Below, piece by piece: positions 1 to 64,000 of a stretch of DNA of 64,000 nt. Under the pieces are notes generated by a model that saw only the letters and a program-made list of their open reading frames with translations, made no database searches and had not been told where the DNA came from. Position 1 is the first letter of the stretch. Every line of letters begins with the position of its first letter. The stretch is taken from the NCBI RefSeq assembly GCF_039555335.1, contig NC_092637.1, positions 3,312,472 to 3,376,471 on the forward strand, read 5' to 3'. This stretch comes from Amphiura filiformis (taxonomy: Eukaryota; Echinodermata; Ophiuroidea; Amphilepidida; Amphiuridae). A program made the position numbers and the translations under genes.

Positions 1-22
1 TCAGGGAACATACAAATGCGTG

Positions 23-361
23 TTAAAGGAGTATTATGTGATTCTATACCATCCTCTTTTAATGGCATGTTTGAGTAGATGTCCACAAAAAGTTTATTCC
101 CAAATTTTCTGTCGATTCCAATTTTGCATCTGTGACTTATGCATGATTATTGTGTATTACACTGCTCCATGCTACTGTACTGTAATTACATTCTGTTAAC
201 AGAACATATATAAATTTCACAATGTTTTTGCTAATCGAATAAATCTGCAGAAATGTGTTTTGCACGTATTATAGTAGCCAGAGGTTTCCAGCGGTATACA
301 AATTTCAACTTTTTTGTGAAAACTGGGGGATGAGGCTATGGATCACGAAATGCTCCATTAA
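23..361 (+). mobile_element. TTAA-flanked MITE, family T1, copy 1
   Basis: Short element bounded by TTAA at 23-26 and 358-361. The left end reads AGGAGTATTATGTGATTC and the right end GGATCACGAAATGCTCCA, which are imperfect inverted repeats. The same ~310-340 bp body recurs near 22351, 36749, 40070, 56145 and 57270. A TTAA target is typical of piggyBac- and Kolobok-type transposases. No coding sequence is present, so it would have to be moved in trans. Confidence 0.85.
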
Positions 362-880
362 TACTCTTTTTAGACTATTTATAGTTGTACCAGCGAGATT
401 TGTAGGCAACAGAATCAAATTGCCAAGTTGATTAAAACAGGGTTTTTCATGTAAGTTTTAAATTTTAATAGTCCAGTCATGTGGATGTTCAAGTATTTAT
501 ACCTGTTGTATTTTCTATGGGATTGACTTGTTAGGTGTAATTGGTAAGTATATATTTATAAATTTTATTGTTTTTGTTTGTTGCCTAAAACCAAACAGGT
601 GCTTGTGAAAGTGCAATATCTAGAATTGGGGTAAAATCATTTAAGATGTATCATTTATTAGATTTTGTGTTAATTAAGATTTTTCATTCTCAGCAAAACT
701 AAAAATTGTGATCTGATGAAAATTGGTGGTGCCCATTCCCAATGGTCCTTTAAATCATTATGATAGGTGGTAAGTTGCTAAATGAGCAGTTTGTAATTAT
801 TCTTTAGTACATGTTGTAGCAATTAAATGTGTGTGGTATAGACAGTCACAAAACATGATGTAGATGAATACAGGTGTTGA
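362..880. other. no recognised feature
   Basis: AT-rich DNA without a credible exon, repeat pair or RNA gene that I can see. Confidence 0.5.
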
Positions 881-1085
881 GATTTTGTATAAAACACCGG
901 AACCGGTGTTTAATTAATGATGGAAATATTAGTTGAACGTGTACACAATACAGCACATACATGGTAGGTGGGACGATCGTACACATCAAAGGAGTGTACC
1001 GTAGCACGGCCAATGGAGTGACATGCATTGGCCACATCGGCGCTGGTAGTAAATTCCAATTTCTTTGCTTTACCTCATATTGTTT
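880..1085 (+). repeat. diverged copy of dispersed repeat E
   Basis: Shares a string of blocks with 34780-34985, including 'gaaatattagt.gaacgtgta', 'gtaacatgcattgg' and 'gtagtaaattccaattt', followed by 'ctttgctttacctca'. It is a decayed copy of the TIR element seen more completely at 34636-35080 and 49541-49893. Its own ends are not clear. Confidence 0.6.
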
Positions 1086-1294
1086 CATTTTATGGCAAAG
1101 AAATACTAATCTTTTGTATAGAAATGTTACAACATGTGTAGATAGGAACCAATCTGACGGTTATAGCTAATTATTACTTCATCATTTTTTTGTTAAAAAT
1201 AACAGGATTTAATTTAGAGGAATTCAAACATGGCATTAATTTTTGTTATCTGACATTTTTGTAATGTTTGCTTTATATCAATGTATAATTTTAT

Positions 1295-1613
1295 AAGGGC
1301 TGTTGTCGAGTAGAATTTTCATTGTCGGCAATCGTCAAGATCCGATGTTGGCACGTTGTCGACAAAGTAATACATTCATAAAGTCCAAATAGAGACCTTG
1401 TTGCACATTGTTTATGTACATCATATCAGAAGCTTACCATTTAATTAATTATTAATCCCCCTATCATTGTCATCTTGTGGTCAATTATTACTTGGTAAAT
1501 GGTAAATAATTGGGATCTTAAGCTTATCTCTAGTATTTTTAATGACTAGTCTTTGTCGACAGTGATACATGCTTGTCGACAATCAGGAAAATTGCTTATG
1601 GACAACAGCCCTA
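1295..1613. mobile_element. hAT-like MITE with 8-bp target duplication
   Basis: Ends AAGGGCTGTTGTC and GACAACAGCCCTA are inverted repeats. They are flanked by the exact 8-bp direct repeat AATTTTAT (1287-1294 and 1614-1621). An 8-bp duplication is the signature of hAT transposases. Internal 'TTGTCGACAA'-type motifs recur near both ends as subterminal repeats. The element is 319 bp and non-coding. Confidence 0.88.
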
Positions 1614-1756
1614 AATTTTATCGACTTTAATTACAGACAATAAAAACTATGTTCAAATGTTTCAGAATTGGGTATTTTTTACCATGATCATGTGATCATT
1701 TATGAAGAGTTACATTGTATATGCTAATAACAAGAAAATCTGACATTAAATATGGA

Positions 1757-2657
1757 ATTTTTTTTCACAAAGTGCCAAGACTAGTCTGAAAATGGTCAGC
1801 ATAAACCACTAAATATTACCTGGGGTGTATCGGGACGAGGTGTCAAATAATTGTTTGATAGAACATTGTATTTTCTATGACTTCACATTATCACGCTATG
1901 GTGCTCATAATATAATGAATTTTCCTGAATAGTGAATTTAAACGGGGTACATTTCTGCATTTGGGAAATATTGTTCTGTAATTATTGGGATTCAATGTAA
2001 TATTTTCTTAACTAAAACACCAATAAGTGTTCTTCAGAACTGAAATGCACTTGTAAAATATGTGCCACTTTTGATAGTGGGAGGAGCTTTAAAATGTGGT
2101 TATTAAAAGTGGTCTATTATGCCACATATACTCAGAAAGTTCAAATGGCCCTCTGAGGTCAAAATTGTTATAAAAACATACTGTACACAAAAAAGTTGCG
2201 CAAGTTCATTGCACAACCAGAAACGTAAAGAGCTGTTTTTTACAGTAAGTTTAAAATATTTCACCCCAGGAGGCCATTCAAACTTCCTGAATACTACATG
2301 TACCATACTACCATATTTGTAAGCTCATATCATTTTCAAAACTGGTACATTACAAGTGCATTTCAACTCTCACGAACCACGATTGCTGACAAAGTTGAGA
2401 ACATATCACCTCAACCAGAATAATTTTGATAATTGTAGGACAATATGGCATAGATTTTGAAATTTTGTCCCCACAAAGCTCTACCATTTTAGGCAAATTC
2501 ACCACATCATAATAAACACCATCATGTAAACTCATGGAAAGCACATTTTGTACCAAACATTATTTGACACCATCTCCCGACAAACTCCAAATAATATTTA
2601 GTCTGCACGGTTTATGCGGAACCCTTTCAAACTAATCTTGGCACTTTGTGAAAAAAT
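1757..2657. mobile_element. 0.9 kb foldback (near-full-length palindrome)
   Basis: The sequence after 'TTTTTTCACAAAGTGCCAAG' at about 1757 is matched, inverted, by the sequence ending 'TTGGCACTTTGTGAAAAAA' at about 2656. Similarity continues inward on both arms through 'gcataaacc', 'gtgtcaaataa', 'gaaatgcacttgtaa' and 'tcaaatggcc' to a centre near 2200. Both strands of 2119-2320 therefore give similar short open frames, which are an artefact of the palindrome. The target duplication is unclear and the element is non-coding. Confidence 0.8.
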
Positions 2658-2904
2658 ATTACATACTTCATTTCAAGTATGTACTATAAAGCTGTGGTAC
2701 GAAACTACAGCATATATATTTATACTATGCAGATTATTGACAAAAATACAATTGATAGGTGAAAATATTAGAAAGTAATTATATCAAGTGCCAAGGGGAA
2801 AGTAAAATGAGATATGAAGGGAGAAAAATGTAGATACCATTATGCTGAAAAATAATTTTACATAAGTAACAATGTAATTTATCAGAAATATGTTAAATAT
2901 TATA
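2658..2904. other. no recognised feature
   Basis: AT-rich spacer between the foldback and the next TIR element. Confidence 0.5.
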
Positions 2905-3059
2905 CAGGGTGTCCCAGAAAAAAAGACTGTGTGAATAAAGATGAATGTAGGTCGAGGAATAGACATCAGAATCAAAACATTTAAAATGTAGCGCATAGCC
3001 TATTTCATTGTGCGTCACATACAAAAATTTAATTTGATTCGGTTGACTGGTTGCAAAGA

Positions 3060-3790
3060 AATTAACAATTACATTGAGAAATTTTACTCCACCTTGTATT
3101 CAAAGAAAAATGTTGATTTAAATTTACCAACTTCAAAGGCCTGTGAATGGGAGTTAAAATATGATGAATGTTTAAGGTACTCCAAAGTATGCCCAATGGG
3201 AAATCCCCAGGTAACGATGGTCTGACAGTCCTTTTTTTAAAGATTTTTGGGGCAGACTTTGGCAAGTTACTTGTTAACAGTCTTAACACTAGTTATAATG
3301 AAGGTGAGCTAACCAACTCCCAAAAGCAAGGTGTAATAGCACTTATTCTTAAGAAAGCTAATGATAAACGAAGAGTTGCTAATTATAGGCCGATTACATT
3401 ATTGAATGTGGACTTGAAAGTTGGATCTAAAGATATTACTACCAGAATTGCAAACGTGGCTCGTAAGTGAATGATCAGTGATTATCAAACTGCATTTATT
3501 AAAGGTAGATATATTGGGGATGCAGTTAGAACTGTTGCTGATATCATGTATTTCACTAAGGAAAGAAATATTCCAGGCATTCTGTATGGACTTTGAGAAG
3601 GCCTACGATTCAGTTGACCATGAATTCATGGAGGCTTTTAACTTTGGCCCTTCTCTGAGGAGTTGGATCAAGATGTTTTATAATGACATCAGCAGTTGTG
3701 TTATGAATAATGGAATAGCTATGGAATATTTCTTCATAAGGCGTGGGTTAAGACAAGGGGATGCCCTCAGTTGCCAGTTGTTCAATCTAG
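3060..3790 (+). pseudogene. LINE reverse-transcriptase fragment, frameshifted
   Basis: Three overlapping frames give consecutive parts of a non-LTR reverse transcriptase. The 3168-3470 frame holds the 'NGKSPGNDGL' and 'NYRPITLLNVDLK' fingers motifs. The next holds 'FQAFCMDFEKAYDSVDHEF', the first catalytic Asp region. The same frame continues to 'IRRGLRQGDALSCQLFNLVV', the thumb-side RRGxRQGD motif. The YADD box is not reached. At least two frameshifts and a TGA at the junctions, no endonuclease and no 3' end show a dead internal fragment. The wording of the motifs is closer to L1/Tx1-type enzymes than to the CR1-like LINE at 16-26 kb. Confidence 0.82.
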
Positions 3791-3879
3791 TGGTTGTGAG
3801 AAATTTTGTAAGCCAGCTGGAATTCTTTATTCATACTCTTTATGCAACAGTTTATATCAACATTAGTTGTAAATTTAAA

Positions 3880-5060
3880 GTTGGAGTAGGGGGTCAAATT
3901 TGGACCCAAAAAGCTAACTTCTTCTTTATAAAAAGAAAGAAGTTGAAACTTTGCATAAAGCATGCCCAATTTTCATAAAAATGAATTGCATTAAATTCAA
4001 GTTAATGTGTAAACTGGCAAGTGAATTCACTTTTTGTCAGATTAATATTTTTGAATTTTTTTACAAAAAGCAAAAGACGAAAGGAATTTATTGTTTCAAA
4101 GATAAAACAAGGAAATGCCCCAGTAATTGTATAGGTTGACTTCATATATTGACAAGTTAACCACTATTTATGTTGCATGTAGTGTTGAATGTGCTTCTTT
4201 CAAATTGTAATGAAAATATGGAAATAAAAGTAAATAGAACTTGATGCATCTAGTCATTTATTTTCAATATTGTGGCCATTTTGACTTTTAAACCTTCCGA
4301 ATTCGGCAATTTGCAGTACATGCAATCAGTTTTTATGAATGAAAATCTATATTATCAAGTTGCATTTATTAATGATGTGAAGGTTGAATATTTGAATAAG
4401 TTGATGCAGGCATTCTGAATTTTGATTCTGTCATTTTTAATTGCATCAAACATCTTCGCGCTTCCAACTTTAAATGGCTATTCTGGGATATATTGAAAAC
4501 GAAATGGAAATACAAGTTAGGGCCAATAACTTCATCTAATCATTTATTTTTAATATTGTGGCTTTAATTTGACTTTCAAGCCTTCCGAATTCGGCACATT
4601 TGCACTACATGCAATTATGATTTTTGGGCTTGTCATTTTATATGAAGTCAACCTATACAATTACTGGGACAGCAAAGTTGTAATTTAAGACTAGTAGTTA
4701 TATAAAAGTGATGTTTTATAAATGAAAGGACCACATCGACTGGAAATGTTGAATTTGCAATTCTTCGTGAGGGCAAATGTAAATGAGTTGTGACAATTTT
4801 TGGGATGCATTGTATTTATCCTATATAATCGGTGACAACAAAAAATATTAATCTGACAAAAATGTGAATTTAGGGGCTAAACTAGTTTACAAAACATTAA
4901 TTTTTTCTTGCATATGCAATGACCCCGTGACACAACGCGCAATTACAGAATTTTTTAATTTTTTTTGACAAATTGGGCATGCAGTTAGTGTGTTATGCAA
5001 AGTTTCAGACCTCTTTTCTTTTTATAAAGAAGGCACAGTTCCCAAAGATGAATTTATTTA
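3880..5060. repeat. internal inverted and direct repeats of the 2.7 kb element
   Basis: 3905-3975 ('ttctttataaaaagaaag', 'gaaactttgcata', 'catgcccaat') is matched inverted at 4965-5045. 'gtaattgtataggttgactt' at 4124-4143 is inverted at 4645-4670. 'ttccgaattcggca' occurs twice in direct orientation (about 4295 and 4585), with shared flanks. The non-coding body therefore grew by local duplication and inversion. Confidence 0.65.
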
Positions 5061-5649
5061 AGGGGTAACTTTTGTTTTAAATGAAAATCCGTAAGAGCTA
5101 CAGACCTCAAATTTGCAGGTTTTTAATATTACAACATATGACTAAAATATAAAGCAAATCTGAGGGGGTCTTGGGGCGCCTGATATGGAGTGACCCTTAT
5201 TCATAATTCTTTATGCAACATTTATATCAACATTAATGAAAAAATATATTTCCAAGTACTGGGCATCATTTTACATGCAAGCTTTCATTTTGAATATTGT
5301 GCAGGTTTTCAAATTTGAACACAACCTGATTAACTGTTTTGCAAGAAACAGATTGTTTAAAAAGAACAGAAAGGATTTCACCAAACAAAATATGAAGCCC
5401 ATTGACAGTTAACCACTATTATAGTGTGCACAGTGTTGAATGAGCTTTCTTTCAAACTTGTAATGAAGTGAATTGATGCATGCGTTATGTAATCGCTCAT
5501 TTCTTCGCAATCAGTGAAGCGATTCCAGCAAAATTAGCGTATAAGATGCAGAATAAGATGGGGTACATGCTGAATTTTTGATTCGATGTCTATTTCTCGA
5601 CTTGCATCCAACTTCATTCGCCCGGTAATTTTTTCTGGGACACCCTGTA

Positions 5650-6714
5650 GTCGAATAGATTTCTGGAGTTTACCAAAAATTTCTTACAGAGGACTTCTTT
5701 CTTGTGTACCACATATTAGATTTTTGGAGACAATGAAGAGATTATTTCAGCATGATACCCTCCGAAATAGTTTCATATAATCTGTGAGCAGTAGACTTGT
5801 ATTACTAAACAAATAAATATACCAATAACACTAAAAAGCAGTGACTCTTTTGTGTGTTTGTTGTCTTATCTGGTTTGTGAATTTGTGGTAAGTTAAGGCC
5901 AGTTCATAATATTATTTCTTGCCTGTTTGATGTGGAATTAGTTGAAAAGTGTTAACCTATCATGCTATTAAAATTCTTTGCTTCTAGTCTAGTGAACCAG
6001 ATAACTACCAACTTTGTGATTAAAATTATGACTCTGCATACTTGTTCTTTGTCTTTTGTACTTTTCAATATTAATTCCATTTGATTGCCTGAAATAGAAA
6101 TGAGGCTTCTGACTGTTAACCCTAGAACTACTGAGCCATATTTTGTAACACAGACTACGAAGAGAGGGACGGGGTCCTCTATCCACTGATACCAAAATAA
6201 GTACAAACATTCCCCCATGTCGCTATGACGTCATACGTGAGGGCACCCATGCAAATTTGCAACAGCGAAATGAAAATCAAGTTGGGCCTCACCACCACCC
6301 CTCCCTATGGTCATCTTTGATGGCCAGTCCTATTCCCAGGTAAGGTGCTGAGGTAAAAATTGTATCACTAAAAATCGCACACAGTCATTTCTTTAGGACG
6401 GATTAAATATCTGGGGGAGTATACCCCCCCTACCTAGTTCTATGGTGAACAGAATACCGTAGCATATTAGTAACAAGGTATAACACACAACACATACACA
6501 CCAAAGACTCGCACAGGCGAGTCTCGAGGAATATTCCTGAATCATCAAGCCTTCCAACACCCCCTTCCAAAAAAAAAAAAAAAAAAATGCATGCATGGGG
6601 GCCTCTGACAGTTCATTATTGTTAAAAGTGACTACCAAAACATCTCTTGTCAGTAATTGGATTAATACATGGTGTCTCCCTAGCCGTTTTAGACAAAGTT
6701 TATCCACTTTAGTA
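5650..6714. other. no recognised gene; A-tract
   Basis: Unremarkable DNA. A run of about 20 A lies at 6570-6587. Short open frames in this stretch lack recognisable domains. Confidence 0.5.
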
Positions 6715-7268
6715 TTAGGGGCAGTGCAATAATTATGAGCCCTGTGGGAGGTAGACTATGCCATAGTCGAATTTTATTAAAAATATGTTATGGAGTAGGG
6801 TGACTGATCAGATGTGAAAATCTATCAATTGTGCACACATTAATTAAATCAGAGTTTAAGCTTAAATACAATATCCAGAGTATGCACAATGGGCAAGTGG
6901 ACTACGGGGTAGTCTATGTGGGAGGGGGAAGAAAATATGGGCCAGGAAAAGGGGGAGGGAGTGTGGGGGACTTTTGGCACACATTCATATCATGGGGGCC
7001 CTTTCAAATAAAACACTCAAAAAAGGTTTTTGGAAACAGTACTTAAACACTTAAAAATATGCAATTTTTATATATTATTATCTAGACCATTTAAGGTTTG
7101 CAAATTGGGATTCCAAAAAATTGGCATATACAAAGGGGTGGGAGCAAAGATTTTTTGGCTGGCCATGAGGGCGCGAGAGATTTTTTGCATGCCAAGAGGA
7201 GACAAGTGATTTTTACCAAGCCGTCTGGAAATGGGGGGGGCATACTGGTAATTATTGCACATTCCCTA
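6715..7268. mobile_element. G-rich hAT-like non-autonomous element, family H1
   Basis: Left end 'TAGGGGCAGTGCAATAATTAT' and right end 'GTAATTATTGCACATTCCCTA' are inverted. The interior is strongly G-rich (GGGAGGGGG, GGAAAAGGGGGAGGG). Other copies or ends lie at 9915, 14470-14535, 16436 and 18900-19080, with the common terminus (C/T)AGGGGCTGTGCAATAATTATGAG-like. The CAGGGG start suggests hAT, but I see no matching 8-bp duplication here. A smaller MITE is nested at 6752-6916. Confidence 0.65.
6752..6916. mobile_element. 165-bp MITE nested in the H1 element
   Basis: Starts TAGACTATGCCATAGTCGA and ends CTACGGGGTAGTCTA. It is flanked by an exact direct repeat TGTGGGAGG (6743-6751 and 6917-6925). 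Removing it restores the H1 sequence 'gccctgtgggaggggg' seen in other copies. A longer relative is at 10998-11418. Confidence 0.85.
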
Positions 7269-7299
7269 GCTCATTGACCATTTCATCACAGTGTGCCCT

Positions 7300-8400
7300 T
7301 TGGAATGTTGCACCCCCCCCCCGTGCCTTCCCTATAGGGGCCTACATGCCTATGAAAAAGTCCTGGCTACTGTAATGCCACTACAGGTTTTTAAGGTGCC
7401 TCTCTTGATAAGTGCTCACCCCTTGGTATTCTACTGTCTGGTCCAAATAACGCTTGTGTCCCATACCCCCCCCCCCCACCCGCTTGTCTACCACCCCACG
7501 GTTCTGCCACAATGGAGCCCCGGAAGTGACGGTAGCCATGATTTTTTCGGGGGGGGGCAATGTGACGGGGTTGGAATTGACAAAAATGGTGATTAATTAT
7601 TTAAAATGGTGAAAAAGCAGTTGCGTAGCCATGTGAGGGAAATCTGCCCCATGTGAGAAGTTTTACAACCCCCCCCATGCTGGTCAGCCTGACTTTTTGA
7701 TTTTTAGCCCTTGCACTCTTTTATCAAATTTTTGACAATTTTGTCAAAGCTCGCCCTCTTTGAAAGTTACATCCCCATCACCCCCCCCTCCCTAAATAGT
7801 CCTGTCTCCGACATTGTCAAAAAGGCTTTAAAATTTTAAATTTTGGCAGCCAACCCAAGGCAAACATATTTTTAAAAACCTCAAAACATGTCTTTCACTG
7901 ACCCCCCCCCCCCCCCACCCACCCGGTTCTGCCACAACTGATCCCCAGTAGCCTATATAGTAATGGAGCCATTAGCGCCAATCTGGCTTAAAATGGGGGG
8001 GGCAGTCAGCATGAATTGTCAAAAAGTGGCTGAAAAGAACAAAAATAGGTAATTTTGCCGAAAGGTGGGAGGCATGCTCCCCCCTCCCCCCCCCCCATTG
8101 ATGCTCAATAGTGGAGCCATATTTTCAGGGGCCAAGGTGACTTTTTTGGGGGGGCAAAATTGACAAAAATGATGATTGATTATTCACAACGTGCAAAACA
8201 GTTGCGTAGCCAAGAAGGGATGGGAAATATACTCCACTCCACCCCCATGTGATAGGTACCCCCACCCCCTTAGTATTAAATGCCCGATGCCTGACCATAC
8301 AACTACAATGTGTCCTGTGCCCGCTTGCCCCACCCCCTGTAACGGTGCATGATGGAACTGCAAACTGAATTAGGGGACGGGAGGGGTTCAATAGACAATA
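7300..8400. repeat. diverged tandem repeats with C/G homopolymer tracts
   Basis: Blocks such as 'gttctgccacaa', 'ggagcca', 'gggggggcaa.tgac', 'gttgcgtagcca' recur near 7500, 7925 and 8095, suggesting old tandem copies of a few hundred bases. C or G runs of nine or more appear repeatedly (about 7311, 7467, 7902, 8084). No coding potential survives. Confidence 0.6.
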
Positions 8401-9239
8401 CATATGTCATAAAATAAAATATAAACATAAAACAAGGCAAAATAATCATTTAAAATGCTTCATAACGATGCATTCACGTTTTATGGGCGTTAAACTTGAT
8501 TAGTCAATAAAGTAGCATAATAAGCTATAGAGTTTAAAGGCAACTTTAACTACGCAAAATTTTAACGCCCAGAAAAGGTAAATAACGAACGTTTACTTAT
8601 TTTTTCTGGATTTTTTGCTGAGGATGGTAGTTTATAGTGTTTTACTGCCAATTAAACCGATTTTTAAAAAAATTTCAATTCTTTTTTTAATTAAAAAAAA
8701 TCCATAATTACAAGAATTTTCATTTCGACAGAAGTCGGTAAACGAAAGAGCGCACTGGAATACATTTGGTTTTATGGGTACTAGGCACCTTCCATAACTG
8801 TCCTTTATGTGTATTTTTGTTGAAAATAATTACCAATTGAAGATGTGAACACTTTGCAGCATGTTTAAATAGAGAAACGTATTTTAAAGCACTTTTTACA
8901 CGTTTTGTATACCAATTTCTGAACTAAAAATGAAGTTCGATTTTGTTGTTGTTTTGCGTTTTGTTACCTGCTTTAAATCTCTGCTGAAATAGCGCCATCA
9001 TTAACACCTCTCATACAAACTATATCGTTTTCACTACTGTGTAAATTGTGTTGTAGGTCAGTTGATTTGGGGCAGGGTATAGAACGAGTTTATAGGGGGG
9101 ATCATCTTAGAAATTGTTATAGACTACTTGATTACTGAATGTAAGATATTAAAACATAAAATCTGACCAACTATAGGGCTACGGCCCAGCTCTGCCCGAA
9201 TCAGATGCTATATTGTTAGCTCCGCATCTGGGTAGTTGA
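8401..9239. other. no recognised feature
   Basis: AT-rich DNA without repeats or exons that I can identify. Confidence 0.5.
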
Positions 9240-9640
9240 CAGTGGACCCCGTGGGGGGGGTACTCAAGTTTGGAGGGACTAGATTTTGGAAGTAGACTTC
9301 CAATTTTTCAAGAAATTTGGACCCATTGACAAAAATCTTTCGGCCGAATTTACCCAAAATTGTTTAGTTTTTACCCCAAAATTTTGGGAAAATTTTGAAA
9401 ATTGTCGCTAGATTAAGGAAAAATTGGGCGAAAAAATTGAGAAAATTTTGAAAAAGGACCCATTCATATACTTTTGAAAAAGGGGCCATTGATATACAAC
9501 GAAGTATTTTGTTTGCGGCCGTCCCCGTATGGTCATTTGTTTGGGATTAATTAAATAAGCTGAGATGATGGCCGAAGTTTTGGATTAATTAAAAGCTGAG
9601 GATGGCTAAAGCCCAGTGTAAGCAATAGCATGGTAAGTCC
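9240..9640. repeat. low-complexity AAATTTTG-rich block and short duplication
   Basis: 9300-9480 is built of many degenerate 'AAAATTTTG' units. 9540-9612 holds two copies of 'ggattaattaaa..agctgag.atggc'. No gene is seen. Confidence 0.5.
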
Positions 9641-9914
9641 GAGTGTAAGTAAATAATTTACATGTTATTTCTCATTAGTCACAATAGTGAAATTCTCATC
9701 TCATGCCTCACGTCCGGGCGTCCGGCATCACGGTGTAGGTACACGTATGTCGGATACACGGTAGGAATGTTCAGGATTCTATTTAGTTCGAGGTCGGTTG
9801 CTCAAACTCATACTGATATTCTCCAAAATAGGCCTAGGGCCTATATTGCAGAGTAGTGGAATTCAGCTTGATTCAGTGATCCGAGCGCTAAGTGTAAAGA
9901 ATTAAAATTGTTTT

Positions 9915-10010
9915 AAAGGTTGTGCAATAAGTATGAGCCCTGGTGGGAGGGTAAAATTGGGGGGAAGAGGAAAGAAAATGTTGGAAAGCCGAAGGGGGGG
10001 CAATTTTTAA
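9915..10010 (+). mobile_element. left end of an H1 element
   Basis: 'TGTGCAATAAGTATGAGCCC' followed by 'TGGTGGGAGGGTAAAATTGGG' matches the family terminus. The nearest inverted end is at 14470-14535. I cannot decide whether the two bound a single 4.6 kb element or are independent pieces. Confidence 0.6.
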
Positions 10011-10780
10011 GTTGATATGCATGGTGCCAAAAATATTGTACAGGGTAAAAAAGTTATATTTTGTTCAAAAAGTATAAAATTTTGTTTTATTTACTAACAG
10101 AAAACCTATGATGTGTTAGGCTACTGCAATGAAATGATTAGTTTCCCATCACATTTTTTTCAGTGAAATATGAAGTCATGATTTCATTATTCATTATTTT
10201 GAAAAATTTCATTATTGTCAATAATGTCAAAACTTTCATTTATATGGCTATTACCTATATTGTTGATGAAACACCATCTCAAAACAGGTATTAATGCTTA
10301 GATCATCATTACAGACATTTTGCAACAGATTGAGAAAAGATTTGAATTTGTTTTTATTAAAATGAAAAGAAATTTGCAATTTTTGTAATTACTAGAAACA
10401 TGATGAGGTAATCCTTAAATTTCCATTATTTACTACATCCTCTACCCCTACTAAGAAAAACTGCTGATTATGATCAGCAGGGGATGTCAAACATTTTGAG
10501 AGTTTCAATTTTGATTATTTCCATCTCAATTTTCAGGTAATCGACTTTTATACGAAAATAATGAAAGTTTTGGTCAAATTGAAAAAGTTATGAGGGCGGG
10601 TGACAGGAAACTAATCATTTCATTTCATTAGCCTTATGCTGCCTAAACTGAGATGTAGGCCCTACATGGTATTCAAAAGTCGTACATATTTTTTATGATT
10701 TTTTATGACATTATCATTCAAATCTTTTTTTCTCCATTCCCTATACAAAACAACAATGGCATATTGAATTCATTGTCAAA
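10011..10780. other. no recognised feature
   Basis: AT-rich sequence with no gene or repeat structure that I can support. Confidence 0.5.
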
Positions 10781-10784
10781 TTTC

Positions 10785-10870
10785 AAGGTTCGAATCCCGG
10801 AGGTGCCAAGTGACTTCTTTGTGAAATTGTTCATCTTCTCTCCTTTTTTGTATCTTCTTTAACTTCCAAT
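10785..10870 (+). mobile_element. 5'-truncated tRNA-derived SINE remnant
   Basis: 'AGGTTCGAATCCCGG' is a tRNA T-arm / Pol III B box. It is followed by 'acttcttt' and a T/C-rich tail, the same order as at 49435-49500. No A box or cloverleaf is present upstream, so it is a truncated SINE and not a tRNA gene. Confidence 0.5.
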
Positions 10871-10997
10871 ATCAAAAACCAGGGTTGGGTGTTAGGGTTA
10901 ATATTAAGCTATTCAATGAGGAGGTAGTTTCTGTGGCACAGCCATAAATGCTAAGCAAATTTCACCAGAAAGATTGAGTAAATTTCCCTGTAAAATC

Positions 10998-11418
10998 TAG
11001 ACTATGCCATAGTCGATTTTTGATAAATAAAAATAATGTGTTTTTTGATCATTATGAATACATTCAGTTGAACTCGAAATTATACTGATATTATTTTATT
11101 ACATCAAAATACTATACTAGTAAATACTGGTTATGAAAAAGTTTAATTATATATATTAGTGACAGTAACAGTAAAGTATACGTAGGCTTATAATTTTTTG
11201 AATACAACATATTATAATGGCACTTCAATACTGAACAGTTCTGATTTTAGAATCTACCAGTTTAAAAATCACTTGGGAAGCCAACAAACAGAGGGAGTAC
11301 GCTGGCTAAAAAGATCAGATGTGAAAATCTATCAATTGTACTATGTGCACAAACTGATTAAATCAGAGTTTTAAGAGAATGCACAATGGGCAAGTGGACT
11401 ACGGAGAGTGTAAGTCTA
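10998..11418. mobile_element. long relative of the 165-bp MITE
   Basis: Begins TAGACTATGCCATAGTCGA like the 6752 element and ends near 'aagtcta' at 11418. Its last ~130 bp ('atcagatgtgaaaatctatc', 'gcacaatgggcaagtggact') match the inside of the shorter copy. The extra ~250 bp lie in the middle. No target duplication is obvious. Confidence 0.65.
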
Positions 11419-12470
11419 TCATGTAAGATTGACAAATAAACCGGGGTAAATGGCCATTTCCATGGACATTGACGTCTCTTGGAATTCTCCTTATAGCTTA
11501 AAATCTTTAAAAAAACAGTATATCAAACATAAGTGTAATTCAAACTTTTGAAATGCAAGAAAGTGCTAAAACCCCACAAAATTTTCAGGGATAAAAATGG
11601 GGATGGCAGAGGGTAAAGTCCTGGAGTAACTTAGTGTCCCTAAAATGACTACAAATGGGATGAAAATGACAAGTAGGGACAAAAATTTGGCTTTATCCCC
11701 TCACACTAAAATCCTAGCTATGCTACTGCACATTGTTGTTATAAAGTTATTGGTAATAATATGGTATTAAAACTTACCAAAATTTAAAGTAAAATATATA
11801 AATACATCATTGTGGCCCAGAATTGCTCGCCTATTTCACACCATGCAGCACTGCATAATAAAATTAATGCTCTTATGAAAGTTCCACTGCGATTTGTTCA
11901 TTGCCTATTATTTTATGACTATTAATACCATTTATAATCTTACAAAAGAACAACAAATATATCTTCAATTTATAGCAGTTGAATATAAAAATTGCTGTTG
12001 CAACAATCAAATTCACATGATTCTAGATTATATATGACATGATAAATTTACCAACTTTTATTGGATTTAATTATACAGAACTGAGTATATTGACAGTTTT
12101 AAAATAATGAATCATGTAAAGACTGCAAAGAAAAAAGAATTTTCTATTGACTAATAAAGGATGTAAAGTTATGGCTATTGCATTATTATAAATACATGTA
12201 CTACTTGTGAAGTTGATGTAGCCTTCAGAATATAATATTTGCAAATGATCCAAGGGGAACATGAAAAAAATCAATGATCCGCTTTTTTATTATTCCTTAA
12301 GTTAATTGCACACTGAATAACTCACTATTTATAGGTGGAATTTCTGTTCTCCTTGAGAAATAATGGGATTTCTCAAATCTCTGCTGAAATCAGTCCATTC
12401 ATCCAGTTGTTTCCAATTATTGTTTGATTCAAATTCACAAGGTGGATGTTTTTTCACCGTTGGGCACTTA
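11419..12470. other. no recognised feature
   Basis: AT-rich DNA. I see nothing that I can name. Confidence 0.5.
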
Positions 12471-13470
12471 AATATGACAAGGTTCGAAATGTCACCCCGG
12501 TTTGACTGACAAATTTGCCAAAAAGTTATTGCTAAAACAATAAAACACACTTTTTCTATAGTGAAATTTTGTGCAGAATCTGAATCTGAAGTCAAAAATG
12601 CCTACAGTGCTTTCGTTTTCAAAATCCAAAATTCCTATGGCAATTTCCTATACGAAAAAGTGTGTCCATGGCTCTAAAATGGGCAGATCAGATTGTTAAA
12701 AAATCCAGGCTTTTTGATATAGACATTGAGCACCAATAACTCAAACTTGTTATAGCCAAGTATCTTGGGCACATCAAGTTTGAATTTTAAGTACATAGGT
12801 TGATTATTAAAAAAGTCTGGATTTTTTAACAAACGTATGTATTTTTTTCACGCCCTTGAAAATTAAGAGGTAGGGGTTACATTTTGTGATCTTTCTGAAT
12901 ATTTATAAACAATAATAAATACAAAATTATTATCAGCATTTAGCTTATTAAATGCTGAATAAAATGAGGGGTAGGCCCTAAATCTTCTTTGTAGTACCTT
13001 CTGATCAAATTTTATGAATGTTACAAACCGTTTGTTGTCCGAAAATTGAGTTTTTTCGTGAATCTTTTGTCACGGCAAATGTCAATTTCAGTGACCATTA
13101 CAAGAAAAATAAATGATCAATATAGAAAATAATGGTTTTGACTGAAAAGTACTACCCTAAATAATGAATAAAAGTGATAAATGGATCATCACTAAATGTT
13201 AAATGGGTATAATCAGTGATTCTAAATGAAGGCCCCAAAATTTTGTCACATGAAAATGGCGTTTTTCGCACAAAATGACCCAAAATCAATATTTTTCTCA
13301 AAAACTGTACTAGATACAAGGTTTTAAGTGGTAAAATTAGAAACTACAGACAATTTTACCCCAGAAATGATAAGCATATGTTTTATTGTTATTTTCACCC
13401 TCAAATATTTTTTTCACGCTCGTGTCAGTCAAATCGGGGTGAGTTCTTGAATGCTGCCATATGTTATTTA
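12471..13470. repeat. weak inverted pair about 0.95 kb apart
   Basis: 'CACCCCGGTTTGACTGAC' near 12493 and 'GTCAGTCAAATCGGGGTGA' near 13423 are inverted. Outward similarity is weak but present. They may be remains of a TIR element. The interior is non-coding. Confidence 0.4.
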
Positions 13471-14039
13471 TGTAGGCCTATGTGTCGCATGACCATTGAG
13501 AATCTTGTACCAAACCCTCATTTTACAGTTTGTTACCCTGTTGCCTGGGATACCTGTGAAAAGTGATTTTTTTAGTGGGGCGGGGGCGCAAAATCAGCAA
13601 AATTGCAGGTTTTAAATATTGATATCATATTTTGGATGTTTTTTCAATATGCATTTTTTTCCAGATTTGCACTTGGCAAGGCAGGTCATTATATGATAAG
13701 TTGCCTGGGGAAGTATTCTTTAGGGGAATTGTTTTTGGTGTGCAAGAAAAGTTAGTGATTCAACTGCTCTTGCAAAAATTGTGAATATTTTATGCTTTGC
13801 AGCACAGATATAATTGGAAAACATGTTCCAATCATTCTGTGTTTTCAGTCACCTATGGTCTATGGTCATAGTGGTAATACAGTATTGGGAATGAAGGTCA
13901 TCCAATGCACATAATATCCTAGCACACAGTCCAAGAACCCAAGTCAGAGCATGTTTTAGGGGACTTCTACAATGTTTTGCAAAGAACAAGGACAAGCTAA
14001 CAGATTTGTCAGAGCATGATATGGAAGCAGAGCTGAGTC
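13471..14039. other. no recognised feature
   Basis: No exon, RNA gene or repeat pair seen. Confidence 0.5.
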
Positions 14040-14235
14040 ATACTGGTTTTTATCTATGCTTATTTATTTAAATAAAATAAAATAGATTTTATTTTAAATT
14101 AATTAATTAATTAATTTATTTATTTAAATAGTAATTTATTTATTTATTTATTTATTTAAATAGTAATTTATTTATTTATTTATTTATTTATTTAAATAGT
14201 AATTTATTTATTTATTTATTTATTTATTTATTCCT
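14040..14235. repeat. (TTTA)n microsatellite with a repeated interruption
   Basis: TTTA tandem repeats are broken three times by the same 'TTTAAATAGTAATTTA' phrase, so the array has a higher-order period of roughly 50 bp. Confidence 0.9.
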
Positions 14236-14469
14236 TACTTCCTTTCTTTTTTCCTTTTAGAATCTTTCTGTTAGAACCTTCTTTTCATTCCTTTACAGTT
14301 TCACTATATTTTAATAATTAAACCCCTATGTCCTTTTTTGTTTTCTCTCTTTCCTTTATGTTTTTACTATAGGCCTATATATTCATCCCTGTTGTGGTAA
14401 AATTTCCAAACAAGTGTGGTTTTAAAATGTTCACCATAAATGTATACCAAGAATCACTTCCTACCATTA

Positions 14470-14535
14470 GACCTTCCAAAATTGCCCCCCCAATTTTACC
14501 TTACCCCGATGGCTCATAATTATTGCACAGAGCCC
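14470..14535 (-). mobile_element. H1 family end, inverted
   Basis: Reverse complement reads TGTGCAATAATTATGAGCCA followed by GGTAAAATTGGGGGGGCAA, the H1 terminus and G-rich start. Confidence 0.65.
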
Positions 14536-15039
14536 TAATCATGCTAATGCATGGTTAAGACTTAAGGCCTGTTCAGTGATTTGCTCATCTGGATGATCGT
14601 AAAAATCATCAAAATTCAGATTTTGGTACCTTTGTCATTGTCATAGATGTGCTTCACATAGCCTGCTAGTGGTTCAGCCGAAAGTCGTGTACATCAGACA
14701 TTTTACACGAATCTATAATTTTCTTTGTTTTTTGCCAAATTTTTCATTTCAAAAATACCAAATGACAATGACTTATCCTTCACTTTTAAGCAATTTATAC
14801 ACAATTTTAATATTTTTACACTTACGCTGGGATCACTGAATGGGTCTTTAAGTTTAAACTGTAGGGCCTCGCACCCTCAACATCACCAAGAATGATAATC
14901 AATGCAAGTAACCCCCCCGAGGTCGATGTACTTTCAGTCTTCTACTGTGTGGTTTTATTTTTTGTGACATTGCTCTTAGGCTGTAGTTGAAATTTTACTC
15001 TTTTTTATCTTTTCTATATTTTTTTCTACAAATTTCCAG
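14536..15039. other. no recognised feature
   Basis: Nothing supported. 15012-15035 is a T-rich run that could serve as a pyrimidine tract for the following open frame. Confidence 0.45.
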
Positions 15040-15062
15040 ATGTGTAGGGTGAAAGGTTGCAG

Positions 15063-15320
15063 ATTTTATGGCAAGAAAGCAAGAAAGTGGCAAATTGGGC
15101 TGCTCATGCTGTTGAAGCTCAGTTGAAAATGGGTGTAAATGGTGGACTCTCTTTGTGCAACAAAGCAGATAAAGACTACCTCCAAGGACTCAAAGTACAG
15201 AAATCCACAAATGTGCCTATATCCAAGTTGCAAAAGGAAGAGAATAGCAAGTACATTCACCTCATCGATCGTCATCTTCCTAGACATGGTCTTTCAAAGC
15301 AACGGTATGAATTAGCTTGA
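15063..15320 (+). CDS. candidate internal/terminal exon, unrecognised protein
   Basis: An open frame of about 85 codons of lysine- and leucine-rich, globular-looking composition, ending in 'SKQRYELA' and a TGA. It lies behind a strong pyrimidine tract and two AGs. An upstream in-frame TAG (15045-15047) means an acceptor would have to be the second AG, at 15061-15062. 'CAACG|GTATGA' at 15304 is a possible donor. I recognise no domain. It could be one exon of a host gene whose other parts lie elsewhere on this strand, or a decayed mobile-element frame. Confidence 0.35.
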   Translation: MLWQESKKVANWAAHAVEAQLKMGVNGGLSLCNKADKDYLQGLKVQKSTNVPISKLQKEENSKYIHLIDRHLPRHGLSKQRYELA

Positions 15321-15430
15321 ATTGATCAAAGACATGTGAGTTGTTAGTCATGTTAGTTGTCAAATTTCTTCTTTTGTGGTTTCGTAGGCCTATGTGTATC
15401 AGGGCATATACCCTGCAAGTAGCCAACATG

Positions 15431-15451
15431 TTTGTGTGTGTGTGTGTGTAG
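15431..15451. repeat. (GT)n microsatellite
   Basis: Short TG/GT run. Confidence 0.85.
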
Positions 15452-15656
15452 GAGAGGGGTAGGAGAGTGGATCCCGGGAGTGGATATGAATAATGAATAT
15501 TTTATGAGTCTGTATGTCCAAGACAAGCACTACCTACATGTAGTAGTTAGATATAGGGACAAAATTGACCAATTTTGTGATGTTTGTCTTCCATTATTTT
15601 GGCTCATTCAGGTACAAATTGCAAAGTTAATTTTGTGCCCATATGTATACCAGTAA

Positions 15657-16250
15657 AGTTATTTTGGTAACAGGCCAGCTGTCCAAGTTTGCAATTTTGC
15701 CCACCTTGGTAATATTGTCCACTGCTAGACATCAAAACAGCACTCAACACCAAAGTTAATGACATTTAAAAATATATTACTTTTTGGCAGGAAGGATACT
15801 TTTAGGATGAGTCTGGCTTTCAGCTGCATATTTCACACTGTACATACCATTTGCTATTGTGATATTGGGCTAAACTAACCAAATTAAAACCAAATTACAA
15901 TGACAGTTTCACAGATGTTTTCAGAAACGGTAAATATATATTTGTTTTACAATTGTTAATGTTTTGTAACAATTTAAACACATACTTGGGACATATTGTT
16001 TTTAAATGATGCAAAAAAATCCAAATTCTTGGGGGTCAGTCATTTGCCGATGTATAAAATATAAATAATAGCCGTCAAGTGGCCATCACGTCACATTTGT
16101 GTGAGGCATGAACACTTACAATACCTCTAGTAGCTACACAGCCATAGGCACTGCTGTCTTGCCCAGTTTTAGCAAATATTTTTGCATTCAATTAGTTTTC
16201 AAGAGTAATTAAAATATTAATCTGTTTCCAAACTATACTTTTTGTTGCAG
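15657..16250. other. no recognised feature
   Basis: AT-rich intergenic or intronic DNA. Confidence 0.5.
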
Positions 16251-16300
16251 TTTCTGACTTCTGCCCAGCTATGCAAGACTCTATCCTGGTTTTGAAATTG
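16251..16300 (+). CDS. candidate 50-nt exon
   Basis: Bounded by a good acceptor ('actttttgttgcag') and a good donor ('AAATTG|GTATGT'). Only one frame is open throughout (two bases, then 16 codons beginning SDFCPAMQDS). It would need an upstream exon ending one base into a codon. The best donor of the 15063 frame gives a different phase, so the two are not clearly partners. The strength of the sites is the main support. Confidence 0.35.
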
Positions 16301-16435
16301 GTATGTATACCATAATTTTGTTTATGTAGCTCCAAAATCTAACCTTCTTGATCTGAACACAGCTTTAAAATACTAATTTACTTTCCATGCCACACTGTTT
16401 GCATATACCAAAATTATTTAACAACAAAAGCCTCA

Positions 16436-16615
16436 GGGGCTGTGCAAAAATTATGAGCCATGTTGGGAGGGTAAAATTGGGGGCAGGGAAGACATTTTTG
16501 GCAAGCCGAAAAGGGGGTGGGGGAGTAATTTTTGGCAAGCCAAGAGGGACAGGGGGGCAAGCAATTTTGGCACACATTCATTTTAAATAAACCGCTCTAA
16601 AAAGGCTTTACACAT
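16436..16615 (+). mobile_element. H1 element copy
   Basis: Starts 'CAGGGGCTGTGCAAAAATTA', then GGGAGGGTAAAATTGGGGG and repeated 'ttggcaagcc' in a G-rich body. It ends in 'ggcacacattca...aaataaa.c.ctc.aaaaagg', which is also found in the 6715 copy. The LINE 3' tail abuts it at about 16620. Confidence 0.65.
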
Positions 16616-16619
16616 AAAC

Positions 16620-17525
16620 CCTTCTTCTTCTTCTTCTTCTTCAGGATACTTTTCAACGTCCCGTGAATGGAACCAGGCGAAAAGGGTGTGAGTGCGCAAG
16701 TAGGCGCCTTAGTCTCTGGTTAGATTGTCTTCTTCGTTGAAGAAGACTGTAATGTTTTCTTTAAAGTGCTTGTTGTCTTCGATGGTCTGGATGGTGGATG
16801 GCAGGTTATTCCAATCCTTTATTGTGCGGGGCACAAATGAGTTTTTGAAAGCTTCTGTTCGAGCTGATATTTGAATATATGAGCTGCTGGACGATCTCCT
16901 AGTCTGGCGATTAGCTGGGCGCAGGTAGTCTGACACCGGAAGGGCCAGGTGACCCCCCAAGGCTTTGTGAAGTGTATTGACCCGCGAAATCTTTCTTCTG
17001 GTCGATAGCATTTCCCAGTTGAGTTCCCGTATGAGTCCTGAAGCACTAGTAGTTCTGTCATAATCACCCGTCACCATGCGAGCAGCCTTCTTCTATGTAT
17101 TTTGCCTATCTCATGTATGTGTTCTTTGGTGTATGGGTCCCATACGCTTGAGCAATACTCAACCGTCCATTATTATCATGTCCGTCTGTATGCGTTTGTC
17201 GAAAGAAAAGAAAAGGTCATGCATAGTTTGTATAAGTTGGGAGTCACAGGAATGGCCTCGTCTGAATCCATGTTGAAATTTATTGAGTATGTTGTAAGTG
17301 TCCAAGTGTTTCATTATCTGTGTTATGAGTGAAGTACATGTTCTAAAACTTTACAGCACACTGATGTGAGGGAGACTGGTCTATAGTTCTCCGCTCGGGT
17401 TCTATCACCCTTTTTATAAATCGGGGAGATGTTGGCATTAAACCCAATCTAAAGGAAGTTCACCTGTATCTAGTGATGCTTGGAAAATCTTAGAGAGTAT
17501 TGGCGCCAGTTCATGAGCTGCTTCT
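16620..17525 (-). pseudogene. CR1/L2-like LINE, 3' part (reverse transcriptase and tail)
   Basis: On the minus strand from 17525 the frame resumes 'EAAHELAPIL', then gives 'ANISPIYKKGDRTRAENYRP', 'SLTSVCCKVLEHV' and 'ILNKFQHGFRRGHSC', which are reverse-transcriptase finger and palm motifs. Just after 'QTDMIIMDG' (about 17160) it jumps to 'EYCSSVWDPYTKEH' and 'RAARMVTGDYDRT'-type C-terminal sequence and 'NSFVPRTIKDWNNLP'. The segment with the catalytic FADD box is missing, so an internal deletion has removed the active site. The 3' end is a (GAA)n run at 16621-16642, the microsatellite tail typical of this LINE group. This is the continuation of 24444-26300 beyond the 6.9 kb insertion. It is dead. 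Confidence 0.88.
17509..17525. repeat. 17-bp duplication, left copy
   Basis: GTTCATGAGCTGCTTCT here is identical to 24444-24460. One copy is enough to make the LINE frame continuous (…LKEAAHELAPIL…), so it is a duplication created when the composite entered the LINE. Confidence 0.88.
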
Positions 17526-17544
17526 ATGGGCGGCCGTGAGGGCC

Positions 17545-18390
17545 AAAAGGGTCTCAAAACTACACAAGGGTCTCAAAAGTACAATAAGGTCTCAAAAACA
17601 CACAAAGGTTTCAGAAATAAACACACAGTAATGTCTCAATAGCACAATACGGTCTCAAAAACAGAGAAAGGTCTCAGAAACAAACACACAACAATGTCTC
17701 AATAGTATAATAAGGTCTCAGAAACAGGGAAAGGTCTCAAATACAGAGAAAGGTCTCAAAAACAGAGAGGTCTCAAATACAGAGAAAGGTCTCAAAAACA
17801 GAGAAAGGTCTCAAAAACAGAGAAAGGTCTCAAATACAGAGAAAGGTATCAAAAACAGAGAAAGGTCTCAAAAACAGAGAAAGGTCTTAAAACAGAGAAA
17901 AGTCAAACAAAAAAAGGTCTCAAAAAAGAGAAAGGTCTCAAAAACAGAGAAAGGTCTCAAAAACAGAAAAGGTCTCAAAAACAGAGAAAGGTCTCAAAAA
18001 CAGAGAAAGGTCTCAAAAACAGAGAAAGGTCTCAAAAACAGAGAAAGGTCTCAAAAACAGAGAAAGGTCTCAAAAACAGAAAAAGGTCTCAAAAACACGT
18101 TAAGGTCTCAAAAACACGTTATGGTCTCAAAAACACGTTATGGTCTCAAAAACACGTTATGGTCTCAAAAACACGTTATGGTCTCAAAAACACGTTATGG
18201 TCTCAAAACACGTTATGGTCTCAAAACACGTTATGGTCTCAAAAACACGTTATTGTCTCAATGGTCTCAAAACACGTTATGGTCTCAAAAACACGTTATG
18301 GTCTCAAAAACACATTATGGTCTCAAAAACACGCTATGGTCTCAAAAACACGTTATGGTCTCAAAAATACGTCAAGGTCTCAAACCAGGT
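17545..18390 (+). repeat. left minisatellite arm, 19-bp unit
   Basis: From outside inward, mixed units ending ACAATAA/ACACAAA come first (17560-17730). A block of the AGAGAAA unit follows (17730-18100) and then a block of the CACGTTAT unit (18105-18370). Nineteen is not a multiple of three, so all three frames stay open in the last block and give long but meaningless repetitive frames (18121-18659). Confidence 0.93.
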
Positions 18391-18399
18391 ATTACAACC

Positions 18400-18605
18400 G
18401 ACCGTTATATGTGCAGTACCGCATGCAGTACTATACTGCACACATCAGCAGGCGAAACTACACATTCCGTCACGCACTTCCGCATGAGGAACTACATATC
18501 CCAAGTTGCATTTCCGCATGCGGTGATGCAGGTCAGGATGTGCAGTTCCGATGGGGAACTAAAGTTTTTGGTGTATTTCCGCATGGGGAATTTCGGTATA
18601 TAGGC
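18400..18605. repeat. inner hairpin module, left
   Basis: Repeated short palindromic motifs: GCAGTACCGCATGCAGTACT, TTCCGCATGAGGAACT, TTTCCGCATGCGG, TTCCGATGGGGAACT and TTTCCGCATGGGGAA. They are mirrored at 23440-23580. Each could form a small stem. Confidence 0.8.
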
Positions 18606-18860
18606 CTATGGATGGGTCATTTTGTTTTCAAAATGTTCTTAATTTCTTTTGGAAAATAGCCCAACTTTGCATCACTGCAGCCAAAATGTTTCTCAAATTG
18701 CTTGTAAAAACTAAGACAATTTGTGTTAGATTTGGCCAAAACTTTTGTCCAAATTTCTTACAAAATTACAAGTTGGACTTAAAAAGTCTTATCATATAAT
18801 GCGATTGAAAAGAAATTTTGCATATTTGAACACGTTCTTAACATTTTCCTACACCTTTTA
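18606..18860. other. no recognised feature
   Basis: Unassigned core of the composite. Confidence 0.45.
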
Positions 18861-18894
18861 GGGTGTAATATAGAAACGTTGCCCAAAATATATG

Positions 18895-19080
18895 TGACAA
18901 ACATTGCTTGCATCCCCCTCCCACACCCTTTCGACCTGCCAAAAATTACTTGACCCGCCCTTTCTACCTGCCAAAAAGTGCTCCCCCTTTGACATGCCAA
19001 AACAGCGTTGCGTCCCCCCCCCCTATAATTCACCACCCCGGCCCCGGGGGTACAATTTATTGCACCACCCCTGACAAGTT
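18895..19080 (-). mobile_element. H1-related element inside the composite
   Basis: Reverse complement starts CAGGGGTGGTGCAATAAATT and continues with a G-rich body containing three 'ggca(t/g)gt/gtcaa' units. It was carried in or inserted after the composite formed. Confidence 0.6.
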
Positions 19081-19963
19081 CAGGCGCCTAGAGGTGTAAA
19101 TGAATTGAATAGAAATTTAGTATGAAATGGGTCTATTGAGAAGATTTATCAATTTTGTCCAGGTATTTGGAACATGGGATCACTCAGGGTCCACCCCATA
19201 TCCATGTTGGTATATCACTGTGGAGGATGAATCTTATTCAAAAATTGAGTTTTATTGGAATTCAGCAGCAGGCATTGCATTCACTAATTTGGACATTTTC
19301 AAAACAACTTGCACCTCCCCTCATCAAAACAAAACTTCACTGAAACCCTCCGTTTTTGGCAAAAATCAATGCCTGTTTTACACCACAGAAAAAAAAAAGG
19401 CTTCTTTGTGCAAGGGGTAAATGTGAAAGATAAAAAGCATCACAAAGAGAATATTTTGAGGCAATTTATGAATTGTTTTCAGCTCAAAAACATTGACATA
19501 ATTTGCTTAAAATTGTTTTCCTTATAAATTTGGGTGTTTTTTCTCACCCCTTGCCATTAAAAAAACTCAACAATTAACTTGTCTAATATTGATCAGCCCT
19601 TACATCAGTCACCATGAAAACAAACACATAGATACATGTTAAATTGTATTCTTATTTATAGTCAATTTATTTTTCTAAACACACACAAGTATTCCAACAT
19701 GTGGTCAGTATACATGTATGATTCAAACAAAAATACACAAGTTGTAAAACCTAAAGCATGTGTTACATTTTTAGAATTATTAATAAATTTGTTGTTATCA
19801 AATTTTACTAGCAGTGCCCGTATTATTTTGAATATGCATAATTAACATTAAAAGTTGGGTTGTTTGTCTGTCACTTTTTAATTGATTTAAGGAATATCAA
19901 CAAGGAATTACAAGAATCATAACAAAGCAGCCATGAAAGTGAAAATTTTAGTTCTTTTGACCT
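19081..19963. other. no recognised feature
   Basis: AT-rich core sequence without domains or a clear repeat. Confidence 0.45.
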
Positions 19964-19971
19964 TGGGAACT

Positions 19972-20219
19972 CAGGCCTGTACATGGGGGAGTGGGGAGGG
20001 TGCGACCACACCTTCACCCCCAAATTTGAACAAGTATACACAAAGTACCAAAATATCACATTTTTGTGAGCATAGCAAGCAAAAAAATCAGTTTTTTTAC
20101 GATTTTTTGGACAAAAAAGGTGAAAATTCCACTTTTCACTATATCACCCCCCCCCCCCTGAAAAAAGTGCACTTTCTCAAAATCAGCATCTCCAAAAAAT
20201 CCTGCGTACTACGGGCCTG
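19972..20219. mobile_element. hAT-like MITE, 248 bp
   Basis: Ends CAGGCCTGTACATG and CGTACTACGGGCCTG are inverted. They are flanked by the 8-bp near-duplicates TGGGAACT (19964-19971) and AGGGAACT (20220-20227). There is a C-tract near the right end. CAG...CTG ends plus an 8-bp duplication indicate hAT. Confidence 0.82.
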
Positions 20220-20392
20220 AGGGAACTGTGACAAGCCCTCTAAGCTTACAGCTAAAGAGCATTACTTCTTGTCATTTATATAAAGCACTTATGATTTAGA
20301 GCGAATTTATTCCTAAAAATCATAGATTCTGAATCAGCACCCCAAAATTGACTAAGAACACTTCTCAAACCTTGTATAGCTCTCTGTGTAGA

Positions 20393-20455
20393 CCCCAGTC
20401 CGAAACCCCGTCAGTCCGACACCAGCGCCTTAGACCGCTCGGCTATCAAGGCTTG
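20393..20455 (-). mobile_element. tRNA(Leu/Ser)-like SINE head, degraded
   Basis: Reverse complement 'GATAGCCGAGCGGTCTAAGG' is a class II tRNA A box and D arm. It is followed by 'CGCTGGTGTCGGACTGACGG' and a damaged T arm (GGGTTTCGGACTGGGG). A functional cloverleaf is not formed, so I read it as a SINE relic or tRNA pseudogene. Confidence 0.5.
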
Positions 20456-21299
20456 ATGGTGTCATGATGAAAATTTAAAAATATAATCGCAACTTCATTA
20501 CTTCAACATACCACGTGTGACAAGCAAATACAGAAAACGTACCATATTTTGGAATTTTATTTGTTTAAAAACATTAATGTGTATTAATAGCGCTCAATTG
20601 TTGATAACTGCGTGTTTTATAATACAGAAATAGGAATGAGGCTATACACGCACAATATAGTATAATCGATTTTGATTCACACGTGCGCTACGAACTCGCC
20701 GTATACTAAAAGCACAGGTTATCAAATGTGGCGTGGCCTACCATTTTTCTTGTAGCTTCTTTTATACACGTCGATGTTTTCATCAATTACAAATTAATCC
20801 ACATTAGACCCTAATTTTATTTCAGGAAATAAAAGATTAGATTACCATAAAAACGAAACAGTTATCATTGGTTGGGTCTAATGTAATTTATACATGGAAT
20901 TTTCAACGTTTTTTCTATCGCCATTCTCGCTCAATTAAAAAATATTTTGGCGTATATAAAATTGAAATAAAATTCTCTGCCTCATAAAACGACATCAAAT
21001 GTGCCACAATTGGGTATCACGAATCGTTATATATGATGTGCAGTTAATATTCATATTTTCTTTTATACAGAGGATGCTTCAGTTTTGACAGGAAAATATT
21101 TTCTTGAAAACCCTCTCACTCGGTTATTTTTAAAAGATAACCACGCTTCCCTGGAATGTGCAATAATTACAATTAAAATGTTTATTATTCTAACAGCAAG
21201 CGTTTCTAAAATGCAGTATGGCGAAATGTGGCGTAGATATTAACAAACCATCTAACCCAATAAGTATGATAGGGCCTATATTGTGACGAGCTTAGTAAC
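20456..21299. other. no recognised feature
   Basis: No gene or repeat pair seen. Confidence 0.45.
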
Positions 21300-21302
21300 T
21301 TA

Positions 21303-22350
21303 GGGACCGCTCATTATTAATGTGGGGGGCGGGAAAAATGTAGGGGGTTATGTGATTTTCACTTTGACAAACAGGGGGGTTATGTGATTTTATTTTTCCT
21401 GATAGGGGGGGGGGGGTCATGTGAAATTGAATAGTCATTCACTATATTTTTTTAATACCAAGAATCCTGGAAGGTCTTGCATACAGTAACATACAATATC
21501 AATCATACCATACATAATTGTCTAACTTGACTTGAACAAAATTGTTCCCATTTTGCACCATATGTCACCATTTTAGCTTCAATTGGGGCAAAAATGTGCG
21601 CGCTTCACGCACATTTTGTAGTTATAAACATTGTCAACAGCCAAAATGTGCTGGATTCACTATACCAAGTTCAAGAAATATTTTCTTTTTCCTACCCCAT
21701 CCCCCAATGTCAAAAAAAAGAAATCTACGCCACTGCCATATGCTACACAACCTCTCACTCCTCACCACATTTTGACCACCCCACCTCCAAGCACACACCT
21801 ATAAATTTCAAGATCAAAAGTAGATCTATTGGCATAGGGGTAGATCCGTGGGGATGGGTGGGGTTAAATTCCTCTATTTGGCCAGGGAGATGGTCCATAC
21901 AATCACCTGTAGGCCTATGTGGGTTTCTGACCATATTAACCTCATAATTATTTGGTAATTTTAGTCACAAAATTGCAAATTTTTGTGCTTTTGCAATTTA
22001 TTCCACTTTTGCATCATTTTCATCAATTCAGCTTCAAAATTGCAAAATTTCCTCAGGCTTCGCGCGCATTTGTACAATACACTTATTTTGTCGCCAAAAG
22101 AGCTGGATTCCTATATGACTTCAAGAAATTGTTTCCCACCCCATCACCCCAATGTCAAAATCCCAATCTCTGTGACTAAATTACTTAATATTTAAGTTTG
22201 CTTGAAGCGGGGGAGAGGGGTTATGTGATTTTGTTTGATTCAATAGGGGGTTACATGAAATTGATTCATCGCAATAGGGGGTAGGTATTTTCACCCATAA
22301 AAGCTCAACATTTTCCTGCCCCCCCTCCCGCATTAATAATGAGCGGTCCC
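21303..22350. mobile_element. PIF/Harbinger-like non-autonomous element, 1.05 kb
   Basis: Starts GGGACCGCTCATTATTAATG and ends CATTAATAATGAGCGGTCCC, perfect 20-bp inverted termini. Both are flanked by TTA (21300-21302 and 22351-22353), the 3-bp target typical of PIF/Harbinger. Subterminal 'gggggttatgtgattt' repeats occur at both ends, in opposite orientation. The middle holds two diverged direct copies (about 21541-21730 and 21985-22170) with 'cttcaagaaat' and 'caccccaatgtcaaa'. No transposase. Confidence 0.82.
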
Positions 22351-23372
22351 TTAATTTAGCATGTGATCCTAGCATCCTTTTTTTATGACATTTTTCAGTA
22401 GATATCCACGAAAAAAGCTTATTCACAAAATTTCAATCCGATTTTGCGTTTGCGAGTTATGCATGATTATGTGTACCAGAAACACAAAAACGTTTTAAAA
22501 ACGTTTTAAATAAGTTATATTTTGGCTTTTGGTTTAGGTAAAAACGTTTTAATAACATTAAAATGTCGGGTTATATAAAGGTCATGATAACGTTGTAAAA
22601 CGTTTTGTATGAAAACACACTGCAACAATATTTTTTAAATGTTTTCAATAAATGTTATTGTAAACTATTTTTACAAACATTTTTGCCAAATATTGTGTCA
22701 ATACTTAAATAACATTATGTTAAAATGTTTGAACCCAGAAAACACAGAAATGTTCTTAAAATGTTTTTTTCAAAACGTTTTGATAACATTTAAATGTCGG
22801 GTTATGCAAAGGTCATGAAAACGTTTTTAAAACGTTATTGAAAATATTTTGGGCAAACATTTTTCGCAAAATATTTTTTCAACTGTAACATTCTGTTTAG
22901 AATGTTTTGTATCAAGTTTTCAAGAATGTTTTTGGAAAGTTATTAAAACGTTTTTATACCCTTTATATAACCCGACATTGTAACGTTTTCTGTAAAACAT
23001 TTTTTTTGCTGAGCAGTAGACTATCAAAAATGTTTTTTAAGGTTACGAAAACGTTTTATACTCTTAATATACCCTTTATATAACCCGACATTTAAACGTT
23101 TTCTGACAACCTTTTATAACCTTTTGCGAATGATGTCGAAAACGTTTTGTGTTTGCTGGGATATTACACTGCTCCATAGGCCACTGTTGTAATTTCGATC
23201 TGGTATACCGGTACCGGTTTCATGTCACGATATTTTTGCTAAATGAATTAATCTGCAAGAAATATTTAGTACATAAACATTATGTAGCCAAAAGTTCCAA
23301 TGGTATAAAAATCTCAACTTTTTTTTTTTTTTTTTGGGGGATGAAGCTGTGGATCACGAAATGCCCTTTTAA
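22351..23372 (+). mobile_element. TTAA MITE family T1, copy 2, interrupted
   Basis: TTAA at 22351-22354 and 23369-23372. The left part ends at 22475 and resumes at 23162 after a nested element. The uninterrupted relatives read 'gattatgtgtattacactg' across the join. The left TTAA overlaps the TTA target of the Harbinger-like element, so it inserted right at that element's edge. Confidence 0.85.
22476..23161. mobile_element. nested TA-type element, family M1, 686 bp
   Basis: Begins CCAGAAACACAAAAACGTTTT and ends AACGTTTTGTGTTTGCTGGG(A). It is flanked by TA (22474-22475 and 23162-23163), and excising it with one TA restores the T1 element exactly. The body is made of AACGTTTT motifs and mirrored 'ataacccgacattt' / 'aatgtcgggttat' units. 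A second copy is at 27688. Confidence 0.88.
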
Positions 23373-23439
23373 CTGCATGTCAAAGCACCTAGCCATATGC
23401 CTTAAACTTTTAATTAATACATCCAATTCAAAAAAATAC

Positions 23440-23580
23440 AAAAAATTGCATTTCCCCATGCGGAAATACACCAAACATATTGCAGTTCCCCATACGGAAA
23501 TACACTATAAAAATATTGCAGTTCCCCATGCGGGACTGCAAGCGGATGTTGCAGTACTGTATGCGGTACTGCATATATAC
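23440..23580. repeat. inner hairpin module, right
   Basis: 'tttccccatgcggaaatac', 'gttccccatacggaaatac' and 'gttccccatgcgggactgc', then 'gtactgtatgcggtactgc'. This is the inverted counterpart of 18400-18605, a unit of about 38-50 bp. Confidence 0.8.
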
Positions 23581-23584
23581 GGTC

Positions 23585-23769
23585 GGTTGTATGATTTGAG
23601 ACCTAGTTTTTGAGACCAAGATGTGTTTTTGAGACCAAGACGTACTTTTGAGACCCTTTTGGCACTCACAAAAGGTCAACGCCGAGGAATACTATGGGCG
23701 GCCGTGTGTGCCAAAAGGGTGTCAAAACGTACGTTCATGTCTCAAAAACACGTCTAGGTCTCAAATCAG
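23585..23769. repeat. back-to-back termini inside the composite
   Basis: A right-type terminus (TTTTGAGACCCTTTTGGCAC, ending about 23667) is followed by 24 bp of other sequence. A left-type terminus (ATGGGCGGCCGTGTGTGCC at 23692) comes next, with short stubs of the GGTCTC array and the 'ggtattacaaccg' inner motif. This looks like two foldback elements meeting tail to head, or an internal rearrangement of one. Confidence 0.72.
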
Positions 23770-24443
23770 GTATTACAACCGAGACCGTTCTCTGTTTTTG
23801 AGACCTTTCTCTGTTTTTGAGACCTTTCTCTGTTTTTGAGACCTTTCTCTGTTTTTGAGACCTTTCTCTGTTTTTGGTATCTCTCTGTTTTTGAGGCCTT
23901 TCTCTGTTTTTGAGACCTTTCCCTGTTTTTGAGACCTTTCTGAGACGTTTCTCTGTTTTTTGAGACCATAACGTGTTTTGAGACCATAACGTGTTTTGAG
24001 ACCATAATGTGTTTTGAGACATAACGTGTTTTTGAGACCATAACGTGTTTTTGAGACCATAACGTGTTTTTGAGACCATAACGTGTTTTTGAGACCATAA
24101 CGTGTTTTTGAGACCATAACGTGTTTTTGAGACCTTTTTCTGTTTTTGAGACCTTTCTCTGTTTTTGAGACCTTTCTCTGTTTTTGAGACCTTTCTCTGT
24201 TTTTGAGACCTTTCTCTGTATTTGAGACCTTTCTCTATTTTTGAGACCTTATTGTACTATTGAGACCTTGTTGTGTGTTGTTTCTGAGACCTTTCTCTGT
24301 TTTTGAGACCTTATCTTTTGAGACCTTATTGTGTGTTTATTTCTGAGACCTTTATGTGTTTTTGAGACCTTATTATGTTGAGACCTTATTATGTGTTTAT
24401 TTCTGAGACCTCTTAGACCTTATTGTATTTTGAGACCCATTTT
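23770..24443 (-). repeat. right minisatellite arm, inverted 19-bp unit
   Basis: Inverse of the left arm. From the outer edge inward (24443 down) it has mixed CACAATAA units, the AGAGAAA block, the CACGTTAT block (about 23955-24130), then a further AGAGAAA block not seen on the left. The outer end (…GAGACCCATTTT) lacks the ~19-bp GGCCGCCCAT-type terminus present on the left. Confidence 0.92.
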
Positions 24444-24460
24444 GTTCATGAGCTGCTTCT
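24444..24460. repeat. 17-bp duplication, right copy
   Basis: Identical to 17509-17525. It marks the right border of the composite within the LINE frame (ILKEAAHE). Confidence 0.88.
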
Positions 24461-26300
24461 TTAAGAATTCTGGGGGATATGCCATCAACCCCTGCGGCTT
24501 TGTTTGGATTTAAGTCTTTCAGAAGCTTCTCAATCCCTGGCGTGTGGATAGTGATGTTTTCAATAGGTGGTGTTGTATTTTGAGCAATATTAGGTGTAGA
24601 ATGAATGTCCTCCTGTGTGAATACTGAGCAAAATTGGTTATTCAGGATGTCAGCCTTCTGTTTGTTGTCTGACACTAGAGCACCATGGTCTTTTAGTGCT
24701 GAAATACCAGTGGAGTCCTTGGAGATGTTTTTAATAAAGGACCAGAATTGCTTTTTGGAATCCAGACAAACATCTCTCACATATTTTGTATATGAGAATT
24801 TGGTCACTTTGTGTGTGTCCTTCCTTATTGATGTGAAATTGTCCCAGTCAGAGCTATTACCACTTATACGGGCCTTGTTATAGGCTCTTTGTTTACGCCG
24901 TTGCATGCGTTTTATTGTGGGACTTATCCAAGGAGTTTTATTTTGCTTGCTCATGATCTTGGATGGTATGTATTTATCCATTGTGGTATTCAGATGTGAT
25001 TACAGAGACATTACCACTTGTGTGAGACTTATTGCAAAACTCATTGCTAAACCTGTTGAGCTCGTTTTTAATACCAGGCATATCGGCTTTATTATATAAA
25101 TAGGCTTTATGCGGTTTCTGTTTGTTACGTTTGGGGGAGGTATTGATGATCAACATAGCGATCCCATCGTGATCACTCATTCCGGGAATCACAATGGACT
25201 TCTCAACGAGCGTAGCATTGGTGGTGAAGAACAGATCCAAAATGTTGTTTTTACGGGTGGGTTCCGTCACCATTTGTTCAAGATTGAAGTCATTAGCAAG
25301 ATCTATCATCTGGTGACAGATATTTTTGACTGGGGAACCTTGACGCACAGATTGAGAATTCCACTGTATATCACCCAAGTTGAAGTCCCCCCCTTAACCA
25401 AATATGATCATTTTTTGATCTTTTGATTTTGGCCAGGGAATCATACAACAAATTTAGATAATTGAGATCCTTTTTATCAGGTGTTCTATAAAATGATCCT
25501 ATTATCAAGTTCTTACATCCAACAAGTTGGACCTGAGTCCAAACTACCTCGCAAGCAGTATCAAGATCGAACCTATGAGCACCGATTAGGTCATTTTTAA
25601 GAACAATAATGACTCCTCCATAGGAATCTTCCCTGTCCTTTCTGAAAGCTGTGTAACCTGCAGGGATGAGTTCCTCGCTTTTCACAGAGGGGTTGATCCA
25701 TGTCTCACTACCGATGACAATATCGGGTTTATGACTGTCCAAACAAGCAGCAAAATCTGCCACTTTGTTTTTCAAACTGCCAAAATTAATAACCAACACT
25801 TTCAAAGGTCTTTTAACCTTTGATTGTGGTTTCCGTTTTGGTTTGTGGGCAGTTGCTGTTTATCACCCTGTTTTTGAGGTTGTTTGGGAGACGACGATGC
25901 CATTGGTGGACTTAACGGTGCACCATCACTACTTAGGTTTTCCAACCCAGAAAAACTATTAGACATGTTCATTGACCACTGTGAGAAGAGGGAGGTACTG
26001 TAATTGGGCATACCACAACTGCAGCATATCCAGGAGACATTTGAACCACCAAGAGCCTCATACATGACGGTGTTCATGCTCATACATTGTGTGTGGAACC
26101 AACCGTCACATTCATCGCACTGAACAGCTCTTTGGGTCCAAGTGCAGGGGTCTTGGCAGATGATGCATGGAAATTTAGAGCAACTTGCATCACGATCATC
26201 TTTGGAAACAGGCCCAGGCCCCGGGTTCGGTTCAGTGTCTCCGGATTGCATAGGCAAATTCTCCTGCTCATCTATGTGTAAACAGTTTATGAGCCAAAGT
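24444..26300 (-). pseudogene. CR1/L2-like LINE, 5' part: 2A-like, PHD finger, endonuclease, start of reverse transcriptase
   Basis: Reading the minus strand from about 26300, a 2A-like 'MQSGDTEPNPGP' (26257-26222) comes first. A PHD finger (Cys4-His-Cys3: CIIC, CDECDGWFHTQC, WICCSC) lies at about 26180-26020. Next is an APE-type endonuclease ('LVINFGSLKNK', 'VIGSETW', 'YGGVIIV', 'SFYRTPD', 'DHIWLRGG', 'DFNLGDIQW', 'PGMSDHDGI') at about 25805-25100. A linker follows and then 'LKDLNPNKAAGVDGISPRIL', the first reverse-transcriptase block, stopping at 24444. Frame changes occur near 25805, at a G7 run near 25388 (inside the GG-DFN motif), and near 24990. With the 17525-16620 part this would be nearly full-length, but it is inactive. 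Confidence 0.88.
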
Positions 26301-26469
26301 CAGTAATGCAAAGTCTACAGTTATCATAAACAAGAAGGTTGATGTTTCAAGTCATGCTCATTATTATGTATTTTATGTAATTTCTATGGCTTCCTGTTTG
26401 ATTGCAAACAATGAATAAAATATTATATCTCAATTCATTATCATTTATTGCTTTCATTTTGCTTTACAG

Positions 26470-26764
26470 ACTTTCCAGATGAGTGGTTTCAAAATGTAGA
26501 AGACGATGCCAAGAATATTGGGAAGGAGGCCACCTCACCAAAAGAGTGGCGCTTGGTGATAGGGATGCTGAGCAAATAACTGTAGGGCCACCAACAGATG
26601 ACCACCAACCATCAAGATCACAGCGAGTGACACGATCCACAAGTACAAGATCTGATACTTACCCTGCTATCTTTTTATTTACTGAAACATTGCTGAGCCA
26701 TGAAGTTAATATTTCAAGTGCAAGCAAGAAAGTCACATTAACACCAGAAGATGGAGAGTTTCAG
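26470..26764 (+). CDS. candidate exon with one frame break, unrecognised protein
   Basis: Follows a pyrimidine-rich acceptor ('tttcattttgctttacag'). One frame reads 'FPDEWFQNVEDDAKNIGKEA' to about 26550. The next reads on as 'LGDRDAEQITVGPPTDDHQP' to 'VTLTPEDGEFQ' and is open to 26785. The two join smoothly if one base is added or lost near 26553, so this is either a pseudo-exon, a sequencing indel, or two exons. 'TTTCAG|GTCACC' at 26764 is a weak donor that keeps frame with the exon at 26848. I do not recognise the protein. Confidence 0.42.
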
Positions 26765-26847
26765 GTCACCTTCAGATTCATTTAAGTTACTGAGGTCAGA
26801 AAATCATAAACAGTGTTTTCCCAAGTGTTTTGCATGGTCTGTTTTAG

Positions 26848-27054
26848 CTATCAGAGAGACTTCGTATGAAACTCAGAAAAGAAACTCTGAGTAATAAGGA
26901 TGAATATATGTCATTTCATGATTTCAGTCGTGCTTTGAAACCTGATGATCATAAGGAGCCATGGCCATTGGATTACCAATGTTACCTCTGTCATGAATAC
27001 CATCCATTATTTTTATATGCTGCCCCAACTGTTGACAACTGTCCATCTGAGTAG
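26848..27054 (+). CDS. candidate terminal exon, unrecognised protein
   Basis: After acceptor 'ggtctgttttag' the frame runs LSERLRMKLRKETLSNKDEY, then 'SFHDFSRALKPDDHKEPWPL' and 'CYLCHEYHPLF', to TAG at 27052-27054. The composition looks like a real soluble protein and the stop is followed 36 bp later by AATAAA. The preceding frame joins in phase 0. There is no resemblance to transposon proteins that I can see. It may be the 3' end of a host gene on the + strand whose upstream exons are interrupted by the transposon complex. Confidence 0.48.
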   Translation, partial: LSERLRMKLRKETLSNKDEYMSFHDFSRALKPDDHKEPWPLDYQCYLCHEYHPLFLYAAPTVDNCPSE

Positions 27055-27089
27055 GACAATTGTTAAGCTTGTGTATTTGTGCAACCATA

Positions 27090-27095
27090 AATAAA
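27090..27095 (+). promoter_or_regulatory. polyadenylation signal candidate
   Basis: AATAAA 36 bp after the stop codon of the 26848 exon. Confidence 0.4.
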
Positions 27096-27150
27096 AAGGT
27101 GACCTGATATTACCCATCATCTACTGTTAATGTGACTTTCCGGCTATAGT

Positions 27151-27289
27151 TTGGTTCACCTGAAGTTTGGAAGTGTGTACCGATCGACTTCCAGTGCAGG
27201 TATAGTGCGTGATTAACTTTGTGCACACGATTCCATCCTGCAATCAGTGAAATACAAAACATGGAGCTAACAAACTTGAGGTGAACCAA
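27151..27289. mobile_element. 139-bp TIR element
   Basis: TTGGTTCACCTGAAGTTTG (27151-27169) and CAAACTTGAGGTGAACCAA (27271-27289) are inverted, with one mismatch. The target duplication is not clear. It lies in what would be the 3' flank of the candidate + strand gene. Confidence 0.7.
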
Positions 27290-27687
27290 TGTATCATTTA
27301 AAGATTAAATGCTTCAGCTTTTAAGTGTTTTGTTTTCAAGATTCTAAATGTCTTGATTCACATGCATGTTTTATATTTAACATTTAAAAGTGTAAGTTCA
27401 TGTGTCTTCTTTTTCAACATTTTGCCCTTTGCAGCATATTTTACTGTCAAAAAATAACTATTTTTCCTTAAATCACATTTTCAGGATTTATTTGTGCCTG
27501 TGTGCATGGATTAGGAGTTGTCCATAGGTGTGTTTGTTTTAATCATGTATTAAATAAATCTTAATATAATTCCTTGCATCCACATCAAAGAAACTTTCAT
27601 AAATGGGACAAAGTTTATAAGAAATGGAGGAAAAGCCACTCAGGGAAGCATGTTTTGAAACTTTGTTTGTGTTTTGTAATGACTTTA

Positions 27688-28565
27688 CCCAGCAAACACA
27701 AAACGTTTTCGACATCATTCGCAAAAGGTTATAAAATTCAGAAAACGTTTAAATGTTGGGTTATATAAAGGGTATATTAAGAGTATAAAAAGTTTTCATA
27801 ACAATAAAAAACATTTTCTGATAATCTACTGGCCAGTACACACAAAATGTTTTACAGAAACTTTAAAATGTCGGGTTATATAAAGGGTATAAAAACGTTT
27901 TAATAACATTCCAAAAACATTTTTGAAAACTTGATACAAAACAAAACATTCTATACAGAATGTTATATTGGGGTTGAAAAATGTTTGTCCAAAATATTTG
28001 CAATAACGTTTTAAATACATTTTCATGACTTTTATATAACCCGACATTTAAATGTTATTAAAACGTTTTGTAAAACACGTTTTAAGAACATTTCTGTGTT
28101 TGCTGGGTGCAAATATTTTAACATAATGTTATTTAAGTGTTGACAAAATATTTAGCAAAAAATGTTTGCAAAAATAGTTAACAATAACATTTTGAACGCA
28201 TTTTAAAAATATTGTTATAGTGTATTTTCATACAAACCGTTTTCATGACCTTTATATTTAATGTTATTAAAACGTTTTGAAAAAAAAAAACATTTTAAGA
28301 ACATTCCTGTGTTTGCTGGGTGCAAATATTTTAACATAATGTTATTCAAGTGTTGATAAAATATTTGGCAATTCGTTTGCAAAAATAGTTTACAATAACA
28401 TTTTGAAAACATTTTAAAAATATTGTTGTAGTGTGTTTTCATACAAAACGTTTTAAAACGTTTTCATGACATTTATATAACCCGACATTTTAATGTTATT
28501 GAAACGTTTTACCTAAACCAAAAGCCAAAATGTAACTTATTTAAAACGTTTTTGTGTTTGCTGGG
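27688..28565. mobile_element. TA-type element family M1, longer copy with internal duplication
   Basis: CCCAGCAAACACAAAACGTT … AACGTTTTTGTGTTTGCTGGG, flanked by TA (27686-27687 and 28566-28567). A unit of about 220 bp starting 'gtgtttgctgggtgcaaata' occurs twice in tandem (about 28096 and 28310), so terminal-like motifs also lie inside. Same family as the nested copy at 22476. Non-coding; TA target of Tc1/mariner type. Confidence 0.87.
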
Positions 28566-28567
28566 TA

Positions 28568-29572
28568 GTAGATTATGTTTTGCTCACAAAGTTCTATTAC
28601 AGTCCTAATGTATGATTTCCTTCAAATAATACTCAAAATGCTGAAATAATTTGCCATTTAACATGCAGTTCTATTGGATGTCTAACTTTGCTCTGTTCAC
28701 CTAACACAACTCAACACAACAAACACAACTAATTTGGCTGACTCCATTAAGTTGCAAGTTAATGTGTAAGCATTACAAATATGGCAAAATCAAGTTTAAA
28801 AAAGATTAGCCAATTTCATGTTACAGATCGTACATTATGGCTTTAATAGTACGCATGTCCACTAAAAATTGAAGTACTTTTAAATTGACTCAGACCTAAC
28901 TTATTGGCTGGGAATTGATGAAAGAAACATTTTGGCGTTTAAGTAATCTTAATCGGACATTTCATTACAGAGATATGGCTTTCGAGTGTCACAGTTTTAT
29001 ATGGCTGATAGAACATGTTAAAAAGTTTAAGTCCAAAAGGAATACTAACAGAAAGTGCAATTTTAAGGTACTTTTTCTTAATGTATTTATTAACTAGCAT
29101 TTTCTGGAACATTATATTTGCTTATACAACATGAAATAAGATCATCCTGAAAATTTAAGCGATTTTGTTGACATATAACGAACAATATAAGACCCCCAAA
29201 ACCCATGGTTTGTTTGGTGGAACCTCAAGCATGATCATAGATGGCTGCCATGGAAAATATCTCCATAGAGAGCTGAACAATAAGTGCATTCTTTCAAATG
29301 AATAGCGGAAGTCTTTAACATTGTTCAATCTTTTAAGATCAGCACATTTTATCTTCAAAAATGATTATATTTCATCATGACATAAGTTTGGTAACATTAA
29401 TCACTATCAATTTTGAAAAATTTGCTCTAACTCAAAAGGTTATCTTTACTACATTGAGCAATATACTGTGTGTGCATGGAAGCCATGATGTAGCATAATC
29501 TAAAATGGACATGGTGGTCAGAAGTACTTAATTTGAGATGGGTTTTGGAAGGCTTAAACATTCTTTAATTAC
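28568..29572. other. no recognised feature
   Basis: AT-rich spacer. I see no exon or repeat. Confidence 0.5.
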
Positions 29573-29576
29573 TTAA

Positions 29577-30240
29577 GGGATCTGAAATGAGCGTTTTGAG
29601 CGTTTCGACAGTATTTTTTGTGGGATATGAGATCTCATCAGACATATCGAATTGTATTCTGTATTCGAAGAATGTCTTTCTGATAACAAATAATTTTCAT
29701 TTTTTGAAATTCAGGATATAATACAAATTTTATGACAAATTATTAAAATTTGATATTTTTCACTTTTTGATATATAACAGTCCTCGAAGCAAATTCTATA
29801 AATCTAATGATATATTCTTAAAGTGTATGTAGCTGGGAGGAAAAGCCGATGATCAATTGAAAATTTTGACCTTTCATATTGAAGATATAGATTATTTTTT
29901 CCAAAAAAGACCTAATTTTTTTGGTGTTTTGGGGAAAAAAATCCATATCTTCAATACGAAAGGTCAAAATTTTCCAATTGATCGTCGGCTTTTCATCCCA
30001 CCTACATACACTTTAAGTATAAATCATCAGATTTATAAAGTTTACTTTGAGTACTGTTAAATATCAAAAATATAAATGTTTAATCATTTGCCATAAAATG
30101 TGTATTACATTGCGAATTGCAAAAAATCAAAATTATTTGATATCAGAAGGACATGCTTCGTATTCAGAATGCAATTCGATATGTCTGATGTGCTCTAATG
30201 TCCCACAATAAATACTGTCCAAACATTCATACCCCACCCC
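29577..30240. mobile_element. 664-bp foldback with TTAA target (Kolobok-like)
   Basis: TTAA at 29573-29576 and 30241-30244. The two halves are inverted copies almost to the centre (29900-29950). Matching landmarks are 'cagacatatcgaattg', 'aaagtgtatgta', 'gatcaattg' and 'ttttgacctttc'. The left edge is GGGATCTGAAATGAGCG and the right edge CATTCATACCCCACCCC. It is a nearly complete hairpin, non-coding. Confidence 0.88.
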
Positions 30241-30289
30241 TTAACATCCTGCACATTTTGTCTTCAAAAATAGTTAAATTTTATGAGTA

Positions 30290-30616
30290 CAGTCCAACCT
30301 CTCTTCTCCGGCCATGATGGGACCAAGCATTGTCCGGATAAGTGAAAAATCCGGATAAGTGAATTACATGTAATTCTGCATTGACTGTCCCAAGTACTTA
30401 AATGGTGACAACAAAATATTGTTTAAACATGGTGTTTATAACAGTAAAAGCTGGCTTTAGAGTGCTTATTGCAACATAGATGTCATTCTAATTAAGCATT
30501 CAGAGCATGGAATTACCTGTGGTAAATCATCAAAAACATATTTCCCTGTGAAGATTTCACATCCGGATAACAGAGAGATCCATATAAAAGAGGTCCGTAT
30601 AAGAGAGGTTGGACTG
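30290..30616. mobile_element. pogo/Tigger-like MITE, 327 bp
   Basis: CAGTCCAACCTCTCTTCTCC … AAGAGAGGTTGGACTG with TA on both sides (30288-30289, 30617-30618). Subterminal 'ccggataa' motifs point inward from both ends. The CAGT start and TA target fit the pogo/Tigger branch of Tc1/mariner. Confidence 0.87.
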
Positions 30617-30618
30617 TA

Positions 30619-32628
30619 TGTATGTTTGCTTGTCTGAATCAATCCAAATTTGGAGATAATTGCGTTTCAACACCTGATGCCCAGAATGGTGTCATTTCAA
30701 CGTGTTGTAGTTCTCATCTCATTAATTTTTTCTTTAAAAATAGTTTAGTTATGCATCACGTGAACGTAGTTTTGTTGTTATCTTTTATCATCTTCACTGA
30801 GAAATACAGCCATTTATAAAATTTTCGGTCAAAAAAAAGTTGCACTTTTCTACATAGGCTTTTTATGCATGACTTTTGGTTTCAGACCTCTTTCACTTGA
30901 AGAAAATTAATCAAAAAGGAATGTTTTTTTGGTTTTTATTAAAATAACTTTATGAGAACTTAAGATGTTCATGAATTAATTTGAACACATTTCAAACATG
31001 TTTTATAGTTCAGTGAGTAATCATATATAGCCATTTATGAAATTTTATTTATCAAATGTTGCACTTTTCTAAATTGGCTTTTTGTATGCATTAAAATGCA
31101 TAAATTTAACAAGTTTTTCATTCTAATTAAACTTATTAGGAAGGAACAACTGCAACTTCAATGACAAATCTTGTGTTCATTGATTAATTTTACCAACGGA
31201 CCAACAGATTCCTGGTTAGATCTTTTATGCTGGATCCCTATACACTCATTGGTCATTCCTCGAATGGTTCAAAAACATTTATATGGGTGGCCATAATCAA
31301 GACTCAGCTAGTTATAAGTGGACAAGTGAGGGACAACACCACCTTAAAGGAGTTTGCAGCAAATCCTGCAGCATGCAGGGCACCAGCTTGACCAACAGCA
31401 GAGAAGAACAATGCTTGGAAGCAATCTCACATGAAGGAAGGCCTATTTATTATTAAAAGACATTAATAAGCTGCAGCATTAATTTTAATTTATTCACTGA
31501 ACCGTAAAAACTGTTTTTGAACGTGTCACACCTAACCTAAATCAGGAAAAGCTTAAATTTAATTTAATTAAATTATGCTGCTTTTTGATTAAATTATACT
31601 CACTTAAAGGGAAAAAATTGTCAAACACAAATTGAAGCATTCAAGCCTATGCAGAAATATGCAATTTTTGGGGGCCAAAAAGTTCATAAATGGCTGCATT
31701 TTGCAATGATTATGATCAAAAGTAGCAACAAAAACCGCTAACTTGATGCAAAACTAATTCATCTATGTTCCAAACTTTATAACAAGATAATTTATCAAGC
31801 CGTTTTTGAATTATACTAAAATGTCTTGGGGGGGGGGCTTACTTTTTTGAAACTGTTTATAATGTAATTCTCAGTGAACAACAACAGAATGAGCATAATT
31901 ATAGAAGCAATGCATAATTATGATGATTTAAAGATAAAAAGATTTTATTCCCATGCATGTAAGCTCGTGTACAACCACCCCAATTGATACATGCAATTGT
32001 ATTGTGTATGTTTTCCATCTCATTGGCAAGGCAATTACATCAGTGTGCTTGCCATGGGATGTGCAGCTTTGAATTGCGAGTGTTTGTTCCAAGGGCAGAC
32101 ATAATTACACACACAGTTATACATTTGTAGATCATGCCAAAATAGATGCCTCATCATGTTGATGATGCCAGTGCCTTGCCAAGACAGACTTGAATTGTAC
32201 ATCTGAAATCAAGAATATGAAATTGATTATCATGATTTTTTATCCATATATTGTTGATAATGTATTTAACAACTCTTCCTATGCCTTTGTACCCTGAGCC
32301 AAATGTTGTTAATCCGCGATGAATCCACACTTTTCATGTAGCGTGACTGAACACAACGGAAGTGCGCATACGCGTTACGCTCTGAGCGCATAAAATTTGT
32401 CATGGCTGAAGCTTGGTTTACATGTTGAATTCAGTTGGAGAAAGTGGCTAAACATTGCTGTTTTATTTTGTAGTTTTATTGCTGATATCATGCAACAGAG
32501 AAATCAACAATCTTCTTGTAAGGTTGAGTAGCAATGACCAATATAATCTTGTGAATTAGACGATCTTTGTTGGAAAGGATTCAATCATGTTTTGCCATTT
32601 TCATCACCGTTTAACAACTCGCATCTGC
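30619..32628. other. no recognised feature
   Basis: Two kilobases of AT-rich DNA. A G-run occurs at 31830-31838. I see no gene, RNA or repeat pair. Confidence 0.5.
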
Positions 32629-32678
32629 ATGGTTTACTTCGTTCGGGCTGCTAAAGCTGCCCTCGCGAAGTAAACCAT
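32629..32678. repeat. 50-bp hairpin
   Basis: ATGGTTTACTTCG … CGAAGTAAACCAT are perfect 13-bp arms, and the inner 24 bp is also largely self-complementary (GGGCTGC / GCTGCCC). Confidence 0.8.
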
Positions 32679-33063
32679 TATTGTGTGATATCCTGTTGTG
32701 TTTAATATGAAAATGTTCAATTCCCTGTGATCATATGACGCGAGTATAGTCCCACCCCGTTTTTGGGTGAACATTTTTCAAAATTGGGGGTGGGACTATA
32801 CTCAATTTCAAAAAAAAAAAAAAAAAAATTTAATTTTTTTTAAATTTAATTTTTTGGTTTTGAGTAGTCTGGACCTAGACCAATGCTAGATCATCCTGTT
32901 TCAAGATGTGTTATTTTTAATATGAAAATTGATAATTTGTATTCATGTCATACTCTATTAATGATTTCAAAATGCATTGAATTTGAATGCATTTTGAAAT
33001 CATTAATAGTTTTGATATGAAAATGGATTCATCAAGTCAACACATACATTGAAAAAATTTCAC

Positions 33064-33124
33064 TGACTATCCAGGATTTGAACCTGGGACCTTCGGATCA
33101 CCGGACCGATGCTCTACTCATCTG
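33064..33124 (-). tRNA. tRNA-like half, minus strand (pseudo)
   Basis: Reverse complement has the anticodon arm TCGGT-CCGGTGA-TCCGA, a perfect T arm (CCAGG TTCAAAT CCTGG) and acceptor-like ATAGTCA. The D arm is cut short to 'GTAGAGC', so no complete cloverleaf can form. It is a tRNA-derived pseudogene inside a transposon, facing the copy at 33124. Confidence 0.7.
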
Positions 33125-33196
33125 ACTTATTAGCTCAGTTGGTAGAGCATCGGTCCGGTGATCCGAAGGCCTCAGGTTCAAATCCTGGATTGTTGG
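33124..33196 (+). tRNA. tRNA-like sequence, plus strand, Thr(GGT)-like anticodon
   Basis: Full-length outline: TAGCTCAGTTGGTAGAGC (A box and D arm), anticodon arm TCGGT-CCGGTGA-TCCGA with loop triplet GGT, and T arm TCAGG TTCAAAT CCTGG (B box). Against function, position 33 is C instead of U, one anticodon-stem pair is T-T, and the acceptor strands (GACTTAT / ATTGTTG) do not pair well. Likely a tRNA-derived (SINE-type) sequence, perhaps still with a Pol III promoter. Confidence 0.65.
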
Positions 33197-33510
33197 TGAC
33201 ATTTTTCACTGGCTGTCAGTTATGTAATGTTGACTTGACTTAAAAACCTTGCTCATATTCATGTCATACTCTTTAATGATTTCAAAATGCATTCAAATTC
33301 AATGCATTTTGAAATCATTAATAGAGTATGACATGAATACAAATTATCAATTTTCATATTAAAAATAACAAAACATCTTGAATTTTTTTGAATATCCTAG
33401 TTTAGGTTTAATCCTGGGACCTCAAAGCAAAAATAAATTCTAATTCTGAAATTTTCCGAAAGTTTGGGGGTGGGACTTTACTCGAAGGTGGGACTATACT
33501 CGCGTCAGTA

Positions 33511-34635
33511 CGGTAATTAAATGCTCTTATATATGAAATTCATAGAGGGTGTATGTACATCCTCCCACACATTTACTAAATCGAGGCGTTATCATTACAC
33601 TCATCATTACCCTGACAAACATATTTTCTTAGGCGTGTATCCTTTGTGATCCTCACATTTACTAATTGATATTTTTAAACTCATAAATGAATTGTTGGTG
33701 AAAAAATGTATTTCCTAACATATTTTGCTGTAATAGAATTCATGTATGAGTATGAGTGATGAAACAAACTGTCTTAAACTTGTGTAATTGTCAAAATATA
33801 ATCACTCTGTGCAAGATTTGTAGTTCTATTCAGAGCTGAACAATCCTTCTTTCATCTCGTGATTTTATTTTGACCATGACACTCATAGACAGTTAAAGTG
33901 GTATGTGGGTGTTTCTGGAAATTAGGTATAATTGAACAATTGAGTACCATAATGTAAACTGATCACTATGCCAGTTTGTTTAAAGGCTTCAGAACCAAAT
34001 TTATTTGATCTCTGAATCAAACGTCAATGATACTTCAATGCTTGAACTAACAATAATGAGAATTAATGTTACATTTGTATTGGTCAATATGAATAACATG
34101 GACAGTATTAATAACATGCAAAGAGGTTTATATGTTATCACAATTAACAATAGTCAATTTATTGATTTCATAAATGATATCGAACAGCCAAACATTGATA
34201 GTCAATTGAAAGATCAAACTAATTTGTTTTTATTGCCTTAGCTGTTTTCATAATACATCAATTTATATTTTCCATGTATCTTATTGTTTTTATCAATAAT
34301 CAATGAAGTTAACGAGCTAAACTGACTGGAAAGGTTCATATGTATTTTTGCCAATATTTGGCTAAATTCCATGCAATAATGTGCATGGTATTTTTATCAT
34401 GCATACAATTGCCTTGAAACTTGGTCAAAGGGTTTCTTATATATTACATAATCAAGTTGTCCTCTAATTTGCATATTTGCATAATATAGAATTATGCAGG
34501 TTTAATGATGGCTAGACAATATAATAACAATAAGATACAAAAATATAAATTGATTTATGAAGAAAACCATATGTCCAAGTTGCTTCACACAGCATAATTA
34601 TAGTATTGATCAGTGCACTTTGCTCTACTTGCTTA
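33511..34635. other. no recognised feature
   Basis: AT-rich. A 78-codon asparagine/isoleucine-rich open frame at 34005-34241 has no splice context or domain that I trust. Confidence 0.45.
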
Positions 34636-35078
34636 AAGCCATATTATAACATTTGCTAAGAAGAACGCCCTCAACATTTTTTAAAATTCACGTTTTTACA
34701 TGATTGTAATGTACTTTTAAAGTAAACAAAGAATCTTTGCAAAAATCAAGACTTGCTGTAGTTTTGCCAAAATCCGTGATTTTGAATAAACTGCCGGAAC
34801 CGTCGTTTTATTATTACGATAGAAATATTAGTCGAACGTGTATTTGTTGTTCATAACACAGTACTATATACGTACACAACGTGCGGGACACATGCCAGAG
34901 GATTGTACTGTATTACAACCGCTGGAGTAACATGCATTGGCGCTAGTAGTAAATTCCAATTTTCTTTGCTTTACCTCACTTGTTCGGCTCAAAATTAAAG
35001 GGGACATATCTGACAGTAAAAGCTAACATTTTATGGAAAATAATCTATTTTTAAAGAAATGTTATGAATGTGGCTTGA
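34636..35078. mobile_element. TIR element, family E
   Basis: Left AAGCCATATTATAACATTTGC and right GAAATGTTATGAATGTGGCTT are imperfect inverted ends. The interior shares blocks with 880-1085 and 49541-49893 ('acatgattgtaatg', 'ctttacctca.ttgt', 'ggctcaaaattaa', 'gggaca'). Non-coding. The target duplication is not clear. Confidence 0.7.
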
Positions 35079-35760
35079 ATGTTAAACATGGTCAGAGCAT
35101 ATCCTAATTTCCAAAACTATCTTCACATAGCACATTAATATTTCACACTGACCAATGTCCTGCTAGGACACAGCAGATAGGCCGTCTCACTCTTTAATTA
35201 TTTTTATTTGGCTGTTAGACTTTTACGAAAGAATAAAATCATTACATGTTTAATTCGGCGGCAGATCCACCATGAGCTGTTTGCTCACAGGGATCACTGA
35301 ATGGGCCTTTAAAGCATGCGCTATGTTATATGCCATTCTACCATGCTTAACAATTTACAATGTGTGGTGTGCCAACTATTATAAAAATAGAAGCTCTGCT
35401 GACTGCCTGGGTACGGACAGAGCTAGGTAACTAAATGAGGTTATTTCATTGCTAACAGGGCTAGAGGGTCTTTTTCACTGCAACAGGCTCCAAATAGTTA
35501 ATTGTGACTTGTTTTCAAGAAAGTTCCCAATGTCTGCACAATACAGTTTAGGAAAAGGGTGTAATTCAATGGTTGTCCTAGTTTGAATAGACCAATACAT
35601 TGTTTCATTACGTTGTCATTATTGGAATAATAATGTTGAGATAATGAAAATTATAATGTTTAGCTAAATCTACAACAAGACAAGTATAAAGTACAAATAA
35701 AACTATCAACTTACATTTCAATGAAGCAATTTTATTCTTTGATTCTTTCTGTGATACATA
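35079..35760. other. no recognised feature
   Basis: Spacer without supported features. Confidence 0.5.
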
Positions 35761-36657
35761 CACTACGCAAAAAAAGTTTCTTTATGGTTAGGAAATTTAC
35801 CCATATTAAAATCTAGCAATAATTGTGTCCCTTTGCTTAATAATCTAAAGTTTTGCCCTCAAATTCACACACTTTTGGAAAAGATAGAATTTGAAAATTG
35901 AAAGAGGCCTATTCAAGTTTTCAGCATAAAAGAACAAAAATCAACAAAAATACAGATAACATTTTGTGTTTAATTGCTGAGTACATTTCAGGCATCATGC
36001 CGTTTCCAACTTTAAAGATTAATCTCTTTCTTTACCCGTCTTTCAATACTTTGTGTGTCCACCGTTGGCTTCCCTACAGCAGCCACGTGGTGTCTCATGC
36101 TCCTAATGAGGCGTCGAATGTTACCTTGCTCAACCCCGTTCCACTCCGATGCGACGCAATCCCACCAGAGTTATATCTGCCTTTATCTTCTTGTTGACTT
36201 TTTGTGCATCCCAAAGGTTCTCCAGGGATATCACACAAATGTTATGTTATGTTCTAGTGTCTCAAATTTTCTGCTTCCAGTGTGCTGTAATTGACCTGTT
36301 TTGAATTTTTCCAAATCCATCTCTCAAAACGTAAATGTCTTAGTACCCGCTTTTGTCTTTGATCATTCATCTGATTAAGCAAAGGATTATCCAACATGCA
36401 CCAAGTGCTTTATTAAATTTAAAAGGCTAATGAAACCGTCTCATGAATCAGCTCTAAAACCGCTGAATAGGCCTTTTGCAATTTTCATTTTCGACCTCGT
36501 GTACTTAAACATTCATATCTTTTCTCAGGAGTGTCGTAGAGTAGTGATTGAGGTGTCAAAATGCGCCGGACAATTGCGATTATTGAGCAAACGTACAAAA
36601 TTGGTTGCTATTTTAATAGTGGGTAAATCCAACCATAAACAAACTTTTTTTTGCTAG
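35761..36657. mobile_element. Tc1-like element, 0.9 kb, internally deleted
   Basis: CACTACGCAAAAAAAGTTTC and 'tttatggttaggaaatttac' at the left are matched inverted by 'gggtaaatccaaccataaac' and AAACTTTTTTTTGC at the right, giving TIRs of about 40 bp. TA lies at both edges (35759-35760, 36658-36659). A minus-strand remnant of transposase lies at 36060-36230. Confidence 0.82.
36060..36230 (-). pseudogene. Tc1-like transposase C-terminal remnant
   Basis: Reverse frame reads 'SLENLWDAQK' then, after a frame change, 'DCVASEWNGVEQGNIRRLIR' and 'SMRHHVAAVG'. This is the usual C-terminal tail of Tc1-type DDE transposases (…EW..i....i..Li.SM.rR..a….). The catalytic Asp residues are absent and frames are broken. 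Confidence 0.75.
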
Positions 36658-36748
36658 TATCTTTTCCATATAGCATAACCCTCATAACTAAAGTGCCAAA
36701 TTCACATTTTGGCAGTTTTGAGAACTTAATAATAAGAGAACAGGTGCT

Positions 36749-37057
36749 TTAAAGGAGTATTTTGTGATCCTGGCATCCTCTTTTTATGACACTTTTCAGC
36801 AGATATCCACACAAAAAAACTTGTTCCCCAAATTTCAGTTGATTCCGATTTTGCATTTGCGAGTTACACATGATTATGTGTATTATACTGTTCCATGGGC
36901 CACTGTGTTGTAACTTTCAAATTTGTCCATATTTGTCTAACAAATTCATTTCCAAGATTAGTTTCTACATAAACATTCTGTATCAGAAGGTACCCCAGTG
37001 GTATAAAAATCTCTTTTTGTGGGGGATGAGGCTGTGGATCACGAAATGCCCCTTTAA
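36749..37057 (+). mobile_element. TTAA MITE family T1, copy 3 (most intact)
   Basis: TTAA at 36749-36752 and 37054-37057. AGGAGTATTTTGTGATCC … GGATCACGAAATGCCCCT are inverted ends. It is uninterrupted, so it serves as the reference for the other copies. Confidence 0.88.
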
Positions 37058-37824
37058 TTCTCCCAGTGTAAACCTTCACCAACGAATATGTGTCAGCTGT
37101 ATTTCAGACTCAAAACTTGAGTCCAAACACTGCAAGGTCTATCTTGTTGCCCTGATAACCTACTTTAAGAATATTTAATTGAGCATCTTAAAGTACTTTG
37201 AATATAAATGCTTTAAACAGGGAGGTCATACTGCAAAGGCACAATATACATGAAACTAAATGTGAGCAATCAGCTATAATTAGCCAATATTTTGTGCAAT
37301 ATTGAATTTTTATGATTACATGCACGGTTCCATTGAATGAGGCTTTGCCAAGTTGAATGGAACAATATTTCACTGAATGAAAATATTCTTCCTATTGAAC
37401 TAATAAAAATATTCAATATTTGTTTACAATAACTTGAACTTTATAAATCACCAGGACAACAAAATGAAACATAATTATCTTATAATTGCATTCATTTTAG
37501 AAGCATATCATGCCCCACACCTTTGATTTGTGGATTGAGGTGGTCGACATGTGAGAAACTATTACTATAGCTAGTGCAGTGGAAAAATAGACTATATCAA
37601 AAATATTCAATAGTAATTAGCCAATCCAAATAAAAGTATCTTTGTATGAGTTATATATGACACACCACCAAATAGATACACATATTAGACGATGTGATAG
37701 ATTTCATCCCTGCTGAAGTTTTACCCTCTAACTGAGAAAGAAGAGTGGAATATTTCTTTCCAGGGCTATACTTAGACTGCTTGTTTAATAATTACTTTAG
37801 GCCACTTTTATATTTTTTTTTACA
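37058..37824. other. no recognised feature
   Basis: No supported gene or repeat. Confidence 0.5.
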
Positions 37825-37891
37825 ATTTCTGAAATGTTTCGAACATTTGGGGGTGGGACTTTACTGGAAGGTGGCACTATACTCACGTTAG
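37825..37891 (+). mobile_element. solo right end of the tRNA-bearing TIR element
   Basis: 'tttgggggtgggactttact' and 'ggtggcactatactcacgtt' followed by 'agTAcggtaat' match 33463-33515. The rest of the element is missing. Confidence 0.75.
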
Positions 37892-37893
37892 TA

Positions 37894-38744
37894 CGGTAAT
37901 TTTGAGATATTTTCAAGTTTTGCAACAATAACTTGTACCATAAATAAATCAGTATCTGGAATGTAACTGAAATGGTATTGCCTGCTGTCTTCAAATTTTA
38001 TTTTTAAAAGGTGCACTTTTATTTACCCTCAGACCAATGTGCTTCTTTTTTGAGAACAAATGTGACAAGATCAAGAGAAATGAGTCTGATGTCGCTAATA
38101 TTGATTTTGAGATATTGGCAAAGAAAGTGTTAAAATTCTTTTGTTTTATACTGTTTTTAGCGATTGATATATTAATGTAACTTCGCAAAGAAAAGTCGTA
38201 TCAACATGGGGTTTTCCGGTTTTGAAAGCTCTAAATGTCCTCTTAAGAAACATAGATAAAACTCATTTCTGACCACGGTCGACATGTGACTCATTCCTCT
38301 TGATAATGTCACAAATGAACAGAAACAAAGAGTTAAAATCTTATCAGTGATGTAGAAAGAAACAGAATGACATTTATAGCAATTGCTTGAGCAGCTAAGA
38401 ATCTTTGCTTCTAGATATTCTCCAATATTGGATTATTTCCATACATTAGCTATTATGATAGGTTTTCCTCTCACTAAGTACTTTTGTCAGCATGGGCACA
38501 ATGTTGATCTCACACAACTGAACATGTTCACATGTTCATTGGTACATCGAAGAGTTAGCAACACCAGTGTGGGTCAGCAAGGTAAAGGTACTAATAGTTT
38601 GTCTCTTTTCTGATACACATATATTGATTTAAAGCCCACACCTTTTTAATTGTTTGAAATCCTTGAAGTTATTTTTTATTTTTAATTTGAGACAAATAAA
38701 GAAATGCGAGTTGGATTAGATAGCTATAAAGTTTCTAAATTTTG
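37894..38744. other. no recognised feature
   Basis: A 76-codon frame at 38383-38613 has no domain. Otherwise nothing seen. Confidence 0.45.
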
Positions 38745-39016
38745 GATTTATAAAGCCCCTTTCTCCAGATCTTAGAGGACTCAAAGCGCTGTAATTTCGC
38801 TGCAATGGTGAATCATCACAATCAGATCGCATCAACTAGGTTGCTGCCGAACGGCGCACACCTATCCGCATTTAGATTGTAACATTCACCAATTATCTGT
38901 GCAGCTCCCCGAATTTCATTGGGTGAAGGAAGTTATTGATAACCAAACAACTAATCACCGATTTTTGCGATACAGGAGGAAACCGGAGATCCCGGAGAAA
39001 ACCTGCGAGAGAGCTG
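38745..39016 (+). repeat. possible dispersed repeat
   Basis: Less AT-rich block with 'cctttctccagatcttagag' at one end and 'aggaggaaaccggag' plus 'cccggagaaaacctgcg' at the other. The composition differs from its surroundings and resembles widely dispersed invertebrate repeats, but I see no second copy in this window. Confidence 0.35.
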
Positions 39017-39017
39017 T

Positions 39018-39622
39018 TTTGAATTGGTCGAATTATTGTATCCTGTGAAGATAATGACCTTTGGCATAATTTGTTACACAGTTATTTTAAAGCGGGCTTG
39101 ATGAAGAATTAAAATATCACAGTTACACTTAATTTTGCAGGAGTGGTTTCTGGAGTTCTGATGTGCAGTGGGTTCATAAAACAACACATATCTCAAGAAC
39201 CACAGTACATGAATTAATCTAGACAATGACAATTCATGTAAGTTGAAAGATTATGACAACTCTAAATAGTCTTAAAGCATGTCGGGGTATTCATGGTCAT
39301 TCAACATGTTCAACTCCCCCCAAAATAAATTTTCATTGTTTAGATTAGTGGTTAATGAAAAATGACACCTTAAGACTTTAATGGGTATGGAATGCAAAAC
39401 ATGCACTTTCAAAAATTGCTTAAGGTATTGTGGTTCTTGAGATATGGGTTGTTTTATGAAGCTGTTTCTTTTTGAAAATCATTACATCAGAAATCAAGAA
39501 CCATAAGACATACAAAAGTGCAACTGTGGTATTTTTAATCTTCATCATGCCTGTTTTCAAGTAGCTGCAACAAATGCCAGTGGTCATTACTATTCACATG
39601 ATACAATGATTTGACCAATCCA
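39018..39622. mobile_element. foldback element, ~190-bp arms
   Basis: Left arm from 'aattggtcgaattattgtat' through 'tcataaaacaacacatatct' and 'caagaaccaca' is matched inverted from 39415 to 39622 ('tgtggttcttgagatatggg' … 'atttgaccaatc'). The unpaired middle is about 200 bp. The target duplication is not determined. Confidence 0.82.
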
Positions 39623-40069
39623 CAACAGCTAACAAGGACAACATGGGGGATTTTGTAATCCATAGCCCCCTACCCCCCATCCTCTCATATGCACACTTTT
39701 CTAATAAAAACTTTTTTTAAACCACTAGAAAGCTTTGTCTCTAGATCTATACATCATGTTTATGTACCAAATATTTCTTCCTGATCAATTCGTTAAGCAG
39801 AAATATCACAAGTATAAAAAATTTGTTTGATTGGCGTAACCTAAAAAGGGGTAGGTAGGCAGGGGATTTTTTAAACTTTTAAAGCTGTTAATCGCGTAAA
39901 TTTGGGGCCTTGCGAACCTTTTTTACTTCTTTTACTTTTAACTTTATCTATTTATTTTTGTATTACTTATTATTATTTTTTTTGCAAAAAAAAACAACCA
40001 AAAAGCTTGGGTCAGGCCTACTTTTAAGGTCAGTCGTGTTGTGCCAATCAAACAATTGTTTTTGTTTTA
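39623..40069. other. no recognised feature
   Basis: AT-rich with A and T tracts. Nothing supported. Confidence 0.5.
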
Positions 40070-40074
40070 GGCCT

Positions 40075-40240
40075 TACGTTCTGGTATACCAGAATGAAAT
40101 TACAACACAGTGGCGTATGGAGCAGTGTAATACACATAATCATGCATAACTCGCAAATGCAAAATCAGAATAAACTGAAATTTTAGGAATACGCTTTTTC
40201 ATGGATACTGAAAATGCTAGGATGACAAAATACTCCTTAA
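40075..40240 (-). mobile_element. TTAA MITE family T1, truncated copy
   Basis: Minus-strand start TTAAGGAGTATTTTGTCATC at 40240, through 'gcgagttatgcatgattatg' and 'tggtataccagaac'-type sequence. The distal half is missing. Confidence 0.82.
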
Positions 40241-40344
40241 CCATGAATTGCTTTCTAATGTTTTGCATTGTGTGACACAAAAATCTGTCTGTTGCACACA
40301 TAGTGACTCAAATTCCCTTAACAATTGTATTTTCTTATAATGTT

Positions 40345-40495
40345 GTTTGTTAAAATATGGCATACTACATTGGATTAAAATTTTAATAATAGACAAACTA
40401 TTAATTTTTTTTACCCTTAAAATTGTGTTTTGTTGCACATTGTTTATTAAAATATGGCATACCACATTGGAATAAAAATTAACAGACAAATCTTT
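40345..40495. repeat. direct repeat pair
   Basis: 'ttaaaatatggcatac' + 'acattgga.taaaa' occurs at 40349 and 40447, each followed by '…aa.agacaaa'. Period about 98 bp. Confidence 0.65.
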
Positions 40496-40637
40496 TAGCC
40501 TAATAGGGAATGAATGCTTAAAAACCATGAACGTGCATTCACGGTGAAATTCCACCTATGTATGGAAGTATATGTGACCAGCTCCAACAACACCCGGAAC
40601 AAGTTGCCAGACACGTCTTTTGAGTTGTAGGCCTTTA

Positions 40638-41147
40638 AGCTGGTACTGCACCCCCTGATAAATTTGTGGCTAATTTGGCATTTTTTTACAAAAAATAACT
40701 ACACACTGGTAACAAAAGTTATGTACATTATAGGGGCAAGGAATCCAATTACTTCACTGAAATTTCAATGATTCAAGACAAGTTGTTCATTATATATGTT
40801 AAGAAATGAGGTACATTCTAGCAGTACCTCTCTTCTTATCATAAATAACTTGTTGAAGGGGTGTAGCGTCATGAAATTTAAAAAAATCCCATATGAAAAT
40901 TGCCAAAAAATGGCTTGTCCCCCCTTCCCCAATCAGATACGGTGCCCCCCATCATGGTCGGTGCTCCCCCATGTGATGACCCACGCTACGCCACTGACTT
41001 GCTGCTTGTCTTGAGTCTCTGAAATTCCAGTATATAACTGGATTCCTTGGCCCTAAATATACATAACCTTTGTTACCAGTGTGTTATTATTTTTTGAGAA
41101 AATGCAAAAATATAGTCACAAATTTATCAAGAGGTGTAGTATCACCT
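40638..41147. mobile_element. TTAA-flanked TIR element related to the 48618 family
   Basis: TTAA at 40634-40637 and 41148-41151. GCTGGTACTGCACCCCCTGA … TCAAGAGGTGTAGTATCACC are inverted, with paired landmarks 'tataggggcaaggaatcca' and 'tggattccttggccctaaat' further in. The centre (about 40855-40995) carries a separate C-rich insert ending 'ctacgccactg'. Confidence 0.82.
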
Positions 41148-41151
41148 TTAA

Positions 41152-43070
41152 GATGACATTCCCATAAAAACTATATCAAATTTTGAAATTCTTGATTTCA
41201 TGGTATTTGACTGTGGGACTAAGTGGACTTTAAAATCCTTGAAAGTACTTATCAAAAAGAGGTTTATTTAATCAATAAGTAACTGTTGAGCTGTGATAAT
41301 CCTTATTCAATCCTGTGTAAAGCATGTCACTATTTGGCCCATTACTCAATTGCAATTTGGATAAAATACTAAGGTACCATTTACAAAATTATCTACTAAA
41401 GTACATCTTAAAATCATTTTAAAGTTTATTGTCTACTGCTTACATTTCTATTCAAATCATGAAATCATGAAAAAATGTGACTTGTTCCTGGTTTTGTCAG
41501 AACGGATCACATATGTTATTACCATTACACAACTATATTCAGTTTTGGTGTTTTCAAAACTACTGTTTATTCATAAGTTCATTGCAATTGATGACAAAAA
41601 TAGACAAACTTTTGCCATGGCAAGTTTAAAAAGTTAACTGTATGATTTGATCTCAAATATACGGTCAGATATAGTATCATGATGGGTACAGCAAATATGT
41701 ATAGCTATCTCCATTCTATAGTCGACTTGAAAAAGGCAAGACTTGTTTATTTTTAATACTGCATGGGACAATAGAGTGCCAAATCAATTTAAAAAAAGCA
41801 TGTTAAATTAGTATGAAAAGTGCAGTTCATGTATGTGGAGCTGCGCCAGCCAGCTATGCATGCGTACGCCATTCTATATCAATCCATGATGTTACAAGTC
41901 CTGCCTATTACGAGCTGATCATAGCGTAATTTTATTATTGTACATAGAAATGAGTTTCACTTTGAAATAAAGACCTTTGCGGTGTCACCTGATGACCAAC
42001 AACAAAAAAATAAAACTTTGAAAGGAGATTTAGTGATTTTCAGTCTGAGCATATTTGCAGACACTTTTTAGCATGGTACATAGATATTTTAGTAAACTGG
42101 CTTTTCAAATTACCCCATCTGGGATGATAAATGAAAAATGTACCTTAACCTTTATTTGGAATTTGTCACCATGTGATTTAGTATGCAATTCTGTTTGGCA
42201 TACACTGTAAGAGCATTATAATGTTATTATAGTAACAAAACATTGCAAACACAAAATAAGCCAAATACTGTCACAGATCAACATAAATACCTACATTATA
42301 GTTACAGCTTAATACGGTGCATGTATGGCACAATGCTTTGTTAACATCACGGTGCATGGCACGATCTTAGGGCTGCAAGAGGTGTCACCTGGAAAAAATA
42401 TGAAAAGAGGAAAATAATTGTACTACTTGCACCTTATATTTGTACACTGTGGGTATGCAACTCACCGACACACAACACTAGGCACACAAGGAGGGGGAGA
42501 GCTGGAGAACTAAGAGAGGGACAGACAGAGAGAGAATGAGGGAAAGAGAGATAGGAACAAGTGGCATTGCCAGGGGCATATGCCTCCAGTCAGAACTCTT
42601 TCTCCCCAGTTGCCCACCCCAGAAAAAAACCTTAATTATGAAAATGTCCAGTGTTTGCTTGCGCAAAAGTACGTAGTTGGTATTACCCTCCCTGAAATTG
42701 ACTTCCCCTCCAAAAAACTCTAGTGCCGCCACTAATCGGAACAGATTCAAGTCATATAGATAGACTTGACTAAAATCATAGAAAATAATACCCCCATCTT
42801 CATCATGAAGAGAGAGATAAATAGAGACAGACAAAAAAAAGGAAGTAAAGAGATGCAAACAGACTGAGAGACAGACTTGACTAACGTGATCAGGAAACAA
42901 TGCCTTCATCATCTACTCCATTTTTTTTCAACCGGACAAGAAACACCTTCAACTTCATCCATCCATATTTTCTTCACCACCTTTGAATGTACAAGGGTTA
43001 TTCAAAACGTTGTGCCTCAACCCTCATATCTGAAAATAGCAGCCCTTTCATATTTTCCACAGTTATGATA
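41152..43070. other. no gene seen; GA-rich stretch
   Basis: 42490-42560 and 42800-42880 are GAGA/GACAGA-rich. No exon or TIR pair can be supported in this stretch. Confidence 0.5.
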
Positions 43071-43072
43071 TA

Positions 43073-43681
43073 CGAGGGGGGGTATCCAAAAGTTTTTGAC
43101 ATCACCCAGAAGGAAAAGAGCTATATTGATGACATTTTGTCAGTGTAATCACTGGTCCTTATGTACATTATGGTCCAAAAATGGTCTCATAAGTATGTTT
43201 AATTTTTTACAGGTGGCGCTATGATGGGCAATAGGCGCATAACCTTTTCATGATAAGATCCTCCACTTTTTTGAGTTTTTTCACTGTGGCCGCATCATCC
43301 GTAAATGATTGACGTCCACTTCTTGGCTCATCTGTAAGGGACATGCGGCCAGTTTGAAAATTCCTTTTTCAAAAAGCAACAGTGCCATATGATGGGCAAT
43401 CATCACCACAGATAGCTTTCATTTCATCATAGATTTTCTGAGCATTCTAGGCCAACCCTCCAAATGCAGAAACTTAATCAATATGCGTGCCTCAATTTTC
43501 ACTACCTTACAGGTTATGCGCCTACTGCCCATCTAGCGCCACCTGTAAAGAAAGTAAACATACTTATGAGACCATTTTTGGACCATAATGTACATAAGGA
43601 CCAGTGATTACACTGACAAAATTTCATCAATATAGCTCTTTTTCTTCTGGATGATGTCAAAAACTTTTGGATACCCCCTCG
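43073..43681. mobile_element. mariner-like element, 609 bp, ~170-bp TIRs
   Basis: CGAGGGGGGGTATCCAAAAG … CTTTTGGATACCCCCTCG with TA at 43071-43072 and 43682-43683. Inverted similarity extends inward through 'cagtgtaatcactggtcctt', 'ggtccaaaaatggtctcata' and 'acaggtggcgct', an unusually long TIR. A minus-strand transposase relic lies in the middle. Confidence 0.87.
43270..43500 (-). pseudogene. mariner-like transposase N-terminal remnant (paired-like HTH)
   Basis: Reverse strand reads 'IEARILIKFLHLEGWP', then after a frame change 'DEMKAICGDDCPSYGTVAF', a stop, 'KRNFQTGRMSLTDEPRSGRQ' and 'SFTDDAATVK'. This matches the N-terminal helix-turn-helix and 'DEPRSGRP' linker of mariner transposases. 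The catalytic domain has been deleted, which explains the short element. Confidence 0.83.
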
Positions 43682-43898
43682 TAAGGGCAGGCCCTCTCAA
43701 CTCGCAAAGTCCTCCCTTAACATATTGGCACTTCATGATCTCTCAAATTTTCCTTTGGCACTTAAAATAAACTAGTTAGAAGGCCTGAGACTACAAGATT
43801 CCCATTGCGGCTGCCTGCACAGGTACGCCGTCACCAAGGTAGCGGGCTGGTACATGGAGAGTATACCTACACAGCACCAATGATGCTTCTGCACATTA

Positions 43899-43976
43899 CC
43901 CACCAGCAGTGGTACTGTACTGGTACTACATTGGTACTCCCCTTGTACTGCACAGTACCAGCCAAGTACTGGTGGG
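43899..43976. repeat. GTACTG-rich imperfect palindrome
   Basis: 'ccaccagcagtggtactgta' is mirrored by 'cagtaccagccaagtactgg' + 'tgg', with several further GGTAC/GTACC steps between. It abuts the SINE. Confidence 0.6.
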
Positions 43977-44382
43977 AGAGCGTGGCGCAATGGTTAGGTA
44001 CTTGCCTTTAGTGCATGAGGTCCCGGGTTCAATTCCCGGTGGTGGTGATTTACTGGGATACTGACTTGGATAAAAAGATCTGAAATTAATTGGCAGCATT
44101 TGTAGATTAAATTCAGACTTCCGCTCTCCACATGGTTCATTTAGAATTGTGTAAATGAATCATGATACTACCCTGTCCTTCGGATGGGATGTTAAGCCGT
44201 CGTTCCCGTGTGCAGAGAGCCATTACTGTACATGTATCTCGCAGCCAGTTTCGAAAAGAGTAGGGTTTTAACTCCTGACTGTTCCCAACCCGTCCCGGTA
44301 TTCAAATGGACCCCAATGGAAATAAGCTTCAATGTAGGCTTTCTTGGGTTATCCAGGCTCGTCCAAACCCGAACAAATCAAA
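43977..44382 (+). mobile_element. tRNA-derived SINE, near full length
   Basis: Head: 'GAGCGTGGCGCAATGGTTAG' (A box) and 'GGTTCAATTCCCGG' (B box) in tRNA spacing. Body: 'ccttcggatgggatgttaag' + 'ccgtcg', a conserved-looking central block. Tail: 'caaatcaaatcaaaa'. About 400 bp in all. Pol III-transcribed SINEs of this plan depend on a partner LINE for mobility. Confidence 0.82.
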
Positions 44383-44815
44383 TCAAAAATTATATAAAAT
44401 CATGCTTTATGTGTTAAAATGTCTGCATGGATATGGACCAAATTATCTCATTGAATCAATTTCATTGTACAACCAAACTTGTCCTGGCTCGCATTCTGCA
44501 ATGGACACTAAACGTCTCTCTATACTAAAAGTCAACCATAAAGGCCTGCAATCAGCTTTCGACAAGAGTTTTTCTTTCACCGCACCTGCACTCTGGAACT
44601 CACTTCCATTTGAACTCCGTCCTGCTGTTTCTCTGCCAATTTTCAAGAAAGGTCTCATAACATTCCTGTTCCCTCAATAATCTGGTGGCTTTGTTTCAGT
44701 TTGCTGTTTTATTTTGCCTTTCAAATATTTTGTGTTCCATCTTGGCGCCATGGTCTTTATGAAATGGCCCTATAAATGCCTTGTATGTATGTATGTATGT
44801 ATGTCCCATAGATTT
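44383..44815 (+). pseudogene. CR1/L2-like LINE 3' end with (TATG)n tail
   Basis: Frame to 44680 ends 'LKCLHGYGPNYLIESISLYN' … 'SFSFTAPALWNSLPFELRPA' … 'FKKGLITFLF', the standard C-terminus of CR1/L2-group LINE polyproteins. A short 3' UTR and TATG repeats (44786-44812) follow, the usual 3' terminus. Only the last ~100 codons are present, so it is a 5'-truncated copy, and it lies immediately after the SINE tail. Confidence 0.85.
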
Positions 44816-45185
44816 TCCAAACGGGAAAAATACGATATCTGCAGAAGGAAGGTGGTATGAAAGTCAAACAACCACAAAAAAGTGTATATTTATAACATTA
44901 TACCAATAACTCAATTTCAGCCAAAAGTGGATTTGCAACAGAGCGCTTCATAGGTTAATTACGTTTCCTATTTTAGATGGTATCATTGCAGTTTAATCAA
45001 TTTCTTGATAAATATTTGATGTTTCTCTGTAAACATTGCTTAATTTGGCCTTAGGGCCACAGTGCTTTTTTAATCAAATGAAATGTAATGAATGAGTGAT
45101 TAACCATCACATGCCTTGAAAATCTATACCCATTGATCTACTACACAGGCTAAAACAATACTAAAATGGTTATTTTTATAATTGT
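44816..45185. other. no recognised feature
   Basis: Spacer, nothing supported. Confidence 0.5.
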
Positions 45186-45190
45186 ACATG

Positions 45191-46868
45191 TAGGGCGAAT
45201 TTCTCGATGGGTGGCTTAGCAGTTGGCTAGTCTAGCCTCAAGGCTTAAGAGGTCGTAAGATCAGGCTTAACTGAAAACATGTTCCCCGAAGCATGGCTAC
45301 CATAGCCTCGAGGCTTCGTTAGCCTGTGGGCCAGGCTTGTAGGATTAGCCCCAGGCTTCGGTAAAATTTGCATTTCTCGAAATCAGTCTTCTGTAGCCGT
45401 AGTCTACGCAAGCCTGTTAGGTCAGGCTTACAGCGGCTTTTCTTGGCCCTGCCTCAGAGCAGGTCTTGGGTCGTAAGCTGTGATCTATTTCAATTGACAA
45501 ATTGCTTAAATTGTAATGCAAAGTTTTTCTTTCATATTTTTGAGAAATCGAAACAGATGCTGTCTTTCATTCAACATAGAGTAAGTAATAATTATTGTTC
45601 GATTTAGTTGAACATTTCAACATTTTAAATATAATAATAAATGTTGTGAGCATCTTCAGGAGAGGAATGATCCTTTTCTGAAGTATTCGGATACCAAATT
45701 TAAATCGCGCTGCCGATTCAGTAAAGACAATGTATTAAGGCCTACTGATCTGCTTGGCTTGAACCTAACTTGTAACGGTCAACAAATAGGAGCAACCCTC
45801 TCCTTCCTGTTCAACAAATATTGCTAACCTTACGATATTTTGCTATACAAGAAGTGCCCCCATTTTGACATGTCCAAAAACCTTGACGTTTCACATGAAC
45901 TTGCTCCCATGCTTTCCTCTTTTTTTCTGAGATTTGCTTGCTTTCAATGACATGAAGCAGTGGCTGCAAAATATGCAGTAATTCAATTCTGTATACATTT
46001 GCTGACTTTTCGGAGGCATGCTGATGCTAATAATGGCTATATTTGTGAACGGACACGTTTCGCTAACATACCCGAAGGAACAGTTCTTGAAAAATTTGAA
46101 TGATCAAGAAACAAAACATTCTTATATCCTCCTCCTCCTCCTCATCATCATCATCATCATCAACTATACACTCATGCTAAATTCGCAAATAGAACATGAA
46201 AATATCAGCAGTAGATAGCACGCAAGATGGTTGTCAAATGCTTGGTTATGTTTTTGTTTTTGCACCAAAATTATCCTTAAATAATGTTATTTTACTTTTG
46301 ACAAACATGTGTATGATTGTGAAACAATTTTTGCTTTAGGCCTACTTTTAGGGAATCAAAGTTTCCTTTTCTGTAGGCTTGCAGTTTGACCCTTTTTTTG
46401 AAATGCAAAGAAAAATTAATGAGTCAAGTAAAAAGCATAGAAGTATCATTCATGCAAGCAGGACTCATAATTAAGTAAAGTGAAAATAAAATAATACATA
46501 AAGGACACAAAAAAACAGAAAAATAGTCTTGCATCAAGTTGTGTACGGTGTAAGCCCAAACATAAGACCGCCGGTTTAGGCTAGTCTTTGCGCTGATATC
46601 ATTGCGATAATAAGACGGTAACCTTGTTAGTACGGTAAACCGTGACGGACAACAGCTTATGCACATCTACCTCCAACTGCCTATACAATTAAGTCGCTGG
46701 TAGAAAGGGACGCGGTTGTCAAGCGTTAAGCCTGCAAGGCCTCTAAGACCAGGTTGAATTTGCGTTCAAGAAATCCGGCTACAGTTAAGACTCGGGCTTC
46801 GAGAGCAGGCTAGGCTTTAGCCTCAAGGCCACCTTAAGCCTAAGGCTTACTAAGAGAAATTTGCCCGT
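45191..46868. mobile_element. 1.7 kb TIR element with AGGCTT-rich subtermini
   Basis: 'GGGCGAATTTCTC' at the left and 'GAGAAATTTGCCC' at the right are inverted, with GTA on both sides. About 250 bp at the left and 180 bp at the right are dense in AGGCTT/AAGCCT motifs (aggcttaa, aggcttcg, aggctta), a typical arrangement of subterminal transposase-binding repeats. The core has no recognised protein. It holds a CTC/ATC microsatellite at 46128-46162. Confidence 0.72.
46128..46162. repeat. (CTC)n(ATC)n microsatellite
   Basis: CTCCTC repeats followed by ATCATC repeats. Confidence 0.88.
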
Positions 46869-46946
46869 AATGACTTACCTAAAAGGTTAGTAATTCAATA
46901 TAAATTGGAGTTTACACCGGAAATGTAAATACCCCGGAATACTTAC

Positions 46947-47009
46947 CTCCACTGGCTCCTTCTTTCTCGCCTGATACTACATAACCAATATGCGCCACTG
47001 CTCTGTTTT
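46947..47009 (-). CDS. tandem exon copy 1, 63 nt
   Basis: Minus strand: acceptor 'tttcttgtttgcaattaatag', then exon ending GGAGCCAGTGGAG, then donor GTAAGTATT. In the phase set by the candidate first coding exons at 51031 or 53224 (one base carried over) it reads open: NRAVAHIGYVVSGEKEGASG. 63 nt keeps phase, so it can be included or skipped without a frameshift. The protein is unrecognised. Closest to the 3' side of the three copies. Confidence 0.58.
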
Positions 47010-47607
47010 CTATTAATTGCAAACAAGAAATACATTCAAATAATATTTCCAAGAAACTGTGAGAGATTTAAATTAAACTAGACGCCACCCAAAGTAACAA
47101 GATTCAGACTGCCTGCCCTCCAGTAAAAGGAAAGTCAGTTTCCTAACAAGTTTCAAGTGGCACTAGATTTGCTTGTTTCTTGCCCAGATGAACTTCAAGC
47201 AAATATTTCCAAGAAACAGTGTGAGATTTAAACTGAAAAGAAACACATACCTCAGCATATCAAATGGACATTTCGACTGTCTGCCTTTGGGTCGAGAGAA
47301 AGGCAAATTCCTAGATTTCCTTGTTCTTTGTCCAGAGGAACTTTAAGCTATTCATCGTTGTAGTGCGATGTTAAAATTGAGTCAATGGGTTGCTAACAGG
47401 TGTACAACCCATGCAAGTCTTGAGCACAAACCAGATGAATCACTCACTACAACGGCAAATTAAAGTCAATTTTCTTTAATAAGTACAGCTAGATGAACAG
47501 TGTGCGGGGTCAATGCTGCCTTGCTGATTTCCATCCTGACTGCAAAGCTATTCATTGAATTCAGTATTTCCATTTAAATTACAATTTGCATTTACATAAA
47601 TACTTAC

Positions 47608-47671
47608 CTCCACTGGCTCCTTCTTTTCTCGCCTGATACTACATAACCAATATGCGCCACTGCTCTGGGTT
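47608..47671 (-). CDS. tandem exon copy 2, 64 nt
   Basis: Near-identical to copy 1, with the same acceptor and donor. One extra A makes it 64 nt. It is open in the same incoming phase (PRAVAHIGYVVSGEKRRSQW) but exits in a different phase. It is therefore either a decayed copy, a mutually exclusive exon leading to another end, or affected by a sequence error in the A4 run. Confidence 0.5.
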
Positions 47672-48031
47672 CTATTAATTGCAAACAAGAAATACATTCA
47701 AATAATATTTCCAAGATACTGTGAGAGATTTAAATTAAACTAGATGCCACCCAAAGTATCAAATAAAGATTCAGACTGCCTGCCCTCCAGTAAAAGGAAA
47801 ATCAGTTCCTAACAAGTTTCAAGTGGCACTAGATTTGCTTGTTCCTTGCCCAGATGAACTTCGAGCACATTAAACTCAATTTTCTTGCATAAATGCAGAT
47901 GAATAGTGTTTGTGGGGTCAAATGATTCTTTATCAATTTCTATTCTGACTGCAATAAGCTATGATTGAATATAAGCTAATATAGTATGTATTTCCATTTA
48001 AAATACAGTTCATATCTACATAAATACTTAC

Positions 48032-48084
48032 CTCCACTGGCTCCTCCATTGGCTGCACCCACGCCCTGTGTATTGCTTTGGCTT
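48032..48084 (-). CDS. tandem exon copy 3, 53 nt
   Basis: Same acceptor context ('tgcaattaatag') and same last 13 exonic bases and donor (GGAGCCAGTGGAG|GTAAGTATT), but the 5' and middle bases have diverged. In the shared incoming phase it reads AKAIHRAWVQPMEEPVE. Another frame reads SQSNTQGVGAANGGASG, whose end resembles copy 1. The exit phase differs from copy 1, so only one arrangement can be coding. Confidence 0.48.
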
Positions 48085-48200
48085 CTATTAATTGCAAACA
48101 AGAAATATATAAGAAAAGTATTTCCAAGAAACAGTGTCATTTTTAAACTAAAATGAAAAAAAAACACCACCCCAGTGTATCAAGTGGACATTTTGACTTG

Positions 48201-48613
48201 TATTGTCTGCCCTTGGAAAATTTCTGCTGAGGTTTGACTGGCCCTACATGTAGGTTTAACTCACTGATGGAAACAAAATCAGTCAAAGTCACTATATTAA
48301 ATTGCTGCATATTTTCTGGTAATTTTGGCTAAAATGGAGCCTTTTCCACCTTTGTTAGCAATTTCTTGCATTATAAAACTTTGAATTACACTCTATATTA
48401 TTGATATTCATGTCTTGAATTTTAAGCTATTTGGAGCATTCAAAGAGGAGAAAATTCTCATGGAAACAGCCATTTACACCCATTTTTTGTGAATTTTACT
48501 GGGAAATTTTACACTGCTTAAAGTGAGCATTAATGGCCATTGCCATGGAAATTGCATTCTCTTTTAATGCTCTCAATACCCTAAAATTAAAGAAGCCTTG
48601 TTTATTAATAAAG
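48201..48613. other. intron-like sequence, no feature
   Basis: AT-rich. Nothing supported. Confidence 0.5.
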
Positions 48614-48617
48614 TTAA

Positions 48618-48955
48618 GGTGGTACTACACCCCTGGCATATTTTGTGCCTATTTTTTGCATTTTTATCAAAAATGATAGCGTATTGGTGACAAGTAAGAT
48701 ATGTATATTATAGGGGCAAGGACTACAACTACTACACAGCACAGACAACAGTTGTGGAGTTACAGTCAAAAATAAGGGAAAACCAATATTTGATCAATAA
48801 ATAAATAACTACTTGCCATGAGTTGCTGAATTTTCAGTGCAGTAGTTGTAGTCCTTGCACCTATAATATACATATCTTACTTGTCACCAACGCACTATAA
48901 TTTTTGAGAAAAATACAAAAGTAGGCAAAAAAATGGCCAGGGGTGTAGTACCACC
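48618..48955. mobile_element. 338-bp foldback, TTAA target, family K1
   Basis: TTAA at 48614-48617 and 48956-48959. GGTGGTACTACACCCCTGGC … CCAGGGGTGTAGTACCACC are inverted, and pairing continues through 'tgacaagtaagatatgtata' and 'ggcaaggactacaactact'. A related copy is at 51930-52248 and a more distant one at 40638. Confidence 0.9.
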
Positions 48956-49387
48956 TTAAGTGTAATTCAAACTTTTGGAATGTAAGAAATTGCAAAAAAA
49001 TGGTTAAAAGGGTCCATTTTTGGGCTAAAATGACCAAAATCACTAAAAAACATGCATTATTATGAATTATGATTTACTTTACTACACAACTAGATTGCAC
49101 AGCTGTGTTTGAGCAACACACATATTTGCCAACACTGAACTGTAACCCGCCATAACAGACCCTTATCCCACTGTGACACCCCTTAAACGTGCCACCTCTT
49201 AAAACACCAGTAACACTCCTTAGCCAATTATAATATCATATACACCCCTTAACCCTAACAGGACGGTATACTACAAAATACTACTTGATATATGCGCTGT
49301 TCGTGCATGCATCCCATGTGGTGTGATGACGCAATCGCCCTAAGTGATATAAAGGCACAGTTTCGCTGGCCAGCGAAGCCCAAGACC

Positions 49388-49500
49388 TGTGGCAAAGTGT
49401 CGCCGACCCAGTGCCTGGCATGCGAGGGGTCTCGGGTTCGAATCCCACCCAGAGCAAACAACTTCTTTCCTTCTTTTCTCTCTTTATTCCTTCCTTCTTT
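49388..49500 (+). mobile_element. tRNA-derived SINE fragment
   Basis: 'GGTCTCGGGTTCGAATCCCA' (49429-49448) is a T arm / B box with CCCA after it. It is followed by 'acttctttccttcttttctc' pyrimidine-rich tail, like 10785-10870. A recognisable A box is doubtful. It translates to the 'GGIRTRDPS' string often seen in such SINEs, which is not a protein. Confidence 0.55.
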
Positions 49501-49540
49501 CCCTTCCTGTCGCCAAAAAGCCCTTAGCGGTTAGGGTTAG

Positions 49541-49893
49541 AGCCATAATGTGTGATTTGCTCCACAGCAACACCCTCAATTTTTCTTGAATTTCTACTTG
49601 CATGATTGTAATGCCGAGTGATGAGCATGATGTATCAATGAATCAGTGATGTATAAATTGTGTACATATCACTATCTTCATACTGTACGTCTGATATTAT
49701 ACATCCCAGCTGCGTAAAGCTCCCCAGTAATTAATACAATCAGCGAGCTAATACACGCACTGTATGCGCTGGAATGAAATAACAATTTTCTTCATTTTAC
49801 CTCGTTTGTTAGGCTCAAAATTAAATGGGGACAATGTAATCAGTGAAAACTAACATATGAATCAATATCTTTATGCAAATCACACATTATTGC
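49541..49893. mobile_element. TIR element family E, second full copy
   Basis: AGCCATAATGTGTGATTTGC and GCAAATCACACATTATTGCT are inverted ends about 350 bp apart. The interior matches 34636-35078 in order ('caacaccctcaat', 'gcatgattgtaatg', 'aggctcaaaattaaa'). Confidence 0.8.
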
Positions 49894-50469
49894 TTGATAC
49901 CCCTTAACATAATACAACACACTTCACATATGATAGCACCTCTTAATCCTCCAACACTCATTTACTCACTCTGACAACCCTTAACCCACCTGAACTGATT
50001 GTATGTGCATTGTGAAGAATTGTGTCTAAAGCCAGTATTATTGCAAATTATAGCTAGCTACCAAATTAGTGATAATTGGACTATACTAAACAATGATGTA
50101 CATATTTTGCTTTTTATTACCTATGAACTTAGATCTGGGGTCACAGCTACTAGGCCATCAGTGTACAATCTACCAAGAAATGTACCATATTTTTCAAGCT
50201 TTGGTAATTTTTGCTTAACCATATACCATCCAAAGGGCTTATTGGCAAATACAGTTTAGTTCTGCATGCTGATACATCGATCTTTATATGAAATGGGCAC
50301 ATTGATATTTCCATACGTGCTGCATTTATTTAGTTATATTTTAACCTAGACATTATTTTAGGCAAAAAACAAAATATTTCGCCCCCAGCCCCCACTGAAA
50401 AAATCATGCACATAAAACAAACTACAATGAGATTATTGATAAGATTCATCAGGATCGTTCAAAAGTAAA
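49894..50469. other. no recognised feature
   Basis: Intron-like or intergenic DNA, nothing supported. Confidence 0.5.
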
Positions 50470-50743
50470 TTAATTAAATGAGATTCTGGTTAAAGAAAAA
50501 AAAAAAAATTGAAGTACTCACTCGAAATATTTCAGTTCCAATCAGGAACCTTGTTCACTCTGCAATGACTGTAAGTGGTGTTTCGAGATGTCGGCAGTCC
50601 TAGGTGGCTGTGATGACGTCGCCACTTTGTAGGTTGCCTGAAAAAATAAGTGCCAAAAATTTCACAAGGTTCCTGATTGGAACTGAAATATTTCGAGCGA
50701 GTACTTATTTTTTTTATCTATAACCAGAATCTCATTTAATTAA
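50470..50743. mobile_element. 274-bp foldback element
   Basis: TTAATTAAATGAGATTCTGG … CCAGAATCTCATTTAATTAA, then inner pair 'ctcgaaatatttcagttcca' + 'atcaggaacctt' with its inverse. Arms are about 90 bp and the loop about 90 bp. TTAA within the ends may be the target. Confidence 0.86.
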
Positions 50744-50754
50744 TAAACTACAAT

Positions 50755-50860
50755 GAGGCATGGGATCTCACATACCACCCACACTTTTCCCTGGCTTTTT
50801 TTTCTTTCAATATATGAGCACAAATGCTCTAGCTCATGCACCGCAACGACTTGCCATAAA
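50755..50860. repeat. segment repeated at 62990-63115
   Basis: 'ggcttttttttctttcaata' + 'tatgagcacaaatgctctag' + 'ctcatgcacc' here corresponds to 'gagctttttttttctatata' + 'tttgagcacaaagatcgcta' + 'gctcaggcacc' there. Same orientation. Confidence 0.6.
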
Positions 50861-51030
50861 ATGACAAAAAGACTTTCTGCTAATATTGTTTCATACATTT
50901 TGACAAAGAATAACAAAATAAAAAAATTGATCAAAAGCCTATACACTTGAACCTATATCGGCCAAAATTTATGTTCTGAGATTCATATTTCTTCTGCTTC
51001 TAAAGTATCATTACACCCGATTGCACTTAC

Positions 51031-51124
51031 TCTTAAATTGCCCCACTGCTTCTTCTTCATTCTCTGTATTCATCATTTTACTAACCATCTTCTCCGTTAC
51101 TACGATGCATTATTAGTATGCTTT
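51031..51124 (-). CDS. candidate first coding exon A of the minus-strand host gene
   Basis: Minus strand: strong acceptor 'tccttttctctacag', 36 nt of leader with stops in all frames, then ATG at 51088. It reads MVSKMMNTENEEEAVGQFK and leaves one base before donor A|GTAAGTGC. The exit phase fits the open frames of all three tandem exons at 46.9-48.1 kb. Acidic and unrecognised. An acceptor 5' of the ATG implies at least one upstream non-coding exon. Confidence 0.55.
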
Positions 51125-51179
51125 CTGTAGAGAAAAGGAACAAAAGGAAAGGTGAAAACAGAAAATTGATACATTGTCT

Positions 51180-51310
51180 TGAAATGAAAAATAAACAACA
51201 ATTTAATTACCATTTCTGCTGCAAATTGGAATGAAAATTTACAGTGGGTTTCTCCAACACACACCAAAAAAAAAATCATATTTCTTCATATTCAAGAATG
51301 TTATTGATCT
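51180..51310. repeat. segment duplicated at 54540-54660
   Basis: 'cttgaaatgaaaa', 'aatttacagtgggtttctcc' + 'aacacacacc', and 'atttctt.atattcaagaat' occur in the same order at both sites. It directly flanks candidate exon A, so part of this intron was duplicated upstream. Confidence 0.75.
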
Positions 51311-51929
51311 CTGGTAGTTTTTCAATACGCTCATTTATTGTGTAATGTCTTTACTCCAGTAGTGTTATATATTAATATTATTTTTGGAATTTTTTTCGGT
51401 TTATTGCGGAAAAAAATTGAAATTCGCAAAATAAGCTGTCAAAAACTAAATTTGTGCGCGCTACAGGAAACAAACTTGGTTTTTTTGGCCTTATACAGTT
51501 CCCCTAAACTTAGAATTAGAATGAATGATTCTGAATAATATTGCATGATCACCGGCGTGTCCAGCATCTTTTCTTGTGTGGGGTTCGGAGGGCCTTTCAG
51601 AGTTATGTAGGGAGCTTAATGGATACAATCCCAAAATACACCTGAGCACCCCAAAGCACCCCCCGACATGCCACTAATGATGATAAATCAATGAAAATCT
51701 CGGCCAAAAGTATCTTCCATAGCTGATATTGATCTAATCATTTCATGCAAACTGTTTGCTTCATATTGATTTACTTTGGTGCTTGTTTTTGTAGCCAATA
51801 TCATTATATTGTATGTGTGCCATTGACTGTATGTAAGATGTGTCAATGGAGGATCCGGGGCGGGAGAGCCCCATAGGATTGTACACAAAATTGAGAAAAT
51901 ATGGCCAACATTAAACCTTTGTATCTTAA

Positions 51930-52248
51930 GGGGGTACTACTCCCCTGCCGAATTTTGTGCCTCTTTTTGCATTTTTCTCAAAAATTATAGCGCATTGGTG
52001 ACAAATAAGATATGTTGTACATGTATATTATAGGGGCAAGGATTACAACTACTGCACTAGAAATTTTATTTCAGCACAGACAACAGTTAATTGTGGTGTT
52101 ACAGTCAAAAATGAGGGAAAACCAATATTTGAACAATATATCAATAACTATTTGCCATGAATTGCTGAATTTTCAGTGCAGTAGTTGTAGTCCTTGCCCC
52201 TACATATCTTACTTGTCACCAATGCGCTATAATTTTTTTTTTTTTTTT
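51930..52248. mobile_element. foldback family K1, second copy, right end replaced by T-tract
   Basis: TTAA at 51926-51929, then GGGGGTACTACTCCCCTGCC and the same internal landmarks as 48618. The right arm breaks off at a run of about 16 T (52232-52247) instead of reaching its terminus. Confidence 0.85.
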
Positions 52249-53190
52249 ATAAACATATATCATCCTGGATTGTAGATCTACCTCATAGTAGATCAAATAT
52301 TATAACAAACTAATAAATTGCCTAATTAAATGCTAATTAAGACAGTTTTCCCTATATGTTACTGTACAAAGTGTGCACGTAACACTCCGACATTTCTAAG
52401 TGGCTTATCTCTTGCCAGAGTCACCCTGCTTATTCAAAAGTACACATATTTGAAAGGACATTTGAAGAGAAATTCAATTATGCTATTAGTTTTAGTGCCA
52501 GAAATGGAGGGGAAAAGTTTTGATTTGATAATGTCATTAAAATTGTACAATTATTTTACAATTTTTGACCACTATGTATGTTTAACGCAAGGGATAGCAA
52601 ACTCTTTTTTCCTAATTTGCTTGAAGGGCCCATGCAATGTCTTTCTGAATCCATATTTATTTTGAGCTACATGTACATAGCTTTCAGAAAAGAAAATAAG
52701 GGGTTCATCATGACAAGAAAGATGCAATTTTGTTGTTGTTTCACCTTGTATATTTCTTACCCACCCTGTATTATGTTATACTTTGTTGATTCGGCATCCT
52801 TGTAATATAAGCTTTCCAGAAACATATACTTTTAATGGTCTAAAATGTTTTCATTAAAGGTTGTGTTTAAGTGAATCAAAATTGGTGATTTTTTTCTCAT
52901 TTTACATTATGCTACACGAAAGATGACCAGTTCATGACATGCGACCATATGTGTTGTATTGCATATATGTGAATCAAATGGTTCCTCAGACTAATGAGTT
53001 TTTGTTTTGTTTTGTTTTTCCCTTTTTCCCCTCGTTTTTCCTCTAAAACACCAAAACAACCGACGGTCAAAATGTTATCCACGAACAGGCAGCGCTCCAT
53101 AAGTGATATCAGGCCAGCTAAAATAGTGTGTGTCAACAATCATGGTGGAGCCCAGTCCTGATGTATTGTGGCTGACACTTTTATGTCTAA

Positions 53191-53703
53191 ATGAACATGA
53201 TGACATTAATATCATTTAATTACCTCCTGCAATGGGCATCACGATTGTGGCATAATATGCAACCTCCATGCCGTTGTAAGTCATGTTTTTATGTTAGCCC
53301 TGTAAAAACAAGAAATAAAGATACAACTAAGGTATATAATAGGTATAAAAAGCTTTCAGAAAACATTTTTGAAAACTTATTTTATTATTTTTTTTGTTAT
53401 AATATTTTAACAGCAAAAGAAAGACATTTTAGAGAAATTGGCTTTTTGAGCACCTATTTCTCAAGCAACTATGACAAGTTATATATCATTTTAAAGCTTG
53501 ATTTAAAAAGATTTCAACTGTTTAATATTAAGAACTCAAAATTACGACTTAACACCGATGGGTCCTTCATGGATGGTAACAAATGTATTGCAGACTCCAA
53601 TCATTTTGATGTTCATGGGCAAGCCTACCACCCCAACACTTGGGCCAGACCCCATTACGCCCAAATATCTTCATTCTTCAAAAAAACCGGGTCAAAAACA
53701 TGA
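53191..53703 (+). other. 170-codon open frame, probably not a gene
   Basis: One of the longest open frames in the window, lysine/asparagine/phenylalanine-rich in its first half as expected of AT-rich DNA. 'RLNTDGSFMDG' faintly recalls an RNase H start, but none of the other motifs follow. No splice or promoter context. It overlaps the better-supported minus-strand candidate exon at 53224. Confidence 0.2.
53224..53299 (-). CDS. candidate first coding exon B of the minus-strand host gene
   Basis: Minus strand: very good acceptor 'tttatttcttgtttttacag', 15 nt leader, then ATG at 53284. It reads MTYNGMEVAYYATIVMPIAG and leaves one base before donor GGAG|GTAATT. Hydrophobic, possibly a membrane or signal segment. 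The exit phase equals that of exon A, so it could join the same downstream exons as an alternative start. If joined to exon A itself the frame stops at TAG after about 14 codons. Unrecognised. Confidence 0.48.
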
Positions 53704-53929
53704 CATTTTGAACATTTCAAGCAAAGCATGAATACATTGTACTTGAATAGGAAAAGCCTAGAACCCATGACATAGAATGCGGCACACCTGCATTATAAAT
53801 TAAACTACCATTGGTCACATTTCAATTTCAATTTAGTAGTAGGGAAGGGATCAGACTTCACACCAAAGATAATTAGATTTGCTTCAAGAAACACAAATAT
53901 CAGGTAGCCGCTGATATGGTTTTTGCAGT

Positions 53930-54130
53930 TAAGTGTCAGGGATCATTTTCCCCCGACTTACAAACCAATTGGAGCAACTTTGAAATTGACCTGATCTTTG
54001 ACCTAAGATGACCTTTGTGGTTTTATACTCCCCAAGTTATGAGATTGTTTTTCCTAAATTACAGTTCCATCACAGCATCTTTAAATTTGACCTGACCTTT
54101 GACATGGGCAAAGTTTAACATTTTAGTGAA
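53930..54130. other. cluster of TGACCT half-sites
   Basis: 'ttgacctgatctttgaccta' + 'agatgacctttg' and later 'ttgacctgacctttgacatg' give at least five TGACCT or TGACCTTTG-like units in about 160 bp. They could be nuclear-receptor half-sites or simply a degenerate repeat. Confidence 0.4.
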
Positions 54131-55200
54131 CAGTCAGGAATACAATTAGCCCTAGAACATATTAACCATTTTTACTTAGGGCCAGGGGCACTTTACATTG
54201 AAACACTTGTAGAACATGCTTGACAATCCAGTACAAAAGTTGAAAGCATTTCAATGCTTACTGAACCAGTACAAAAGTGTCACTAATAAATCCCACATTT
54301 CTAAAGATACCAGTGTGCAAATTTGGAAAAAAATCAGGTCATCCAGCGGATGACCAGGTCATGAAATCGGGTCTTCCGCAAAAAATATTTGGTCATTTTG
54401 GTCAACCATAGATATATATTTTAAAATTTAGATTTTAATTTTTTTAAAGTTAGAACTTTGCATATTAGGCTAAAACAAACATGTTTGTTTCCTGTAGCAG
54501 GTGAGGCCTAAAAGTCCAATGAGATATGCGTTTTTTATCTGTGTCTTGAAATGAAAATCCTGCAATGGTAATTTACAGTGGGTTTCTCCAACACACACCC
54601 CCATCCACTGCCACACACAAATCATAGACCCTATTTCTTAATATTCAAGAATACTTATGACCCCCGTTCAACCGGCAGATTAAAAAAGTATTTAAAAAAT
54701 CACAAGAGATATTTTTTGTAAGAAAAACATAGAAACAGTGGTGTTCTTTTCTACTCTTAGTATTTATTTGCTCACTGCTTGCTTGCGCCAGGTCTTGGAA
54801 CTTTAACTTAATTAGAGCCTTTGCGTGTGTTTTTATCTTTGTGTGTGACTTCGGGTAAACTTGGTGACTTTTAATACTTTGAACACTACCATTAGGTCCT
54901 TGATTTTGTTTCAAAAGAGTCTTAAAATAGCAAGCACAATAAGGTGGGTACCAATTTTATATACTGTTGACCAAATTTTGAAGAAATTTTTCATATAGAC
55001 GAATCCAATTTCACGCATTCCTACACCTCAATGGCAGCCATTACCTGGGTCCCCGCCGGCTCTATCTCACCTAAAATGTGAAATGATGCGGCCTTGGAGG
55101 GTATTTTAAACTGCATTCTATCACCTGTGTTACACGTAAACAAAAGAATGATGACAGTTTATAACACCAAAGAATCTAACATCGAATTTCAAGCTGGTTT
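54131..55200. other. no recognised gene; contains the duplicate of 51180-51310
   Basis: 54540-54660 is the intron duplicate described at 51180. 'ACCCAG|GTAATG' near 55045 is a minus-strand donor-like site. Nothing else supported. Confidence 0.45.
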
Positions 55201-55204
55201 AATC

Positions 55205-55620
55205 CACCCTGTTACCTGTTTGGTGCATGCGTGGACCCAATAATGGTCGACCAAATCTTGACCATGACTTGGCTAGTTGGATTTGTCTATACTGACCTGC
55301 ACAAATCGTTAAGTGTATGGTGTAAGGTATGGCGTACATGTAGGACTGGTGACTGATGAGTGAGTCCAGAAAAAGGTACACGTACGGTATATTCTGGGTG
55401 TATAACAAACACCAAATTGGCGTTTTATGACCTTTGACATGCATGCATACATTGACATTCTTTTGTCGAGAGTGACATGGTCTTCAATTTATTCCGCAAT
55501 TTATGCTGAGTGTCCCAGGGAGATAGTCGGGATAGGCATCTGAAATGATGTAACGAAACCGGAAGATGTAGCCTAGGTCTAGACAATAGGCGGATTAGCG
55601 GCCATTTTGTTTCTACATGA
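55205..55620 (-). promoter_or_regulatory. candidate promoter / non-coding first exon of the minus-strand gene
   Basis: YY1-type element CAAAATGGCCGC on the minus strand (55598-55609) and an ETS-type ACCGGAAG (55559-55566) lie within 50 bp of each other. YY1 sites of this orientation are common just downstream of transcription starts. Donor-like AACAG|GTAACA follows at about 55213. The sequence here is unique within the window. Inference from motifs only. Confidence 0.4.
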
Positions 55621-56144
55621 TGTTATTCATGTGTCCTTTTATTTTAGTACACAAATATAGAAGTTGATAGGTTTACAATTGTAAAATTATATTTTGAGTA
55701 CCGGTATACAATATATTCTGTAGTGAATCAATCAAATGACGGTGTTTGTTCAGGTATTATATGCTTGATAGAATTAAACTGTCTGACCAGCTAACATTCT
55801 CCTCCGCCGTACCATGTTGCGAAGGTGGAGGAGACTAAAGCTGTATTGACGAACACGCATGCGTTATGAACAGGCACCCTCCTGAGTGTCATTGGCAGAC
55901 TTGACTATGCTTCAGTGGTCATGAAAGGATTCATATATTGTAGATAACGGTCCTTTGCCCCAATAATCCCAAAGCAAGGCTAAGCTATCAATGGTCAGAA
56001 ACTGCTCTTCGGAAAATGTAGCAAGAACTCCCCAGTCCAAATGCTGGTCATAAACGGCCAATAGATAAATGACTATCATTGGAGACTGAGTTCCGCAGTC
56101 TAAACAAGTCTAAAAATGTTTTTTACTCTCTGGTATATCTGCCT
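55621..56144. other. no recognised feature
   Basis: Unique-looking sequence of higher GC. No exon is convincing. Confidence 0.45.
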
Positions 56145-56480
56145 TAAAAAGGAACTCATATGGTATTTCGTGATCCTAGCATCCTCTTTTTATAAAATTT
56201 TGTAGTAGATATTATCCACAAAAAAAAGCTTATTCCCAGTGGCGGCATCAGGAAAAATTTTAGTGGGGGCATTGGGGGGGCAAAGTGAATTTCGGGGAGG
56301 GGGCTAAATTGCCTCAAATAGCAGAAATTTATGTAATTTTGGGGATTTCGTCTCTGGTATACCAGAACGAAATTCAAATTTGATGATATTATTGCTAAAC
56401 AAATTAATCTGCAATTTTGAGAAAAATGGGGAATGAGGCTCCCATGACGGCCATGAGGCTGGATCACGAAATACCCTAAA
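56145..56480 (+). mobile_element. TTAA MITE family T1, internally replaced copy
   Basis: 'ggtatttcgtgatcctagca' at the left and 'ggatcacgaaataccct' at the right match the family ends. About 110 bp in the middle (56236-56345) is unrelated G-rich sequence starting 'agtggcggcatcagg'. The right-hand TTAA is lost. Confidence 0.8.
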
Positions 56481-57269
56481 ACATAATGTTTGTCAATTGT
56501 CATGTGGAATTAAATTTATGTTTATTAACTAGCATTACTAGCAATGCATTCTTTTACTGATAGCAATTGTGCATTCTTCTTATTGATAAAATAAGAATTT
56601 ATAAGATGCATTTAGTACAAGGAACTTATACACTGTCCTCATTCACAAACTGATACTATCTGACATGCCCAAGCCAGGCGGTGGCGGGCGAACCCGCCAA
56701 GCACTCTTAATTTCTACCCGGCACTCAAGTTAATTTTGAGCCCAATTACCCGGCACTCCAGTCTCAAATGTTTCAAATTTAATGAACAATCAGTACAAAA
56801 TTTGCAATTCTTATCAAAATTTCAATTTTTTTACAATTTCATATAAATTTCACCCGGCACTAAGATTTAGCTAGCTATAACCCTGTGTCCAACTTATATA
56901 AGGCTAAGACCGTCAAGAATAGGCTCCGTCACCTGTTGTTTGGGATCCCTCACAGTCTCTCAAAACATCAAAACACCAAAAGCGATGCACATACTTAATT
57001 AAAACAGTCTTTTATCATATTTTATCAGTTTTGTCAACTTGCCTAGAAAGGTCAAATTTTGCCAAATATAATCGCTTGCATAGGATTCCGCATCACATCA
57101 ATATTGGCGATCATGTTTTTTAAACTGAATTTTTAGTGAATTAGGCTGGTTCCCACCAGCATCGACATCATGCACGTGACACAGCTAAAATAATCGACCA
57201 GAAATCGGGGATCATTAAACATCAACCGTTTCAAAATACCTAATGACAGTAAACTGAATGGAGAGCAGT
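56481..57269. other. no recognised feature
   Basis: Contains three spaced 'cccggcact' units (56717-56860), otherwise nothing seen. Confidence 0.45.
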
Positions 57270-57414
57270 CCAAATTTTGAGCCATACATCATCATCCCCC
57301 ACTTTTCTAAAAAAAAGTTGAGATTTTTATAGCACTGGAAACCTCTGGCTACATAATGTTTATGTACAAAATATTTCTTGCAGATTAATTCGTTTAGCAA
57401 AGATATCGTGAAAT

Positions 57415-57664
57415 TTGAATGTTTGTCATCGGCCTCAGACTGTGGTGGAACTCACTTCCTGGCACCATCCTAGTCTCACCGTCTGTTGAGACTTTCAGGG
57501 AGCTGTGGCGGCATCAATCTAGTCTGCAGCTATTGGTTTTTTACTCGCACACTGTATTTGTATTAATACACACACTCACTCTTGCACCACTCATGGACAA
57601 AGTCCCTCGGCTATACATCCACATGTGGAACCTACCGAGTACAGAAGTAGAAGTAGAAGTGTAG
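57415..57664 (+). pseudogene. CR1/L2-like LINE 3' end fragment
   Basis: Frame 'GLRLWWNSLPGTILVSPSVE' + 'TFRELWRH' is the LINE C-terminal WNsLP motif. The UTR ends in tandem AGAAGT (57643-57661), its 3' tail. It is inserted inside the T1 MITE. The frame is intact only for about 35 codons. Confidence 0.72.
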
Positions 57665-57871
57665 GAACCCATGGATTCGACCACTGTTGATTTGACCCAT
57701 GTAACATTGTCTATGGAGTATGGAGCAGTACACATAATCATGCAAAAAAATAACTCACAAACACAAAATCGGAATCAACTTAAATTTTGGGAATAAGCTT
57801 TTTTCGCGGATAGGCCTATCTACTGAAAAATGTCATGTATTAAAAAGAAGATGATAGGATCACGAAATACT

Positions 57872-57938
57872 ACCCTCGTTTAGTTGCCGAGCAGGCGTTG
57901 ACGAGTATTTTCGTAGAAGTAGAAGTAGAAGTACCGGT
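57872..57938 (+). mobile_element. 67-bp LINE/SINE tail in the MITE terminus
   Basis: 'cgagcaggcgttgacgagta' followed by (AGAAGT)n interrupts the T1 terminus between 'gatcacgaaatacta' and 'ctcctttaa'. The tail is the same as that of the LINE fragment at 57415, so probably the same enzyme made both. Confidence 0.65.
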
Positions 57939-57989
57939 ACTCCTTTAATTTGATCTCGTGTGCTAGCTTTTAATGTTTGAATGTTTCCA

Positions 57990-58560
57990 TGTTCTAGTGT
58001 ATCATGCGTATTCTGTCGGTCGGACATCCAGGCATGAACCGGCTGACAATAGCACTGCACTGGAGTGAAAACAACATTCGCTGAACTCTGCTCTGCCACT
58101 TTGACTTTGCCCTGGCCTGTACACTATTGACATGATTGAGTATTCACTCGGTCGGACATCCGGGAACATTGTCCCCTTCGTCCCCTTTGCACAAGCGTGT
58201 GCATAGCAACCAGCTCGAGAAAGGGGAACTGCACATGCGCTGCACATGCGCACACTGGTTTTACAAGGCTATTTCCCCTTTGTGACGTCAGCCCGACCAA
58301 GAGAATTGTGCCAGGTTCGACTCTCTGCAAATAAAAATTTGCGATAAGTTGTTTTCACTCCAATGCATAAATGGATGTGACGTGGCCCCGACTAGACGTT
58401 CGCTTTTCGTATCTCTTTCCTTGTTGGAAAGGTATAACGTTGACGAGATAGGAACATGTACCGAACATCCGGGACCTACAATGTACTCTGGCTGCCCTGT
58501 TAGGCTGAGTAACAGTACATGAACATGTTCTTTCATGTCTTTTGTGCCTATGTAAATTAG
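57990..58560. repeat. GC-richer block with GGTCGGACATCC repeats
   Basis: 'ggtcggacatcc' occurs at 58017 and 58152, each preceded by a '(g/t)gagtattc.(g/c)tc' like phrase. 'gaacatccgg' appears again at 58464. 'ggagtgaaaacaac' (58062) is inverted at 58349. Possible degraded TIR element or regulatory region; no gene. Confidence 0.45.
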
Positions 58561-59273
58561 TCATTGTGTAAAGCTGTGTTTATAGTTTATACCCATAGGT
58601 TACGCATCATCACACTGTCTGAATCATTGTCGTTAACTGCACAAGTTATGTGTGCAGTTCTAGAGAACGTTGACCGACAGAGGGTGTCAATAAGACAATA
58701 TAGGCCTACGTGTCGCTTTTGAAAAAACAGCGATTCATGCGCATGCTCAGCAGGCAAATACGACGGCGATTTAGTACACTGATCATGTGTGCGATTCAGA
58801 TTTCTGGAAAAGCGATTGAGTATAAATGCATCTTTAGAAATGACTGGTGATTGTGTGTTCTGAAGTGGGTTTTATCATGTTAATTAGTGACCTGACACAC
58901 ATTTGTACTATTTCGGCTCGATCAAGCATTGATTTTTTGTACTGGATCGTTCAAGCATCTCCAACAAATTTTTCAATGTAAGTGCCTCTGGCCCTAGTGG
59001 AAGTAAAAGCGGATACTATGGCCAGAGTTCTAGGGCTAGCCCCGACCGAGAGAATTGGGTATTAAAAAAGCCTATTCCCTACAAATGCAGTACGTACACA
59101 TTACACAAGTACGCAGAATTCGGCACCCTCAATCATTCCCGAGGCTACGCATTCACAACATTGTGTGGTTGTGCCTGATCAAAACCGCGCAAAATGACAA
59201 TTATAATTATACCTTAGGTATATCCACGACAAACGTAAGGAAAAGGGATAAATTACATAGAAAAGCTGCTACT
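58561..59273. other. no recognised gene
   Basis: Unique-looking. A 100-codon frame at 59055-59357 has no domain. Confidence 0.4.
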
Positions 59274-59279
59274 ACGTAC

Positions 59280-59400
59280 CTCTCCGCACAGGGTCCTACC
59301 CGATTTCGTGTTCGATCGTCAGTGCATGGAGATCGCCATCTTGGTTATCACTGGTAAAACTGGCTGGTTCCCGAAACATTTCCACATCATATTTTAACGG
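59280..59400 (-). promoter_or_regulatory. second candidate promoter / first exon, minus strand
   Basis: Minus strand carries CCAAGATGGCG (59334-59344), a strong YY1-type motif. It is followed 55 bp later by donor GGAGAG|GTACGT (59280/59279). The ATG within the YY1 site opens only a 6-codon frame, so the exon would be non-coding. Could be an alternative 5' end for the gene at 46.9-53.3 kb. Confidence 0.38.
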
Positions 59401-59634
59401 AACTCTATGCTGACGAGAATTGTACGGTAGTAGCATTAAAGAATGCTACTATCCATATGCCAGTATATAGACATTATAATTTCGCACATTGCCTAATGCT
59501 TACTATTTTTTTCCAGTACATATTGGCTAATGCGTACTGTTTAAAGAATCGCCTGGGACAACTGCATCGCAGTCCTGCTTCCTGAAGAAATTGTGTGAAA
59601 GGTGAAAATAGCACCATTTTGGAGATAGAGAACG

Positions 59635-59720
59635 GCGCAAGGAGTTAATTGTTTGGAGAACTGCGCAAGGAGTTAAGTTTGGAGAAAGCAGCGCAAGGAG
59701 ATAAATATTTGGAGAAAGTA
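59635..59720. repeat. tandem repeat, 3 units of about 28 bp
   Basis: GCGCAAGGAGTTAA…TTTGGAGAA occurs three times in succession, the last unit with GATAAATA in place of GTTAA. Confidence 0.85.
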
Positions 59721-59984
59721 GCACCATTTTTGTGTGAGGATTTTATACGCAAGGATATTTATAAATGCAAGTGCACAAAGGACTTTCGCAGGACAAGTGA
59801 TTAAGGATCGATATATACATCAGCCGTCCGAACATTGCAAGAACTCTATTACCATCAAGACGAAGAATGCTGGCTAAGTAAGAGTGATTATATTTGATTG
59901 TATCGTTTGTGCATTTGTTGTCATATATTGTACCAATCATATTTTACTTTCAATTAAAGACTTAGATTTTGTTAGCTTAATTAA

Positions 59985-61089
59985 GGCAGCTGTGTACTCT
60001 AGACATTGTTTCTTTCGCAAAATTTAGTTTTTTTGATATGTTTGTATATACTTTGTTATGTTTTTTTTTATAAATACAAGGAATGAAAATCCAGATTTGT
60101 AAACTCCGACTGCAATATTTTAATGATTTTATTTCACTATTCCACTCGTGTTTGAAATTGAAAAGGAAATAAAATCTTTGTTGTACCAGCAGGGTACACG
60201 CGCGCAACAACGCATCGCGTTGCGTATCGCGCAATTTGTTAACGCACAAATACGCTACGCATACGCGACGCTTATCTGCATGCGCGGCGAATCTTATGGA
60301 AACACCACGGAAGCACAAAAACCTAGTGGTCAAATGGCTCCGTTTAGCTGATAAAATGTGGATTTTTTCAAGTTCTTTCCCCCGATTTAAATATCAAGTT
60401 ATGAATGGATTTCGCTCAAACTTCTCAAGGGGCCGTGGATTTACCCGATGTTTATGTAATGTAAGGTAGAAAAATAAAAACTGCCGCATTCTCCTGCGAG
60501 TTTCGATGAAAGTGCAAAATGTGACCACTTTAAACTTCAATGGCCATTATTTCAATGTTCATTTTCTCGGTAAAATGACGATTTAGGTACACGATAACTC
60601 AATAAATACAGCATCTATATGTAAGCAAATATGATCATCGTAAAAAGCATGATCGACTCAAGAAACGGTTTTCTCATTTTTTTAATATTTTGGTCTATTT
60701 CCGATTTTAGGCATAATTTTGTGCAAATAGGCGTTTGTGAATTTTAAAAGTTCAATTTGATGCCTTATATGGTCAATATCTCAAAAATAAGGCCAATATC
60801 AAAAAATAAAATAAACGTTTTTGGAATGGAGCCTCAAGATTGAGCTAAAAACAAAATAAAATATTTTGGAAAGAGTGTTTTTTTGTTATGATGTACCTAA
60901 CAAATATTGCCAAAAACTCACTTTTTGAGATTTTCTTCATAATTGTTGTTTTTACCCCAAATCTGTATTTATATTAAGATTTATTGATGTCTTGCCTTCA
61001 TAAAAATGTATACTTGTATATGTCTTGCGCGAATAATTACAAAGTTATTGCACTTTTACTACATGCATGTCTGAGAGTACACAGCCTCC
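59985..61089. mobile_element. 1.1 kb TTAA-flanked TIR element
   Basis: TTAA at 59981-59984 and 61090-61093. GGCAGCTGTGTACTCTAGAC … TCTGAGAGTACACAGCCTCC are inverted. The interior includes an unusually CpG-dense palindromic stretch (60195-60290, 'cgcatcgcgttgcgtatcgc') and no protein frame I recognise. The GG after TTAA resembles the 29577 and 48618 families. Confidence 0.82.
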
Positions 61090-61093
61090 TTAA

Positions 61094-61854
61094 ACAGTGT
61101 ATTTGTGTTGTGCATTCGTTTGAATTTGGGTAAAAGGTGATTTTGGCCTTGAGTCAGAACGACTCGTGACACTAGCCAGTGCGCCTCTAACATGATGCAA
61201 GTTGATTATTGAAAATAGCATGAACCTGACGTTACAGCATTATTTAACTTTTTGACAGCTGTCGAAATTCCAGAATTAGGACACCCGTCGGAATTTTAGA
61301 ATTACGATAGTTCCAAAAATGTGACGCCCCAAGGTCAATGTAGGACATTTAGACCCGCGAGATAACGCAGAAATCCACTTGAGCGGGAATTGTGCCACAA
61401 ACGCACTCATGAGTCCTTTCTCTGGACTTGGAGGAGTCAGAGGAGTTGTTGTTTCTGCTCGATTGTAGACGGGTTGTTAGGTACGACAGAACCGACTGTG
61501 AAGGAGACTATTTTTAATCATTCCATTCTTGTTAATTTCCAACCAAACCAATGTTCCTTCTCTGGTTTTTGCTTTAATAATCAAATATCAGTCCGCTTCC
61601 TACCATCTTTTCCTGAATATGGGCTTCCATGACCTCGTTCTGAGCTACCGTAAAATGTGTCATCCAATCTCCGACTATACCTGGTGGAAGATAATTATAA
61701 TAATAAGCCAAAGGGTTGTTTTATGTCAATTTGAGTGTGCTGAGTTGCAGTACGCTGCATATAAAATGTTTAATTTAGGAAAGTGGTCGATTTCTCAATT
61801 TAAAGTGACACTACCAGATACAAGAAAAGAAAGGTATAAAGTACGTATATGATC
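61094..61854. other. no recognised gene
   Basis: Open frames of 80 and 107 codons (61390-61632, 61529-61852) show no domain or splice context. Confidence 0.4.
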
Positions 61855-62442
61855 TGGCCTTAAAAAGAAACTTACAATTTTTCACAAGGTCATATCTTAA
61901 AATCCTGTCCATAAAAATGAACCAAAATTAGACGCAGGATTACTTCAATGCTCTACTCTAAACACATGTTAGTAACCAATCAGTTGTCCAACTTACATAA
62001 CAGCAAAATGCACTGACACGGAACAGCTTCCTGGACCACATTCACATGCGAATAATTGGCACCCAGCAAAAGAAATCTGTGAGAATGCATACAAGATCCT
62101 TAAACAGGTTTTAATTTTCAAAGAGTAGGTGGAATAGTGTGGTCCGGGGCAGCTGCTGCTTTTCACACACTTTCTTTAAGAAACAGGTCTTGTTACACAC
62201 TATTCCACTAACTCACAGATTTTTTGTGTGTTTGGTGCCAATTATTAAGCTGCGAATGTGGTCCAAGAACTTGTTCCATGTCAGTGCATTTTGCTGTTGT
62301 GTCAGTTGGTGAACTGTTTGGTTACTGACCAGTGTTTAGAGAAGAGTATTGAAGTAATTCTGTGTGCAATTTTGGTTAATTTTTATGGACAAGATTTTAA
62401 GATATGACCTTGTGAAAAATTATAAGTTTCTTTTTGGGGCCA
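61855..62442. mobile_element. 588-bp foldback, ~280-bp arms
   Basis: TGGCCTTAAAAAGAAACTTA … TAAGTTTCTTTTTGGGGCCA, with near-continuous inverted pairing through 'cacaaggtcatatcttaaaa', 'atgcactgacac', 'ggaccacattc' and 'actattccac'. The centre is near 62150. The arms differ by scattered substitutions, so it is not recent. Confidence 0.88.
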
Positions 62443-63275
62443 GTTTAGTTCGACCTACCTGTGACCAACCATTCTCAAGTGATAGCTGAAAAGCTAAATG
62501 TCATATTTTGGGCTTTGCTGGGATTAACTTCGTAAATATACTCAGGTTTTCTTTATTGTCTCAATTGTCCCAGATTGTTCGTTATGCAAAACACTACAAT
62601 AAGGAATAGTTTGTACCATCTAAGATGTTTCGGTATAATATTATAGGCATTGCAAAATATGTCAATGAGTTTAATGAGGATTGATCACATTCAACTTGTT
62701 ACCTAAGTAACGAAACATCCCAAATATAGTAAACTAGTCCGAATTTGGACGGTTTGTACTTTGTTCCGAATCCTTATTGGTAGTTGAATACTTTGGAGTG
62801 ATTTGCAGCAAGATTTATCGGGTAAATTTAAATTTACCTTTATCGGGTAGTGTCTCTTTTAAAATGAGTATATTACCTCTCTCATCTCTCGATTAAAAAC
62901 ACGTGGGGTGGGGTGTGTGGGTGTGTGTGTGGGAGAGGGGGTGTTGGCGCTAATGAGCAAGTGGACTTCGGATATTTTTTGCACATTTGGGAAACATAAA
63001 ACCCAGTCAATGAGCCTTGCGATCTCACCGTGCCTATTGAACGCACACGTTTCCCTTTGATTGTGAGCTTTTTTTTTCTATATATTTGAGCACAAAGATC
63101 GCTAGCTCAGGCACCACTCCGGGTGGACCCAATACACACATATATTGTACATGGAAAACACTGTGACAATACGTAGTGTATTGTCACGGTGAAGACCGTG
63201 CTTGGAAGAGTATGCTGTATGCTAGTATACGTATGGTCACGGTGTATCCCGTTGTCAAAATACCACGTACTTTAG
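62443..63275. other. no gene; GT/G-rich run and duplicate of 50755
   Basis: 62905-62945 is GTGTGG-rich. 62990-63115 repeats 50755-50860. 63160-63270 has several 'tgtcacggtg', 'gtatac' and 'gtac' short palindromes. Confidence 0.45.
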
Positions 63276-63277
63276 TA

Positions 63278-64000
63278 CAGTAATAGCGCCCTCTGTTGGT
63301 CATAATTCACTTTAAAACGTATTTTCAACATAGTGAAGAAATATATTAGTTAATATAACACTATAGAAAATAAAAAATAGTATTTTTAGAAGTTACATTT
63401 CAAGGTTTTTTAAATTAGAGACACCTGTCACCCTTAAGGTTACTCATTGTTGTTTGTTGATGCTGGAGCCAATATCAACCAAAAACATCAAAGCCGCAGG
63501 GCCGGCAGGATACTCCCATACGACGACTAAACACTCCAAGTGGGACCCCAATATAAGGGCCCCGCAGGGCAAGAAAGCAAGAGTAACCTTAAGGATGACG
63601 AACTGATAACGAAAATTCTGTTATATTTACGGACAGCTCGTCACCCATTCCATAGGCCTACTTTTACATTTTTTTTACTCTTTACCCCATAATTCCCCTC
63701 ATTCTTCAGGCCCTGCCCTCTATCGGGGGCTAATTTATAGTTTAAGCTTGTTTGCTATTGTTTTTGGAGCAACACTGTTTCATTATAAGCCTGCGGCGCA
63801 ACCTTGAACAATAGTGTCGTAGCAATATTGTCTTTTGAGATAACGCCCCGTATCCACCCCCAGCCAGCCCCATACCTCATTTTGATTTTTAACATACCAA
63901 TATTCTGCTTTTTATATTCTATGGGGTCGCATATTACTTCAAATATTTCTTCATTACGTTGAAAATACGTAATTATGACCAACAGAGGGCGTTATTACTG
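63278..64000. mobile_element. 723-bp TIR element ending at the window edge
   Basis: CAGTAATAGCGCCCTCTGTT … AACAGAGGGCGTTATTACTG, TA to the left (63276-63277). Inverted pairing continues for about 60 bp ('gaaaatacgt', 'gaagaaatat'). The last base of the window is the last base of the element, so the right target site is outside. A small element is nested at about 63429-63600. Confidence 0.85.
63427..63601. mobile_element. nested ~170-bp TIR element
   Basis: 'gtcacccttaaggttactc' and 'gagtaaccttaaggatgac' are inverted with one mismatch. The interior is GC-rich ('ccgcagggccggcaggata'). No clear target duplication. Confidence 0.7.

Follow-up and report, generated by a model that had tools for sequence, protein, structure and literature searches.

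How a block of DNA with inverted arrays of short tandem repeats at both ends came to interrupt a jockey-like LINE in the brittle star Amphiura filiformis is the question raised by this locus, which was analysed within a 64-kb stretch of genomic sequence (the window). The insert is 6,918 bp long (17526-24443) and is flanked, on the plus strand, by two exact copies of the 17-bp sequence GTTCATGAGCTGCTTCT, at 17509-17525 and 24444-24460; the window holds no other match to that sequence at three or fewer mismatches (shuffles give a mean expectation of 0.14), and bases are neither added nor shared at either border of the insert. The LINE reading frame is continuous with exactly one copy of GTTCATGAGCTGCTTCT and broken with zero or two, which bears out the proposal of a first-pass annotation that a 17-bp duplication surrounds the whole insert and that a single copy of it restores the frame. 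Repeated 17-mers are themselves common in the window, with 99 start positions at spacings of 2-12 kb (mostly inside repeat families, among the 60 of these 99 positions that were listed), and it is the exact position of this repeat at both borders, rather than any rarity of repeated 17-mers, that makes it improbable: the chance expectation for a 17-bp repeat within 50 bp of both borders is approximately 6e-7. The insert carries the target-site duplication that is expected of the foldback class.

The interrupted LINE is encoded on the minus strand, where its upstream part (24461-26299) comprises a 2A-like leader, a cysteine-rich region, an endonuclease and the start of the RT, with frame breaks, and its downstream part (16709-17508) comprises the start of the RT, an apparent internal deletion and the C-terminal region. 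A near-identical sister LINE protein from A. filiformis (308 of 312 aligned columns) continues across the insertion site without interruption. Among the 120 relatives listed of 210 found, 112 scored above the cut (the other 8 fell below it), and every one of these 112 spans the insertion site when aligned, 111 of them without any gap; the sole gap lies away from the site.

Mapping of the arrays at the two ends of the insert demonstrated that both are built from a 19-bp unit, GGTCTCAAAAAC(AGAGAAA/ACGTTAT), and that both point inward, as had been described. The left long arm (17550-18384, plus strand) consists of blocks A (approximately 17550-17732), B (...CAGAGAAA, approximately 17733-18084) and C (...CACGTTAT, approximately 18085-18375), while the right long arm (23782-24443, minus strand; outer end AAAATGGGTCTC) reads, from outer to inner and with approximate limits, A (24438-24249), B (24248-24135), C (24134-23968) and an extra B (23967-23787). 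The sequence GGTCTC or GAGACC occurs 74 times in the insert, as against 5 occurrences in the remaining 57 kb of the window, and the long inverted arms of short tandem repeats that typify the foldback class are present. The matching block order that had been claimed for the two arms stands for A-B-C, where none of 1000 unit shuffles reached the observed score in a test that left out nine inner right-arm units and was run after a non-significant test of all 33; it does not extend to the extra inner B block of the right arm, and nucleotide-level colinearity across all 33 right-arm units, that block included, is not significant (827.5 versus 792 +/- 39). For block A alone, none of 2000 shuffles attained the observed colinearity score. 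Within the long arms, GGGTCTC is limited, on the left, to the first two units and, on the right, to the outermost one (GGTCTC occurs 38 times in the left arm and 31 times in the right), a restriction which makes the right end resemble a native array end rather than a random break.

Inside these arms lies the second mirrored, hairpin-rich module that had been noticed at the outset: on the left (18376-18622, plus strand) a junction, CAGGTATTACAACCGACCG, is followed by TTCCGCATGCGG-like palindromic repeats of approximately 35 bp, and the mirror of this module occupies 23382-23603 on the minus strand. Its mirrored score of 133 far exceeds that of shuffles (28 +/- 5) and is only moderately higher than that of the top random core pair (103, the best of 175 pairs); the module is also partly self-palindromic (78 in direct orientation), and upon folding, one of four inner-module stretches (z -1.4) and the left end (z -1.3) were not unusual. 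The core (18623-23381) contains nested repeats, namely a MITE (21302-22351) and a dispersed repeat (22361-23372) that an ACGTTTT-rich insert divides at approximately 22476-23160, and displays no recognisable protein: 10 of the 46 listed core ORFs were compared with Pfam and gave nothing near the cut-off (best E 0.091), in agreement with the initial view that no transposase is encoded there. Searches for tRNAs and against Rfam (at the gathering threshold) returned no match inside the insert. A hammerhead ribozyme core is a feature of Penelope-like and retrozyme elements, and these were rejected as candidates on the grounds that the core CTGA[TA]GA is absent from both strands of the insert in a simple motif scan and that no Rfam gathering match lies within it. 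The protein P0121, considered as a homologue of the translated array (E 0.0036, 39% identity, 42% query coverage), was likewise rejected, being repetitive itself and probably a chance match.

The anatomy of the insert is more complex than was first described: two copies are joined in a dimer, the ends of which are asymmetric. The sequence ATGGGCGGCCGTG is found at both left ends, at 17526 and internally at 23694 on the same strand, and is absent from both right ends; its recurrence inside the insert on one strand, with none at the right end, identifies the insert as a head-to-tail pair. The first copy (17526-23693, plus strand) comprises a long left arm, the core and a short right arm, its 23693/23694 boundary being placed by the internal left-end motif, and the second copy (23694-24443, plus strand) comprises a left-end motif, a short left arm and a long right arm, with the core absent. 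The short arms of the two copies meet at 23594-23781, where the short right arm of the first (23594-23669, minus strand; three to four units, ending ...CCCTTTTGGCACTCAC) is followed by a 24-bp spacer (23670-23693, AAAAGGTCAACGCCGAGGAATACT) and then by the internal left end (23694-23781, plus strand), which consists of ATGGGCGGCCGTGTGTGCC, two to three units and the junction CAGGTATTACAACCG. The spacer has no second copy in the window at up to six mismatches (the best other match differs at 7 of 24 positions), and its last 17 bp, sought as a second target duplication, have no other copy at four or fewer mismatches. The outer left end carries a terminal motif, ATGGGCGGCCGTGAGGGCC (17526-17544, plus strand), which the right outer end, AAAATGGGTCTC..., does not possess. 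As a search string, for which it had been offered, ATGGGCGGCCGTG accordingly finds the left end and the internal one, and not the right.

Taken together, the duplication, the frame and the intact relatives firmly support the original proposal of a single foldback-type insertion into a LINE, without a recognisable protein. The history that we consider probable, on balance, is that a non-autonomous foldback-type DNA transposon, already a head-to-tail dimer with a core-less second copy, was moved in trans and inserted once; the lack of mirror symmetry between the outermost 19 bp at its two outer ends counts against this history. In such an event, a transposase acting in trans would recognise the left-end motif and the arms, with their multiple units and many GGTCTC sites; it would attach the outer ends to a target cleaved with a stagger of 17 nt, and repair synthesis there would then generate the 17-bp duplication. 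Movement as DNA, a dimer state that predates movement, and a single enzyme producing the 17-nt stagger are each presumed in this account, and the array units would be putative transposase sites by analogy with those reported for the tandem repeats of Galileo. These findings pertain to one locus in one 64-kb window; exact searches of IMG/VR viral contigs, which are not an animal genome collection, with three element patterns gave 0 matches.

The dimer also invites an explanation by exchange, in which two Mutator-like foldbacks, each producing a duplication of 8-10 bp, landed on two chromosomes at positions that differ by 8-9 bp, and unequal exchange then fused the left portion of one with the right portion of its partner, thereby summing the duplications at each border. 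The insert really does consist of two joined copies with long outer and short inner arms, and 17 is the sum of 8 and 9 (or of 9 and 9 overlapping by 1), each of these summands being within the 8-10 bp that is the range of Tetris and the usual range of Tm1; this explanation nonetheless seems unlikely, since it requires two independent insertions less than 10 bp apart and does not predict the 24-bp joint, to which nothing in the window, the LINE among it, comes closer than 7 mismatches in 24. Slightly less likely still is the repair of a double-strand break, whereby the staggered ends of a broken LINE were filled in and part of a foldback cluster was taken up; the duplication would then be uninformative about any transposase. 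Non-identical ends, composite content and 24 bp of unexplained sequence at the internal junction would all be accommodated by capture of this kind, but the insert starts on the left with the terminal motif and stops on the right at the outermost unit of the array, a combination that would be rare under random capture, and neither border has extra or shared bases.

We regard as improbable a retrotransposition, in which an RNA of the element was the template for target-primed reverse transcription by the machinery of a LINE, with a constant 3' end (...CACGGCCGCCCAT) and a variable 5' end (AAAATGGG...) on the minus strand. The pairing of one constant end with one motif-less end would fit this process, as would a duplication of 17 bp, which lies within the range of non-LTR elements (human-specific L1, as quoted by PMC11195612, has its peak at 15 bp), and primate retro-DNAs provide a precedent for DNA transposons copied in this manner (PMC11195612). 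Against it, both arms are retained, the minus-strand duplication starts at TTAA/AGAA rather than TT/AAAA, and a 6.9-kb transcript with inverted arms would be an unlikely template; neither end of the insert bears a poly(A) or microsatellite or simple-repeat tail, although this is weak evidence and does not exclude reverse transcription, as only 176 of 748 retro-DNAs carry poly(A) (PMC11195612). The least probable explanation is an assembly artefact in which unrelated arrays were wrongly joined: arrays whose units are nearly identical are prone to error, and Nanopore R9.4.1 reads and 10x linked reads underlie the published A. filiformis assembly, but a misjoin would not be expected to yield a perfect 17-bp duplication together with a LINE frame closing over the insert.

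The length of a target duplication serves as a fingerprint of the transposase. If further copies show 17 bp, either a new enzyme or a known enzyme behaving differently would be indicated, and a length of 8-9 bp in those copies would make this locus an illustration of how exchange fuses two neighbouring insertions; the left-end motif, being present at two places, can be used as a search string in the host genome. It is conceivable, though we think it doubtful, that there exists a eukaryotic transposase lineage which makes a 17-nt target stagger and whose recognition sites are GGTCTC units, by the tens, together with an end motif on one side, with an autonomous copy, its gene lying between palindromic modules, elsewhere in the brittle-star genome.

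Among known systems, Helitrons were set aside because a duplication is present, and casposons, considered as a possible example of long duplications, are prokaryotic. A literature search found no report of foldback elements in brittle stars. The sea urchin TU elements are echinoderm foldbacks with 15-bp arm repeats and 8-bp duplications; by that general description, the insert, for which the first-pass annotation had proposed a TU-like family, would resemble them as an echinoderm foldback with short tandem repeats in its arms, and would differ in its duplication of 17 bp rather than 8 bp. A sea urchin foldback is also mentioned in the paper on Tetris (PMC4079207). In the portions of the foldback literature available, 17 bp denotes only other things than a target site duplication: a repeat-unit length in that on Tm1 (PMC3169594), a deletion remnant (PMC1952172) and the CENP-B box (PMC5139131). 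Papers that pair a transposon with a 17-bp target site duplication deal, by their abstracts, with a soybean gene and with an SVA insertion in humans.

Retro-DNAs (PMC11195612) share with the insert the combination of DNA-transposon sequence and long duplications (peaking at 8 bp), but they are defined by the lack of TIRs, and some have poly(A), whereas here both arms are present and no tail is; since they were selected for lacking TIRs, their comparison with an arm-bearing insert is limited. Galileo, a foldback-like member of the P superfamily, likewise has long TIRs with tandem repeats, which contain binding sites for its THAP transposase (PMC3688188); it encodes that transposase, in contrast to the 10 of 46 core ORFs compared here, among which none was found. 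Tetris, a foldback of Drosophila virilis, resembles the insert in its multi-domain long TIRs with tandem repeats, its non-coding-looking middle domain and its rearranged forms, and differs in its units of approximately 220 bp (19 bp here) and its duplications of 8-10 bp (PMC4079207).

Nearest in architecture among the elements compared, going by the published description, is Tm1, the Mutator/Foldback element of root-knot nematodes (Meloidogyne), in which duplications of 8-10 bp, mostly 9, flank 45 of 53 complete copies and a putative autonomous copy encodes a MULE-domain transposase (PMC3169594). The first-pass annotation had called 17 bp a long duplication, and the figures for Tetris and Tm1 agree. 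With exact boundaries, 17 bp lies outside the 8-10 bp of Tetris and of those 45 Tm1 copies, and the insert is therefore not assigned to Mutator/Foldback, although an 8-10 bp duplication is likewise not recorded for the other 8 of the 53 complete Tm1 copies; it differs from Tm1 also in that no protein is recognised in it, as opposed to a MULE transposase. Tm1 and the insert nevertheless share arms of tandem repeats in variable copy number (units of 14 bp in Tm1 and 19 bp here), a conserved motif at the inner arm end, short one-sided terminal motifs outside the arms, neither being the other in inverted form and Tm1 providing a precedent for them, protein-less copies, and unequal arm lengths within one element (PMC3169594).

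The insert, a 6,918-bp foldback-type element at 17526-24443, lies within a jockey-like LINE on the minus strand and is flanked by an exact pair of GTTCATGAGCTGCTTCT (17509-17525 and 24444-24460) that has no other match in the window at three or fewer mismatches; the bases adjoining the two copies differ on either side, and the duplication is therefore exactly 17 bp long. As the first-pass annotation had proposed, the minus-strand LINE frame is continuous, reading ...VDGISPRILKEAAHELAPILSKIFQASLDTGELPLDW..., when one copy is kept, and is broken when zero or two copies are retained. P0002, a LINE protein fragment assigned by NCBI to Amphiura filiformis, is uninterrupted across the insertion site and agrees with the LINE of the window in 308 of 312 aligned columns (104/105 and 204/207). 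Among the 120 LINE relatives listed, out of 210 found, eight fell under the score cut; the other 112 all span the site, 111 of them ungapped, and the sole gap (in relative P0120) is upstream of the insertion. The host LINE is itself broken: its reading frame changes, and it appears to have lost an internal part of the RT. Its leader, MQSGDTEPNPGP (26216-26242, minus strand), resembles a 2A ribosome-skipping peptide and precedes a cysteine-rich, PHD-like region, with PF00628 present in some of the relatives; 2A-like leaders are known from sea-urchin LINEs.

Tandem Repeats Finder and a unit-by-unit reading established that mirrored 19-bp arrays occupy both ends of the insert, which contains 74 occurrences of GGTCTC/GAGACC versus five in the remaining 57 kb. 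The left arm runs inward from a terminal motif through block A (a mixture of 19- and 25-bp units), block B (units ending ...CAGAGAAA) and block C (units ending ...CACGTTAT), and the right arm, read inward, runs A, B, C and then an additional B; common to both are a transitional unit at the B/C border, GGTCTCAAAAACAGAAAAA, and 18-bp units within block C. The matching block order claimed earlier holds for A-B-C, where unit-level alignment of 43 left with 24 right units scored 128.5 versus 55.1 +/- 14.8 for shuffled order (reached by 0 of 1000 shuffles), and breaks down at the additional right B block; block A alone scored 72.5 versus 39.9 +/- 7.2 (0 of 2000). Nucleotide local alignment using all 33 right units (827.5) did not rise above unit shuffles (792 +/- 39, maximum 946.5, n=300), a result we attribute to the additional B block, which would allow good alignment of shuffled orders too. 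The window comprises 64,000 bases with no N, and its GC content of 35.9% is close to the 36.67% given for the A. filiformis genome in PMC11310086; together with the match of that one LINE family, this makes A. filiformis or a close relative the most probable host. The published assembly described there, not necessarily the source of the window, used Nanopore R9.4.1 and 10x linked reads, so that small array indels may be errors. The entire anatomy of the element is drawn from this one locus, and three exact-pattern scans of IMG/VR for further copies returned 0 matches, a result that says little on animal genomes.

Inward of the arrays, the second mirrored hairpin module of the first-pass annotation was found at 18376-18622 and 23603-23382; its parts are a junction, CAGGTATTACAACCGACCG, and repeats of palindromic form built around TTCCGCATGCGG. 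With array units removed, its inverted match scored 133. Dinucleotide shuffles averaged 28 +/- 5 and never exceeded 49 (n=500), 175 random core pairs reached up to 103, and the palindromic nature of the units accounts for a score of 78 in the direct orientation. When four stretches were folded as single strands, z was -1.4, -2.7, -2.1 and -3.3; two control stretches of the core gave +1.2 and +0.6. The right inner module is bordered on its outer side by no more than 3-4 array units, a short arm that ends ...CCCTTTTGGCACTCAC at 23669. Beyond it come a 24-bp stretch, AAAAGGTCAACGCCGAGGAATACT (23670-23693; next best window match, 7 mismatches), and, from 23694, another ATGGGCGGCCGTG end in forward orientation; its short left arm and a repeat of the junction extend to 23781, and the long right arm adjoins directly. 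The insert is therefore a dimer, in which a long-left/core/short-right copy precedes a short-left/long-right copy without a core, and the fold around the copy-copy junction (23590-23735) is strong (z -6.4). One possibility, in keeping with arms that are long outside and short inside, is that a long-armed copy recombined within the core with a circularised or tandem short-armed copy, and that the second core would then have been lost.

Both ATGGGCGGCCGTG motifs, at 17526 and 23694, are left ends on the plus strand, with no other occurrence in the window at two or fewer mismatches. The right ends are devoid of it: of the two, the inner has kept just GTGAGTGCC ahead of the array and the outer begins AAAATGGGTCTC. 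In the long arms the triple-G variant GGGTCTC is confined to three units, two at the start of the left arm and one at the outer limit of the right; the outer right end therefore resembles a natural array end rather than a break inside the array.

Stop-to-stop ORFs contained entirely in the core (18623-23381) do not exceed 138 aa, and a Pfam search of 10 of its 46 listed ORFs gave no match near the cut-off (best E 0.091); the earlier claim that no transposase lies inside is upheld for those ten. The core harbors a MITE-like insert (21302-22351) with a perfect 21-bp TIR (GGGACCGCTCATTATTAATG core) and TTA on both flanks, and a dispersed repeat (22361-23372) split by an ACGTTTT-rich insert (22476-23160). 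The latter has CAAACACAAAACGTTTT-like ends, shared with a relative at 27688-28553 (85-88% identity), and comparison with an uninterrupted relative of the dispersed repeat suggests that its insertion made a TA duplication. Counting the copy in the core, the dispersed family is present at a minimum of five sites of the window and in both orientations; further members lie at 23-361, 36749-37057, 40075-40214 and 57292-57871. Elsewhere, two Rfam tRNA matches (33129-33190, 44.5 bits; 43981-44041, 29.4 bits), at neither of which ARAGORN calls a tRNA gene, are probably heads of tRNA-derived SINEs; an inverted repeat (43071-43245/43511-43683; 94.9% identity, 176 columns, spacer of about 265 bp) is perhaps another short foldback-like element; and a direct repeat (46938-47204/47599-47870; 94% identity, 273 columns) is followed by related stretches on to 48216.

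The insert most closely resembles a foldback DNA transposon that is non-autonomous and was mobilised in trans. Its flanks might also have been produced by an exchange that fused two insertions lying close together, each with an 8-9 bp duplication, by capture of the element at a repaired break, or by reverse transcription of element RNA into the site, for which the retro-DNAs of PMC11195612 offer a precedent, but one drawn from sequences that had been selected for lacking TIRs. For a foldback transposon moved in trans, the approximately 70 GGTCTC units would have an obvious putative role as transposase binding sites, by analogy with Galileo (P superfamily), where, according to PMC3688188, the tandem repeats of the long TIRs contain such sites.

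The insert is not assigned to Mutator/Foldback, because the duplication is 17 bp long and that group is defined in part by 8-10 bp. The first-pass annotation had called this length unusual, in agreement with the accounts of Tetris from Drosophila virilis (8-10 bp; PMC4079207) and of Tm1 from Meloidogyne (45 of its 53 complete copies have 8-10 bp, most often 9 bp; PMC3169594). Tm1, as portrayed there, likewise carries one-sided terminal motifs outside its inverted tandem-repeat arms.
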